A stretch of DNA of 48,350 nucleotides from a bacterium. Lineage in GTDB: Bacteria; Cyanobacteriota; Vampirovibrionia; Gastranaerophilales; Gastranaerophilaceae. The stretch is taken from positions 1 through 48,350 of the forward strand of contig JAFQOI010000131.1 in NCBI GenBank assembly GCA_017403285.1, given 5' to 3'. The position numbers were made by a program, and so were the translations under genes. The number at the start of each line of letters is the position of its first letter. Position 1 is the first letter of the stretch. Below, in pieces: positions 1 to 48,350 of this stretch. Below the pieces are notes generated by a model that saw only the letters and a list, made by a program, of their open reading frames with translations, was not told the origin of the DNA and searched no databases.

Positions 1-675
1 TGAAAATTCTTTTATATATTTTAAATCAATATAGAAATTATCATTATTTAATGTGAATAAAATATATTGATTTTCCGTAACCAAATTAAAATTGAATGCA
101 TATAATTTTTGTTTTTCTATTGTTTGAATGCTGTGCGATTTAGAAAGGTTTTCTGCATCATTATTTTCAGATATTAATTTTAAATAATTGAATCCATTTT
201 CTTTGTCTTTATTTAGTTCAATAACATTGTTTAAAGCATTTATATCAACAATACTGATTTGATTTGTTTCGTTTTTATATATTTCCTTTAAAATCGAATT
301 GTTTGCAGAATAAGGGATTTTTTGAATTAAATCCTTGTCGAATGTAAAGATGTTTATTACTGCATCAGTGTGAATTGCAAAGTAGTTATTATTTGAATTT
401 ATAATAATAAACTTATTGTTTTTTTTAGGTTGATTTGGTTCAAATCCCAATAATGGACATATATCAATTGCTTTAATTATAGTTTCTTTGTAGTTGAAAA
501 TGCCAATTATACCAACAGGTAATGTTTCAGGCGCATTTAAGGTGGGAATGTTAATTACCTCAATGACATTTGTAATGTTAATTGCATATTGCTTATCTTG
601 TATAGAAAAAACAATATAACTGTCATCCGCTTTCATTCGAGTATTTTTAGTTGTTATGGGAAAATCATTGTTCAT
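1..675 (-). CDS. CheW-domain chemotaxis coupling protein (partial, C-terminus outside window)
   Basis: Reading from the ATG at 675 leftwards gives 225 codons with no stop before the window edge. Residues about 17-150 look like a CheW fold: a strand YIVFSIQDKQYAINI, then VIEVINIPTL and LPVGIIGIFNYKETIIKAIDI, the usual strand/loop order of CheW. Near the truncated end a second CheW-like start appears (QYILFTLNNDNFYIDLKYIK), so the protein probably carries two CheW domains in tandem. CheW domains couple receptors to the kinase CheA in the cytoplasm. It is divergent from the receptor and cheA genes next door, which supports a chemotaxis or surface-motility role. It could be a CheV if a receiver follows beyond the edge; that cannot be seen here. 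Confidence 0.8.
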   Translation of the reverse strand, partial: MNNDFPITTKNTRMKADDSYIVFSIQDKQYAINITNVIEVINIPTLNAPETLPVGIIGIFNYKETIIKAIDICPLLGFEPNQPKKNNKFIIINSNNNYFAIHTDAVINIFTFDKDLIQKIPYSANNSILKEIYKNETNQISIVDINALNNVIELNKDKENGFNYLKLISENNDAENLSKSHSIQTIEKQKLYAFNFNLVTENQYILFTLNNDNFYIDLKYIKEFS

Positions 676-771
676 TTTAAATTAAACCTATATAATAAGT
701 ATACTATAAATCAACGATATTAAAAACTGAAAAACGATTTATAATAAAAATATAAAAGGAGAATAAAATAA

Positions 772-1809
772 ATGACAAATAAAAATACAAGTTTAATGCA
801 GAGTTTGACTAGAAAAAATATAATGGATTCAGTTCTTCTCGGTGTTGTAACAATTGGTATTGTATGGGCTATAACATCAATCGTTGATTCTACAATGATG
901 ATAATGTCAGTTGTAGGGCTCTTGATTGCATATTTTATTTTTTATCAAATTTCAAGAAATAACTTGATAAAATCAGTTGAAAAATTAGTTGATAATGAAC
1001 TTAAAGAATTTCAAAAAATATCAGTAAAAGTTCTTCAATTGAGTGAAAAACAAAGACAATTAACAAAACGCTATATAGAAATGTTAAATGAAGTTGTTCA
1101 AACAACAAAAGTTTATAAGAATAATGCATTAAAATCAAAAGAAAAAACTCAAGGAATTGCGCAAAAAGCACAAGAAACATTTGAAGAATCAGGTAGAGAA
1201 TCTAGAGCATTAGATGAAAATATTGCATCAATGAATAATCTAAAGCAAAAAGTACAGTCTATTGCTGAATTAATTATTGAGTTAACAGATTATATCAAAC
1301 AAATAGGTTCTACCGTTAATATTGTAGAAAATATTTCAGAACAAACAAATATGTTGGCATTAAATGCTGCGGTTGAGGCGGCAAGAGCAGGTGATTACGG
1401 TAAAGGTTTTGCTGTTGTTGCTGGTGAAATCAGAAAGCTTGCTGATGAATCAAAACAGGCTACTACAAAAATTACAACACTTGTTTCTGAAATTGAACAA
1501 ACAACTTCTTCAACTGTAATGGCGACAGAAGATGGTACAAGAGAAATTGAAAAATCACTAAGATATACTGCTAGCATAAGTAGTAATATTTCTTCATTAG
1601 TTAATAAAATGAAAGATCTGAGTATTAATATCAACGATGTTTTAACTAGTGCAATTGAACAGCAAACTATAACAAATGAAGTGCTTGAAACTGTTGAAAA
1701 TATGCAAAAAGGTATTTCTGAATCAATTAATACTCTTGAAGAAAATATTGAAAATATTAGAACATTCTCAGAAATTTCAACAAATATTAAAGATAATATT
1801 GTTAACTAA
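772..1809 (+). CDS. Methyl-accepting chemotaxis protein, short, no periplasmic sensor
   Basis: 345 aa. Two hydrophobic segments (about residues 18-40 and 42-61) form a tight hairpin with almost no loop, so there is no extracytoplasmic ligand domain. The rest is a long helical coiled coil ending in the MCP signalling tip, with [20 protein letters not shown] and then [18 protein letters not shown] (about 187-225). This is the receptor region that contacts CheW and CheA. No HAMP domain is obvious, and the protein is shorter than typical 500-650 aa receptors. The start is supported by AGGAG about 9 nt upstream of ATG 772. It lies 11 nt before cheA, so the two are probably co-transcribed. The signal sensed is probably internal or membrane-borne (inference). 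Confidence 0.92.
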
Positions 1810-1820
1810 CGGGACTTTTT

Positions 1821-4800
1821 ATGAACTATAACCCCGAAGAATATAAAGAAATACTTAGTATATTTAAAGCGGAAAGCGAAGAAATAATTCAGTCATTAAA
1901 TGATGGCTTTATGGAGTTGGAAAAAGACCCAGAAGATAAGACTCCGATAAAAAAATTATTTCAAAGCGCTCATTCGATTAAAGGTGCGGCTAGAATGCTT
2001 GGTTTTAATGGTATTCAAGATATTGCTCACAAATTAGAAGATATTTTGACTTTTTGGAAGAAAGATGGCATCAAAATCGATGCTGATTCTTTTGATATCA
2101 TTTATGATGTTTGTGATTTTCTTTTGGATGCAGTTTCAAAGTCTGTTCAACAACAATCTGATTATTATGATATTAATTTTGCAAAAGTTTTAACTGAGTT
2201 AGATTCCTTTATTCAAGCAAAGAATATACGCTCAAGTGAAGTTAGTGATGAAACATCTTCCTTTGATATCAACTCTCAAATAACTGACATTAATGCTGTT
2301 CTTTTAGAACTATTATTTGTTCTTGATAAAGGGAGTAATGAGGAAAATATTGAAGAAATTATAATGGTAATTTCTGATAATTTAGATATTCTTCATAATT
2401 TATTCCAGAAAAGTGGCTTTGAAGAACTTTCAAATCACATATCTTTAATAATAAGCCAGTTATCTTCAAGTATAAATAATCCTGAAAAACTTGAAATTAT
2501 AAAAGAAAAAATAATAGAACTAAAGACAAAAATTTATGATACGTTAAATGTGAGTTTTATGCCAATAAGTAAGCCTCACAGTGCTGATGCTGAAAACATT
2601 GAGGATACAAAAATAAATGATGATAAAGTAGAAGAGTCTTTTTCTTTTATACAAAAGAATGTATCGAAAATAAAAAATGATAAAAAATTTTTTAATCAGC
2701 TTAAGCCTAAGTTTGAGTTGATAGAAAGTAGTGTAGAAAATCAAAATGTAAAAGACATTATAAATAAGATAGTTTCTATTTTAGAATTATTGCATAAAGA
2801 TAATAAATCAATTGATAATGATTGTTATATGACTATTTTGCAAGGATTATATTTTGCAAAAAAAATAAATTCAGATAATTCTTCAGCAACACTTGGTAGT
2901 TTTAATCTACTTATGCAAAGACTTAATGTTGTTGAAGATATTCTTTTGGGACCTAAAAAATCGGAAATACTAATTTCATCAAAAAAATCTGATGTTAATT
3001 CTGTTCAATCTCATCCAGATATAGACATAATTAAGAGAAATCTCAACTCTTATGAGTTACAAGAAATTAAAACACTAAGGGTTGACTCTTCTAAAGTTGA
3101 TAATTTGATTTCTCAAACAGGAGAGCTCCTTATAAATGGAATAAAAAATAGAGAGCATTTGCGTGAACTTTCTGATATTAATCTCAAATTAATACAGTGG
3201 AATAGTGAAGGCAAAAAAATTGTAAATTATCTTAAGTATCTCGAAAAAAGAGGATTTTTCAGCTTAGAGTATGATGAATCGTCTTCTCTTTTTTATAAAA
3301 AAATCCAATCTTTTTTGCTAAATAATAATGATGTAATAAATGAAATACAAAATGATTTTGGTCATTTGTATAATATAATTTCCGAAGATGATAATAAACT
3401 TCATCAAACGGCTATGGAAATTGAAAATATTGCAAAAGGTATTAGAATATTGCCTTTGGCAACCATCTTTCATTCTTTTCCGAGAATGATTAGAGATATT
3501 GCAATAGAAAATAATAAAAAAATTGATTTTGTTGTCTCTGGTAGTGATACAACTGTTGATAAAAAATTAATTGAAGAAATAAAGATGCCGTTAATTCATA
3601 TTTTGAGAAATGCTGTTTCTCATGGTATAGAAGCGCCAGAGGAAAGAGAAAAAAATGGTAAACTACCAGTTGGTGTAGTTAAACTTTCTGCAAAACAAGA
3701 AGATAATAATGTTATATTGACAATTGAAGATGATGGTTATGGTATAAATCTTGAAAAAGTAAAGAAGAGTGCTATAAAAAGAGGGCTTTTACTTACTGAT
3801 GAAGTTGACAATTTTTCTAATGAACAATTGATGAAACTATTATTTCTACCTGGATTTTCTACCAATGAGTCCATAGATGAAATATCTGGTAGAGGTATTG
3901 GACTAGACATTGTAAAAACAAAAATAAATAATTTAAATGGTGATATACAGATTGATTCTGTATTAAATAAAGGGTGTCGTGTAACGATAAAATTGCCGCT
4001 TGCAATGTCAACATTGAAAACATTTATTATTCTTATAAATGAACAAAAGTATGCGATACCTGTCAGTGCAATTAAATTTGTCAAAAAAATCAAAAAAGAA
4101 GAAATTTTTATTAGGAATAACGTAAGTTATATAATTTATGATGGGCATTCTATTCCTATACATTCACTTTCCAATGTTTTTGGCGAAAAATTCTTAAATA
4201 TACAAGATGGTGAATTGACAATAATAATTGTTGAAAATCAGGACCAGCAAGTTGCTTTTATAGTTGATAAATTGTTAGGTGATCAAGAAGTATTCCATAA
4301 AAAATTGGTCCCTCCTATTGTAAAAATCAAGAATATTAGCGGTTTTACCACACTTTCAACAGGAGAAATTTGTCTTATCATTAATCCTTATGATCTCATC
4401 AAAAATACGACATCAACAATGGATGATCATTCTTTTATTTCAACTCATTTGAATGATAAAGCAGATTTTGAAAAATGTAAAAAACTAAAAGTTTTATTCT
4501 ATGATGATGGAAACATTAATTACATAAGAGAGGACTTAATTAACGAGTTTGAAAGTATTGTATCTTTTGACAATGTATACGTTTTATATGATTATCTTCA
4601 AAAAAATGATGTTGATTTGTTTATTTCTAAAATAAATTATCAAAATGATGAACTAATTAGTTTATTTAAGTTCATTAAAAATGATGAAAATTTAAATAAA
4701 ATCAAAATTGTTGTATTCTCTGATATGGCATCTTTGGACTTAAAAACAGTAATGAGACAGTTTAACCCAGATTTATATGTAAAAACAGAGGATTACGACA

Positions 4801-4838
4801 AGGAACATTTCCTTATTTCATTAAAAGAATATATTTAA
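1821..4838 (+). CDS. cheA: Chemotaxis histidine kinase CheA with degenerate C-terminal receiver
   Basis: 1005 aa. An HPt domain at 1-120 carries the phosphorylatable His51 in SAHSIKGAARMLG. Residues about 130-400 are helical, without a recognisable P2 (CheY-docking) domain. The dimerisation region starts near 417 (RVDSSKVDNLISQTGELL). The ATPase has an N-box near 592 (HILRNAVSHGIE), a G1 box (DDGYGI, about 637) and a G2 box (GRGIGLDIVK, about 690). A CheW-like P5 domain spans about 730-860. The last 120 residues look like a receiver (KVLFYDD, then a C-terminal Lys in LYVKTED). At the phospho-acceptor position the sequence is DLFISKINY, with Lys where Asp is expected. It phosphorylates response regulators under receptor control. 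The length suggests a pilus or gliding type hybrid CheA, but the terminal receiver is probably not phosphorylated. Confidence 0.93.
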   Translation: MNYNPEEYKEILSIFKAESEEIIQSLNDGFMELEKDPEDKTPIKKLFQSAHSIKGAARMLGFNGIQDIAHKLEDILTFWKKDGIKIDADSFDIIYDVCDFLLDAVSKSVQQQSDYYDINFAKVLTELDSFIQAKNIRSSEVSDETSSFDINSQITDINAVLLELLFVLDKGSNEENIEEIIMVISDNLDILHNLFQKSGFEELSNHISLIISQLSSSINNPEKLEIIKEKIIELKTKIYDTLNVSFMPISKPHSADAENIEDTKINDDKVEESFSFIQKNVSKIKNDKKFFNQLKPKFELIESSVENQNVKDIINKIVSILELLHKDNKSIDNDCYMTILQGLYFAKKINSDNSSATLGSFNLLMQRLNVVEDILLGPKKSEILISSKKSDVNSVQSHPDIDIIKRNLNSYELQEIKTLRVDSSKVDNLISQTGELLINGIKNREHLRELSDINLKLIQWNSEGKKIVNYLKYLEKRGFFSLEYDESSSLFYKKIQSFLLNNNDVINEIQNDFGHLYNIISEDDNKLHQTAMEIENIAKGIRILPLATIFHSFPRMIRDIAIENNKKIDFVVSGSDTTVDKKLIEEIKMPLIHILRNAVSHGIEAPEEREKNGKLPVGVVKLSAKQEDNNVILTIEDDGYGINLEKVKKSAIKRGLLLTDEVDNFSNEQLMKLLFLPGFSTNESIDEISGRGIGLDIVKTKINNLNGDIQIDSVLNKGCRVTIKLPLAMSTLKTFIILINEQKYAIPVSAIKFVKKIKKEEIFIRNNVSYIIYDGHSIPIHSLSNVFGEKFLNIQDGELTIIIVENQDQQVAFIVDKLLGDQEVFHKKLVPPIVKIKNISGFTTLSTGEICLIINPYDLIKNTTSTMDDHSFISTHLNDKADFEKCKKLKVLFYDDGNINYIREDLINEFESIVSFDNVYVLYDYLQKNDVDLFISKINYQNDELISLFKFIKNDENLNKIKIVVFSDMASLDLKTVMRQFNPDLYVKTEDYDKEHFLISLKEYI

Positions 4839-4844
4839 AAGTTT

Positions 4845-5525
4845 TTATACTGGTGTTTCAGTTTTTTCTTCAACTTCTTTTATGTATTCATATCCAGACA
4901 TATCAGCAATTTTTCGTCCCCATTCGTCAATGATTGCTTCAAGTTCTTGGTCGTGTGAAATAGGCTCTCCAATAGATACAACAATTTCTCCTTTGAAAGG
5001 AATCCAATTGTATTTTTCGCATCCTGTAATAGAGATTGGTAAAATGTCTGTTTTCATTTGTTTTGCAATAACAGCAACACCCTTGTTTATTTTTTCAATT
5101 TTTTTGTTTTTTCTTATTCCGCCTTGTGGAAATATTCCAAGTTTCCATTTGTTTGTCTTAAATACATTAATAGTGGTTTTAATAGTTGAAACTTCTAATT
5201 TTTCTCTGTTTACGGCAAAAGCACCCAGTCCATCAATTAAAAAGGCCAAAAATTCATTTTCAAAAAGTTCTTTTTTTGCCATAAAAGCAGTGGGCTCTTT
5301 AATTGCTTCAGCAACTAAGAATGGGTCAAAATAGGAAATGTGATTTCCTGCTGCAATATAGTTTCTATCTGTTGGTATATTTTCTCTGCCAATAAATTTT
5401 ATCTTATATAATATAGGAAGTAGAGTTCTGGGCACTAGCCAGCGTCCAAAAGCTTGAAATCTACATTTCCCTTCTGTAAAATCAGATACTTCTCTTTTTG
5501 TATAGTTTTTTTTCTTTTTATCCAT
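4845..5525 (-). CDS. 1-acyl-sn-glycerol-3-phosphate acyltransferase (PlsC family), copy 2
   Basis: 226 aa from ATG 5525. I prefer this start over an in-frame TTG 18 nt upstream because AGGAAA lies just before the ATG. The acyltransferase HX4D motif is NHISYFDP, and the glycerophosphate-binding block reads GIFPQGGIR (consensus FPEGTR, with Glu replaced by Gln and an inserted Gly). Family members acylate lysophosphatidate to phosphatidate at the inner membrane. It follows a second PlsC gene with a 10-nt gap and shares its layout (NHIxxFDP, AFAVNREKLEVSTIKT against AFAVDREKVEVSTIKT), so this is a tandem duplication. Which copy is the housekeeping PlsC, and whether one acylates another acceptor, cannot be told. 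Confidence 0.88.
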   Translation of the reverse strand: MDKKKKNYTKREVSDFTEGKCRFQAFGRWLVPRTLLPILYKIKFIGRENIPTDRNYIAAGNHISYFDPFLVAEAIKEPTAFMAKKELFENEFLAFLIDGLGAFAVNREKLEVSTIKTTINVFKTNKWKLGIFPQGGIRKNKKIEKINKGVAVIAKQMKTDILPISITGCEKYNWIPFKGEIVVSIGEPISHDQELEAIIDEWGRKIADMSGYEYIKEVEEKTETPV

Positions 5526-5535
5526 TTTATTTTTC

Positions 5536-6180
5536 CTATGCAATTATTGGAGTATATTCAAGTTCTGCTAATTTGCTAACTGTAGTTGCCCATTTTTCTA
5601 CTATTTCTTCAATAGAACCTTTGCAGGAAATTGCTGGTCCAACGCTGAATTGTATATCTTTTTTCTTAGATTTTGGATTTTCTTTTATTAATATTCCAAC
5701 AGGCAAAATATCTATATCCATTTTTTTTGCAATAGAAGCAAAACCTGTTGTAAAATTTTCAAGTTTTCCGTTAGTACATCTTGTTCCTTGAGGGAATATG
5801 CCCAAGTGCCATTTTGTCTTTTTTACGGAAAGAGCAGTCTTAATTGTGGAAACTTCTACTTTTTCTCTATCAACTGCAAATGCACCACACCCATCCATTA
5901 ACAACATAGACCAAAATTTCTCAAATAATTGAACTTTTGCCATATATGCAATAGTCATGTTTAGTGTTGCTGCAATAGAAAACGGGTCAAATCCTGTTAT
6001 ATGGTTGCCTGCAACAATATATTTTTTCGTTCTATCTATATTTTCAAGTCCTTTAGTTTTCTTTAGATTGTATTTAACTCTTACGATATTTAAAATTACA
6101 ATGTTGCAAGCAATGTATTGAAAAATTTTTCTAAATAAATTGAATTCTTTTGGTGTTCTTGTTGAAAATTTTGATGCCAT
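5536..6180 (-). CDS. 1-acyl-sn-glycerol-3-phosphate acyltransferase (PlsC family), copy 1
   Basis: 214 aa. The catalytic NHITGFDP (HX4D) lies near residue 55, and GIFPQGTR is the acyl-acceptor block. AAAGG precedes the ATG. The protein is basic and close to the family length of about 200-240 aa. It is the first gene of a two-gene minus-strand unit with the paralogue at 4845-5525; the stop of this gene overlaps the ribosome-binding site of the next. Known role of the family: transfer of a fatty acyl chain to lysophosphatidic acid in phospholipid synthesis. Its FPQGTR matches the consensus better than its neighbour, so it is the better candidate for the true PlsC (inference). Confidence 0.88.
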   Translation of the reverse strand: MASKFSTRTPKEFNLFRKIFQYIACNIVILNIVRVKYNLKKTKGLENIDRTKKYIVAGNHITGFDPFSIAATLNMTIAYMAKVQLFEKFWSMLLMDGCGAFAVDREKVEVSTIKTALSVKKTKWHLGIFPQGTRCTNGKLENFTTGFASIAKKMDIDILPVGILIKENPKSKKKDIQFSVGPAISCKGSIEEIVEKWATTVSKLAELEYTPIIA

Positions 6181-6238
6181 ATTGACCTTTTCTATTTTAT
6201 CTACAGTGTAATTATAACAGAAAAAAATAATATTTTAC

Positions 6239-6267
6239 TTGAATTTAGGTTATGTTTAATTTATAAA
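6239..6267 (+). promoter_or_regulatory. Sigma70-type promoter of gapA
   Basis: TTGAAT at 6239-6244 and TATAAA at 6262-6267 are separated by 17 nt, about 50 nt upstream of the gapA start. A strong AGAGGAG ribosome-binding site follows. This fits a highly expressed glycolytic gene. Confidence 0.6.
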
Positions 6268-6301
6268 TAGCTCATAGACAATAAATCATGGTAGGTAATA
6301 A

Positions 6302-7321
<1,020 letters not shown>

Positions 7322-7340
7322 TTGATTGAATTAATCATAT

Positions 7341-7372
7341 AAAAACCACCCTGATAAAGGGTGGTTTTTTTT
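7341..7372 (+). terminator. Rho-independent terminator of gapA
   Basis: Stem AACCACCC / GGGTGGTT with loop TGATAAA, followed by a run of T. It lies 20 nt after the gapA stop. Confidence 0.92.
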
Positions 7373-7422
7373 GACTTCTGTTTTTATATCCTGTATCTTA
7401 TTTTATATAATTTGGAGTTTAA

Positions 7423-8940
7423 ATGAAAAAATTTATTTTTATATTTTTTGTTTTAATTTTTGTTTCTTTAGTTATTTTACTTTTGATGACAAAAAACTTA
7501 TCTTCAGATACAAATATGACAAAATATTACTATCTTCGTTGGGAGAAAACTTTTACTAGAGAATATACTCATTCTTTAAAACAAAAATATCCTAAAATTT
7601 TAAAGTATAATGATTTGATTTCAAAGAATTTTGAGACGGTAATTATTGATGAAACAAAAAGGGATTTGTCTCAAATTGACAAGATATATCTTTATTCTCC
7701 ATTTGAATTTAAACGCAATAAATCCGGCTTAATTGGTGTTTGGGAGAAAGAAACAGGGATAAAAATCATTCCTCAAAAGTATAAATATTTGATGCCTTGT
7801 AAGCCTATGATGTACGGAATGTTTTTTATTGCAAAAGAAAAAAACATTACTAAACTACTTGCTTATAATGGTGATGTATTATTTGAAGCACAATATGATG
7901 AATTTGAGCCAACGTATTATGGTATTCAAACTGAATATAATGATAGATATGGAATGGTTTCTTATGAAGGAGTAGAAATTCTTAAGCCAGAGTATGATGA
8001 AATTGTTGCGCAAGAACACTTTTGTGAATCTGGCGGACGTTATTATATAGCGAAAAAAGATGATTTCTATACTGTCGTCGATAACAAAGGAAACACAATT
8101 ATTCCACTTCAAAATGAATATGAAATTCAGCGTATGGATGGAGTGTTTTTTCAAATTGAAAAAGACTACAAAAAGGGTGTGATTGATTCTTTTGGTGATA
8201 TTGTTGTTAAACCTTTATATGACCTTGTAAAAGTTGCTTATACTGAAAATTATAATGATAGTTATTTTACTGTTTGTAGTGAAAACAAATGTGGAACTAT
8301 AGATTTGTCTGGGGAACAAGGTCTTCCATTGAAATTTGATCCTCAAATTGTAAGACTTGGTAAAAAAAGTTATGCTGTAAGTTCATCAGATACATTGATG
8401 AGAATTGTTAATGATAAAGGAAGAAGAGTTTCTTTTAAAAAGTATCCAAGTATTCATAGATTTACACATAAATATGCTCAAATTAATGATAAAGGGCTTG
8501 GAGTTATTAATTTGAAGGGAAAATTAGTCATGAAGCCACGACAAGATATTGCCTTTATATCAAGTGCTTCTGATAACGGATTGTTTCTTGTTTTTAGTAA
8601 TGGCAAATATGGGGTTATACATAAAAACAAATTTATTGCTGAACCTATATATTTGAAAGGATATTTCTATAAAGGCCACGTTATGCTTCTGACAAAAGAA
8701 GGCAAAAAGAAATATTATTATATTGCATCATTTAAAGATTTCCTCCGACATAAAGGAAAACTTAATAAAATGCTAAAGGTTAGAGCAAAAAATTTTACCA
8801 AAACAATTGATCCAAATTGTTTTCTTATAAAGAATGAAAAAGGTGAAGAAATTCAACTTTGTAAGAGTAACAATGATGGGCTTTTACAAAAATTTACAAA
8901 ATTTATTTATGCTTGGTATAAAAAAGTTTTTTTAAGATGA
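7423..8940 (+). CDS. Membrane-anchored WG-repeat protein
   Basis: 505 aa, starting at an ATG with GGAG 6 nt upstream. Residues about 4-24 are one strongly hydrophobic segment, a signal anchor or uncleaved signal. The body holds repeated units of the WG/KWG type: an aromatic-Gly step, two short strands and a turn with D.[KG]G (RYGMVSYEGVEILKPEYDEI, GVIDSFGDIVVKPLYDLV, GLGVINLKGKLVMKPRQDI, KYGVIHKNKFIAEPIY). WG repeats form beta-propeller-like or solenoid surfaces and are common in bacterial secreted proteins without a fixed function. The C-terminal 80 residues are basic and leave the repeat pattern. It probably works outside the inner membrane, perhaps binding proteins or wall material (inference). 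Confidence 0.8.
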   Translation: MKKFIFIFFVLIFVSLVILLLMTKNLSSDTNMTKYYYLRWEKTFTREYTHSLKQKYPKILKYNDLISKNFETVIIDETKRDLSQIDKIYLYSPFEFKRNKSGLIGVWEKETGIKIIPQKYKYLMPCKPMMYGMFFIAKEKNITKLLAYNGDVLFEAQYDEFEPTYYGIQTEYNDRYGMVSYEGVEILKPEYDEIVAQEHFCESGGRYYIAKKDDFYTVVDNKGNTIIPLQNEYEIQRMDGVFFQIEKDYKKGVIDSFGDIVVKPLYDLVKVAYTENYNDSYFTVCSENKCGTIDLSGEQGLPLKFDPQIVRLGKKSYAVSSSDTLMRIVNDKGRRVSFKKYPSIHRFTHKYAQINDKGLGVINLKGKLVMKPRQDIAFISSASDNGLFLVFSNGKYGVIHKNKFIAEPIYLKGYFYKGHVMLLTKEGKKKYYYIASFKDFLRHKGKLNKMLKVRAKNFTKTIDPNCFLIKNEKGEEIQLCKSNNDGLLQKFTKFIYAWYKKVFLR

Positions 8941-9126
8941 GTCTAAAAATAGTAGTATTTTCAAGTCCTTTTTTTTAATAATAAAATCAAATATTCCTAA
9001 ACAGAGAAAATAACGTAAAATTTTTCCAAAATTAACGTCCAAAAGTGTATTAAATACAATAATTGTTTTAAAAATTTTCATGTTTGGTATACAATGTTAT
9101 GGCTATATATAAGAGGATTTATAATC

Positions 9127-10008
9127 GTGGGTTTAACATTTCAAGAATTAATATTAAATTTGTCTAAATTTTGGTCTGATTATGGCTGTATAATTCAGCA
9201 ACCATACGATATAGAAAAAGGTGCAAGTACAATGAATCCTGCAACTTTTTTGCGTTCATTAGGTCCTGAACCTTGGAATACAGCAATGGTTGAGCCTTGT
9301 CGTAGACCTACAGATGCTAGATATGGTGAAAATCCAAATAGATTAGGACACTATTTTCAATACCAAGTTATTCTAAAACCGTCACCGAAAGATTCTCAAG
9401 AATTGTATTTAAAAAGTTTAGAAGCAATGGGTATTGATTTATCTAAGCATGATGTAAGATTTGTCGAAGATAACTGGGAATCACCAACATTAGGTGCTGC
9501 TGGAGTTGGTTGGGAAGTTTGGCTGGATGGTATGGAAATTACTCAATTTACATATTTTCAACAAGTTGGTGGTTTGGAAATTAGACCAGTTGCCTTAGAA
9601 ATTACATACGGACTTGAACGTATTGCAATGTATTTGCAAAACGTTGATTCTGTTTATGATGTAATGTGGAATAAAGAATTAAAGTATGGTGAAATATACT
9701 TACAAAATGAAATAGAACAATCAAAATATAATTTTGAATATTCAAGTGCAGAAAGATTATTTAAAATGTTTGATTTGTTTCAATCTGAAGTTGAATCGTG
9801 TGTTGAAGCAAAGATAGTTCTTCCTGCTTATGATTATGTATTAAAATGTTCGCACACATTTAATTTGCTTGATGCAAGAGGTGTTATAAGCCGTGATGAA
9901 AGAATTAATTACATAAACAGAGTCAGAAGAATGGCTGCAATGGTTGCTCAACTATACGTTGAACAGAGAAAAGAACTTGGGTTCCCTCTATTGAAAAAAC
10001 AATCATAA
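9127..10008 (+). CDS. glyQ: Glycyl-tRNA synthetase alpha subunit
   Basis: 293 aa from GTG 9127. The frame is open further upstream, but AAGAGGA lies 9 nt before this GTG, and the family starts at (M)TFQ-LIL, matching [19 protein letters not shown]. Class II synthetase signatures are visible: [20 protein letters not shown], then AYVEPCRRP-like [19 protein letters not shown] and [20 protein letters not shown]. With the beta subunit (GlyS) it forms the alpha2beta2 enzyme that charges tRNA-Gly. glyS is not adjacent here and must lie elsewhere. The 25-nt gap to the permease downstream suggests co-transcription. Confidence 0.97.
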
Positions 10009-10033
10009 GAAGTATAGAAAAGGAAAAATATTA

Positions 10034-11611
10034 ATGGCAGATGATAACCAGAAAAACGTTTTTAAGAACGTATTAGCAAATTTAATTAGGAAGAAAAATC
10101 CTGATGAATTTTTGGAACAATCAAAAGAAAGCAAATTGAAAAAAACACTTGGTGCGTTTGATTTGCTCATACTTGGGATTAGTGCAATTATTGGTGCTGG
10201 TATATTTGTTATGATTGGTTCTGCTGTTGTTGGTACTAATGAGCACGTTGGCGCGGGACCTGCACTTGTTATTTCAATTGCCCTTGTTGGTATTGCATGT
10301 ATTTTTCCTGCTTTGTGTTATGCAGAATTTGCTTCTATGATACCAGTTTCTGGTAGTGCATATATTTATACTTTTGCGACAATGGGAGAGTTGCCTGCTT
10401 GGATGATGGGCTGGATTTTAATGCTTGAGTACGCAATTGGTACAATTGCTGTTGCTGCAAGTTGGACAGGATATTTAGTGCAGTTTTTAAAAGGATTTTC
10501 GTTTCTTCCAGATTGTGTTAAAAATCCACCTGCTTGGTTAATTATGGATTATAGTTCTGCAGTTAATGCTGGTGCTAATGTTCCTCACGTTTTAGGTATT
10601 CCTATTAGTATGAACCTTCCTGCAATGTTCATAATAACTGTTATTGCAATTGTTTTATTTAAGGGTATGCAAGAATCTGCCAACTTCGCAAAGTTAATGG
10701 TTTTTGTTAAATTACTCGTAATTGGGTTATTTATTGCTGTTGGTTTTTATCATATTGAACCATCTAATTGGCAACCATTTATTCCTTTTGGTGCAAAAGG
10801 TGTATTAATTGGTGCTTTTGTTATGTTCTATGCATATATTGGTTTTGATGCCATCTCAACTGCAGCAGAAGAAACAAAAAATCCGCAGAAGAATTTGCCA
10901 ATAGGTTTGATAGGCTCATTAATTGTATGTTCTATTTTCTATTGTTTAGTAACAATTGTTCTTACAGGTATGGTTCCAATGGATAAGATTGATCTACAAG
11001 CACCTATTGCACACGCTATGAGTTTTGCTGGTGTTGGTGGAAAAGGTCTTGATATTATACAAGGTATTATTTGTGTTGGTGCTTTGGCTGGTTTGACATC
11101 AGTTCTCATTGTTCTACAATATGGTACAACAAGAATTTTATATGCTATGGCTCGTGATGGATTTTTACCTCCTGTGTTGAAAAAAATTCATCCTAAATTT
11201 AATACACCTTGGGTTATTACAATATTGTCTACACTTTTAATTTTGATTGGTTCTTTATTTATGAATAAAGATGTTGCCGCTGAACTTGCAATATTTGGTA
11301 CTTTTGCATCATTTATTATTGTATGTATTGGTATTTTAATTTTAAGAAAAACAGAACCTGATAGACCAAGACCTTTCAAGGTTCCTTGTTGTCCTTGGTT
11401 CCCAATTTTGGGTATATTGTTCTGTTCAATATTTATGTTGTCAGCACTTACAGAAGTTAAAACATCTGCGGCACTTTTTCCTCTATGGATTGTAGTTGGT
11501 GTTGTAATATACTTCTTATATGGTTATAAGAGCAATAGAAGAGAAGTCGCTGCAAAATTAAAACTGATTGAAGAAGAACAACCTAAAAAGGTTCCAACAG
11601 AAAATGTTTAG
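10034..11611 (+). CDS. APC-family amino acid permease (cationic amino acid transporter type)
   Basis: 525 aa with about 12-13 hydrophobic segments from residue 37 on. The first membrane helix holds the APC substrate-site motif IGAGIFVMIG. The loop AEFASMIPVSGSAYIYTFA and the later YIGFDAISTAAEETKNPQKNLP are hallmark CAT/YfnA-type sequences. It probably imports amino acids at the inner membrane using an ion gradient. The N-terminal 35 residues are charged and cytoplasmic. An AGGAAAA site precedes the start. Its last 8 nt overlap the next gene. The exact amino acid cannot be read from the sequence. Confidence 0.93.
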   Translation: MADDNQKNVFKNVLANLIRKKNPDEFLEQSKESKLKKTLGAFDLLILGISAIIGAGIFVMIGSAVVGTNEHVGAGPALVISIALVGIACIFPALCYAEFASMIPVSGSAYIYTFATMGELPAWMMGWILMLEYAIGTIAVAASWTGYLVQFLKGFSFLPDCVKNPPAWLIMDYSSAVNAGANVPHVLGIPISMNLPAMFIITVIAIVLFKGMQESANFAKLMVFVKLLVIGLFIAVGFYHIEPSNWQPFIPFGAKGVLIGAFVMFYAYIGFDAISTAAEETKNPQKNLPIGLIGSLIVCSIFYCLVTIVLTGMVPMDKIDLQAPIAHAMSFAGVGGKGLDIIQGIICVGALAGLTSVLIVLQYGTTRILYAMARDGFLPPVLKKIHPKFNTPWVITILSTLLILIGSLFMNKDVAAELAIFGTFASFIIVCIGILILRKTEPDRPRPFKVPCCPWFPILGILFCSIFMLSALTEVKTSAALFPLWIVVGVVIYFLYGYKSNRREVAAKLKLIEEEQPKKVPTENV

Positions 11612-12587
11612 ATTCTTCAATAAGAGTCTAAAATATTTGATTATTGGTGCGGGTTCTACAGGTGCTACATTTGCTTGCTTTCTTAAGGATGCTGGAAAGA
11701 ATGTTACACTGATTTCAAAATATGAAAGTGTTATTTCTATTGCAAGAAAAAATGGCGGTATAAAACTAAAATCAAATGTTAAAGGCGATAAGACATATAG
11801 GGTAAATATTAAAAAAGAAAATCAATATAAAGATAAAGCAGATGTTATTATTCTTTGTATAAGAACTCCTGATATGTTGTCGACGATTCCTTTTATTGAA
11901 AAAGTTTCACATAAAAATACTGTTGTTTTTTCTATTTCAAATGGTTTTGGAATAGGACATGCTTTAAAAAATAGATTTAAAAATTTAAATATTTTGGATG
12001 CTAATTTCGTTGGTAAATGCAGATGGTTTGATAGACAATCTGGTGAATATTTACAATTAAGAGAGTATTGTGAACTTAATTTTTCGCCTTTTGATGATTC
12101 TATTGATGCTAAGTTGTTAAACACTATAAAGGATGATTTTACTCAGGCTGAAATGAGAACAACATTAATGTCTAAGAAGATGTTTGATGAAATTTCTTTT
12201 GAACGTTTAATTACAAGGTCTGCATTTGAAGCAACTTGTATTTATTATGATATCAATGCTCATCAAATTGTTGATGAAAAAAGAGCGTTGTTTGAAAAAT
12301 TGTGTTCTGAATTACTTGTTTTAGCAAAAAAAATGAATATTAATGTTCGTGATGGTTTTCTTCAAGAGTATTATGATAATTTTGAATTATATAAAGAACG
12401 TGATGATGCAAATGTTTATTCTTCAATATTGAATGACTTCAAATTGAATCAAAAGTCAGAAATAGATTTTTTATTTTTTATAGTTATAGAACTTGCAAAA
12501 AAATATAATGTTGAACTTCCTAATTATTTTATGATTGCAGAGAAATTTAAAGAACATAATACTTTAAGCGCATATTTTAATTGCTAA
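11604..12587 (+). CDS. Divergent ketopantoate-reductase-like (ApbA/PanE fold) protein, copy A
   Basis: 327 aa from ATG 11604, which overlaps the permease stop by 8 nt. The N-terminal Rossmann motif is YLIIGAGSTGATFACFLKDA, and the middle NGFG motif (SISNGFGIG) corresponds to the conserved Asn-Gly of PanE. The helical C-terminal half has the family layout. Where true ketopantoate reductases have K-x3-N-x3-N, this protein reads ERLITRSAFEAT, so the catalytic Lys is Arg and the second Asn is Glu. It has a paralogue at 33523-34515 sharing the SF-x8-FExT block. It is probably an NAD(P)-dependent dehydrogenase for another 2-oxo or related substrate; pantothenate synthesis is unlikely. A radical SAM gene follows nearby, as in the second locus. 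Confidence 0.75.
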   Translation: MFRFFNKSLKYLIIGAGSTGATFACFLKDAGKNVTLISKYESVISIARKNGGIKLKSNVKGDKTYRVNIKKENQYKDKADVIILCIRTPDMLSTIPFIEKVSHKNTVVFSISNGFGIGHALKNRFKNLNILDANFVGKCRWFDRQSGEYLQLREYCELNFSPFDDSIDAKLLNTIKDDFTQAEMRTTLMSKKMFDEISFERLITRSAFEATCIYYDINAHQIVDEKRALFEKLCSELLVLAKKMNINVRDGFLQEYYDNFELYKERDDANVYSSILNDFKLNQKSEIDFLFFIVIELAKKYNVELPNYFMIAEKFKEHNTLSAYFNC

Positions 12588-12900
12588 GTTTTTCTTTTAT
12601 TTGTGTTTGAAGTTCTTTGTACCTTTCAACTTTATTGTTGATTTTAATTGCTTTGTTTATTTCCTTTAATGATTCATCAAATTTATTCGTGTCGTAAAAA
12701 ATAAGACTTTTGGTAACATAATACATATCGTTATTAGATTCTATTTCAATGGCTTTGTTTATAAGACTAAGTGCTTCATCAAAACATTTTAATCTTCTTT
12801 TTGTTTCTGCTTCAAGTGCAATAATAACTGCGTTATTGTTGATAACGAAATTATTATATTTAAAGTTTTTATTGAATATTTTTTGTATAAATTTAAGCAT
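12577..12900 (-). CDS. Small TPR-repeat protein
   Basis: 107 aa. Two tetratricopeptide-type repeats cover about residues 28-95: AETKRRLKCFDEALSLINKA followed by IE, then KSLIFYDTNKFDESLKEINK followed by AIKIN, with the usual A/Y/F/A spacing. There is no signal peptide. TPRs are protein-binding scaffolds. The gene is convergent with the reductase-like gene and shares 11 nt with it. It starts 80 nt from the divergent radical SAM gene. No SD sequence is evident. Partner and role are unknown. Confidence 0.7.
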   Translation of the reverse strand: MLKFIQKIFNKNFKYNNFVINNNAVIIALEAETKRRLKCFDEALSLINKAIEIESNNDMYYVTKSLIFYDTNKFDESLKEINKAIKINNKVERYKELQTQIKEKLSN

Positions 12901-12980
12901 ACGTGTATTTTATCACATATTTGAAAGTTGAAACAATGAATGATTTTATATTATAATTCGGTAGAAAAGGTTGAAATACT

Positions 12981-13964
12981 GTGAAATTTAAATGTTGTGA
13001 ATCTTTACTTCATAATTTAGTTATAAATCCAAAGGATATATATTTCTGTTGTTCTACATTTGATAAGAGATTGGAATATATTCCAGAATATCATGGTGGA
13101 CTTTTAGACTTAGAATATTATAAAAAAATAAGAGCAAAATATATAAAAGATTGCAAAAATGGAAAGTATCCTGAACCTTGCAGTCAGTGTCCTTTTTTTG
13201 TGGAACAAGAATGGGACGAAACGCTTGGCTTTACTACAATTTCTGTTTCAAATAGAACAAAGTGTAGTTGTAATTGTATTTATTGTATTATTTCTGGCGG
13301 TGGAGATATTGAAGCTAAGAGAAGATTAAATACACAAGAAACTTATGATGTTAAACCAGTGCTTGAACAATTAAGAAGAAGTAATATGGTTATGGATAAT
13401 TGCCAGTTTGTTATTGGTGGTGGAGAATGTAGTGAGTATCCTGAAGGTGAACTTGAATATCTTGTCTATTTTTCAATGATGACAAATGCTTATATTATTC
13501 TTTTAAGTTCAGGGTTCTTTTATTCTAAAGCGATAGAAAATGCACTTGCTTCATCTAAAGCACAATTAAAAATATCAGTTGATGCTGGCTCACGTGAGGT
13601 CTATAAGCAAGTTAAACAAGCAGATATGTTTGATACGGTTTGGGATAATATTGAAAAGTATATTCATTCACAAAAAGATAATCCTGCTTCAGAAGTGATT
13701 TTGAAATATGTCATAATCCCTGAAGTTAATGATAGTGTTGAAGAAGCAAAATTATTTGTTGAACGTTGTTTGAGTGTTGGCTGTGAAAAAATAGAAATTG
13801 CATTGGAATTTTTTTGGCTTGAAAAAAATCATATGAAAGAAGAAATTCCTCAATCTCTTGTTGATACGATTAGATATTTTGAATCACAAAAAGAAAATAA
13901 TGTCTTTTTTGCAAATAATATTTCTTCTCATATTACCAAGTGGTTAAAGGAAAATTTTGTTTAA
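12981..13964 (+). CDS. Radical SAM protein with N-terminal Cys motifs, copy A
   Basis: 327 aa from GTG 12981 (AAAAGG 10 nt upstream). The radical SAM cluster motif is C95-x3-C99-x2-C102, and the SAM-binding GGE-type strand is FVIGGGEC. Further cysteines precede it: C5/C6, C23-C24, C58 and C67-x2-C70, a pattern that could ligate an auxiliary Fe-S cluster at the N-terminus. The C-terminal half (SSGFFYSKAIE, ISVDAGSREVYKQVK, KYVIIPEVNDSVEEA) is the rest of the barrel. It uses reduced 4Fe-4S and SAM to make a 5'-deoxyadenosyl radical; the substrate is unknown. A paralogue at 31601-32551 shares all of these motifs. MoaA/PqqE-like chemistry on a peptide or sugar precursor is possible, but unproven. 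Confidence 0.82.
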   Translation: MKFKCCESLLHNLVINPKDIYFCCSTFDKRLEYIPEYHGGLLDLEYYKKIRAKYIKDCKNGKYPEPCSQCPFFVEQEWDETLGFTTISVSNRTKCSCNCIYCIISGGGDIEAKRRLNTQETYDVKPVLEQLRRSNMVMDNCQFVIGGGECSEYPEGELEYLVYFSMMTNAYIILLSSGFFYSKAIENALASSKAQLKISVDAGSREVYKQVKQADMFDTVWDNIEKYIHSQKDNPASEVILKYVIIPEVNDSVEEAKLFVERCLSVGCEKIEIALEFFWLEKNHMKEEIPQSLVDTIRYFESQKENNVFFANNISSHITKWLKENFV

Positions 13965-14030
13965 AAAAACTAAAAAATGGGAATATAATAAATAGCAGTT
14001 AAAAATACTGCATTTGGTTCATTAAAAGAT

Positions 14031-14062
14031 GGAAAGGGGCGACGAGCCCCTTCCTCTTTTTT
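14031..14062 (+). terminator. Rho-independent terminator after the radical SAM gene
   Basis: Stem AAGGGGC / GCCCCTT with loop GACGA, then CCTCTTTTTT. It lies between two convergent genes. Confidence 0.85.
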
Positions 14063-14067
14063 ATGTT

Positions 14068-14409
14068 TTACCATTTTTTAAATATGAAAAATACAGCAAG
14101 TATTATCAGGGCAAATCCTACAAGATAGTTCCATCTGAATTCTTCTTTTAAGTAAAGGATGGAGAATACACTAAAGACAACTAAAGTTATTACTTCTTGT
14201 ATGGTTTTTAGTTGCGCTGCTGAAAAATACTCGTGACCAATCCTGTTTGCTGGTACTTGAAAACAATATTCTAATAATGCGATAAGCCAACTTACTGTGA
14301 TTACAACCCATAGCGCTGTGCTTTTGAATTTTAAATGCCCATACCATGCAAATGTCATAAATATATTTGATATTGTAAGTAGTATTATTGGTAAAAATTG
14401 TCTAAACAT
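14068..14409 (-). CDS. DMT-like DUF486 membrane protein
   Basis: 113 aa from ATG 14409; an in-frame TTG six codons upstream is less likely because the family begins with the first membrane helix. There are four hydrophobic segments. The family landmarks NIFMTFAWYGHLK, WLIALLEYCFQVPANRIGH and YFSAAQLKTIQEVITLVVFS match DUF486, a half-size relative of drug/metabolite transporters. It sits in the inner membrane, probably as a dimer. The substrate is unknown. It lies downstream of groEL but is separated from it by a terminator. Confidence 0.85.
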   Translation of the reverse strand: MFRQFLPIILLTISNIFMTFAWYGHLKFKSTALWVVITVSWLIALLEYCFQVPANRIGHEYFSAAQLKTIQEVITLVVFSVFSILYLKEEFRWNYLVGFALIILAVFFIFKKW

Positions 14410-14420
14410 AGGTTTATTAT

Positions 14421-14459
14421 AATACAAAAAAGAGAGTCAATAGACTCTCTTTTTGTATT
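14421..14459 (-). terminator. Terminator of the groES-groEL operon
   Basis: A long near-perfect hairpin with stem AAAGAGAGTC / GACTCTCTTT and loop AATA, extended outwards by AATACAA / TTGTATT. It has T-runs on both strands. It is about 95 nt past the groEL stop on the minus strand. Confidence 0.88.
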
Positions 14460-14460
14460 T

Positions 14461-14551
14461 ATTCTTCCTTTTGCTCATTGCTGTAATTTACTTCGCTTCA
14501 CTGTCGTAAATTTCGCACTCGCTAACCGGACTTTGTCCGTACGGAATTTCG
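14461..14551 (-). other. GC-richer structured 3' UTR segment of groEL
   Basis: A 91-nt stretch between the groEL stop and its terminator. It is clearly richer in G and C than other intergenic DNA here. On the minus strand it holds a short hairpin (CGGAC AAA GTCCG) and a second inverted pair (AATTTAC ... GTAAATT), and the word GCGAAATT occurs twice. It may be a dispersed palindromic repeat or an mRNA-stability element. No second copy was seen in this window. Confidence 0.4.
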
Positions 14552-16201
<1,650 letters not shown>

Positions 16202-16218
16202 TTATTTTCTCCTAAAAA

Positions 16219-16506
16219 TTACTCGATTATGCCTAATACATCTGAAACAGACATGATTTTTAATGTTTCATCTGTAACTTTAACGTCTGTACCTGCATAT
16301 TTAGCAAAAAGAACAACGTCGCCAACTTTAACATCCATTGGTTCTCTTTCGCCTTTTTCGTTAACTTTTCCTTGTCCAACTGCAACTACTTCACCTCTTT
16401 GAGATTTTTCTTTTGCACTGTCAGGAATAAATATACCGCCTGATGTTTGTTCAGCGTCTTCGATAACTTTAATAACAATTTTGTCGCCTAATGGTCTTAT
16501 TGTCAT
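16219..16506 (-). CDS. groES: Co-chaperonin GroES (10 kDa)
   Basis: 95 aa. It starts MTIRPLGDKIVIKVIEDAEQ. The mobile loop that binds GroEL is TSGGIFIPDSAKEKSQRG, and the end is YAGTDVKVTDETLKIMSVSD. It caps GroEL and is encoded directly upstream of it. A perfect AAAGGAGGA ribosome-binding site precedes the start. The 250 nt upstream, shared with a divergent small ORF, contains no CIRCE repeat (TTAGCACTC-N9-GAGTGCTAA), so HrcA control is not indicated. No convincing promoter was recognised there. Confidence 0.99.
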   Translation of the reverse strand: MTIRPLGDKIVIKVIEDAEQTSGGIFIPDSAKEKSQRGEVVAVGQGKVNEKGEREPMDVKVGDVVLFAKYAGTDVKVTDETLKIMSVSDVLGIIE

Positions 16507-16757
16507 AATATCCTCCTTTTAAGTCTAATATCTATTAACCTATATACTCTTTATACAATGCATTTTTGATTTTCTTTTAAATATTAATGAAAAATTAATT
16601 ATTTATATTGTCTTATTTTGCCTTGAATTTTTTCAATTAATCATTAAATAAAATCTGTAAGTGTTCTTATTAAGAAATATTAACAATTTAAATCCAAAAT
16701 TAAAGTTATCACAAAAAATGCCGAATATAAAGATATTGGATGAATGAAGGAATCAAG

Positions 16758-16913
16758 ATGAATAAAGATTATTTAATACCAACAAGTAACGTATCAGAAG
16801 GCGTAGAATTTTTATTAAGAGGTGCGAAAAAACGCCGTTCAATGGCGATTGCTAGTGTCAGACAGGTAAATACGAGTATAGTAGCAAACTTGAAACTAGT
16901 TGCAGTTAAATAA
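16758..16913 (+). CDS. Small 51-aa protein of unknown function
   Basis: ATG 16758 is preceded by AAGGA at 6 nt, and the frame closes at TAA 16911-16913. A strong terminator follows 15 nt later. The product is MNKDYLIPTSNVSEGVEF followed by a basic LLRGAKKRRSMAIASVRQ and a valine-rich end. It has no membrane segment and is strongly basic (five K/R around residues 22-27). I do not recognise the family. The matched ribosome-binding site, length and terminator make it a likely expressed gene, perhaps a nucleic-acid-binding small protein (inference). The divergent groES lies 250 nt away. Confidence 0.6.
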   Translation: MNKDYLIPTSNVSEGVEFLLRGAKKRRSMAIASVRQVNTSIVANLKLVAVK

Positions 16914-16928
16914 GTTAAGAGGAATAAG

Positions 16929-16956
16929 AAAACCGCCTTTATCGGCGGTTTTTTTT
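16929..16956 (+). terminator. Bidirectional terminator overlapping a stop codon
   Basis: Stem AAAACCGCC / GGCGGTTTT with loop TTTATC, then a T-run on the plus strand. The stop codon of the minus-strand DivIC-like gene (16939-16941) lies in the loop, so its last codons encode one stem arm. Confidence 0.9.
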
Positions 16957-17316
16957 ATGCTTTTCTTTTGAATCTTCAGAATCTGCTTGTGGTTTCTCTG
17001 GTTTATTTATTATTATTAAAACCTCATCATCACTTGCCATTTTTAAATTGTTTCTTGCAATTGCTTCTAATGTCATATCAGAATCAAAGTTCTTAACTTC
17101 TGATTTTAACTGTTTGTTTCTATTTAATTCTTCGTTTCTTTTTTCTTCTAAATTTTTTATTTTTGAATTGAAACTAATAAGTTTGTTTATGTTCTGAGCG
17201 GCACCATAAAAAAGCTCTACAATACAAATAATAAGTACGACAGTAAGAAGGGAAAGTTTTATTTTTCTTCCTTTTTTATTGTTTTTTTTATTTTGTGTCG
17301 ATTTGTTGTTTTCCAT
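16939..17316 (-). CDS. Septum-formation initiator (FtsB/DivIC-like) protein
   Basis: 125 aa. A basic N-terminus (residues 1-20) is followed by one membrane helix (about 22-42) and a coiled coil (about 45-80, KIKNLEEKRNEELNRNKQL). The C-terminal signature LEAIARNNLKMASDDEVLII matches the E-x-IAR-x-L-x-M-x-x-x-DE-V pattern of DivIC/FtsB. These proteins bridge FtsQ/DivIB and FtsL in the divisome. A charged tail rich in Lys and Glu ends the protein. No cell-division neighbours are present, but dapF and a wall-hydrolase-like gene are just upstream. Confidence 0.8.
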   Translation of the reverse strand: MENNKSTQNKKNNKKGRKIKLSLLTVVLIICIVELFYGAAQNINKLISFNSKIKNLEEKRNEELNRNKQLKSEVKNFDSDMTLEAIARNNLKMASDDEVLIIINKPEKPQADSEDSKEKHKKNRR

Positions 17317-17341
17317 ACTATAAATTATATATCGTAATTAC

Positions 17342-18292
17342 TTATTTATACAACAAGCAGGAAACACACGAATTTTCAATATTTTTGCATTGTGGTATTT
17401 CTGTCTTGCATATATCGATTTTTTCTTTGCATCTTGGCTCGAATGGGCATAATTTGAAATCATCTTTTACTGATGGTGGTTGACCTTCTATTGATTGCAG
17501 ATTTGTTGAATTAAAATCTGGAAGTGTTTTTAAAAGTGCTCGAGTATATGGATGTTTTGGATGCTTGAATAATTCGTACGCATCTGAATTTTCTACAATT
17601 CGTCCAGCGTACATAACTGCAGCAGCATCCGCTACTTCATATACTAAAGAAAAATTATGTGAAATTAAAATAAAAGATGTAGAGTTCTCTTTCTGTATTT
17701 CTTTTAAAAGGTCCATAATTTGTGCCTGAACAGTTACATCTAGTGCGGTTGTCGGCTCATCGGCAATGATTATTTTTGAGTTACACGCAATTGCCATTGC
17801 AATAATAACACGTTGTCTCATTCCTCCAGAAAACTCATGAGGATATGCTTTTAATCTATTTTTTGCATCTGGAATTTTTACTTGTTCTAATACTTCTACT
17901 GCAACCTTTTTTGCATCATCCCCTTTTAACCCTTGATGCGTTTCAATAATTTCAAGAAGTTGCGAACCAATTGTAAATAAAGGGTTTAACGATGTCATAG
18001 GGTCTTGAGGAACAAGTGCAATTTCTTTTCCTCTTATTTTTTGCATTTCTTTTTCTGATAAAGATAATAAATTTTCCCCCCTATAAAGAATTTCGCCAGA
18101 GGTTATTTTTGCATTTGCTGCAAGTAATCTTAAAACAGACATTGCGGTAATGGTTTTCCCTGAGCCAGATTCTCCAACAAGTGCAAGCATTTGCCCTTGT
18201 TTTAATGAAAGATTTATATCGTAAAGAGCTTGGTATTTTTTACCATCTGATAAAAATGACAAATTCAGATTTTTTATATCCAAAATATTCAT
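17342..18292 (-). CDS. Oligopeptide-type ABC transporter ATP-binding protein (OppD/DppD)
   Basis: 316 aa. Walker A is GESGSGKT (40-47), the Q-loop is PQDP near 96, the signature is SGGMRQR (155-161), Walker B is IIIADEP (174-180), and an H-loop is present (LISHNF). The C-terminal extension has the four-Cys motif typical of OppD-like proteins (CPFEPRCKEKIDICKTEIPQ followed by C), known in relatives to bind an Fe-S cluster. It powers uptake of peptides, nickel or similar solutes together with two permeases and a binding protein. None of those partners is adjacent, so the gene is orphaned or its partners lie elsewhere. It ends close to the start of the DivIC-like gene. Confidence 0.92.
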   Translation of the reverse strand: MNILDIKNLNLSFLSDGKKYQALYDINLSLKQGQMLALVGESGSGKTITAMSVLRLLAANAKITSGEILYRGENLLSLSEKEMQKIRGKEIALVPQDPMTSLNPLFTIGSQLLEIIETHQGLKGDDAKKVAVEVLEQVKIPDAKNRLKAYPHEFSGGMRQRVIIAMAIACNSKIIIADEPTTALDVTVQAQIMDLLKEIQKENSTSFILISHNFSLVYEVADAAAVMYAGRIVENSDAYELFKHPKHPYTRALLKTLPDFNSTNLQSIEGQPPSVKDDFKLCPFEPRCKEKIDICKTEIPQCKNIENSCVSCLLYK

Positions 18293-18337
18293 AAAAAAAT
18301 CTTAGCCTATGTTTTTATTAAAAGCAATTGGTAAAAA

Positions 18338-19183
18338 TTATATCTCTATTTGTCCTGTAAAAGAATAATCTGCGGAGCCAGACATAAAAATATCGTAGTT
18401 TGGATTATCTTTTGTTCCTTGCCATTCTATTTCTAGTTGTCCTCCAGGTAAATTTACTTTTACTTTGTTATCTAACAATCCGTTTAGAATTCCTGCAACA
18501 ACACTTGCACACGCTCCAGTACCGCAAGCAAGAGTGATGCCGCAACCTCTTTCCCATACGTCAAGATTTATTTCGTTTCTGCTTAAAATTTTAATAAATT
18601 CTACATTTGTTTTTTCTGGGAAAAGAGTATGGTGTTCTATATCTTTTCCATATTCTAAAGCAAGGGCTTTTGTGTCTTCTTCCGTGATTATTATACAATG
18701 AGGATTGCCCATGCTTACCGCATTTGCAATAAATGTTTTTGTGTCTAATTTTATTTCAAAATTTAAATTTTTTTCTGTTTTTACTGGGATGTCTTTTGGC
18801 TCAAGTATTGGTTTTGACATATTTACTTTTATTCTTCCATCATCAAGTATTTTAGGAATCATCGTTCCTGCCAAAGTTTCAATTGAAAATTCTTCTTTTT
18901 TTACAATTTTTTTGTCGTACAAATATTTTGCAAAGCATCTTATGCCATTTCCACACATTTGAGGAATTGAACCATCATTATTATAGAAAATCCATTTTGC
19001 ATCTGTATTTGTTACATTAGGATCGACAATAAATAAACCATCAGCTCCAATGCCAAAGTGTCTATCGCATAATTTGACGGCAAGTTCTTCCATTGTTTTG
19101 CCTGTCTTTTTATATTCTTCATATTCTAAAATTATAAAATCATTTCCTAGCCCATTCATTTTTGTAAAATTAATTGTCGGCAT
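18338..19183 (-). CDS. dapF: Diaminopimelate epimerase
   Basis: 281 aa. It starts MPTINFTKMNGLGNDFIIL. The two catalytic cysteines are Cys77 in PQMCGNGIR and Cys220 in TLACGTGACA. It interconverts LL- and meso-diaminopimelate, the last steps before lysine and the peptidoglycan cross-linking residue. The start is fixed by AGGAGA 5 nt upstream. It lies 2 nt after the preceding GHL10 gene, so they are translationally coupled. That link suggests a shared cell-wall context. Confidence 0.97.
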   Translation of the reverse strand: MPTINFTKMNGLGNDFIILEYEEYKKTGKTMEELAVKLCDRHFGIGADGLFIVDPNVTNTDAKWIFYNNDGSIPQMCGNGIRCFAKYLYDKKIVKKEEFSIETLAGTMIPKILDDGRIKVNMSKPILEPKDIPVKTEKNLNFEIKLDTKTFIANAVSMGNPHCIIITEEDTKALALEYGKDIEHHTLFPEKTNVEFIKILSRNEINLDVWERGCGITLACGTGACASVVAGILNGLLDNKVKVNLPGGQLEIEWQGTKDNPNYDIFMSGSADYSFTGQIEI

Positions 19184-19185
19184 TT

Positions 19186-21141
19186 TTATCTCCTAGTTCT
19201 TTTCTTTTTTTTCTTTTTTGGTTCCTCAATGATTTGCCTTTGAGGTGTTTCAATTTTAACATCTCTTGGCTCGTATTCTTTATTAAAAACTCTAGTTGTT
19301 AGTGCGTCAATATAGTTATTATTTAAATGATTATAATCAAATAATATAGCACCTTTTGTCTTATGTTTCCTTGTTTTATGTATTTGAAGTAATAAATCAT
19401 CAATGCTTCCACCCATAAATGTTACAAATATTCCTGGGTATATTTGAGTTTCAGGTCTTGTGTTTTTTATTACATCTTCAATTAACAAATCTGCAGTATT
19501 TCTATCTCCAGTCAATATTAGAGGAGTTAATCCATCAACATAATTGTTAATTGACCAAATTTTCCAATTTTGCATTTTTGTGGCAGTGCTTTTTTCTAAA
19601 TCAGGAAATATTACCGCAGTTAATAATATATTCTTTTGTGCTGTTAGATTTTTCGCTTTTATAAGAAATTTAGTTATTTGATTTTGTCTGTATAAAGTCC
19701 AAGTGTCCCAAGCAGGCGTCCCATATTTTATATTAATTGGGTCAATACCATATCTTGATTGGAATTCGTTTCTTGCATTTTCTGTATAACCCCAATTCAT
19801 TGCTGCATAGTTTGAAAAAGAAGGGTCAACTGTTTGTGGGTATCTTATATAGTCAAGATTTATCCCATCAGGTCTATAATTCGTAATTATTTCATCAAGG
19901 ATATTCAACAAATAAGTTTGTACTTGTATGTTAGATGGGTCTAAAAAGTATCCATTATGTTCTGATAATGAGGAGACAGGTATTTGACTATTATAGTTGT
20001 ATAATCGCTTGTTTGACCAATGAGGATATATGCTCAAAATCTCATTGGTGCTAGTTTCTGGGTTATTATTCCCTACATAAAAAGTTTCAAACCATATATG
20101 AATTTTCATATTGTGTTTGTGTGCTTTTTTGATCCAGATTTCTAATGGGTCAAATCCAATAAATTCTTCACGTTGAGAAATAACACCACATTCTTCTAAG
20201 TATTTACTTGGATATATTGTTTTTCCGTGAAAATATGTTTCTAAGAAAATATCAGTTATTCCTGCATTTGATAATCTTTTTATCGTTTTTTCAATATCTG
20301 ATTCACTGGTTTCCGTTGGTCTTAGCCATATTCCTTTTTTTTCTTTTTCAATGTACGGAATGGCATTTTTGATTGCTTCGTTAAGCGTTTCCATTGCTGA
20401 AGTAATCAGTTGTTGGGTCTTTTCTGGTCTTTTTTCTGCTTTTCTTAAATAATTTTTTGATTCATTTAAATATTCTGTTGCCTTTTTATCATTGTATAGA
20501 ATATCTATTTTTCTATAATATTCAACGATATCATTGACTTCTTTTATTCTTTCCTTTGCTGCATAAAGGAGACTGTCTGGTGTCAAAAAGACTTTTATCT
20601 CATTTTTGAAATAGTCAATATAAACTTTTGAACCAACTTGAATATTTCCTATAATCCATTTTTTAGCGTTTCCGTGCCCAGATATAACAAATCCATCTTT
20701 AGGTATGATTGAGTCTGCACCATTTAGGCTAACAACCATATTGTTTTTGACAATTGCTTCTGTTCCAAATTCATTTGTGCCTGTGCGTTCTCCATATGTT
20801 GGAGTATATATTATTAATTGATTTGGTCCTCGCAGACCAGGATAACTATTTTTTGCAGTTGCTTTGGTTGGGTCTATAAAATCAATTTCTTTTTGTGTTT
20901 CTTGATATATTTCACCACTTGGTCTAAGTGGTTGTTTTGCATTTTTTACTAAGTTTAAAACTTTATCATTTAATGCTAACTCGGAAATATTTGTTGTTTC
21001 TTGTTTTTTCTTCTCAATATTTTGTTCTACAGGCTGAGAAACATTATTTATAAGTTTATTATTTAATGGCAATGTGTTGTTTGCCAAAGCATAATCATTT
21101 AAAAAAAATAAAAGTAAGAATATCCCTAAAAGTCTTCTCAT
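19186..21141 (-). CDS. Secreted GHL10/DUF187 glycoside-hydrolase-like protein
   Basis: 651 aa. A signal peptide spans about 1-20 (LLGIFLLLFFLNDYALA). Residues about 60-250 hold a beta-rich region followed by a helical region. The GHL10 barrel begins at KKGIWLRPTETSESDIE (about 267) and includes GITDIFLETYFHGKTIYPSK, HKHNMKIHIWFETFYVGN and the family hallmark YRPDGINLDYIRYPQ. The tail is Lys/Arg-rich. The family is widespread in Cyanobacteria and Firmicutes and is linked to envelope polysaccharide or peptidoglycan, with few members characterised. The operon with dapF fits a wall role (inference). Confidence 0.9.
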   Translation of the reverse strand: MRRLLGIFLLLFFLNDYALANNTLPLNNKLINNVSQPVEQNIEKKKQETTNISELALNDKVLNLVKNAKQPLRPSGEIYQETQKEIDFIDPTKATAKNSYPGLRGPNQLIIYTPTYGERTGTNEFGTEAIVKNNMVVSLNGADSIIPKDGFVISGHGNAKKWIIGNIQVGSKVYIDYFKNEIKVFLTPDSLLYAAKERIKEVNDIVEYYRKIDILYNDKKATEYLNESKNYLRKAEKRPEKTQQLITSAMETLNEAIKNAIPYIEKEKKGIWLRPTETSESDIEKTIKRLSNAGITDIFLETYFHGKTIYPSKYLEECGVISQREEFIGFDPLEIWIKKAHKHNMKIHIWFETFYVGNNNPETSTNEILSIYPHWSNKRLYNYNSQIPVSSLSEHNGYFLDPSNIQVQTYLLNILDEIITNYRPDGINLDYIRYPQTVDPSFSNYAAMNWGYTENARNEFQSRYGIDPINIKYGTPAWDTWTLYRQNQITKFLIKAKNLTAQKNILLTAVIFPDLEKSTATKMQNWKIWSINNYVDGLTPLILTGDRNTADLLIEDVIKNTRPETQIYPGIFVTFMGGSIDDLLLQIHKTRKHKTKGAILFDYNHLNNNYIDALTTRVFNKEYEPRDVKIETPQRQIIEEPKKKKKKRTRR

Positions 21142-21231
21142 AGCATATATAATAACATAATTAAAAAATAATTAAATATTTAGAGATGTACTATTTTTTG
21201 TATTATTATTTTAGTAGGAGATAATAACCAA

Positions 21232-22299
21232 ATGGAATATAAAGATTATTATAAGATATTGGGAGTCGAAAGAAATTCGACAGAGGCACAAATAAAATCT
21301 GCATATAGAAAACTTGCAAGGAAGTATCATCCTGATGTAAACAAGGATCCTGATGCTGGACAAAAGTTTAAAGATATAAATGAAGCATATGAAGTTTTAT
21401 CTGATAAAGAAAAGAAAAGCAGATATGATAGTTTAGGGGCTAATTGGCAACAGGGCGCAAACTTTACACCGCCCCCTGGATTTGAAGGTTTTAATTTTGG
21501 CAATTTTGGACAAAGTGGTTTTTCGCAAAGTTTTTCAGGTGGAGATTTTTCTGATTTCTTTAGTTCCATTTTTGGCGATTTAATGGGTGGGGCAAAAAAA
21601 ACTGGTGGACGTTCATCTAGAAAATCATCAAATCAAGGATTTTCATATGAAGATTTATTTTCTAGCGCGGCTCAAAGGCAGTCTTCTGGCTGTCAAAGTG
21701 GAGGCTGTTGCTCTTCTAAAGAACAAGAAAACCTTGATATCACACAAGATTTAAATATTGTTGCTAAAGATTTAATGAGCGATAAACCAATTAGTGTAAA
21801 AATGAATAATATTGAAAAATGTACACAATGTTCCGGCGTTGGTTCTTCTTGTCCTGAATGTGGGGGTACTGGCATTATTAGAAAAACAAGAACACTGTCA
21901 GTAAAAATTCCTAAAGGTGTAAAAGAAGGACAAAAAATCAGATTGAAAGGTGAAGGAAAATCCGATAATTATGGTAGACGTGGAGATTTGTATTTCTCTA
22001 TAAAATTTAAGGATTCTGAGTATACAATAGACGGCGAAGATTTAACAAAGATTGTTGAAATCACTCCTTCGGATGCTGTTTTTGGTTGTAAAAAAGATAT
22101 CAAAACTCTTCATGGGGTAATAAGTATTAAAATTCCAGAAATGACAGGTAGTGGTAGAATATTGCGATTAAAAGAGTTAGGACTGCCCAAAAAAACAGGT
22201 GGATTTGGTAATTTAAATGTGAAAATTTCTATTAATATTCCATCTGAAATTACTGTTAAACAAAAAGAACTCTATAAAAAACTTGCAGAACTTGAATAA
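21232..22299 (+). CDS. DnaJ-family chaperone with reduced zinc finger
   Basis: 355 aa. A J-domain with HPD at 33-35 stimulates DnaK. A Gly/Phe-rich linker spans about 75-125 and a Cys-rich patch (SSGCQSGGCCSS) is near 150. The zinc-finger region has only two CxxCxGxG motifs back to back (CTQCSGVG, CPECGGTG, about 197-214), where canonical DnaJ has four. The two C-terminal substrate-binding domains are intact (VKIPKGVKEGQKIRLKGEG; later VKISINIPSEIT). AGGAGA lies upstream of the start. It is probably the main or a secondary DnaJ with one zinc centre. dnaK and grpE are not in the window. Confidence 0.9.
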   Translation: MEYKDYYKILGVERNSTEAQIKSAYRKLARKYHPDVNKDPDAGQKFKDINEAYEVLSDKEKKSRYDSLGANWQQGANFTPPPGFEGFNFGNFGQSGFSQSFSGGDFSDFFSSIFGDLMGGAKKTGGRSSRKSSNQGFSYEDLFSSAAQRQSSGCQSGGCCSSKEQENLDITQDLNIVAKDLMSDKPISVKMNNIEKCTQCSGVGSSCPECGGTGIIRKTRTLSVKIPKGVKEGQKIRLKGEGKSDNYGRRGDLYFSIKFKDSEYTIDGEDLTKIVEITPSDAVFGCKKDIKTLHGVISIKIPEMTGSGRILRLKELGLPKKTGGFGNLNVKISINIPSEITVKQKELYKKLAELE

Positions 22300-22378
22300 T
22301 GTTAATTTTTATAAAAAAAATACTAAAAAAAAGCATTTTTTAACATTCAGTTTCTTTATCTTGTTCAAGAAAAGGAGT

Positions 22379-22816
22379 ATGAATGTCTTTAATTTCTTTT
22401 GCTGGATTATCTCAAAAACTTGCACAAATATTTATTCTAAAAATAAATCAAGTTCTAATGGTGAAGAATATGTATTAAGTTCTACAAAAAAAGAAGTACA
22501 AATTCACATACTTGATCAAAAATTAGATAAAGGTGAAATTTCAAAGGCTGAATATAATGCACAAGTTGCTGCTATTAAAAATGCTCCAAAAGTTGTAAGT
22601 GTTGGCTCTGATGCAACTGTTCATAAAAATACTCGTTTATCTAGTGTTGATAATCTAAAACAAAGTGCTGAAAAAATTCAAAAATTTGAAATTGAAAAAC
22701 TAAAAAAACTACATGAAAATGGTGATATTTCTGATTTTGCGTTTAAAACAAACATGTATTTGTTAACTACAATGCCAGATACTGCACAATCTTCTTCTTT
22801 TAACGTTGTTGCGTAA
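22379..22816 (+). CDS. Hypothetical protein with two SHOCT-like motifs (5' end possibly frameshifted)
   Basis: 145 aa if started at ATG 22379. Two short helical motifs resemble SHOCT domains: LDQKLDKGEISKAEYNAQVA and KLKKLHENGDISDFAFKTN, each with the leucine-x-x-G-x-IS-x-x-(E/F)(Y/F) pattern. SHOCT motifs are small oligomerisation or interaction helices. The start is doubtful. AGGAG lies only 1 nt before ATG 22379 but 5 nt before an out-of-frame ATG at 22383, whose short frame begins MSLISFAGLSQKLAQIF and stops after 31 codons. A single missing base near 22430 would join that better start to the long frame. The gene overlaps trmFO convergently by 17 nt. Function unknown. Confidence 0.6.
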   Translation: MNVFNFFCWIISKTCTNIYSKNKSSSNGEEYVLSSTKKEVQIHILDQKLDKGEISKAEYNAQVAAIKNAPKVVSVGSDATVHKNTRLSSVDNLKQSAEKIQKFEIEKLKKLHENGDISDFAFKTNMYLLTTMPDTAQSSSFNVVA

Positions 22817-24116
22817 ATTTTTTAAGTGCTTCAATAGAACGATTTGCAAGAATTTCATTTTTTAATTTTTTATTTTTTCTTGTCTTTTTATCAAGTTCTA
22901 TTGGCGCAATTATTCCCCAATTAGAATTTATTGGTTGAAATGATGAATGTTCTTCAAATGTTATATAGTGAGTAAGAGCGCCTAGCATAGTTTCAGAAGG
23001 AAGTTCAATTAGGTCTTGCCCTTTTATATATCTTGCCATATTTTTCCCTGCTAAAAGTCCTGATGCTATGGATTCTGTGTATCCTTCTGTTCCGGTTATT
23101 TGACCTGCAAAAAATATATTCTTGTTTTTTCGTGATTGTAGTGTTGCATTTAAAACTTTAGGACTGTTTATAAACGTATTTCTATGCATCACTCCATATC
23201 TAACTATGTTTACATTTTCAAGACCAGGAATTGAATGAATAAGTTCTTTTTGGCATCCCCATTTTAAATTTGTTTGAAAACCAACTAAATTATACAAACT
23301 AGCACTTTTATTATCTTGTCTTAGTTGTACAACCGCATAATTTTCTTTACCTGTTCTATCGTCAACAAGTCCAACTGGTTTTAATGGACCGAATCTCAAA
23401 GTTTCTTCTCCTCTTGATGCAATAACTTCTATAGGTAAACAAGATTCAAAAAATTTAGCATTTTTTTCAAAAGATTTTAGTTCTATTCTTTCAGAATTTA
23501 TTAAAATTTTATAAAAGTTTTCATATTCTTCTTTGTTCATTGGACAGTTAATGTAATCCGCTGTCCCTTTATTGTACCTATTTAAATAGAAGGCTTTATC
23601 AAAATTAATAGATTCTTTTTCTATAATTGGTGCAATTGCATCGAAAAAATACAGATAATCCTCTCCAATAAAATCTAATATTTTTTTTGCTAACAAATCA
23701 GATGTTAATGGACCAGATGCGATTATTGTTGGTTCATCATCATTTATTTCTGTAACTTCTTCTCTTATAATATTTATGAATGGATTATTTTGGATAAGAT
23801 TTGTAACTTTTTCGGAGAATAGTTCTCTGTCGATTGCTAAGGCTCCTCCGGCAGGCACTTTGGATTCGTGAACAATATTCATCAAAACGCCATCTAGTTC
23901 TTCCATTTCGTGTTTCAATAGTCCTGATGCGTTCGTAATGTCATATGAGCCAAGACTATTTGAACAAACAAATTCTGCGAATTTATTTGTTTTGTGCGCT
24001 CCAGTTGTTTTTATGTCGCGCATTTCATATAAATCAACGTAAATATTTTCTTTTGCAAGTTGGAGAGCCGCTTCTGAGCCAGCAAGTCCGCCTCCGATTA
24101 TTTTGACCTTTTTCAT
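22800..24116 (-). CDS. trmFO: Folate/FAD-dependent tRNA (uracil-54) methyltransferase TrmFO
   Basis: 438 aa. The FAD-binding IIGGGLAGSEAALQLA is at the N-terminus. The catalytic Cys226 lies in ESCLPIEVIASRG, followed by TLRFGPLKPVGL, and Cys51 sits in FVCSNSLGS; both match the cysteines known in the Bacillus enzyme. The C-terminal motif TGTEGYTESIASGLLAG is also typical. It makes ribothymidine at position 54 of tRNA using methylene-tetrahydrofolate. It occurs in Firmicutes, Cyanobacteria and relatives, in place of SAM-dependent TrmA. It is convergent with the SHOCT-like gene. Confidence 0.97.
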   Translation of the reverse strand: MKKVKIIGGGLAGSEAALQLAKENIYVDLYEMRDIKTTGAHKTNKFAEFVCSNSLGSYDITNASGLLKHEMEELDGVLMNIVHESKVPAGGALAIDRELFSEKVTNLIQNNPFINIIREEVTEINDDEPTIIASGPLTSDLLAKKILDFIGEDYLYFFDAIAPIIEKESINFDKAFYLNRYNKGTADYINCPMNKEEYENFYKILINSERIELKSFEKNAKFFESCLPIEVIASRGEETLRFGPLKPVGLVDDRTGKENYAVVQLRQDNKSASLYNLVGFQTNLKWGCQKELIHSIPGLENVNIVRYGVMHRNTFINSPKVLNATLQSRKNKNIFFAGQITGTEGYTESIASGLLAGKNMARYIKGQDLIELPSETMLGALTHYITFEEHSSFQPINSNWGIIAPIELDKKTRKNKKLKNEILANRSIEALKKFTQQR

Positions 24117-24186
24117 TTTTACCTTTTTTTATTATTATCCCACAAAAAAATGAGGAAAATTCTTAAAATAGTGGTAATATATATTT

Positions 24187-25314
24187 ATGGCTCAGAAAAC
24201 GATTGATTTTTATATATTCGATAAAGATGAAGTTTCAGGTACGCTTATTGAAAATTACCTGAAAAATGTGCAATTTCCTTATCAAATACACAAATATAAT
24301 GAGTTTGATAAGTCCTTGTTAAGCAAGGATTCTGACTCATTTAAGTATATCTTTTTAAATGTATCTCAAAGTGATAGTGTTATTTTTGACACTGTTCAGG
24401 AATGTGCGTTAAATCCTAAAAATATATTTTTTATGATGAGTGCTGAACCATCTACTGATTTGTATATTAAATCTTTAAGAGTTGGCGTTAAAGAATTCTT
24501 AAAAAAACCACTTGAAAAGGATACTTTTATCTCTGCCGTGTACAATAATTTTAATAAAAATATGATTGCGCAAGGTAAGATAATTAAGCATGGTTCAAGA
24601 ATTCTTTCCGTTACATCTCTTGAAAAAAATTGCGGTAAAACATTCTTCTCAATTAATTTGGCTTCAGAACTTGCTTTTTTAAGTACCGAAAAAGTTCTTC
24701 TGATTGATTTTAATGATAATTTAAATAGTGTCACATTTACTTTGGATTTAGATCAACAGTTTGACACTCAGTATTTTGTTCAGAATTTAACAGAAGAAAA
24801 TGCACCCAAATTATTGCCAAAACTTTATAGATATAATAAAAGTAATTTATACATTATGTCTGGGTGTATGTATAAGGCGAGTGTTGGAAAGTCTATATCC
24901 GGCGATAATTTACAAAATTTCTTCGATATAGTAAAAAAATATTTTCGCTATATTGTTATTGATGTTAATAGAGATATGAAAAAGACGTCTCATTCTATAT
25001 ATGGAAATTCTGACATGATTTTCTATGTTGTTTCACCTAATGTTGCTGCTAATTCTAGAAACAAAAATGATATTGATGCAAATTTCGATAGACGAAAATT
25101 TAAAGTTGTACTCAATAAATACAGAGATAAAGACGAGAATAGAGTACCTGAATTAGAAAAAGTTCTTGCAAGAGAAATATTTTATAAGGTTCCAGTTAAT
25201 TTGTCTGTAACCGTCGGAAATGGCAAGGGTAGAACAATTAGAGAAATTAACGAAAAGCTGGATATATTGAAAAAATTCAATAAATTGGCTAGGTATATTA
25301 TTGCAAGAGTGTAA
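24187..25314 (+). CDS. TadZ/CpaE-like protein: pseudo-receiver plus MinD/ParA-type ATPase
   Basis: 375 aa. Residues 1-125 look like a receiver (IDFYIFDKDEVSGT; later KEFLKKPLEKDTF with its conserved Lys-Pro), but the phospho-Asp site reads YIFLNVS, with Asn for Asp. Residues 135-375 look like a MinD/ParA-type ATPase. Its deviant Walker A is LEKNCGKT (145-152) where KGGxGKT is usual, followed by VLLIDFNDN and a Walker-B-like YIVIDVNRD. This order matches CpaE/TadZ, which localises Tad pilus machines at the pole. The next gene starts 1 nt after its stop. No other tad genes are in the window. It could also act in motility or chemosensory positioning. Confidence 0.72.
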   Translation: MAQKTIDFYIFDKDEVSGTLIENYLKNVQFPYQIHKYNEFDKSLLSKDSDSFKYIFLNVSQSDSVIFDTVQECALNPKNIFFMMSAEPSTDLYIKSLRVGVKEFLKKPLEKDTFISAVYNNFNKNMIAQGKIIKHGSRILSVTSLEKNCGKTFFSINLASELAFLSTEKVLLIDFNDNLNSVTFTLDLDQQFDTQYFVQNLTEENAPKLLPKLYRYNKSNLYIMSGCMYKASVGKSISGDNLQNFFDIVKKYFRYIVIDVNRDMKKTSHSIYGNSDMIFYVVSPNVAANSRNKNDIDANFDRRKFKVVLNKYRDKDENRVPELEKVLAREIFYKVPVNLSVTVGNGKGRTIREINEKLDILKKFNKLARYIIARV

Positions 25315-25315
25315 A

Positions 25316-26149
25316 ATGGCAGTTAAAGATAAAACAAAGACAGTTAAGAAAAAAACAGTTCGTAAAGTAAAAGTAAAAAGTGATAGATTTGTAAATGAAA
25401 TTTTTTCCTTTAATGAACTTGCAGATGATTTTATTTTAAAAATCGTCAATAGCACTACTAATATATTTCTTATTAGTTCTCCTGATTGTGACAAATCAAT
25501 TATCAGTGCATATCTAAAAAATCATATTGCCAAAAAAACTTCATCTACCGTTATGGAGAATATTGATGTTGATATTTCTTCTTTTCTTTCCAGATATAAA
25601 CGTTTGATTTTTCCAGAACTCAGTATAAAAGAGGTTGTTCATATTTTTGAGTATATTTTGTCAGGTTTTGATGGTTTTGCTGTAGGGATTAATCTAAATT
25701 CTTATGATAATCTGATTGAAAAGTTACAAACGCTTATTTCTATTCAATATCCTAGTCTATCACTATCACAAATAAATTGTTTAATATATGAAGCACATCC
25801 TATTTTTATTTACTTCTCAAAAGATGAAGATGGATTGTTTGTAGTACAAAGTATTGATGAAGTTTTGAAAGTTGGTACTAGTTTGATTTTAAATAATAAA
25901 TTTTCTAACAAACAACATGAAATAAAAGAGGTTAAACAATTACTGGATGTTAAACAAGAACAAGTACTAGAATTAAAGCAAGAAGGTAATTCTGTAGAAG
26001 AAATTTTCGAAAAACGTGTTGAAATACCAGTTGAAGAAGTCTTAAAAGTTGATACTTCACTAATTGAAACAAAAAAAGAATTAAAGAAACCTAATAAATA
26101 TAAGCTTTTAAAAGAAAAAATAAAGAACAAAAAGAGGATAGCTTTTTAA
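25316..26149 (+). CDS. Unknown protein, possibly a degenerate CpaF/VirB11-like ATPase domain
   Basis: 277 aa from ATG 25316, 1 nt after the TadZ-like gene, so translationally coupled. The N-terminus is basic (KDKTKTVKKKTVRKVKVK). Residues about 35-205 follow the order of secretion-ATPase cores: NIFLISSPDCDKSIISAYL at the P-loop place (no GxxGKT), SGFDGFAVGINLNSYDNLIE at the Walker-B/GEvR place, and FIYFSKDEDGLFVVQSIDEV, like the DGxR-V-x-x-I-x-EV strand of CpaF. The C-terminal 60 residues are charged and Lys/Glu-rich. If the match is right, it cannot bind ATP normally and may be a structural partner. I am not certain of the family. Confidence 0.5.
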   Translation: MAVKDKTKTVKKKTVRKVKVKSDRFVNEIFSFNELADDFILKIVNSTTNIFLISSPDCDKSIISAYLKNHIAKKTSSTVMENIDVDISSFLSRYKRLIFPELSIKEVVHIFEYILSGFDGFAVGINLNSYDNLIEKLQTLISIQYPSLSLSQINCLIYEAHPIFIYFSKDEDGLFVVQSIDEVLKVGTSLILNNKFSNKQHEIKEVKQLLDVKQEQVLELKQEGNSVEEIFEKRVEIPVEEVLKVDTSLIETKKELKKPNKYKLLKEKIKNKKRIAF

Positions 26150-26325
26150 TATAAATCATACATATATTGGAAATAATTTAAGTACATAATTAATAAAAAA
26201 TGAGCAAATCCCCTTCTTGAAATCATTGTTGTTTAACGGATTGAGGTCTTTTGTTGATCTTTGTATCTAGATAACAAAATACACCTTTTGCTATACAAAT
26301 ATAAATCCTTGTATTGATGAGTGCC

Positions 26326-26339
26326 CATGCTCGAGCATG
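26326..26339. promoter_or_regulatory. 14-bp perfect palindrome upstream of the response regulator gene
   Basis: CATGCTCGAGCATG is a perfect dyad 43 nt before the chosen start of the LuxR-type regulator. It stands out as GC-rich in an AT-rich leader of about 230 nt (26150-26381), where nothing else was recognised. It is a candidate operator, possibly for autoregulation. Confidence 0.4.
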
Positions 26340-26381
26340 TACTATGAATATATGAACAAGATATTTACAGGGAGTGAGCGT

Positions 26382-27098
26382 GTGTATATGAGAAGAAACA
26401 TCGAATTTGGAAAAAAGATAAAGTTAGTTTTGGTGGATGATAATTTTGACCATCTAATGGGGATTAGGGAACTAGTTAGTATGGAAGGCAAGTTTGAAGT
26501 TATTGCAACTGCTACAAATGCCAATGTTGCAATCAATCTTGTTAAGAAGTACCAACCAGATGTTGTGTTGATGGACATCAATATGCCAGAAAAAGATGGC
26601 TTGACAGCAATTAGCGAAATTGAACGCTTGAATTTGGGGACTAAAATCATCGCTTTAACAGGATATGATGATCCTGACTTAATCTTTAGAGCTATGAAAA
26701 TAGGTGCTAAAGGTTATATTCTTAAAACAATGGCGTCTGCGCAATTAATATATGCAATTGAAGAAGTTATGCAAGGAAAAGTTTATCTTCCATCAGGTTT
26801 GTCTTCAAGATTTTTTGAATATTTCCAAAAAACATTCAAAGAAGATGCTGCAACTGCTTCTTCGCAAGAAAATTTACTTCAATATTTAACACAAAGAGAA
26901 GAAGAAGTTTTGGAACTTTTAACTCAAGGTGTTACATATAAAGGAGTTGCTTCTCAATTGTTTATTAGTGAAACAACAGTTAAAACGCACGTTAACAATA
27001 TATTCCAAAAATTGCAAGTTAACGATAGAACACAGGCTGTATTGTATGCAATAAATAATGGATTTTTAAATAGAAAAAAATTAAAAATTGCTATATAA
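26382..27098 (+). CDS. Response regulator, NarL/LuxR family
   Basis: 238 aa from GTG 26382, chosen because GGGAG lies 7 nt upstream. ATG 26388 and an upstream ATG 26337 are also in frame. The receiver has acidic Asp19/Asp20, phospho-acceptor Asp65 (VVLMDINMPEKDG), Thr in IIALTGYDD and Lys in KGYILKTMAS. The C-terminal LuxR helix-turn-helix is LTQREEEVLELLTQG, then FISETTVKTHVNNIFQKL. It is a phosphorylation-controlled transcription factor. A histidine kinase gene starts 7 nt downstream and is the likely cognate sensor. A palindrome in its leader may be its own operator. Confidence 0.95.
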   Translation: MYMRRNIEFGKKIKLVLVDDNFDHLMGIRELVSMEGKFEVIATATNANVAINLVKKYQPDVVLMDINMPEKDGLTAISEIERLNLGTKIIALTGYDDPDLIFRAMKIGAKGYILKTMASAQLIYAIEEVMQGKVYLPSGLSSRFFEYFQKTFKEDAATASSQENLLQYLTQREEEVLELLTQGVTYKGVASQLFISETTVKTHVNNIFQKLQVNDRTQAVLYAINNGFLNRKKLKIAI

Positions 27099-27105
27099 TT
27101 AGTCT

Positions 27106-28365
27106 ATGAAAAATAAATATAATACACTTCATCCATATATTTTAGATAATTCAATAGATGAATATCATAAAGAGACCGTTAACGGTCTCTTTCGTTCGAT
27201 TTTAGAACCTGTAATTTCAAATCAAAAATTTCAGTCTTGTATTGTTTTTAGGCTTTTGGATGTTGAGAATAAAGAGTCTTTAATAAAAAGGCTGTCTTTC
27301 TCTAATTCTCAAATATATTCTTTTACAGATAATTTAGATGAATTTGGTTTTGTTAATATTGAAAAATCTGATATATGGGATAACACCGAATTTGTAATAA
27401 TAATTGGTGCTAGATATTCTGCTTGTCTTGTTTGGGATTATTCTTTGTCTAATAGAAAAGAATACACACCTGTTTGTTATTTGCATAATTCAAGTATTAT
27501 TGGTGAAATTGCTAAAAAAATTGCGGAAAATTCATCTTTAGATTTGAAAAATGCTTTATTGCAAATTGTTCCGGATAGGCGTGAAAATAGGCTTTTAAAT
27601 ACGGCAATTAATTCTATTGCATCAATATTAAATGCAAAAAATGAGGAAGTACAATTTTCAAATATTGAAAAAGAACATATTTTGAAATCTGATGATAAAC
27701 TTGAAACGGCGACTATTGTTGCTGATAAAGCGAGATTTATTGCTCATGAAATTAAAAACAATTTATCAATTATAAATTTGTATTCTAAGATTTCTCAAAA
27801 AAGAATTGAAAATGTTCAAAGTGATGATGTAACAATGGCGTCATTAGTAAGAGCACTGTCAAATATTGTAAATGCTTCAGAAAATATTTCAGCACATATA
27901 AATGATTTAAGATGTTTATCTTCACCATATAAAACGGAATTTAATATAAAACAATCAATTCTAACGGTTTCTTCACAATGTGAAGAAAAAGCAAATCAAG
28001 CAGGGGTTAGTATCTCTTTTAATGAGATGGTTGATACTGTTGTTGTTGCCGATAGGGTTAAATTTGAATGTGCTTTAATGAATGTCGTATATAATGCAAT
28101 TGAAGCTTGTTCTAATGGCTGTTTTATTTATATTAATTTTGAAAAAGTAGATAATCGTATAAATGTAAACATTAAAAATAATGGTAAAAAAATTCCTGAA
28201 AATGAAATAGATAAAATTTTTGAACCAAATTTTACCACAAAGCCTACAGGTAATGGTCTTGGACTTGCTATTTGTAAAAAACAACTAGAATTAACAGGCG
28301 GTAATATTAATCTTTTATATTCAAATGATGAAGAAACTTTGTTTGAAATATCACTTATCGTATAA
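27106..28365 (+). CDS. Soluble sensor histidine kinase
   Basis: 419 aa with no membrane segment. The N-terminal region of about 200 aa is an unassigned sensor (VFRLLDVENKESLIKRLSFS, VIIIGARYSACLVWDYSL). It may be a cyanobacterial-type cytoplasmic sensor, but I cannot name the domain. The H-box is FIAHEIKNNLSIINL with His214. The N-box is NVVYNAIEACSNG and the G-boxes are NNGKKIPE and GNGLGLAICKKQL. It autophosphorylates and should pass phosphate to the regulator encoded 7 nt upstream. No SD sequence precedes the ATG, so it is probably translated by coupling. Its codons 22-29 form a perfect 24-bp palindrome. Confidence 0.92.
   Translation: MKNKYNTLHPYILDNSIDEYHKETVNGLFRSILEPVISNQKFQSCIVFRLLDVENKESLIKRLSFSNSQIYSFTDNLDEFGFVNIEKSDIWDNTEFVIIIGARYSACLVWDYSLSNRKEYTPVCYLHNSSIIGEIAKKIAENSSLDLKNALLQIVPDRRENRLLNTAINSIASILNAKNEEVQFSNIEKEHILKSDDKLETATIVADKARFIAHEIKNNLSIINLYSKISQKRIENVQSDDVTMASLVRALSNIVNASENISAHINDLRCLSSPYKTEFNIKQSILTVSSQCEEKANQAGVSISFNEMVDTVVVADRVKFECALMNVVYNAIEACSNGCFIYINFEKVDNRINVNIKNNGKKIPENEIDKIFEPNFTTKPTGNGLGLAICKKQLELTGGNINLLYSNDEETLFEISLIV
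27169..27192 (+). promoter_or_regulatory. Perfect 24-bp palindrome inside the 5' end of the histidine kinase gene
   Basis: AAAGAGACCGTT followed directly by its reverse complement. In RNA it would form a 9-10 bp hairpin 63 nt after the start codon. There is no T-run of more than three after it, so a classical terminator is unlikely. It could attenuate kinase translation relative to the regulator, or bind a dimeric protein. Confidence 0.4.
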
Positions 28366-28372
28366 TATTTTT

Positions 28373-30337
28373 ATGGATAATGTTGTTGTTAAAAAATATA
28401 AATTAAAACGAGTTGACGTTAAATCAGAATATAAGATTGATTATGAAAAGGAATTAAATCCTCAACAATTAGAAGCAGTTGTTCAAAAGGACGGATCTAT
28501 TCTTGTTATTGCTGGTGCAGGTAGCGGGAAAACTAAGACTCTTACGTATCGTGTGGCAAGACTTATAGAAGATGGAGTTGCGCCTGAAAATATTCTTCTT
28601 TTGACATTTACAAAAAAAGCGGCACAGGAAATGCTTTCTAGAGCAACAATTGTCCTTGATTCTAGATGTGAAAAAGTTGCTGGTGGTACTTTCCATTCCT
28701 TTGCTAATATAATTTTGAGAAAATATTCTGCTTTACTTGAGTTAAAAAATAACTTTACAATAACAGATAGAGTAGATGCCGAAGATATTATTAATCATAT
28801 ACGTGCAAAGGTTATAAACAAACAAGAAAAAAGATTTCCTAAAAAACATACTATTCTTGATATTTATTCAAAAGCTGTGAATAAAAATACTCCTTCAGAT
28901 GAAATAATTGCTTCGGAATACAAGCAGTTTGAGCATTGTACTGAAAAAATTAATGAAATAATTCGTCAATATAACGATTATAAAAGAAGTAATTCCATCT
29001 TAGATTATGATGACTTACTCTTATATTTACGAACACTTTTACAATCCAATTCGGATATAAGAAAAAAACTTTCGAACCAATATAAATATATAATGGTAGA
29101 TGAGTACCAAGATACAAATACTATACAGGCTCAAATTATAGCTTTATTGGCGTCTGAACATAATAATGTTATGGCAGTAGGTGATGATTCACAAAGTATT
29201 TATTCTTTTAGAGGTGCAAATTTCAGGAATATACTTAACTTTCCGTCTTTGTTTGAAAATACCAAGATTATTAAATTAGAGCAAAATTATCGTAGTTCTC
29301 AAAACATTTTGGCTTTGGCCAATGAAATTCTTCTCAAAGCAAAAGAAAAATATACTAAAACTTTATTTTCAGAAATTGAAAATCCAATTAAACCAGCGAT
29401 AATCAGTGCATCTGATATGAAAACGGAGTCAGAGTTCATTGTTCAAAGAATTTTGGAACTTTCTGAAGATGAGAATATTCCATTGAATGATGTTTGTGTT
29501 TTAGCAAGAAGTGCTAGAATGACGTATAATCTTGAAATTGAACTTGCAAAAAAAGGAATACCATACAAAAAATTTGGCGGAATGAAATTTATTGAAACCG
29601 CACATATTAAGGATATTATTGCTCACTTAAGAGTTATATTAAACCCTTCTGATATTATTAGTTATACGAGAATATTACTTCTTTTAGATGGAATTGGTGC
29701 TCAAAGCGCAAATAAGCTTTTGCCAGTTTTGACTTCTTCAGATTATCAAATAAATGCTAAATTGCCTGTTAAAAATCCTGAGGCAGTTATAAAACTTACA
29801 CAGTTGATAGATGATGCTCAAAAGGATTTGTTTAATCCATCGCAAATGGTCAAAAATGTTCTTAATTATTACCATCCGATATTAATGGATAAATATGATG
29901 ATTATACAAAGCGAGAAAAAGATCTTGAACATTTCTTAAATTTAAGTGAAAAATATACAAGTCTTGAGGATTTTTTAAGTGATTTAGCCTTAGAACCTCC
30001 AGATAGTTCTGTTGATGATGTTGAAGCGGGTTCTGTAAAAGACGAATATTTGACACTTTCGACAATACATAGTGCAAAAGGGCTTGAATATAAAGCAGTG
30101 TTTATAATTGGTGCGGTTGATGGTCGATTCCCATCTACGTTTGCATTTAATTCGCCTGAAGATTTAGATGAAGAACTTAGACTTATGTATGTCGCTGTTA
30201 CAAGGGCAAAAACGTACCTTTCTATTACATATCCTATTGATATGTTTGACTATTCTACTGGTATGGTTTTATCTAAACCATCAAGATTTCTTGATGGAAT
30301 ATCTCAAGAAATCTTAGAGAAGTGGATTATTGAGTAA
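28373..30337 (+). CDS. UvrD/Rep/PcrA-type superfamily 1 DNA helicase
   Basis: 654 aa from ATG 28373, 7 nt after the kinase stop; an overlapping upstream in-frame ATG is less likely. Helicase motifs run in order: Q motif LNPQQLEAV, Walker A GAGSGKT (48-54), Ia TFTKKAAQEM, II VDEYQDTN, III GDDSQSIYSFRGA, IV EQNYRSSQNIL, V STIHSAKGLEYKAVF and VI RLMYVAVTRAK. It is a 3'-5' helicase for DNA repair or replication restart. It is shorter than UvrD or PcrA (about 720 aa) and lacks their C-terminal tail. Whether it is the main UvrD or a Rep-like accessory helicase cannot be settled here. Confidence 0.95.
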   Translation: MDNVVVKKYKLKRVDVKSEYKIDYEKELNPQQLEAVVQKDGSILVIAGAGSGKTKTLTYRVARLIEDGVAPENILLLTFTKKAAQEMLSRATIVLDSRCEKVAGGTFHSFANIILRKYSALLELKNNFTITDRVDAEDIINHIRAKVINKQEKRFPKKHTILDIYSKAVNKNTPSDEIIASEYKQFEHCTEKINEIIRQYNDYKRSNSILDYDDLLLYLRTLLQSNSDIRKKLSNQYKYIMVDEYQDTNTIQAQIIALLASEHNNVMAVGDDSQSIYSFRGANFRNILNFPSLFENTKIIKLEQNYRSSQNILALANEILLKAKEKYTKTLFSEIENPIKPAIISASDMKTESEFIVQRILELSEDENIPLNDVCVLARSARMTYNLEIELAKKGIPYKKFGGMKFIETAHIKDIIAHLRVILNPSDIISYTRILLLLDGIGAQSANKLLPVLTSSDYQINAKLPVKNPEAVIKLTQLIDDAQKDLFNPSQMVKNVLNYYHPILMDKYDDYTKREKDLEHFLNLSEKYTSLEDFLSDLALEPPDSSVDDVEAGSVKDEYLTLSTIHSAKGLEYKAVFIIGAVDGRFPSTFAFNSPEDLDEELRLMYVAVTRAKTYLSITYPIDMFDYSTGMVLSKPSRFLDGISQEILEKWIIE

Positions 30338-30345
30338 ACAATAAA

Positions 30346-31548
30346 TTATTGTTGTTCTGATATTAGTCTATAGCCTTTATCAACTAATGCTTGTTTTATT
30401 TCTTCAAAGTGTTGTGAGTTTTTTGTTTCCATGGAAACTTGTAAAAAACAGGCATTAATATCGGTGTGTCCTCCACCTTGATTGTGTCTTACTCTTATTA
30501 TGTTTGCGCCATATTGTGCAATTGTAGTTGAAACATCTCTCAATTGACCCGGTTTATCAAGAAGTTCTATTGTTAGATGTGAAAGTCTTCCTGTTGTTAA
30601 TAAACCTCTATTTATAACTCTTGAAAGTATATTTACATCAATGTTTCCACCAGATACAATACAAACAGTTTTTTCTGAATATGGGACTTTTCCAAACATA
30701 GCGGCTGCAACACTTAGTGCTCCAGCACCTTCTGCCACAATTTTTTGTTTTTCCATCAAAGAAAGAATAGCAGATGCAATTTCATCATCAGTTACAGTTA
30801 CTATATCATCAACATATTCTTTGCAAAGTTCAAAAGTCAAATCTCCAGGACGTTTTACAGCAGTACCATCCGCAAATGTATGAACAGTTGGAAGTTCTAG
30901 TACTTGCTCGTTTTTGTATGATTCATACATGCTATCAGCCCCTTGCGCTTGAACACCATAAACTTTGCAAGATGGCTTTAATTGTTTTATTGCATATGAG
31001 ATACCAGCAATTAATCCACCACCACCAATTGGAACAATAACTGCATCAATATCAGGTAACTGTTCTAGTATTTCAAGACCAATTGTGCCTTGTCCAGCGA
31101 TAACATCTTCATCATTGAATGGATGTATAAATTCACCTTGAGTTTCTTCCTGAAACTCACAAGCGGCTTTATATGCATCATCATAAACTCCATCTATAAG
31201 TTTTATATCTGCTCCATATTTTCTAGTCGCTTCAACTTTTGAAATTGGTGCAGTTGCTGGAATGAAAATAGTTGCCTTTATTCCACTCTTTTGCGCTGCT
31301 AGAGCAACTCCTTGCGCGTGGTTTCCTGCGGAACAAGCAATAATACCTTTTTTCTTTTGTTCTTCGGTTAATTTTGATATTTTATAGTAAGCCCCTCTTA
31401 ATTTGAAAGACCCTGTTACTTGTAAATTCTCAGATTTTAGATATAACTCTTTGTCTTCAATTATTGTTTTTGATTGTATTAATTCTGTTTTTCTTGCTAC
31501 TTTATTTAAAACTTTTGCTGCATCATATATTTTGGCTATGCTTAACAC
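30346..31548 (-). CDS. ilvA: Threonine ammonia-lyase with ACT domain
   Basis: 400 aa. The PLP-binding Lys49 is in VTGSFKLRGA, the phosphate-binding loop is PIGGGGLIAG, and SAGNHAQGVALAA is also conserved. The last 75 residues are an ACT-like domain (LTIELLDKPGQLRDVSTTIA). It deaminates threonine to 2-oxobutanoate, the entry to isoleucine synthesis. The about 400-aa form with one ACT domain is common in bacteria and differs from the 510-aa enteric IlvA. It is convergent with the helicase (8-nt gap) and follows the radical SAM locus on the same strand by 52 nt. Confidence 0.94.
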   Translation of the reverse strand: MLSIAKIYDAAKVLNKVARKTELIQSKTIIEDKELYLKSENLQVTGSFKLRGAYYKISKLTEEQKKKGIIACSAGNHAQGVALAAQKSGIKATIFIPATAPISKVEATRKYGADIKLIDGVYDDAYKAACEFQEETQGEFIHPFNDEDVIAGQGTIGLEILEQLPDIDAVIVPIGGGGLIAGISYAIKQLKPSCKVYGVQAQGADSMYESYKNEQVLELPTVHTFADGTAVKRPGDLTFELCKEYVDDIVTVTDDEIASAILSLMEKQKIVAEGAGALSVAAAMFGKVPYSEKTVCIVSGGNIDVNILSRVINRGLLTTGRLSHLTIELLDKPGQLRDVSTTIAQYGANIIRVRHNQGGGHTDINACFLQVSMETKNSQHFEEIKQALVDKGYRLISEQQ

Positions 31549-31600
31549 TTTGTTTGCTCCCTTTTTTATTTATTTTATAACAGATAAACTCTTTTTTGTT

Positions 31601-32551
31601 TTAATTTTTATAGAACCAGTCTTTTAGTGATTCGTAATAATCGAGTTTAATATCATCTTCTTTGCATTTATTTTGTATTGTCTTTATCATTTCTTTCATA
31701 TTATCTGTAATAGTATGATTGTTGTTTTTGTACCAATTCATTTCTACATCTAAAATTATTGATTTTATTCCAAGTGATAACGATATATTGTACCATTTTA
31801 AAATTTCTTCAACAGAGTCATTATATTCTGGAATAATAATATATTTGGAAATCACAGAACTTTTCGGATTTTTACTTGTCGCTTTTACGTATTTTTTCAT
31901 ATTTTCAAGGACTTTTTTAAAACAATGTACGTTCTTAACTTTTCTGTAGACCTCATCGCTTCCAGCATCTGGAGAAATTACAAGTCTAGTCGATTTCTCT
32001 TTTAAAACTTTTTCGATGGCTTTTGAATATTTAATTCCACTTGAGTGAATTAGGTAATTATCTATATTGTTTTTTACGAAAAGACTTATTATTTTTTCAA
32101 AATCTTTCATTAAAACCGGTTCCCCTCCAGCAAATTGCATATAGCCTTCTGGGATATTTTTTATCATTTTTTTATCGCATAGTTGTTTTAATATGCTATA
32201 AATTGATTTTTCTTTAAAATTTTCAATATTTTTGCAATCACAATATACGCATTGGCTATTACAGTTTATAAATGTATTTATGTCTATATATCCAAAAGCC
32301 AAGTCATCATTTTCTGTTTCTGTTTTTGTTATAAACAGGCACCCCTCACATTCTTGTGGGATATCTCCATTCCAAAAACGTTCTTTATACTCTTTTTTCT
32401 TTTGAATAACATTGTCGATGCTAAAATTATCATATGTTATCAATATGGGCATACCTACAGTCTTATGCGCAGATTTACAACAAACTCTAATTTCGTTATA
32501 AAAAAAATTAATTCCACTATCAATATAAGGGCATTTGTATCGTTGAGGCAT
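31601..32551 (-). CDS. Radical SAM protein with N-terminal Cys motifs, copy B
   Basis: 316 aa. The radical SAM motif is C97-x3-C101-x2-C104 and the GGE strand is QFAGGEPV. Preceding cysteines C7, C24-C25 and C68-x2-C71 repeat the spacing seen in the paralogue at 12981-13964 (C5, C23-C24, C67-x2-C70). Shared C-terminal blocks include SSG-x-x-YSKAIE, DAGS-x-EVY and IIPE-x-NDSVEE. The extra cysteines probably hold an auxiliary cluster. It is the third gene of a minus-strand set: reductase-like, SGNH hydrolase, radical SAM. Substrate unknown; the context suggests modification of a surface or secreted molecule (inference). Confidence 0.82.
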   Translation of the reverse strand: MPQRYKCPYIDSGINFFYNEIRVCCKSAHKTVGMPILITYDNFSIDNVIQKKKEYKERFWNGDIPQECEGCLFITKTETENDDLAFGYIDINTFINCNSQCVYCDCKNIENFKEKSIYSILKQLCDKKMIKNIPEGYMQFAGGEPVLMKDFEKIISLFVKNNIDNYLIHSSGIKYSKAIEKVLKEKSTRLVISPDAGSDEVYRKVKNVHCFKKVLENMKKYVKATSKNPKSSVISKYIIIPEYNDSVEEILKWYNISLSLGIKSIILDVEMNWYKNNNHTITDNMKEMIKTIQNKCKEDDIKLDYYESLKDWFYKN

Positions 32552-32611
32552 CGTGTGTATCCATCAATAAAGTAACTATTTGATTATATAACAAAATTTA
32601 AACTTAATGAA

Positions 32612-33508
32612 CTATAACTTCAGTCTTCTTATAATTGTAGGCATTAATCTATCCCAAGCGGCTTCTGATGGGTGGAGTTCATCTTGTGCGATGTATTTAT
32701 CTTCGTTCAGAAAATCATATTTTGCTGTATCAAAGTTGATTACGATAATTCCTTCATCTTCCAATTCCGTCCATCTGTCTGTGTGGAAGTTTGCAACCCC
32801 CATTCTTTCTGATGTAACGCTAGTATTATATACGATAGTTACGAATTTACAGTTTGGATTTTTCTTTTTTAGTTCCTTTTGGCTTTCTAAAATATGCATT
32901 TTAAGAAAATCAAATTTTTCATCATCACTTTTTAGTGTGTAGAAAAAGTCGTTTGACCTTCTTGCAATAGTTGTTGTTTTAAAATAATCCAGTGGGACAA
33001 CGGAAAAATTATTTTCAATTAATGTATTGTTCTTTTTTATATATCTTAAATATTTGTATTGTGCGTATTTGTCAAAGTAGTTTAAATATAAACGTCTTAA
33101 ATGATCTGTTATGAATATATATATAACGTATTCTGCATTTTCTACCTCGTTATTAAATTCATCAAAGTTCTTTATTTTATACAGAACATGTTGTATTCCA
33201 TGTGCAGGATATGCAAGATTTAGCGTTTTTCTTCCAGTCATAGTCTGAATTTTATCTGGTAGCGTTTGCCCGTCTTTTAAATCAACTCCAAAACCGAACG
33301 AACAACCCATTATAATAACTGATTTTTTTGTTTCGTCAATTTCTCCGAACAATACCCCTCTTTTTCCAAATGTATCTTTTGGATTTACTGGAAAAACTTG
33401 ATATCTATCTGAAGCAGTTAAACACCAGTCAGCAACAATAAATGTTATTATTGCACAAAAAGAAATGACTATACTCTTTATAAATACCTGTTTTTTATTC
33501 GTTTTCAT
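32612..33508 (-). CDS. SGNH-hydrolase-like protein with N-terminal membrane anchor
   Basis: 298 aa from ATG 33508 (CAGGAAA 7 nt upstream), preferred over an in-frame TTG 21 nt earlier. One membrane segment lies near residues 9-29. Block I of SGNH hydrolases is visible as IIMGCSFGFGVD, supplying the nucleophile Ser. Block V is DELHPSEAAWDRL, with the Asp-x-x-His pair. These enzymes are esterases, often acting on acylated polysaccharides or lipids outside the membrane. It lies 14 nt after the reductase-like gene and 60 nt before the radical SAM gene, so one transcript is likely. The topology suggests a periplasmic or cell-surface domain. Confidence 0.78.
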   Translation of the reverse strand: MKTNKKQVFIKSIVISFCAIITFIVADWCLTASDRYQVFPVNPKDTFGKRGVLFGEIDETKKSVIIMGCSFGFGVDLKDGQTLPDKIQTMTGRKTLNLAYPAHGIQHVLYKIKNFDEFNNEVENAEYVIYIFITDHLRRLYLNYFDKYAQYKYLRYIKKNNTLIENNFSVVPLDYFKTTTIARRSNDFFYTLKSDDEKFDFLKMHILESQKELKKKNPNCKFVTIVYNTSVTSERMGVANFHTDRWTELEDEGIIVINFDTAKYDFLNEDKYIAQDELHPSEAAWDRLMPTIIRRLKL

Positions 33509-33522
33509 TGTTTTTTCCTGTT

Positions 33523-34515
33523 TTAGCAATCACAAAGTTCTTTTAAGTGTTCAAGTTTTGGGGCTATTTTTTCAAAAGATGGTAAATTGATGTTTAGTTC
33601 TTTTGCTTTTTTTAAAGTATCAAAGAATTGGAAATAAAATTCAGGTATTGAATGAGAGTTTATATCATTTTCTGCTCTTGAACGCATATCTGGAGCAGCA
33701 AATGCATAATCTTTTGAAACTTGTTCATAAAAGTCATTGTTGTTTATAACGCCTATTCTTTCACCAAATGTAACTAAATCTTGTAATAATGAATACATTG
33801 TTTCAGAGGCTTCTTTGTTTTCTAAAATTTCCCCCATGTTTTTTTTGTACAAAAGTCCAGTTATTTCAAAAGGTGCAATTAAACAATGCTTTTTAAATGA
33901 TTCATTTAATATTTTGTTTTGTTCATAAACTTTTATAGGAAGTGGAACATTTTTAACAATGTTTTCAAGTTTTTTGTACATTTTCTCTTGTTTTTTGTAA
34001 TCTTCTTTTGTGCTTGCGCCCAAGTAAATCCCACTAAATGTTCCAATTTGTTTTATTCCTAAAATTCCATCTTTTTCATTTCTGAAAAATGGACCATAGG
34101 CATATCCTGTTGTTATGTTATGGTTTGGTAATTGGGTTTTTAAAAATTCTGTTACCCCAAAGCCATTGCAAACAGGGATTATTAATGTGTCTTTTTTTGC
34201 ACATTTTTCTATTATAGGAATTATTGATTTTAAGTCTGGTGTTCTTGTGCAAATAAAAATATAATCAACTTTTTTTGTATAATTTGTTCTTTTTAAATTT
34301 ATATTTGTAAAAACTTCTTTCTTTTTATTTAATAAATCTGAATAAAAGTTAATTCCCTTTTGGTTTGTTATCCTGTTATATTGATTATCCTTTGCTATTG
34401 TTACAACATTCTTTTTTGCAATTGTTAAAAAAGCAGCGAGTGCAAGCCCTAGTCCACCAGCGCCTATTATCATTATTTCTGAACTAAAAAAAATATTTTT
34501 AAATTTGCTAAACAT
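33523..34515 (-). CDS. Divergent ketopantoate-reductase-like (ApbA/PanE fold) protein, copy B
   Basis: 330 aa. The Rossmann motif is MIIGAGGLGLALAAFLTIAK and the middle Asn-Gly motif is VCNGFGV. The region that holds K-x3-N-x3-N in true PanE reads ESFKKHCLIAPFEITG, so a Lys is kept but the Asn positions are Ile and Glu. It shares SF-x8-FExT, the N-terminal MFxxF and overall length with the protein at 11604-12587. It is an NAD(P)-dependent oxidoreductase by fold; substrate unknown. It heads the minus-strand set with the SGNH and radical SAM genes. The only nearby purine-rich tract is GGGG; no good SD sequence is seen. Confidence 0.75.
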   Translation of the reverse strand: MFSKFKNIFFSSEIMIIGAGGLGLALAAFLTIAKKNVVTIAKDNQYNRITNQKGINFYSDLLNKKKEVFTNINLKRTNYTKKVDYIFICTRTPDLKSIIPIIEKCAKKDTLIIPVCNGFGVTEFLKTQLPNHNITTGYAYGPFFRNEKDGILGIKQIGTFSGIYLGASTKEDYKKQEKMYKKLENIVKNVPLPIKVYEQNKILNESFKKHCLIAPFEITGLLYKKNMGEILENKEASETMYSLLQDLVTFGERIGVINNNDFYEQVSKDYAFAAPDMRSRAENDINSHSIPEFYFQFFDTLKKAKELNINLPSFEKIAPKLEHLKELCDC

Positions 34516-34577
34516 ATAAAAACCCCAAATTTATTGTTCGATTTTTATATATTCTAGCATAATTTGTAATTGTAGAA

Positions 34578-34993
34578 TTAATTTAGAACTAAAAATCCTA
34601 GATTTAAATAGGCAGCGAAACTAATCCAAAGTAAATAAGGTAATAGCAATAATGATGCAATTTTAGAGTGTCTAAAAAATGTTATTATTGTCAAAATTAA
34701 GAAAATATACATTAAAACAATAATAATATATCCAAATAAAATGTTTTTTAGTCCAAAAAAACAGGTGTCCATGCAAAATTTAATCCAAGTTGGATTAAAA
34801 AGAATATTAGAGGTATTTTTTTGCTCTCATTTTTTCTACTCTTTAAAAATAAAAATAATGAAAAAAACATCATTATGTATAAAACTATCCAAACCGGAGT
34901 AAAAATCCAATCGGGAGGATTTAAAAAAGGTTTATTTAAACTGTCGAACCAATCCATGTTTTCCATATATTTATGATGAATTATTTTTTTCAT
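34578..34993 (-). pseudogene. tspO: TspO/MBR-family membrane protein, split by a 1-nt frameshift
   Basis: Two adjacent frames together make one TspO. The first (34748-34993) gives WFDSLNKPFLNPPDWIFTP, then VWIVLYIMMF and LGLNFAWTPVF, and stops. The second (34578-34772) continues FFGLKNILFGY and ends with the family signature LLLPYLLWISFAAYLNLG. The join falls in a run of seven T (minus strand, near 34757-34763), where eight would keep PVFFG in frame. Intact TspO has five membrane helices and binds porphyrins or related ligands. It is either a real inactivation, a slippery or phase-variable tract, or an assembly error. No strong SD sequence is seen. Confidence 0.85.
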
Positions 34994-35035
34994 GAAAACA
35001 TTAGACAAAAGTATTGTTTTATTCTTTATAAAAAA

Positions 35036-35062
35036 TAAAAAAGAGGGTTTGAAAACCCTCTG
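35036..35062 (-). terminator. Terminator of tRNA-Arg
   Basis: On the minus strand, stem AGAGGGTTT / AACCCTCT with a short loop, followed by TTTTTTATTTTTT. It begins a few nt past the 3' end of the tRNA. Confidence 0.88.
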
Positions 35063-35068
35063 AAAGAA

Positions 35069-35142
<74 letters not shown>

Positions 35143-35270
35143 CTATGTCATTATTAAAACATATAAATTTATAAATACAAGTTATTTTTTTATTAAATAT
35201 TTGTAACGAAAAAATAAAATACAGCAACTTTTTCTTAATAAAAGTTTTTATAAAAATATATAGGAGAATT

Positions 35271-35504
35271 ATGTACATGGGCTTGGGCGAAGTTCAATCA
35301 ATAGGCGTATACAAAAATCTTGATAATCAGCTCGGATTGAAGACATCTGGTTATGGTAATCCTAAAGTTGGTACATCTGCTACTGGGAAAACTGGATGGG
35401 TTTCTGAAACTGGGACTTATGAAGGCTTTGACTGGAAAAATCTAGATGGTTTAGAAAGAGAATTAAGACCAGTTTGTGATTGTACTCTTGATTTTAATGC
35501 TTAA
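35271..35504 (+). CDS. Small Gly-rich protein of unknown function
   Basis: 77 aa. AGGAG lies 5 nt before ATG 35271. The sequence is polar and rich in Gly and Thr (GLKTSGYGNPKVGTSATGKT), without a signal peptide or membrane helix, and ends in a CDC motif (PVCDCTLDFNA). I do not recognise a family. It lies 39 nt upstream of a gene with an MshEN-like domain and may be co-transcribed. The good SD sequence and clean frame support a real gene. Confidence 0.6.
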   Translation: MYMGLGEVQSIGVYKNLDNQLGLKTSGYGNPKVGTSATGKTGWVSETGTYEGFDWKNLDGLERELRPVCDCTLDFNA

Positions 35505-35543
35505 TTATTGATTTAAAAAATTTTTTTAAATATAATATTTAGT

Positions 35544-35783
35544 ATGAAAAATCTGTATAATATTGACGATTGGGCAGATGTTTCTTATTCCAGACTTGGA
35601 GAAATCCTAATGGAATCGGGAAAAATTAATTTGTTTCATTTGTCAATGGTTTTAGATATTCAACGTTTTAATAAGATGCCTATGGGTGAAATCTTGTTGG
35701 CTATGAATGTTATTCAAGAAAAAGACTTAATACAGGCTCTTTTAATTCAGAAATTAATTCGGATAAGAAATGGTAATGTGTAG
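35544..35783 (+). CDS. Stand-alone MshEN/GspE-N-like domain protein
   Basis: 79 aa. Two consecutive 24-residue motifs match the MshEN pattern RLGxxLxxxGxxxxxxLxxxLxxQ. The first, at 17-40, begins RLGEILMESGKINL and ends LSMVLDIQ, matching every position. The second, at 46-69, begins PMGEILLAMNVIQE and ends LIQALLIQ, with Asn for the Gly and Pro for the Arg. In type II secretion and type IV pilus ATPases this N-terminal domain can bind cyclic-di-GMP. Here no ATPase follows, so it may act as a free c-di-GMP or interaction module. The start lacks an SD sequence. Its 3' end overlaps the next gene. Confidence 0.72.
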   Translation: MKNLYNIDDWADVSYSRLGEILMESGKINLFHLSMVLDIQRFNKMPMGEILLAMNVIQEKDLIQALLIQKLIRIRNGNV

Positions 35784-36600
35784 AAGAATAACATATTTTA
35801 TACTAATGGCATTATTTTTGCTCTTTAATTCGAGCAGTGTTTTTGCAAAGGAATTTTCTTTTGCACAGATTAGTGATGTCCATTATAGTCTTTCTGATTC
35901 TTATCCTGCTAAGTATTTGTATTTCTTGAAATCTTCAATAATCAAAAAAAATCCCGATTTTGTTGTTTTTCTTGGTGATAATGTAGCAAAATCTAGAGAA
36001 GAAGATGTAATTGGTTTTATGCAGTCTATATATTCCTTAAGACTTCCTTATTATGTTGTTCTTGGTAATACAGATGCTCATAAATTATCTGGAATTGAAA
36101 AAGAAATATACCTTGATATAGTAACTACGTTTAACCATAATCAAAAAGAACAAGAAACAGATTATTATTTCCAACCAAATAAAGATGTTATTTGCGTTGT
36201 GCTTGATGTAACTCCAAATTTTGCTCCATCCAAGCATGGTGAGATATCTGATGAGCAAATAGCGTGGTTGGATAATCTGCTCTCAAAAAATTCAAAAAAA
36301 ATGTTTTTTATATTTCATCATTGCCCTCTTGTTCCACCGAGAGTTGAATATCAATTGTCAATGTTCAATGCTGAAAAATATAGAGAAATGTTAGATAAAC
36401 ATTCAAATGTTGTTTTAATTTCGTCTGGTCATTATAGACAAAGTGCGATTTCTCAAGATGAAAAAGGAATAAGACACATTTCTGCTCCAGCATTTGAAGA
36501 AGTGCCTCATTCCTATCAGTTGATTAAAGTTATCTATGATAAAAAAAGATTTAGATATCCAAAAAACATTGAAGTTTTAGTGGAAAATGTTAAGGTTTAG
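35770..36600 (+). CDS. Secreted calcineurin-like metallophosphoesterase
   Basis: 276 aa; start at ATG 35770 or 35776, both overlapping the preceding gene. The signal peptide is YFILMALFLLFNSSSVFA. Metal-binding blocks: QISDVHYS (D-x-H), VVFLGDNV (GDxx), VVLGNTDAH (where GNHD is usual), FIFHHCPLV and SSGHYRQS (where GHxH is usual). The fold and order are those of metallophosphoesterases, but two expected histidines are replaced, so activity or metal use may differ. It probably acts outside the inner membrane on a phosphomonoester or phosphodiester. It is convergent with an HTH gene and overlaps it by 11 nt. Confidence 0.85.
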   Translation: MVMCRRITYFILMALFLLFNSSSVFAKEFSFAQISDVHYSLSDSYPAKYLYFLKSSIIKKNPDFVVFLGDNVAKSREEDVIGFMQSIYSLRLPYYVVLGNTDAHKLSGIEKEIYLDIVTTFNHNQKEQETDYYFQPNKDVICVVLDVTPNFAPSKHGEISDEQIAWLDNLLSKNSKKMFFIFHHCPLVPPRVEYQLSMFNAEKYREMLDKHSNVVLISSGHYRQSAISQDEKGIRHISAPAFEEVPHSYQLIKVIYDKKRFRYPKNIEVLVENVKV

Positions 36601-37162
36601 TTTGTATGTAGTTTCTGCTACATGTAAAAATGGCTTTTAGTAGTCCAATGTTGTTTTCTGTATTAAATCCTGAATTTTGCAAGAGTTGTTTTAGCCTTGC
36701 TTCCCAAAATTCATACATTTCTTCTTTTTTTACATCTAATATTTGTGCAATTAAACTAACTTGTTCCCAGTCTAAGGGGATTGGTCTTGCACCTCTTAAA
36801 ATATCTACCATTTCGAGTCTTTGTTTTCTTGGAAATGATTTCAAAAATTGAACTGTAGTTAAATTTTTCTCTTTTTGTTTCTCTTTTATAAACTCGGTTG
36901 CTTCATCTATTAATATAGGATCTTGAGGTATTTTATATTCGACAAATTCTTCTGGTGATATGTCCATAACCGTTGCAATTCTTTCAACAGTTGTTGTTCT
37001 CGTTGAAAAGGGAATGGTTTCATCTATAAGGTTATATACATAAGAAAGAGTCACTCCAATCATTTGTGCAAAATCTTTTTTGTGAAGATTATTGTTTTCT
37101 AAAAAGTTGTATAGCATTTCGCTACTTTTCATTGTTACTATTGAATCTTTTTTATTCGCCAT
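36590..37162 (-). CDS. Transcriptional regulator with two XRE-like helix-turn-helix regions
   Basis: 190 aa. AGGAGA lies 7 nt before the ATG. The first HTH is at about 14-75 (LHKKDFAQMIGVTLSYVYNL, then IATVMDISPEEF). A second similar helical unit is at about 90-155 (LTTVQFLKSFPRKQRLEM, ILRGARPIPLDWEQVSLIAQ, LDVKKEEMYEFW). The C-terminal 35 residues are unassigned. It is probably a DNA-binding repressor; a twin-HTH layout could bind an asymmetric operator. Its 3' end overlaps the metallophosphoesterase gene. Targets unknown. Confidence 0.75.
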   Translation of the reverse strand: MANKKDSIVTMKSSEMLYNFLENNNLHKKDFAQMIGVTLSYVYNLIDETIPFSTRTTTVERIATVMDISPEEFVEYKIPQDPILIDEATEFIKEKQKEKNLTTVQFLKSFPRKQRLEMVDILRGARPIPLDWEQVSLIAQILDVKKEEMYEFWEARLKQLLQNSGFNTENNIGLLKAIFTCSRNYIQTKP

Positions 37163-37269
37163 ATTAAAATCTCCTGTTTTTTAGTATAATTATATTTCTG
37201 TAAGGGAATTAAAATGGTAAGCAGATTATTTCCATAGGATAATTTTTATAAAAGAAAAGGCAGGCATGA

Positions 37270-37833
37270 ATGAAACTTGTAATATGTTTGGGAAATCCTG
37301 GTGATAAATATGCAAAAACAAGACATAATATTGGTTTTATGTTTGCCGATGTTCTGTGTGAAAAAATAGATGCACGTTTTAGCGTTGAATCAAAATTTAA
37401 GGCACATATTGCAAAAGGTGTTTATAATAACGAAGCGATATGGATTGTAAAACCTCAGACATTTATGAATTTATCTGGTGAATCTCTTAATTTATTAAAA
37501 AGTTTTTATAAAATTGATATTAATGACTTGTTTTTAGTGTATGATGACATTGCTTTAAATTTAGGTGTATTGAGATTTCGTCCAAAAGGTTCCGCAGGTG
37601 GTCATAATGGCGTAAAATCTATTATTCAATATGCATCAACAGATGTTTTTCATCGTTTAAAAATAGGTATTGGCCCACAACCTCCATTTATGAAATCAGA
37701 AGATTTTGTTCTCCAAAATTTTTCTTTTGAAGACAGTAAACTTCTTCAAGAAACAGTAAATAAGTCTGTAGATTCTTTTTTGTATTATTTAGAAAATGGA
37801 ATAGATAAAGCACAGAATATATATAATAGATAA
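37270..37833 (+). CDS. pth: Peptidyl-tRNA hydrolase
   Basis: 187 aa. It starts MKLVICLGNPGDKYAKTRHN with catalytic His19. The KPQTFMNLSGES block, the VYDDIALNLG Asp near 93 and KGSAGGHNGVKSI are all conserved. It frees tRNA from peptidyl-tRNA dropped by ribosomes; essential in most bacteria. It is full length. AAAGGCAGG lies just before the ATG. It stands alone between the HTH gene and a long intergenic region. Confidence 0.97.
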   Translation: MKLVICLGNPGDKYAKTRHNIGFMFADVLCEKIDARFSVESKFKAHIAKGVYNNEAIWIVKPQTFMNLSGESLNLLKSFYKIDINDLFLVYDDIALNLGVLRFRPKGSAGGHNGVKSIIQYASTDVFHRLKIGIGPQPPFMKSEDFVLQNFSFEDSKLLQETVNKSVDSFLYYLENGIDKAQNIYNR

Positions 37834-37865
37834 ATTTTATTTTTATTTTCAACTTGAATTGCTCT

Positions 37866-37892
37866 AAAAAAAAGAGGGCATTGGTTTGCCCT
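37866..37892 (-). terminator. Terminator-like hairpin facing the minus strand
   Basis: Stem AGGGCA / TGCCCT with loop of 6, with eight A on its left (a T-run on the minus strand). No minus-strand gene lies within 500 nt to the right, so it may end an unannotated small RNA. Confidence 0.5.
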
Positions 37893-38103
37893 ACTGTCTG
37901 GAATTAAGAATAGTTGGAAGTATGAAAAAGATAATTATATATAACGAAAGAAATGCTTTTTTAACAATTCGCCAGTCGGACTAAAAAAAATAGTTCTATT
38001 GGCTAATATAAAAAACGTTTATTAAGTGCTAAAAATACACTTAATGCCAAAACACAATATGTGTAAGGCTTTTTAAAAAAATAACAAATGTAAAAAATAA
38101 CTA

Positions 38104-38132
38104 TTGACAAAATATTTTTTCTATTTCATAAT
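38104..38132 (+). promoter_or_regulatory. Sigma70-type promoter
   Basis: TTGACA (38104-38109), 17-nt spacer, CATAAT (38127-38132), about 50 nt before the ATG of the 90-aa protein. It is the best consensus promoter in the window. Confidence 0.75.
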
Positions 38133-38184
38133 AAAAACATAAAATAAAGTGTATACAAAACACTTAAACAAAGAGGATATAAAA

Positions 38185-38457
38185 ATGAAAATAAATTCAA
38201 TTAATAATTTAAACGCATTTTCAACTCAATCTAAAAGTCAAACTTTTGGAAAAACTGCTGTACCATATCCTGAATATAAAAATGCTTATATTTATAGTTC
38301 AACACAATCAGCAGGTGTTATTGATAGAATATCAGAAAAAATTTCTAAATTGTTTCAACCAGAAGTTTCAAATGAAGCAAGTAGAATTAAATCTCAAATA
38401 AATACAGTTTTTGAAGATACTGCTTCAAAAAAATCACAATTATGTTTTTATGCATAG
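38185..38457 (+). CDS. Short lineage-type hypothetical protein (MKINSINN... FGK)
   Basis: 90 aa from ATG 38185 with AGAGGAT about 7 nt upstream. The N-terminus MKINSINNLNAFSTQSK followed by TFGKT resembles a family of short proteins frequent in Gastranaerophilales-like genomes (from memory, not searched). There is no signal peptide or membrane helix. The middle has an amphipathic segment (VIDRISEKISKLFQPE). It has a near-consensus promoter of its own, suggesting strong expression. Function unknown. Convergent with the ABC permease gene. Confidence 0.7.
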   Translation: MKINSINNLNAFSTQSKSQTFGKTAVPYPEYKNAYIYSSTQSAGVIDRISEKISKLFQPEVSNEASRIKSQINTVFEDTASKKSQLCFYA

Positions 38458-38462
38458 TTAGG

Positions 38463-39347
38463 TTATTCGTTAATAACCCATTTCTTTCTACTTTTCCATT
38501 GAATTAAGGTTAATATTAAAATAAAGCAGAATAATATATACGCGATAGCGGAGGCTTTTCCTATATTAAAGAATTCGAAAGCGTTTTTGAAAAGCCAATA
38601 TACCAATACATTTGTTGAATTTGTTGGACCACCTTGTGTCATCAAGTAAATTAAATCAAAAACCTGAAACGAACTTATAGTTGTTATCAATAAAACAAAT
38701 AGTATCGTTGGGGATAAAAGTGGTAGTGTTATTTTAAAAAAGGTATTAATTGGGTTAGACCCATCTATTTTTGCTGCTTCGTATATTTGATTATTTATTG
38801 ATGAAAATCCAGACAGGCAGATTATCATATTGTAGCCAATTAATTTCCATACTGATACTATTATGAGCGCTGTCAAAGCCAATTTTGGGTCATAAAGCCA
38901 CTGTTTGTTAGTTTTTAGTAGAATATTTAAAAATCCTATGTTAGGATCAAAAATCCATTGCCAAATCATTGCAATTACTATCATTGGGGTAATAAATGGA
39001 AGGAAATATGCCGTTTTGAAAAAATTTTGGCAAACTATTTTGCTATGTATAATTGCTGCTAGTATTATTGGGAAAATTGTGCCTAAAATTGTGACAGAAA
39101 GAGCATATACTATTGTGTTTTTTAAAATAAACCAAAATTCTGTTGATTTAACTAGTTCAATATAGTTTTCTAACCCAATATATTGAATCTTATTTATAAG
39201 ATTCCATTTGCAAAAACTTAGAAAAAGTGAAGCTAAAGAAGGAAAAAAAATAAAAATCAGACATCCAATTATCGACGGCAAAATAAACAAAAGTGCCGTT
39301 CTGGTGGAATTATTTATATTTTTATTATTTTTGCTTGTTTTTTTCAA
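38463..39347 (-). CDS. Sugar ABC transporter permease (MalF/UgpA type)
   Basis: About 294 aa if started at TTG 39347. The frame is open to a GTG at 39437, but that would add a 30-residue Tyr/Ile-rich leader and overlap the divergent gene, so the start is uncertain. There are six membrane helices. The first is TALLFILPSIIGCLIFIFFP, and the EAA cytoplasmic loop that docks the ATPase is YEAAKIDGSNPINTFFKITL. FLPFITPMIVIAMIWQWIF and LIYLMTQGGPTNSTNVLVYW are typical of CUT1 sugar permeases. No second permease, binding protein or ATPase is adjacent, which is unusual for this family. Confidence 0.85.
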   Translation of the reverse strand: MKKTSKNNKNINNSTRTALLFILPSIIGCLIFIFFPSLASLFLSFCKWNLINKIQYIGLENYIELVKSTEFWFILKNTIVYALSVTILGTIFPIILAAIIHSKIVCQNFFKTAYFLPFITPMIVIAMIWQWIFDPNIGFLNILLKTNKQWLYDPKLALTALIIVSVWKLIGYNMIICLSGFSSINNQIYEAAKIDGSNPINTFFKITLPLLSPTILFVLLITTISSFQVFDLIYLMTQGGPTNSTNVLVYWLFKNAFEFFNIGKASAIAYILFCFILILTLIQWKSRKKWVINE

Positions 39348-39426
39348 AATAAACTTTACATATATACTTTTTATGATGTAAAAAGTATAATTGTTTTTAA
39401 TAATATAGACAAGGAAATTAACAAAC

Positions 39427-40917
39427 ATGATAAACACACAAGATTTGAGTGCTTTTGGAAAAAATGATATTCGAGGGATATATGGTGAAAATGTTAATGA
39501 AGAGCTTTTTTACTATGTAGGAAAAGGTTTTATTCGTTATATAAAAGAAAAATCAGGTTTAAATCCATCTGATATATGGGTTACAGTTTCAAGAGATGCA
39601 AGATTGCATTCTGAATCTTTGGTAAAGGTTTTAATCAAGGGAATTGTGCATACTGGTGCTAATGTGCTAAATTTAGACGTTGTGCCAACACCACTTGGAT
39701 ATTATTCTGAATTTGCTACATATCCTGAGAATATTGCAAGTGATGTAAAAATTTCAGCGGCATTGATTGTTACTGCTAGTCATAATCCACCAGAATATAA
39801 TGGTCTTAAAATGACTTATGATAAAGCATCTTTAAATGAAGGTGAAATTAAGCTTGTAAAACAATATACTCAAGATGAAATGTACAGTGATATTTCGGCA
39901 GTAAGACATGGTGAATCAAGATTATTCAATATAATTCCACAATATCTTGATTCTGTCGCTTCAAAATTTCCACAAGTTGGTAGGGGAATAAAAGTTGTAA
40001 CTGATTGTGCAAATGGAACTGCTGGAGTTATAGCGCCTGAATTATATAGAGAAATTGGTTGTGAGGTTGTTGAATTGTACACTGAACCTGATGGAAAATT
40101 TCCTAACCATCATCCAAATCCAAGTGATTTTTCAACGTTAGAAGATATAAGAAAAAAAGTCATTGAAACAAAGGCGGATTTGGGTATTGCTTTTGATGGT
40201 GATTCTGATAGGCTTGGTGTTATAACTTCAGAGGGTGATGTTATAACAGGTGATAAACTCTTGTATATTTATGCGCAAGATATTATCAAAGATTTGGCTC
40301 CAAGAGGGGAAAAGCCTGTTGTTGTTTCTGAGGTTAAATGTTCTCAGGTTTTATTTGATGAGATAAACAAACTTGGCGGATATTCTGTTATGGCAAAAAC
40401 GGGGCATGGTTACATTAAATCAAAAATGAAAGAAACCGATGCTATTCTCGCTGGTGAAATGTCAGGGCATATGTTCTTTAAAGATAGATTTTATGGTTTC
40501 GATGATGCTGTTTATTCTGGTTGTAGAATAATTGAAATTGTTGCAAAAAATAAGAGAAATAATCCAAAATTTAAACTCTCTGATTTATTGCTACCTTTTG
40601 AAAAAGTTCACACTATGAATGAAGTCAGATACACTTGTGCTAACGAATTGAAAAAAGTTGTATTAGAAACAGTAACTAAAAAGATAGAGGAAGATAATTA
40701 CATTTTTGGCACTAAAATAAATAATATAGTTAAGTTAGACGGATTGAGGATTATCTTCCCTAATGGTTTTGCTTTAATCAGACAAAGTAATACTGAGCCA
40801 GTATTTACTTTAAGATTTGAAGCAGATAATAAGGAAAATGCTGAGCATTATTACAATGTGATGATTTCTTTATTAGATGAATGTATAAAAAATCTAGTTG
40901 AAAGTGAGGAGAAATGA
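39427..40917 (+). CDS. manB: Phosphomannomutase/phosphoglucomutase
   Basis: 496 aa. The phospho-serine loop is VTASHNPPEYNGLKM with Ser118. The Mg-binding loop is AFDGDSDRLG near 257. The sugar-specificity loop is GEMSGHMFF and the phosphate-binding tail is RQSNTEPVFTLRFE. It interconverts hexose 1- and 6-phosphates for glycans and glycogen. AAGGA lies 11 nt upstream. Its TGA overlaps the next start by 4 nt, making it the head of an operon with sppA, a Yip1-like gene and a repeat protein. Mannose or glucose preference cannot be read; the symbol is a family-level guess. Confidence 0.93.
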   Translation: MINTQDLSAFGKNDIRGIYGENVNEELFYYVGKGFIRYIKEKSGLNPSDIWVTVSRDARLHSESLVKVLIKGIVHTGANVLNLDVVPTPLGYYSEFATYPENIASDVKISAALIVTASHNPPEYNGLKMTYDKASLNEGEIKLVKQYTQDEMYSDISAVRHGESRLFNIIPQYLDSVASKFPQVGRGIKVVTDCANGTAGVIAPELYREIGCEVVELYTEPDGKFPNHHPNPSDFSTLEDIRKKVIETKADLGIAFDGDSDRLGVITSEGDVITGDKLLYIYAQDIIKDLAPRGEKPVVVSEVKCSQVLFDEINKLGGYSVMAKTGHGYIKSKMKETDAILAGEMSGHMFFKDRFYGFDDAVYSGCRIIEIVAKNKRNNPKFKLSDLLLPFEKVHTMNEVRYTCANELKKVVLETVTKKIEEDNYIFGTKINNIVKLDGLRIIFPNGFALIRQSNTEPVFTLRFEADNKENAEHYYNVMISLLDECIKNLVESEEK

Positions 40918-41924
40918 AACCTTCATTGATTTCCAAAATTGTAATATTTTTATGTATACTTTCTTTGATTGTGGGATTTTTCTGTATAGATAAAGATACA
41001 ATATATGGAGTTGCAAAAGACGAAGCAAAAACAAAGAAAATAGTGAGTGCTACAAACAAAATAGCGGTAATGGAGTTGGAAGGAACTATTGCGGCTTCAT
41101 ACGAATCTAGCTTGTTTGGAACTGAAGTGTCAGCACCAGCGTTATTAAAATTATTAAAATCAGCAAAAACAGATAACACGATAAAAGGAATTATTATAAA
41201 AATAAACTCCCCAGGTGGTACTGTTGCTATGTCACAAAATATTTATAACCAAATTATGGAGACACGAAAATATAAACCGGTTATTGCTGTGTTTGATGAC
41301 GTTGCTGCTTCTGGTGGTTATTATATTGCTGCTGCTACAGATAGAATTATTGCTCAAAGTGGCACATTGACGGGCAGTATTGGGGTTATCATGTCTTTTA
41401 TGGATTATCATCAATTATTGTCTGATAAACTTAATATAAATTCTGTAGTAATAAAGAGTGGTAAATTCAAAGATATGGGGTCTGGTACAAGACCAATTAC
41501 AGAAGAAGAAAAAGCGCTTATGCAGAATATAATAAATGATTCTTATGCTCAATTTATTGATGCTATCACAATTGGTAGAGTTAATAGAAATGACAAATAT
41601 TCTGTTAAAAAGAGAGCATTGTCAAAGGATGTTCTTAGAGCATATGCGGATGGACGTATTTTTACTGGTCGTCAAGCAGAAAAACTCGGCTTCGTTGATG
41701 CCATTGGCGGAATGGATGTTGCTCAAAAAATGATTGAAAGAATGGCTCAAGAAAAATTTAACAATAAATTGGCAGCAAAACTTGTTGATTATAGAGCAAA
41801 GAGTTATTTCGCAGAATATTTATCTGCATTTAGTGAATATGGCGCAAAGAATACATTAAAGTTAACTGATTTTGTGCCACATAGTATGATATTAAGTAGA
41901 AGGCCTTTATATTTATGGGAATAA
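40914..41924 (+). CDS. sppA: Signal peptide peptidase SppA (36K type, S49)
   Basis: 336 aa. An N-terminal membrane anchor spans about 7-25. The S49 core runs from KIAVMELEGTIAAS. The nucleophile Ser123 lies in DDVAASGGYYIAAA and the general-base Lys in KSGKFKDMGS (about 174-176). Short type, like the Bacillus protein. It degrades leftover signal peptides and membrane proteins in the membrane. ATGA overlap with the mutase gene and a 10-nt overlap with the next gene show a tight operon. The remaining S49 features are intact. Confidence 0.94.
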   Translation: MKPSLISKIVIFLCILSLIVGFFCIDKDTIYGVAKDEAKTKKIVSATNKIAVMELEGTIAASYESSLFGTEVSAPALLKLLKSAKTDNTIKGIIIKINSPGGTVAMSQNIYNQIMETRKYKPVIAVFDDVAASGGYYIAAATDRIIAQSGTLTGSIGVIMSFMDYHQLLSDKLNINSVVIKSGKFKDMGSGTRPITEEEKALMQNIINDSYAQFIDAITIGRVNRNDKYSVKKRALSKDVLRAYADGRIFTGRQAEKLGFVDAIGGMDVAQKMIERMAQEKFNNKLAAKLVDYRAKSYFAEYLSAFSEYGAKNTLKLTDFVPHSMILSRRPLYLWE

Positions 41925-42493
41925 CAACTGACGAATTTTTTGAGAATATTTATAGCATTATATTTTCACCCAAAGAATTTTTTGAAAGAAAGACTGTTAA
42001 AATTTCAATCAGGGTGGCTATAGCCAATGTTTTGTTTGTAGCATTAATTTCTAAATTGGCTATGAGTATTTTTGATGGTTCTATATTAAAATTACATTCG
42101 GCCTTTTCTATCGCTTGGGCTGTATTTTCTATTCTAGTTGTTTGGTTTTTAACGGCTTTGTTTTTTGAATATGTTGCAAAAATATATTCAAAGGATGCTG
42201 GTCTTGATAAAATTCTTTATTATACATCATTTGCACCAATTCCTTATATCTTTTTTGCTCCGTTAAACCTTATAAAACAAGCAGGAACATTTGGTTATGT
42301 TGTAGGTACATTGGTCGAGTTATCTTTATATTTATGGATAATTATTTTGTATGCGAATTGTATAAAAGTCGTATATGATATCAGTTTGTCTAGAGCCTTT
42401 ATGGTTATATTTTTACCATTCGTTTCGGCATTCTTTCTTTTATATTGGATGGTATGTTTTTTCTCAAGACTTGCGTATATATTTTCCATATAG
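41915..42493 (+). CDS. Yip1-domain membrane protein
   Basis: 192 aa with about five hydrophobic segments (residues about 32-52, 60-90, 108-128, 133-155, 165-190). The layout FSPKEFFERKT at the N-terminus, then helices with YYTSFAPIPYIFFAPL, fits the Yip1 family of bacterial inner-membrane proteins, whose role is unclear. It overlaps sppA by 10 nt and is followed 10 nt later by a secreted repeat protein. This gene order suggests envelope function. Confidence 0.72.
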   Translation: MGITTDEFFENIYSIIFSPKEFFERKTVKISIRVAIANVLFVALISKLAMSIFDGSILKLHSAFSIAWAVFSILVVWFLTALFFEYVAKIYSKDAGLDKILYYTSFAPIPYIFFAPLNLIKQAGTFGYVVGTLVELSLYLWIIILYANCIKVVYDISLSRAFMVIFLPFVSAFFLLYWMVCFFSRLAYIFSI

Positions 42494-42503
42494 AGAAAAG
42501 GTT

Positions 42504-43382
42504 ATGAAAAAAATAATATTCTTGATATTTTGTATATTTTTTATTCCATTATCAGTTATTGCTCAAGTTGAGAATTTAACTGCTATTGAAAACTCGGTAT
42601 TTGGTACTGATTTTAAGAAAAATTCTAATGCAAAAAGAGTTGAAAGACTTGAAAAACATATATATGGTACAAAAAAAACAGGTGATTTAAATACCAGAAT
42701 TCAAAATATTCAAGATGACATTGGTTTTTCAATGCCAGTTCTTCCGAAGCAAAATCAAGCACAAAGTGGAACTTCGTTAAGAGATAATTTAAATATTCCA
42801 TTAAGTGATGAATTAATGAATATGCAAGAAGATGCTTCTGTAGATTATCCAATTGTAGATAAAATGGAAGAGGAAGTTTTTAATACAACATATAAAAAAG
42901 AAAATATATATAAAAGATTAGATAGGTTAGAAGAAAGGGTTTTCAATAAAAAAACGAATGCCTCTTTAAATGAGAGGGTAAATAATCTTGCTTCTGTAAT
43001 TGTTCCTGTTAAATCTTCATCAAGAATGCCTAATAGTGGACAATATAGTGCTGACGAAATAAACGATTATTATTCAAAAAGTGGGTTAGAAACGGTTAAT
43101 GATCAAACGATTGTGTTTCAACTTTCTGTTTTAGAACAAGAACTTTTAAAAAATAATTATGAAAATGAAAATATCGCAAGCCGTTTAAGTCGTCTTGAGA
43201 ATAAAATTTTTAATAGAACATTTCCTACTGATAATGATGTTAGCAGGGTTCAACGATTAATGGTTGCATATGAAGCAAAGAAAAATAGTTACAAGTATGA
43301 GAATAATAGAAAAATGCAAAATATGGCTGCATTTTCTCAACTTGGTGGAATTCTTTTAATGCTTCTAGCAATTTTACTTTAG
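42504..43382 (+). CDS. Secreted three-repeat protein with C-terminal membrane segment
   Basis: 292 aa from ATG 42504 (AAAAGG 4 nt upstream). The signal peptide is IIFLIFCIFFIPLSVIA. Three repeats of about 45 residues share xxxE-x-x-x(F/L)-x-x(T/N)-x(Y/F)-x10-RL-x-RLE-x-x-(I/V)(F/Y). They occur near 24-68 (AIENSVFGTDFKKNSNAKRV), 125-170 (KMEEEVFNTTYKKENIYKRL) and 215-260 (VLEQELLKNNYENENIASRL). A hydrophobic stretch ends the protein (LGGILLMLLAILL). The repeats should form paired helices or coiled coils. I know similar repeats only from cyanobacterial-type proteins of unknown function. Last gene of the mutase-sppA operon. Confidence 0.75.
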   Translation: MKKIIFLIFCIFFIPLSVIAQVENLTAIENSVFGTDFKKNSNAKRVERLEKHIYGTKKTGDLNTRIQNIQDDIGFSMPVLPKQNQAQSGTSLRDNLNIPLSDELMNMQEDASVDYPIVDKMEEEVFNTTYKKENIYKRLDRLEERVFNKKTNASLNERVNNLASVIVPVKSSSRMPNSGQYSADEINDYYSKSGLETVNDQTIVFQLSVLEQELLKNNYENENIASRLSRLENKIFNRTFPTDNDVSRVQRLMVAYEAKKNSYKYENNRKMQNMAAFSQLGGILLMLLAILL

Positions 43383-44068
43383 AATCCTGATGCAATGTCT
43401 TCAAATACATTTGCAGTTGGCGCTTTACCTATTGAATCTATAGTTGATTCAAAAATATCATTTATTTGTTTTTTTATTTCTTTTTTTTCTGTTCTATTTT
43501 CTTTTACTAATCTGATTGTATCAACACCTTTTTCTGCAATTTTGCTGCCAGTTGAATATCCTGCTAAGGAAATTGCAGCATACGTCATCCCTCTTGCTAC
43601 ATAAACTGCGCCTTGTGCAATTTTATTTCTTTTTACAAATGGATGAGATAGAATACTTTTTTCAATTATAGGCAGAATTTTTTCCGCACCTTTTTCAAAT
43701 GCATACATAGATGCAATTCCGCTTGCTTGTGATGTTCCTGTTTTAATTTTATCGTCTGATTTTATGGTGTTGTAAATTCCCGATGCTATAAAAAGCGGGT
43801 ATAAAACTTTTTTTAATTTTTTTGCAGTTTCCCCAAGAACGGCAAGAACAGGATTCTTTTTTGTTGCTAGTGCTCTAACTCCAGAAACTGACGATGTCGC
43901 TGCGTTATTTGGGCATGCTGTAGTTTTTGGAATATTTGTATTTGCAAAAAAATCGGCACTACGAACAGTTTGAATTACACCTACTCCGCTTTTGAATAGA
44001 TTTTCTTCCTTTGCTCCGTATATAAAGTTTCTGCCTGCAAAAAATAAGCAGGATATACCATTTGGCAT
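43379..44068 (-). CDS. Hypothetical protein, lineage-type
   Basis: 229 aa. The N-terminus is MPNGISCLFFAGRNFIYGAK. A helical middle contains possible weak membrane segments (VLYPLFIASGIYNTI; ARGMTYAAISLAGYST). The C-terminal half is charged and coiled (VKENRTEKKEIKKQINDIFE). There is no clear signal peptide. It overlaps the 3' end of the repeat-protein gene by 4 nt. No SD sequence is evident. I do not recognise it. Composition resembles the hypothetical protein at 47011-47529, both with Ala/Gly-rich helices and Lys-rich ends. Confidence 0.6.
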   Translation of the reverse strand: MPNGISCLFFAGRNFIYGAKEENLFKSGVGVIQTVRSADFFANTNIPKTTACPNNAATSSVSGVRALATKKNPVLAVLGETAKKLKKVLYPLFIASGIYNTIKSDDKIKTGTSQASGIASMYAFEKGAEKILPIIEKSILSHPFVKRNKIAQGAVYVARGMTYAAISLAGYSTGSKIAEKGVDTIRLVKENRTEKKEIKKQINDIFESTIDSIGKAPTANVFEDIASGF

Positions 44069-44225
44069 ACTTTACCCTTGTACTTATACTTACTTACATT
44101 TATAAAAACATTTTTAAACATCAAATTTACTGAAAAAGATACTTTCGTTACAAATTTAACAAATGGTTAATATGTGTAATGTTTTGTGAGAGAATATAAC
44201 CACATGGTAGGAGAGGAGAGAAAAA

Positions 44226-45377
44226 ATGAAAGATAAGACATTTTTAATGATTCCCGGACCAACTCCAGTTCCGGAAAGAGTATTACTTGAAATAGCAAAA
44301 CATCCAATGGGGCATAGAAGTAGTGAGTTTTCCAAGATTCTTGAGTCCGTTTACTCCGATTTGAAATATATTTTCCAAACTAAAAATGACGTATTGGTAT
44401 ATACATCAAGTGGTACAGGCGCAATGGATGCTGCTCTTTCAAACTTGATAAATCCTGGGGATAAGGTTTTATCTTTAGCAATTGGTAATTTTGGACAAAG
44501 ATGGGCAAAGATTGCTAAGGCTCTCGGTGCTGAAGTTGATATGATTGAAGTTGAACCAGGAAAGGCTATAAATCCTGCTGACTTAAAACAAAAACTTGAT
44601 GCAGACGTTAATAAAGAAATCAAAATAGTTACACTTACTCAAAATGAAACATCAACTGGTGTTACCAATGATGTTAAAACACTTGTTGCATTGATTAAAG
44701 AACATGGTGCACTTTCTGTTGTTGATGGTGTAACAAGTTTAGGTGCAATGGAATGTAAAATGGACGAATGGGGTATTGATGTTCTTATTTCAGGTTCACA
44801 AAAAGGATTCATGATACCTCCCGGATTGGCATTCTTGGCGGCTAGTGAAAGAGCTTGGGAAGTTCATAAAAATTGTCAAAGACCTGATTTCTACTTTAAT
44901 TGGTCATCAAATAGAAAATCAGTTCTTGAAAATTCAACAGCATTTACTCCTGCTGTTAATCTTATTTCTGGACTTAAAGTTGCTCTTGAAATGATGAAAG
45001 AAGAAGGACTTGAAAATATTACTGCTCGTCATACAAAAATTGCTAAAGCTTTAAGAGCAGCATTAAAAGCAATTAATTTAAAACTTTTCGTTGAAGATGA
45101 AACAATTGCAAGTACTTCAATTACTGCAATTCTTCCACCAGAAGGTGTTAGTGTGCCAGATATTAGAAAAGTATTAAAAAATGACTATGATATTGTTGTT
45201 GCAAATGGTCAAAATGCGCTAAAAGATAAAATCTTCAGAATGGGAACTCTTGGTTTCGTTTCTGAACGTGATGCTATAACTGCAGTTGGTGCATTAGAAG
45301 CAACATTACACAAACTTGGACATAAATTTGAGTTGGGTAAAGGTGTTGCAACATTAATAGAAAATTTAAATAAATAG
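44226..45377 (+). CDS. Class V aminotransferase (alanine-glyoxylate / serine-pyruvate type)
   Basis: 383 aa. It starts MKDKTFLMIPGPTPVPERVL. The cofactor pocket is SSGTGAMDAALSNL, and the PLP-binding Lys193 lies in ISGSQKGFMIPPG. AGGAGAGGAG precedes the start. Family members transfer amino groups among alanine, serine, glyoxylate and pyruvate. It lies 9 nt upstream of serA. In relatives lacking serC, such an enzyme may supply phosphoserine aminotransferase activity. So its role here is most likely serine synthesis (inference). A photorespiratory role is unlikely outside phototrophs. Confidence 0.92.
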   Translation: MKDKTFLMIPGPTPVPERVLLEIAKHPMGHRSSEFSKILESVYSDLKYIFQTKNDVLVYTSSGTGAMDAALSNLINPGDKVLSLAIGNFGQRWAKIAKALGAEVDMIEVEPGKAINPADLKQKLDADVNKEIKIVTLTQNETSTGVTNDVKTLVALIKEHGALSVVDGVTSLGAMECKMDEWGIDVLISGSQKGFMIPPGLAFLAASERAWEVHKNCQRPDFYFNWSSNRKSVLENSTAFTPAVNLISGLKVALEMMKEEGLENITARHTKIAKALRAALKAINLKLFVEDETIASTSITAILPPEGVSVPDIRKVLKNDYDIVVANGQNALKDKIFRMGTLGFVSERDAITAVGALEATLHKLGHKFELGKGVATLIENLNK

Positions 45378-45386
45378 GGGATTCCA

Positions 45387-46979
45387 ATGAAAGTATTAAT
45401 AACAGATAAAATAAACGAAGCCGCAGGAAAGATTTTAGATGGTGTTGCTCAAGTAGAGTATATTCCGACTCTTTCTGAAGATGAACTAGCGGAAAAAATT
45501 AAAGGCTATGACGCTTTAATGGTAAGAAGCCAAACAAAAGTAACAAAAAAAATATTAGATAGTGCTGATACTCTTAAGATTGTCGGTAGAGCAGGTGTTG
45601 GTGTTGATAATATTGATATTGACGCGGCAACACAAAATGGTGTAATTGTTGTAAATTCGCCTGATGGTAATACCAATGCAGCAGCAGAACATACACTCGC
45701 TTTGATGCTTTCAATGTCGAGAAACATTCCAGCAGCAGCTGCTTCCACAAAGGAAGGAAAATGGGAACGTTCTAAATTTACAGGTGTTGAAGTTTTTGGA
45801 AAAACTTTAGGTATCATTGGCTTTGGTAAAATTGGTCAACACGTTGCTGTTGTTGCTTTGGCATTGGGAATGAATGTTATTGTTTCTGACCCATATACAA
45901 CAAAAGAAGCGGTTGAAAAAATCGGTGCTAAATACGTAACAAGTTTAGATGAATTTTGGGCTCAATGTGATTACATTACAATTCATACGCCAAAAACAAA
46001 AGAAACAACATCTTTGATTAATAGAAATACTTTAAACAGGATGAAAAAAGGCGTTAGAATTATCAATTGTGCTCGTGGTGGTATTATTGATGAAGCAGCT
46101 TTAAAAGAAGCTTTAGAATCTGGACAAGTTCAAGCAGCGGCTGTTGATGTTTATGAAACAGAACCTGATATTACAGCATCTCCTCTATATTCTTGTTCAG
46201 GGAATGTTACAATGACACCACACTTAGGTGCAAGTACAACTGAAGCACAGTTTAATGTTGCTATTGACGTTGCGGAACAAATTAGAGATGTATTATCTGG
46301 TGGAAGTGCAAAGGCTGCAATTAATATTCCAGCATTAAAGTCTGCTGTAATTGAACCAGTCAAAGATTATATGCAATTGGCTGAAAATATTGGTGGATTA
46401 GTAAAACAATTATCAAAAGGCAATCTTAAAAATATAAACATTACAGTGAATGGTAATTTATCTGAGTTAAATGTAGCTCCACTTGAAGTTGCTGTTCAAA
46501 GAGGTATTTTCTCATCTTTTATTGAAGGAGTTAACTTTGTTAATGCTCCATTAATTGCAAAAAATAGAGGAATTAATGTTGTAACATCTAAATCTCAAAA
46601 AGATTGTACTTTCTTAGGTTCAATTTCTGTTACTTTGACAACGGATGTTGATGAAAATACTGTTACTGGTGCATTGATTGCTAAAAATATGCCAAGAATA
46701 GTAAAAATCAATGATTACAATATGAGTATTGAAGCAGAAGAACATATGTTGATGGTTCCTCACGAAAATAAACCATCAATGGTTGCAAAAGTTGCTGTTG
46801 CTATTGGTGAAAACAATATAAACATTAATAGAATGCAAGTTGCACAAAAATCAAACAAAAAAGACAATGTTTCTATAATGATTATTACAACTGATAGAGA
46901 TGTTGATGACGCAACAATGAAAACAATAAACCAAATTGATGGTATACAGGATGCTCAATATATTAAATTAAATGCATAA
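45387..46979 (+). CDS. serA: D-3-phosphoglycerate dehydrogenase (long form with ACT domain)
   Basis: 530 aa. The NAD motif is GIIGFGKIGQH. The catalytic Arg, Glu and His lie in RSQTKV..GRAGVGVDN, NCARGGIIDEAAL and TPHLGAST. An intervening domain spans about 320-450 and a C-terminal ACT domain about 452-530 (MVPHENKPSMVAKVAVAIGE). It oxidises 3-phosphoglycerate to 3-phosphohydroxypyruvate, first step of serine synthesis; ACT usually gives serine feedback. It follows the aminotransferase by 9 nt and ends at a strong terminator. Confidence 0.97.
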   Translation: MKVLITDKINEAAGKILDGVAQVEYIPTLSEDELAEKIKGYDALMVRSQTKVTKKILDSADTLKIVGRAGVGVDNIDIDAATQNGVIVVNSPDGNTNAAAEHTLALMLSMSRNIPAAAASTKEGKWERSKFTGVEVFGKTLGIIGFGKIGQHVAVVALALGMNVIVSDPYTTKEAVEKIGAKYVTSLDEFWAQCDYITIHTPKTKETTSLINRNTLNRMKKGVRIINCARGGIIDEAALKEALESGQVQAAAVDVYETEPDITASPLYSCSGNVTMTPHLGASTTEAQFNVAIDVAEQIRDVLSGGSAKAAINIPALKSAVIEPVKDYMQLAENIGGLVKQLSKGNLKNINITVNGNLSELNVAPLEVAVQRGIFSSFIEGVNFVNAPLIAKNRGINVVTSKSQKDCTFLGSISVTLTTDVDENTVTGALIAKNMPRIVKINDYNMSIEAEEHMLMVPHENKPSMVAKVAVAIGENNININRMQVAQKSNKKDNVSIMIITTDRDVDDATMKTINQIDGIQDAQYIKLNA

Positions 46980-47007
46980 AAAAAAGACCTCGAAAGAGGT
47001 CTTTTTT
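46980..47007 (+). terminator. Terminator of the aminotransferase-serA operon
   Basis: Stem AAAAAGACCTC / GAGGTCTTTTT with loop GAAA and a T-run, directly after the serA stop. It also has a T-run in the other direction, so it may serve the convergent gene too. Confidence 0.93.
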
Positions 47008-47010
47008 ATT

Positions 47011-47529
47011 TTATTTTGCTTCGTGTTGTCCTTCTATGTATGCGGCTTTTTTACCTGCATTTTTTGATGCTATTATGCCCCCTAGCGTTAAAACAGCAGT
47101 ACTTGCCGCAATCGCTGCTTTTGCTGGTAATGGAAGCGCATTTATTTTATTATATGCTTTTGTATTTGTTAAAATTGTTTTTAAATCTTTTCCTTTGATA
47201 GAAACTTGAGACAATAGGTTTCCTGCTTTAGATATGCTGTTTTGAAATAATTCTGCTGCTTTTTTGGAAAAATTTGTTGTTGCTGCAGCAATACCGGCTG
47301 TACCTACTGCAATCCCTGTTATTTTTGCTGTGTTTTTTATATTTTCCTTTATAATCTCTCCTTTAACATGACCTTTTTCATGTATATCAAATTTGTCATT
47401 TGTTAAAATATGAGTTGTTGAACCTGGGGTACCTATAGGTTTTTTTGAATGTTTCATTATTAAGTTTGCGCTTATCATTGCTGGCAAAGTTCCTGTTGCT
47501 ATTCCTATTCCAATCATTGCTTTGTTCAT
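47011..47529 (-). CDS. Hypothetical Ala/Gly-rich membrane-associated protein
   Basis: 172 aa with AAGGAGT 8 nt before the ATG. The N-terminal segment MIGIGIATGTLPAMISANLI, a middle ITGIAVGTAGIAAATT and a C-terminal AAIAASTAVLTLGGIIAS are hydrophobic and small-residue-rich, like weak membrane helices. The rest is Lys-rich. I do not recognise a family. Convergent with serA, sharing its terminator. Likely lineage-specific. Confidence 0.65.
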   Translation of the reverse strand: MNKAMIGIGIATGTLPAMISANLIMKHSKKPIGTPGSTTHILTNDKFDIHEKGHVKGEIIKENIKNTAKITGIAVGTAGIAAATTNFSKKAAELFQNSISKAGNLLSQVSIKGKDLKTILTNTKAYNKINALPLPAKAAIAASTAVLTLGGIIASKNAGKKAAYIEGQHEAK

Positions 47530-47625
47530 ACTTTATACTCCTTTTATTAATTAAATTTTTTGTTAACCCAATAAAACAACTCAATTTCTAAAATTGATGT
47601 AATTTGTTAAATTGTTAAAGATTGT

Positions 47626-47657
47626 AAAAAGGAAAGAGGGCTGATAAGCCCTCTTTC
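47626..47657 (-). terminator. Terminator of the ferritin gene
   Basis: On the minus strand, stem GAAAGAGGGCT / AGCCCTCTTTC with loop of 4, then CTTTTT. It is about 20 nt past the ferritin stop. Confidence 0.88.
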
Positions 47658-47677
47658 ACATTTCGTTTAGAATTTAA

Positions 47678-48184
47678 TTAACCAATTACTGGAGCAACAA
47701 ATGTTCTTGTTGCAAGTTCTTTATCAAACATGTATAAACATTGTTTGTCGTTGCATACCATTTTTAATGTTTTTAATACATTGCTAACATTTGCTTCTTC
47801 TTCAACTTGTTCTTTTAAATACCAGTCAAGGAAAGAAACTGCTGCTCTATCTTTTACTTCATCTGCTACATCCATTAGAGCATTAATTTTAGAAGTTACT
47901 AATTGTTCATGTTTTAATGTTGCTTCAAAAACATCAACAGGAGAATCCCAATCAGTTTGTGGTTTTTCTATTTGTTGTAATTCGACTTTCCCTCCTCTTT
48001 CATGTACATAGTTGAAAAGCCCCATTGCATGTGCTCTTTCTTCTTGTCTTTGTACATCCATCCAGTTTTTAAAGCCTTGTAAATTCAATCTTTCAAAATA
48101 GGCGTACATTGAAAGGTATAAATATTCAGAATAAAATTCTGCGTTGATTTGATCATTAAATGCTTTTTCTAGTTTTTCGTTCAT
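47678..48184 (-). CDS. ftnA: Ferritin (FtnA type, non-haem)
   Basis: 168 aa from ATG 48184, fixed by AGGAGG 7 nt upstream. It has the four-helix bundle of bacterial ferritins. Ferroxidase ligands are all present: Glu16, Glu49, His52, Glu93, Gln126 and Glu129, matching E. coli FtnA positions shifted by one. It oxidises and stores iron in a 24-subunit shell in the cytoplasm. Single-gene unit with its own terminator. A bacterioferritin is unlikely, as the spacing and Gln126 are those of FtnA. Confidence 0.96.
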   Translation of the reverse strand: MNEKLEKAFNDQINAEFYSEYLYLSMYAYFERLNLQGFKNWMDVQRQEERAHAMGLFNYVHERGGKVELQQIEKPQTDWDSPVDVFEATLKHEQLVTSKINALMDVADEVKDRAAVSFLDWYLKEQVEEEANVSNVLKTLKMVCNDKQCLYMFDKELATRTFVAPVIG

Positions 48185-48282
48185 TATTTTATTTCCTCCT
48201 TTTTTTATTTTACTATACATTAATTGTAAATAAATAGCCTACAGCATTAATCCATAATATTCTATCATTAAGAGGGCTTTTT

Positions 48283-48350
48283 ATGAAGAAATTATTTTAT
48301 GTTTTATTATTTTTGTTATTGCTATTTTGTTCGTTTTTCTTTTTTAAAAA
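48283..48350 (+). CDS. Secreted or membrane protein, N-terminal fragment (cut by window edge)
   Basis: ATG 48283 with AGAGGG about 6 nt upstream. The 22 visible residues are two Lys then a nearly pure hydrophobic run (FYVLLFLLLLFCSFFFF), a signal peptide or anchor. A Cys at 16 lacks a convincing lipobox. Nothing more can be said about function. Confidence 0.6.
   Translation, partial: MKKLFYVLLFLLLLFCSFFFFK

Follow-up and report, generated by a model that had tools for sequence, protein, structure and literature searches.

The window analyzed here, a stretch of bacterial DNA of 48,350 nucleotides, contains two loci at which an oxidoreductase of the ketopantoate reductase (KPR) fold and a radical SAM (rSAM) protein lie close together. 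Locus A comprises the first three of the genes below, and locus B comprises the last three.

11604..12587, plus strand: PanE-A (P0001), a KPR-fold NAD(P)H oxidoreductase (Pfam ApbA, 2e-19; ApbA_C, 2e-14)
12577..12900, minus strand: a small TPR protein (TPR_2, 7.5e-7), convergent with PanE-A
12981..13964, plus strand: rSAM-A, with a GTG start (Pfam Radical_SAM, 1.6e-8)
31601..32551, minus strand: rSAM-B, of the same family as rSAM-A (Radical_SAM, 9.7e-19)
32612..33508, minus strand: an SGNH-like protein (P0004) with an N-terminal transmembrane segment
33523..34515, minus strand: PanE-B (P0005), a distant second KPR-fold oxidoreductase (ApbA, 1.8e-19; ApbA_C, 1.6e-7)

The open reading frames (ORFs) of both loci were borne out at the positions given by a first-pass annotation of the window, and the motifs that it quoted as shared are present in the two protein pairs. 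Locus B is a co-directional run, with all three genes on the minus strand, whereas at locus A the opposite-strand TPR gene lies between PanE-A and rSAM-A. The reading frame of PanE-A begins within the last part of an amino-acid transporter gene. In the SGNH-like protein, a GCS nucleophile block, an Asn block, and a D-x-x-H block are visible in an alignment (A4) that includes two homologues without the Ser; its profile match to SGNH esterases is weak (best E value of 0.0012), and a Pfam SGNH match is absent for this protein and weak for two relatives.

Both loci are outlying pieces of an rSAM expansion that is peculiar to the genus and, in this genome, exceeds 40 copies. When rSAM-B was searched against the genome to which the window belongs (2.23 Mb in 162 contigs), it had 43 matches at E ≤ 0.001, a number that is a lower bound because contigs end within rSAM clusters; one contig of 3,087 bases (C107) holds nothing but rSAM genes. 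In addition to these 43 members, here termed type I, the genome encodes four type II proteins. The paralogues are diverse, at 25 to 37% identity, and the G+C content of the rSAM genes is slightly lower than that of their neighbors (0.284 versus 0.310). Across the genus, the family was present in 34 of the 38 genomes counted, at 13 to 43 copies per genome, and four genomes had none. Among the relatives searched, members were absent from most of the other genera in the same taxonomic family and order, and matches at E ≤ 1e-12 were confined to the genus and to genome G052, with 10 family members, plus single weak matches elsewhere. A sequence search of 50,697 phage records yielded one weak match only. 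In a limited literature search, we found no description of this rSAM expansion and no text tying this lineage, or ketopantoate reductase, to a radical SAM expansion.

By motif, the family members are catalytically intact. All 39 type I proteins in an alignment that includes rSAM-A (A1) match Pfam Radical_SAM (PF04055), and seven cysteines are invariant in 39 of 39. Three of these form the SAM-cluster motif of rSAM-B (C97xxxC101xxC104), and the remaining four (C7, C24, C68, and C71) are N-terminal and make up a predicted auxiliary-cluster site; K206, K236, and N244 are further invariant residues of type I. The N-terminal part of the 39 type I members has no Pfam or NCBIfam model specific to it, and Pfam SPASM (PF13186) is absent among the families listed for them. 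All four type II proteins (alignment A2) have Pfam SPASM at the N terminus, with E values down to 1.6e-15. A profile comparison aligned the two types at 97.9% probability across 249 columns and placed the N-terminal cysteines in or near register. Since the type I N-terminal cysteines align to the type II SPASM domain, the type I N terminus is read as a probable diverged SPASM/twitch-like iron-sulfur domain with one likely auxiliary cluster. In both types, the auxiliary domain is N-terminal to the rSAM barrel, not C-terminal. The structural model of rSAM-B is confident (pLDDT of 94.5 and pTM of 0.92), and its nearest solved folds (Z scores of 14 to 16) include SuiB, PFL-AE, SkfB, BlsE, and DesII; MoaA-like enzymes are also among its solved neighbors, and BtrN is among the profile matches. 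Since fold neighbors act on peptides, proteins, nucleotides, or sugars, the fold alone leaves the substrate undecided.

In relatives, PanE-A lies within or beside clusters of 20 to 30 rSAM genes (L104-L118 and L153-L158), which also hold genes for a GT2 glycosyltransferase, a DegT aminotransferase, a GDP-mannose 4,6-dehydratase, an MBOAT acyltransferase, a WbuC-like cupin, and several SGNH proteins, together with a gene that weakly matches a putative glycosyltransferase family of Leptospira. Judged by these predicted functions, the rSAM clusters in relatives carry the content of a surface-glycan locus. The suggestion made at first pass that a surface group is modified fits these gene neighborhoods. 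In the window's own genome, many family members are instead isolated among housekeeping genes and have no glycan gene close by; a glycan reading leaves such lone genes unexplained. In the fetched loci, TPR homologues adjoined an rSAM gene in nine of nine cases and SGNH genes did so in 11 of 11, counts that are biased because the loci were picked around rSAM or PanE genes; the recurrent adjacency of TPR and SGNH genes to the rSAM family is no more than suggestive.

Orthologues of PanE-A were found in 19 other genomes of the genus at 46 to 76% identity, making 20 with the window, and no close match outside the genus was found among the relatives searched. PanE-A is missing from about half of the genus genomes searched. 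With adjacency scored from greedy ORF calls, and with several of the relatives' genomes being drafts, PanE-A directly abuts an rSAM-family gene in 17 of 20 genomes (16 of 18 fetched loci, plus G027, which was scored by coordinates) and lies within one gene of such a gene in 19 of 20. A single TPR gene separates the two in the window and in G014, the closest relative found, and the orthologue in G021, at 46% identity, has no rSAM neighbor. The partner varies by genome, being an orthologue of rSAM-A, a type II protein, an L026-like protein, or an L041:3126-like protein, which amounts to at least four different rSAM types in varied orientation. Such changes of type and orientation indicate that the association has outlived several rearrangements. 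The frequent adjacency across relatives that the first-pass annotation had named as support is seen for the locus A reductase, but a fixed partner is not; this unusual reductase is a frequent but not fixed neighbor of the rSAM family. Genomes with PanE-A have a median of 36.5 family members, versus 19 in genomes without it (Mann-Whitney P = 3e-7, phylogeny ignored), a link that is confounded by shared ancestry.

We propose, with a probability of roughly 0.4, that rSAM enzymes with N-terminal SPASM/twitch-like domains, expanded specifically in this genus, tailor the sugars of surface glycans, and that a diverged NAD(P)H reductase acts on some of the keto intermediates. We infer that most family members would act in surface-glycan assembly. 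An rSAM enzyme would remove a hydrogen atom from a carbon of the sugar, and the electron would pass to the auxiliary cluster in a BtrN-like manner, giving a keto sugar or a related product; by analogy with BtrN and AprD4/AprD3, members might make keto or dehydrated sugars. The keto intermediate could then undergo transamination, a DegT enzyme being encoded in the cluster, or PanE-A could reduce it again using NAD(P)H, and the outcome would be epimerized or deoxy/amino sugars, to which the SGNH and MBOAT proteins may add acyl groups or from which they may remove them. In this scheme, PanE-A would accept the products of several rSAM enzymes and would not be tied to a single partner. The order first suggested for these loci, radical chemistry and then redox finishing, is possible. 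We put forward more tentatively a stricter form of the proposal, in which the surface glycan would be built by a combinatorial set of 20 to 40 sugar-tailoring rSAM enzymes with N-terminal auxiliary-cluster domains, served in common by a single NAD(P)H reductase of the KPR fold.

Several characterized or named systems resemble parts of this scheme. BtrN, a twitch rSAM enzyme of butirosin biosynthesis, oxidizes an aminocyclitol alcohol to a ketone (PMC9012708). It resembles the present family in having one SAM cluster and one auxiliary cluster (predicted here) and in the order of steps first suggested for these loci, a radical oxidation followed by a second redox or amino step, but its auxiliary domain is C-terminal rather than N-terminal, the sequence match is restricted to the rSAM core, and BtrN is a single enzyme as opposed to a 40-member family. 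The apramycin enzymes AprD4/AprD3, a radical SAM diol dehydratase acting on a sugar and its NADPH reductase partner (PMC5461906), are a functional analogy for an rSAM enzyme paired with a reductase; unlike in that system, the pairing here is not one-to-one, and AprD4 does not appear among the NCBIfam matches listed for the rSAM proteins of the window. The rSAM proteins of NF033640, a family with an N-terminal twitch domain from Vibrio phage KVP40 and uncultured phages, have a similar domain order, as judged from alignment length. The phage proteins match nearly the whole rSAM-B model (TM score of 0.65 for KVP40 Q6WHP4), and 18 of 39 type I members gave weak matches to NF033640 (best, 1.7e-13), but rSAM-B scored 20.7 bits, far under the 170-bit cutoff. 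We know of no established function for NF033640.

The enzymes for which SPASM domains are best known modify peptides, an observation that runs against a glycan reading, and the SPASM relatives SuiB, SkfB, anSME, and PqqE act on peptides. The chief alternative is that the rSAM enzymes modify proteins or peptides, with each paralogue having its own surface or secreted protein, in which case the glycan genes would be merely co-located and the role of PanE-A would be independent. The presence of SuiB and SkfB among the top fold matches of rSAM-B is consistent with this alternative, and the wide sequence diversity among paralogues and the scattered singletons fit one enzyme per target. However, among ORFs of at least 80 amino acids, none next to the rSAM genes was a short precursor gene, no leader-peptide-binding (RRE or PqqD-like) domain was recognized, and rSAM and glycan genes are tightly packed in the clusters. 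We regard peptide or protein modification as possible but doubtful.

A different explanation concerns the reductases only, namely, that PanE-A and PanE-B are the organism's ketopantoate reductases for pantothenate and that they lie near rSAM genes by chance. Like enzymes of the PanE/ApbA group (ketopantoate reductase and D-mandelate dehydrogenase), both proteins carry ApbA and ApbA_C above the Pfam gathering scores, and the model of PanE-A (pLDDT of 90.7) has the KPR fold over its whole length, with Z scores of about 30 against both KPRs and D-mandelate dehydrogenases; its NAD(P) motif is retained. The pantothenate gene panB was found in 37 of the 38 genomes searched, this one included, and this genome is without the more canonical KPR known from several relatives. 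In other respects the proteins diverge. Neither reaches the TIGR00745 cutoff of 141.35 bits (114.2 bits for PanE-A and 104.7 for PanE-B), and in an alignment to 2ew2 the active site of PanE-A has Arg201 at the position of the catalytic Lys and Arg205 at the position of the Asn. The Arg for the catalytic Lys is shared by the locus A orthologues, nearly all of which conserve the segment FERLITR; PanE-B retains a Lys in a W-x-K segment of the C-terminal domain. The locus A proteins are also genus-restricted and extra to the canonical enzyme, in that PanE-A coexists with a more canonical KPR in seven genomes. Many panB-positive genomes of the genus are without any PanE, and the adjacency to rSAM genes persists through rearrangement. 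Since panB is near-universal, PanE-A is patchy, and a canonical KPR can occur alongside it, PanE-A looks like an accessory reductase. This genomic pattern argues against a pantothenate role, and PanE-A is probably not the pantothenate enzyme; we consider the pantothenate explanation improbable.

The first-pass annotation had described the two loci as copies of one dedicated reductase and rSAM pathway pair. Both families do occur within 3 kb of each other at both loci, the locus A reductase usually adjoins a family member, and the partners are paralogous, as had been stated (PanE-A and PanE-B, 26% identity over 308 residues, E = 3e-21; rSAM-A and rSAM-B, 33% identity over 243 residues, E = 2e-33). 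Co-duplication of the pair was nonetheless rejected by gene numbers, tree topology, and the ranking of paralogues. Against the 43 rSAM matches, the genome has only two PanE-like genes (query, PanE-B), both of them in the window, and rSAM-A ranks 32nd among the 43 matches to rSAM-B. The nearest paralogue of rSAM-A is instead L040:14416-15378 (46% identity), with which it groups at a support of 100 in a quick tree of 45 family proteins with long branches; on the same tree, with the same caveats, a sister relationship of rSAM-A and rSAM-B was rejected (p-AU = 0.00025). This true sister is adjoined by a paralogue of the TPR gene (L040:13978-14274) in the same arrangement as at locus A, so it is the TPR and rSAM genes that form a copied pair, found twice, and the TPR gene is not an insertion into locus A as had been supposed. 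In G014, locus A is intact, including the TPR gene (about 75% identity for PanE and 86% for rSAM), and locus B keeps its rSAM (78%) and SGNH (56%) genes although PanE-B is absent, which speaks against the locus B reductase as part of a module. PanE-B has only two closer homologues (36% identity), in G018 and G024, both adjoining an unrelated Clp-ATPase-like gene and one of them with a possible rSAM gene two genes off; in relatives, PanE-B is not kept together with an rSAM gene. Given also that the neighbors of PanE-A differ between genomes, we consider a dedicated pair very improbable.

The occurrence of one rSAM subfamily 43 times in a 2.23-Mb genome is an extreme lineage-specific expansion. 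If its members modify sugars, the family would offer radical glycan chemistry on a large scale that has yet to be exploited; if their targets are proteins, it would be an unusually large peptide-tailoring set. The question is testable from genomes because related species differ in gene sets at the same locus. If the combinatorial glycan reading is true, these enzymes would do by radical chemistry what sugar diversification usually owes to the SDR/aminotransferase toolkit.

The gene for the KPR-fold oxidoreductase of locus B (PanE-B) is directly preceded, on its upstream side, by a broken reading frame, and a tRNA gene also lies upstream of the locus, both on the minus strand of the window:

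34600-35010, minus strand, broken frame whose product looks, by eye, like a membrane protein of the TspO/MBR type
35069-35142, minus strand, tRNA-Arg (tct), a short way upstream of locus B

An intact gene similar to the broken frame, likewise recognized by eye, was found in a relative (L156:12920-13309). Several otherwise unlike proteins in the window's lineage open with short, mutually similar segments of the form MNIS...SFxG (L029:9580; L040:30 and 17570; L160:5166), and these starts are perhaps an N-terminal signal specific to the lineage.

A member of the genus-specific radical SAM family is fused with a multi-pass membrane protein (L025:5991-8276 and L161:12750-15044), giving a product of about 760 aa, and the membrane part looks like a MATE exporter. 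At least one further species keeps this fusion (62%). Counts per genome returned zero family members in G008, G019, G033, and G039; because all four are assigned to the same genus, the radical SAM expansion either was wholly lost in them or marks a dividing line within the genus.

Follow-up and report, generated by a model that had tools for sequence, protein, structure and literature searches.

Two radical SAM paralogs in the window

The window, the whole stretch of 48,350 nucleotides analysed here from a Gastranaerophilaceae genome, carries two radical SAM genes, P0001 and P0002, in inverse orientation (Table 1). P0001 begins with a GTG start and encodes 327 aa with cysteines at C5 C6, C23 C24, C67 C70 and C95 C99 C102, while P0002 encodes 316 aa with C7, C24 C25, C68 C71 and C97 C101 C104. 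The placement and near-equal spacing of these cysteines claimed in the sequence-only reading thus agree to the residue in both proteins. They share 33% identity (E 2e-33), and in each the four-Cys region precedes the core. Both passed the radical SAM cut-off of Pfam and no other Pfam family did so in either protein; P0002 gave an additional Fer4_12 match below the cut-off.

Table 1. Positions of the genes and domains considered in the window
Feature	Position	Strand	Basis
P0001, radical SAM protein whose N-terminal domain has four Cys (Twitch-like)	12981..13964	+	PF04055, 35.4 bits (cut-off 29.5)
P0001 N-terminal four-Cys domain	12981..13220	+	Cys conservation, profile alignment
P0001 Cys codons	C6 12996-12998, C23 13047-13049, C67 13179-13181, C70 13188-13190	+	
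P0001 radical SAM core, residues 94-256 (C95/C99/C102)	13260..13748	+	Pfam
P0002, paralog with the layout of P0001	31601..32551	-	PF04055, 68.6 bits
P0002 N-terminal four-Cys domain (C7, C24, C68, C71)	32309..32551	-	In register with NF033640 profile positions 14-72 (11.1 bits)
P0002 radical SAM core, residues 92-253	31793..32278	-	Pfam
P0003, membrane-anchored SGNH-hydrolase-like protein	32612..33529	-	Authors' reading of GxSxG-type and DxxHP motifs
Short protein (small TPR family) in head-to-head orientation to P0001	12577..12900	-	Pfam on another member
ApbA/PanE-like reductase upstream of P0001	11568..12587	+	Pfam
ApbA/PanE-like reductase upstream of P0003-P0002	33523..34515	-	Pfam

Seven cysteines are invariant among the paralogs

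A search of the same genome (2.23 Mb, 162 contigs) with P0001 returned 43 matches at E<=1e-3, of which 42 were ORFs in the fetched stretches, one of these 42 being truncated at a contig end. Alignment of these homologues bore out the pattern, as C6, C23, C67 and C70 and the CX3CX2C motif (C95, C99 and C102) were Cys in 42/42 paralogs, and a chance occurrence of the cysteines was rejected because of this invariance. The spacing C6-X16-C23 was found in 35/42 (X17-22 in the remainder) and C23-X37..49-C67 was variable in length, while C67-X2-C70 and C95-X3-C99-X2-C102 were kept in every paralog. C24, which completes the CC pair, was Cys in 33/42 and C5 was unconserved. Therefore, the N-terminal auxiliary Fe-S site put forward in the sequence-only reading fits the conserved residues, but the putative site would have four cysteines and not six. 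In an alignment of 39 of the 42 paralogs (A1, which omits two longer proteins, with 761 and 433 aa, and a 218-aa one truncated at a contig end), the four Cys were the sole invariant columns of the N-terminal region; the invariants beyond them were the core Cys and Y101, G148, K212, K242 and N250. The motif CX2CX2CX3C is that of ferredoxin-like and glycyl-radical-activase cluster inserts, and an insert of this kind was rejected since the motif was absent from the conserved columns of A1.

In the wider family cluster, all seven Cys fell in aligned columns in 148/180 members. The other 32 comprised 24 N-terminal-SPASM types with a shifted last Cys, five with CX3C, two fragments and one C-terminal SPASM protein.

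The N-terminal domain is very probably a relocated Twitch domain

According to part of PMC9012708, about 165,000 radical SAM genes carry a SPASM or Twitch domain, described as an extension at the C-terminus. The Pfam SPASM profile scored over its cut-off at nine places in the genome, six N-terminal and three C-terminal in their proteins. The six relatives with an N-terminal match are radical SAM proteins about 330-360 aa long. N-terminal SPASM and four-Cys members occur in common arrays, both on contig C159 of the same genome and in other genomes. We then compared the four-Cys domain with SPASM by hhalign. The 42 paralogs aligned with 29 C-terminal SPASM domains with all four Cys in register (score 26.9, P 8e-5), while the maximum of 100 column shuffles was 14.3; both this comparison and the SPASM placement left out L052, L072 and L077. 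A wider alignment of 148 members and nine single-copy outgroup proteins scored 29.7 against C-terminal SPASM (P 7.6e-6, probability 84%, all four Cys aligned; maximum 14.1 in 60 shuffles) and 29.0 against the N-terminal SPASM set (shuffles <=18.2).

We also searched PDB sequences with these profiles. The N-terminal SPASM profile (A7; 14 members and the viral protein L148) found the C-terminal Twitch domain of BtrN as its best match (E 4e-9), followed by anSME, SuiB and CteB. BtrN was likewise the best match of the four-Cys profile with the start of the core (A2; E 0.005), with the order of the two matching stretches reversed. The cysteines of the four-Cys members also follow the Twitch pattern of C, C and then CX2C with SPASM-like spacing (motif as given in part of PMC6231123). 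The seven-Cys SPASM pattern, CX2CX5CX3C with a further Cys for AuxII, was not found, as the A1 invariants pass from C67/C70 to the core.

Convergence of an unrelated domain on a four-Cys site would explain why the four-Cys N-terminus gave negative or weak results when used alone: SPASM was absent among the matches listed in a Pfam scan of 39 members, the N-terminal profile (A6) retrieved no BtrN at E<=10 from PDB sequences and its best matches were at chance level, and its comparison with A7 was weak (probability 5%). However, the register of the four Cys and the hhalign scores far above their shuffles argue against convergence, as do the arrays common with N-terminal SPASM members and the homologous cores, and we consider it improbable. 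Structural approaches with P0001 were of low information, as its AlphaFold model from a four-sequence input had a mean pLDDT of 52.8, with values below 50 over residues 1-51 and 61-174, and a solved-structure search with P0001 alone gave nothing useful. We infer, with good support from the profile alignments, homology to Twitch with a permuted order: the N-terminal four-Cys domain is very probably a diverged Twitch (half-SPASM) domain relocated ahead of the core. The contrast with SPASM/Twitch clusters drawn in the sequence-only reading was misleading in this respect, given the profile alignment and the N-terminal SPASM relatives. The four Cys alone do not identify the metal, so that zinc or a purely structural cluster without a catalytic part might be considered; the homology to SPASM/Twitch profiles, whose known members hold Fe-S clusters according to part of PMC9012708, speaks against it and makes it slightly less probable still than convergence.

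Comparison with described families

The same order, an N-terminal Twitch domain followed by the core, is found in NF033640 (N_Twi_rSAM), the NCBIfam family of twitch domain-containing radical SAM proteins. Its viral member L148, a viral contig protein (288 bits), has Cys at the same places, CC and then CxxC. However, all 38 matches to this profile in the genome scored below its cut-off of 170 bits, the best at 54 bits, and P0002 matched in two stretches with 17.9 and 11.1 bits. The NF033640 profile is also longer (398 positions) than P0002 and P0001, and the huge number of paralogs sets the present family apart. The suggestion of an undescribed subfamily therefore needs narrowing: N-terminal-Twitch radical SAM proteins already have an NCBI family, although every protein of this genome scores below its cut-off, and we found no paper on the P0001 family among open-licence literature. 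What is new is the scale, with 42 copies in one genome of ~2.2 Mb.

Among characterized enzymes, BtrN (PDB 4M7S/4M7T), a 2-deoxy-scyllo-inosamine dehydrogenase, is the closest by the A2 and A7 profiles, whereas A6 alone misses it. BtrN acts on an aminocyclitol and holds one auxiliary [4Fe-4S] cluster in its Twitch domain, fully ligated by four Cys and proposed as electron acceptor (part of PMC9012708). The domain lies C-terminally in BtrN but N-terminally in P0001 and P0002, and the C-terminal Twitch placement of the enzymes described in parts of PMC9012708 and PMC6231123 was not observed here. The SPASM enzymes (PF13186; anSME, PqqE, SuiB and CteB) share the domain superfamily, while the present domain stands before the core and has only four of the seven Cys of SPASM. 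Enzymes with this domain ahead of the core offer a natural test of how an auxiliary cluster gains access to the active site.

The family is expanded in few genera and stably maintained

The nearest named record to P0001, at 86% identity, comes from a Candidatus Gastranaerophilales metagenome assembly. P0001 found 11-42 matches in 20/22 other genomes of the genus and none in the remaining two (G008 and G019, with 18-20 radical SAM matches in total). In other families of the order, it found one match in 5/15 genomes and none in 10/15. The N-terminal profile matched in 19/146 genomes of the family; three genera are expanded, with 10-32 per genome among the matches listed, and eight family genomes have one or two. 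In a sample of the phylum, 10/194 genomes matched this profile, every one in this family. Tblastn searches in phages and plasmids and viral scans led nowhere. Three expanded genomes of the genus had totals of 76, 85 and 81 radical SAM matches, a g68 genome had 86 and a g64 genome 42, compared with 17-23 in each of six family genomes from other genera. With G008 and G019 included, eight genomes of the family fall within that lower range, and the paralog count of the expanded genomes marks a large unexplored chemistry in gut bacteria.

We then examined whether the copies are stable. Across four genomes, 139 copies formed 77 groups, the largest of 13. Of the 16 reciprocal best pairs between the genome of the window and stretches of G014, one was 51% identical and 15 were 72-96% identical, with dN 0.03-0.19 and saturated dS (about 1.7 or more). 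The nine genes of the C159 array have the same order and orientation in G014. As judged from these comparisons, the array members are under purifying selection between the two species, and a reading as mobile or fast-diversifying genes was rejected because the arrays are syntenic with low dN. In G014, these nine genes lie directly left of the genes that open the window, and therefore the window probably continues the C159 array locus. Identity to P0001 is mostly 20-30% among the paralogs, indicating that the duplications predate these species and that each copy was kept. Since the copies stay at the same places in close relatives, each paralog probably has its own job.

Peptide maturation and surface glycans as possible functions

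The best PDB match of the core profile was SkfB, and Twitch/SPASM enzymes are often RiPP maturases according to part of PMC6231123, which would suit peptide or protein maturases that introduce cross-links or epimerised residues in RiPPs or proteins, like SkfB and YydG. A fusion to a MATE exporter in one paralog (L023:7491-9776 in G000, 761 aa) points the same way; a protein of similar length in the same cluster (764 aa, L135 from 7749 in G132) has syntenic surroundings. However, only two ORFs of at least 20 aa were found in 69 gaps around 46 members of the genome (60 gaps under 100 bp, none over 300 bp), so adjacent precursor genes are lacking, and the Pfam scan of 39 members gave no RRE-type family among the matches listed. 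We therefore regard maturation as unlikely, if still a serious contender.

On balance we lean towards P0001 and P0002 belonging to a lineage-expanded, permuted-Twitch radical SAM family that would use its auxiliary cluster as an electron acceptor and act on surface glycans or glycolipids. In this scheme, the core cluster (C95/C99/C102) would cleave SAM, the 5'-deoxyadenosyl radical would abstract a hydrogen atom from the substrate, and, by analogy with the proposal for BtrN, an auxiliary [4Fe-4S] cluster on C6, C23, C67 and C70 would accept the electron from the substrate. The net result would be a two-electron oxidation, or an epimerisation given a hydrogen donor, and the likeliest substrates would be sugar-type hydroxyl carbons in the building of cell-surface glycans or glycolipids, one per paralog. 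The glycan substrates and the dehydrogenase chemistry are the weakly supported parts of this proposal.

Neighbours and fusions point weakly to surface glycans. In other genera, single-copy relatives are found as fusions to a hexapeptide O-acetyltransferase closest to WbbJ/WcaF (L090 by scan; L091 and L092 look alike) or to a GT2 glycosyltransferase (L093). A GDP-mannose 4,6-dehydratase occurs in radical SAM arrays, and SGNH-like genes are among the neighbours; the PF16363 gene and the glycan fusions stem from genomes other than that of the window. Against the glycan reading, most copies in the genome of the window lie outside glycan loci, and their direct neighbours are mostly unique, non-recurrent genes, several of them housekeeping-like by reading of the sequences. 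Moreover, the orthologs in 15/16 pairs are conserved like housekeeping genes, unlike typical fast-changing surface-glycan genes. A speculative extension, which we consider doubtful, is that one clade of gut Gastranaerophilales (three genera of one family) uses a set of ~45 permuted-Twitch enzymes, each kept in place and under purifying selection, to tailor a single surface polymer or glycolipid at many positions without adjacent precursor peptides; if true, it would be radical-chemistry tailoring of a size that we did not find described in the literature searched.

Genes around the paralogs

The SGNH-like family, the small TPR family, ApbA-like reductases, polytopic membrane proteins and GDP-mannose 4,6-dehydratase recur as neighbours in radical SAM-rich stretches, counts being biased by the 20 loci (L118-L137) picked for their richness in these genes. 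P0003, for which no Pfam match was found, adjoins P0002, and its family is sometimes found beside radical SAM genes: an SGNH-like gene lay within 1.5 kb in 7/37 cases compared with 5.4% expected (p 0.003), which we do not count as strong evidence. The P0003 family is itself a second expanded family, with 3-23 copies per genome, often in tandem, in 22/24 genomes of the genus. In 11/13 cases, a gene of the small TPR family and a radical SAM gene were arranged head to head, the latter often with a P0001-like start (KCC.LLH).

In G001, G002, G006, G020 and G132, radical SAM genes on both strands make up nearly all of stretches as long as about 35 kb (L118-L125 and L134), where TPR, SGNH-like, ApbA-like and polytopic membrane proteins are interspersed. 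Two of the last (L118:10001-11566 and L120:12803-14563) had no Pfam match over cut-off, and some of their relatives carry TPR tails; as a guess, they are possibly of GT-C type. Also inside the arrays (L124:5959-6924) lies a radical SAM protein of a different kind, whose N-terminus is signal-like (MKRRDFICGLS...). On a viral contig, a 255-aa Cys-rich repeat protein (L146:4192-4959) directly precedes a small radical SAM gene, and the two could be an enzyme-substrate pair.
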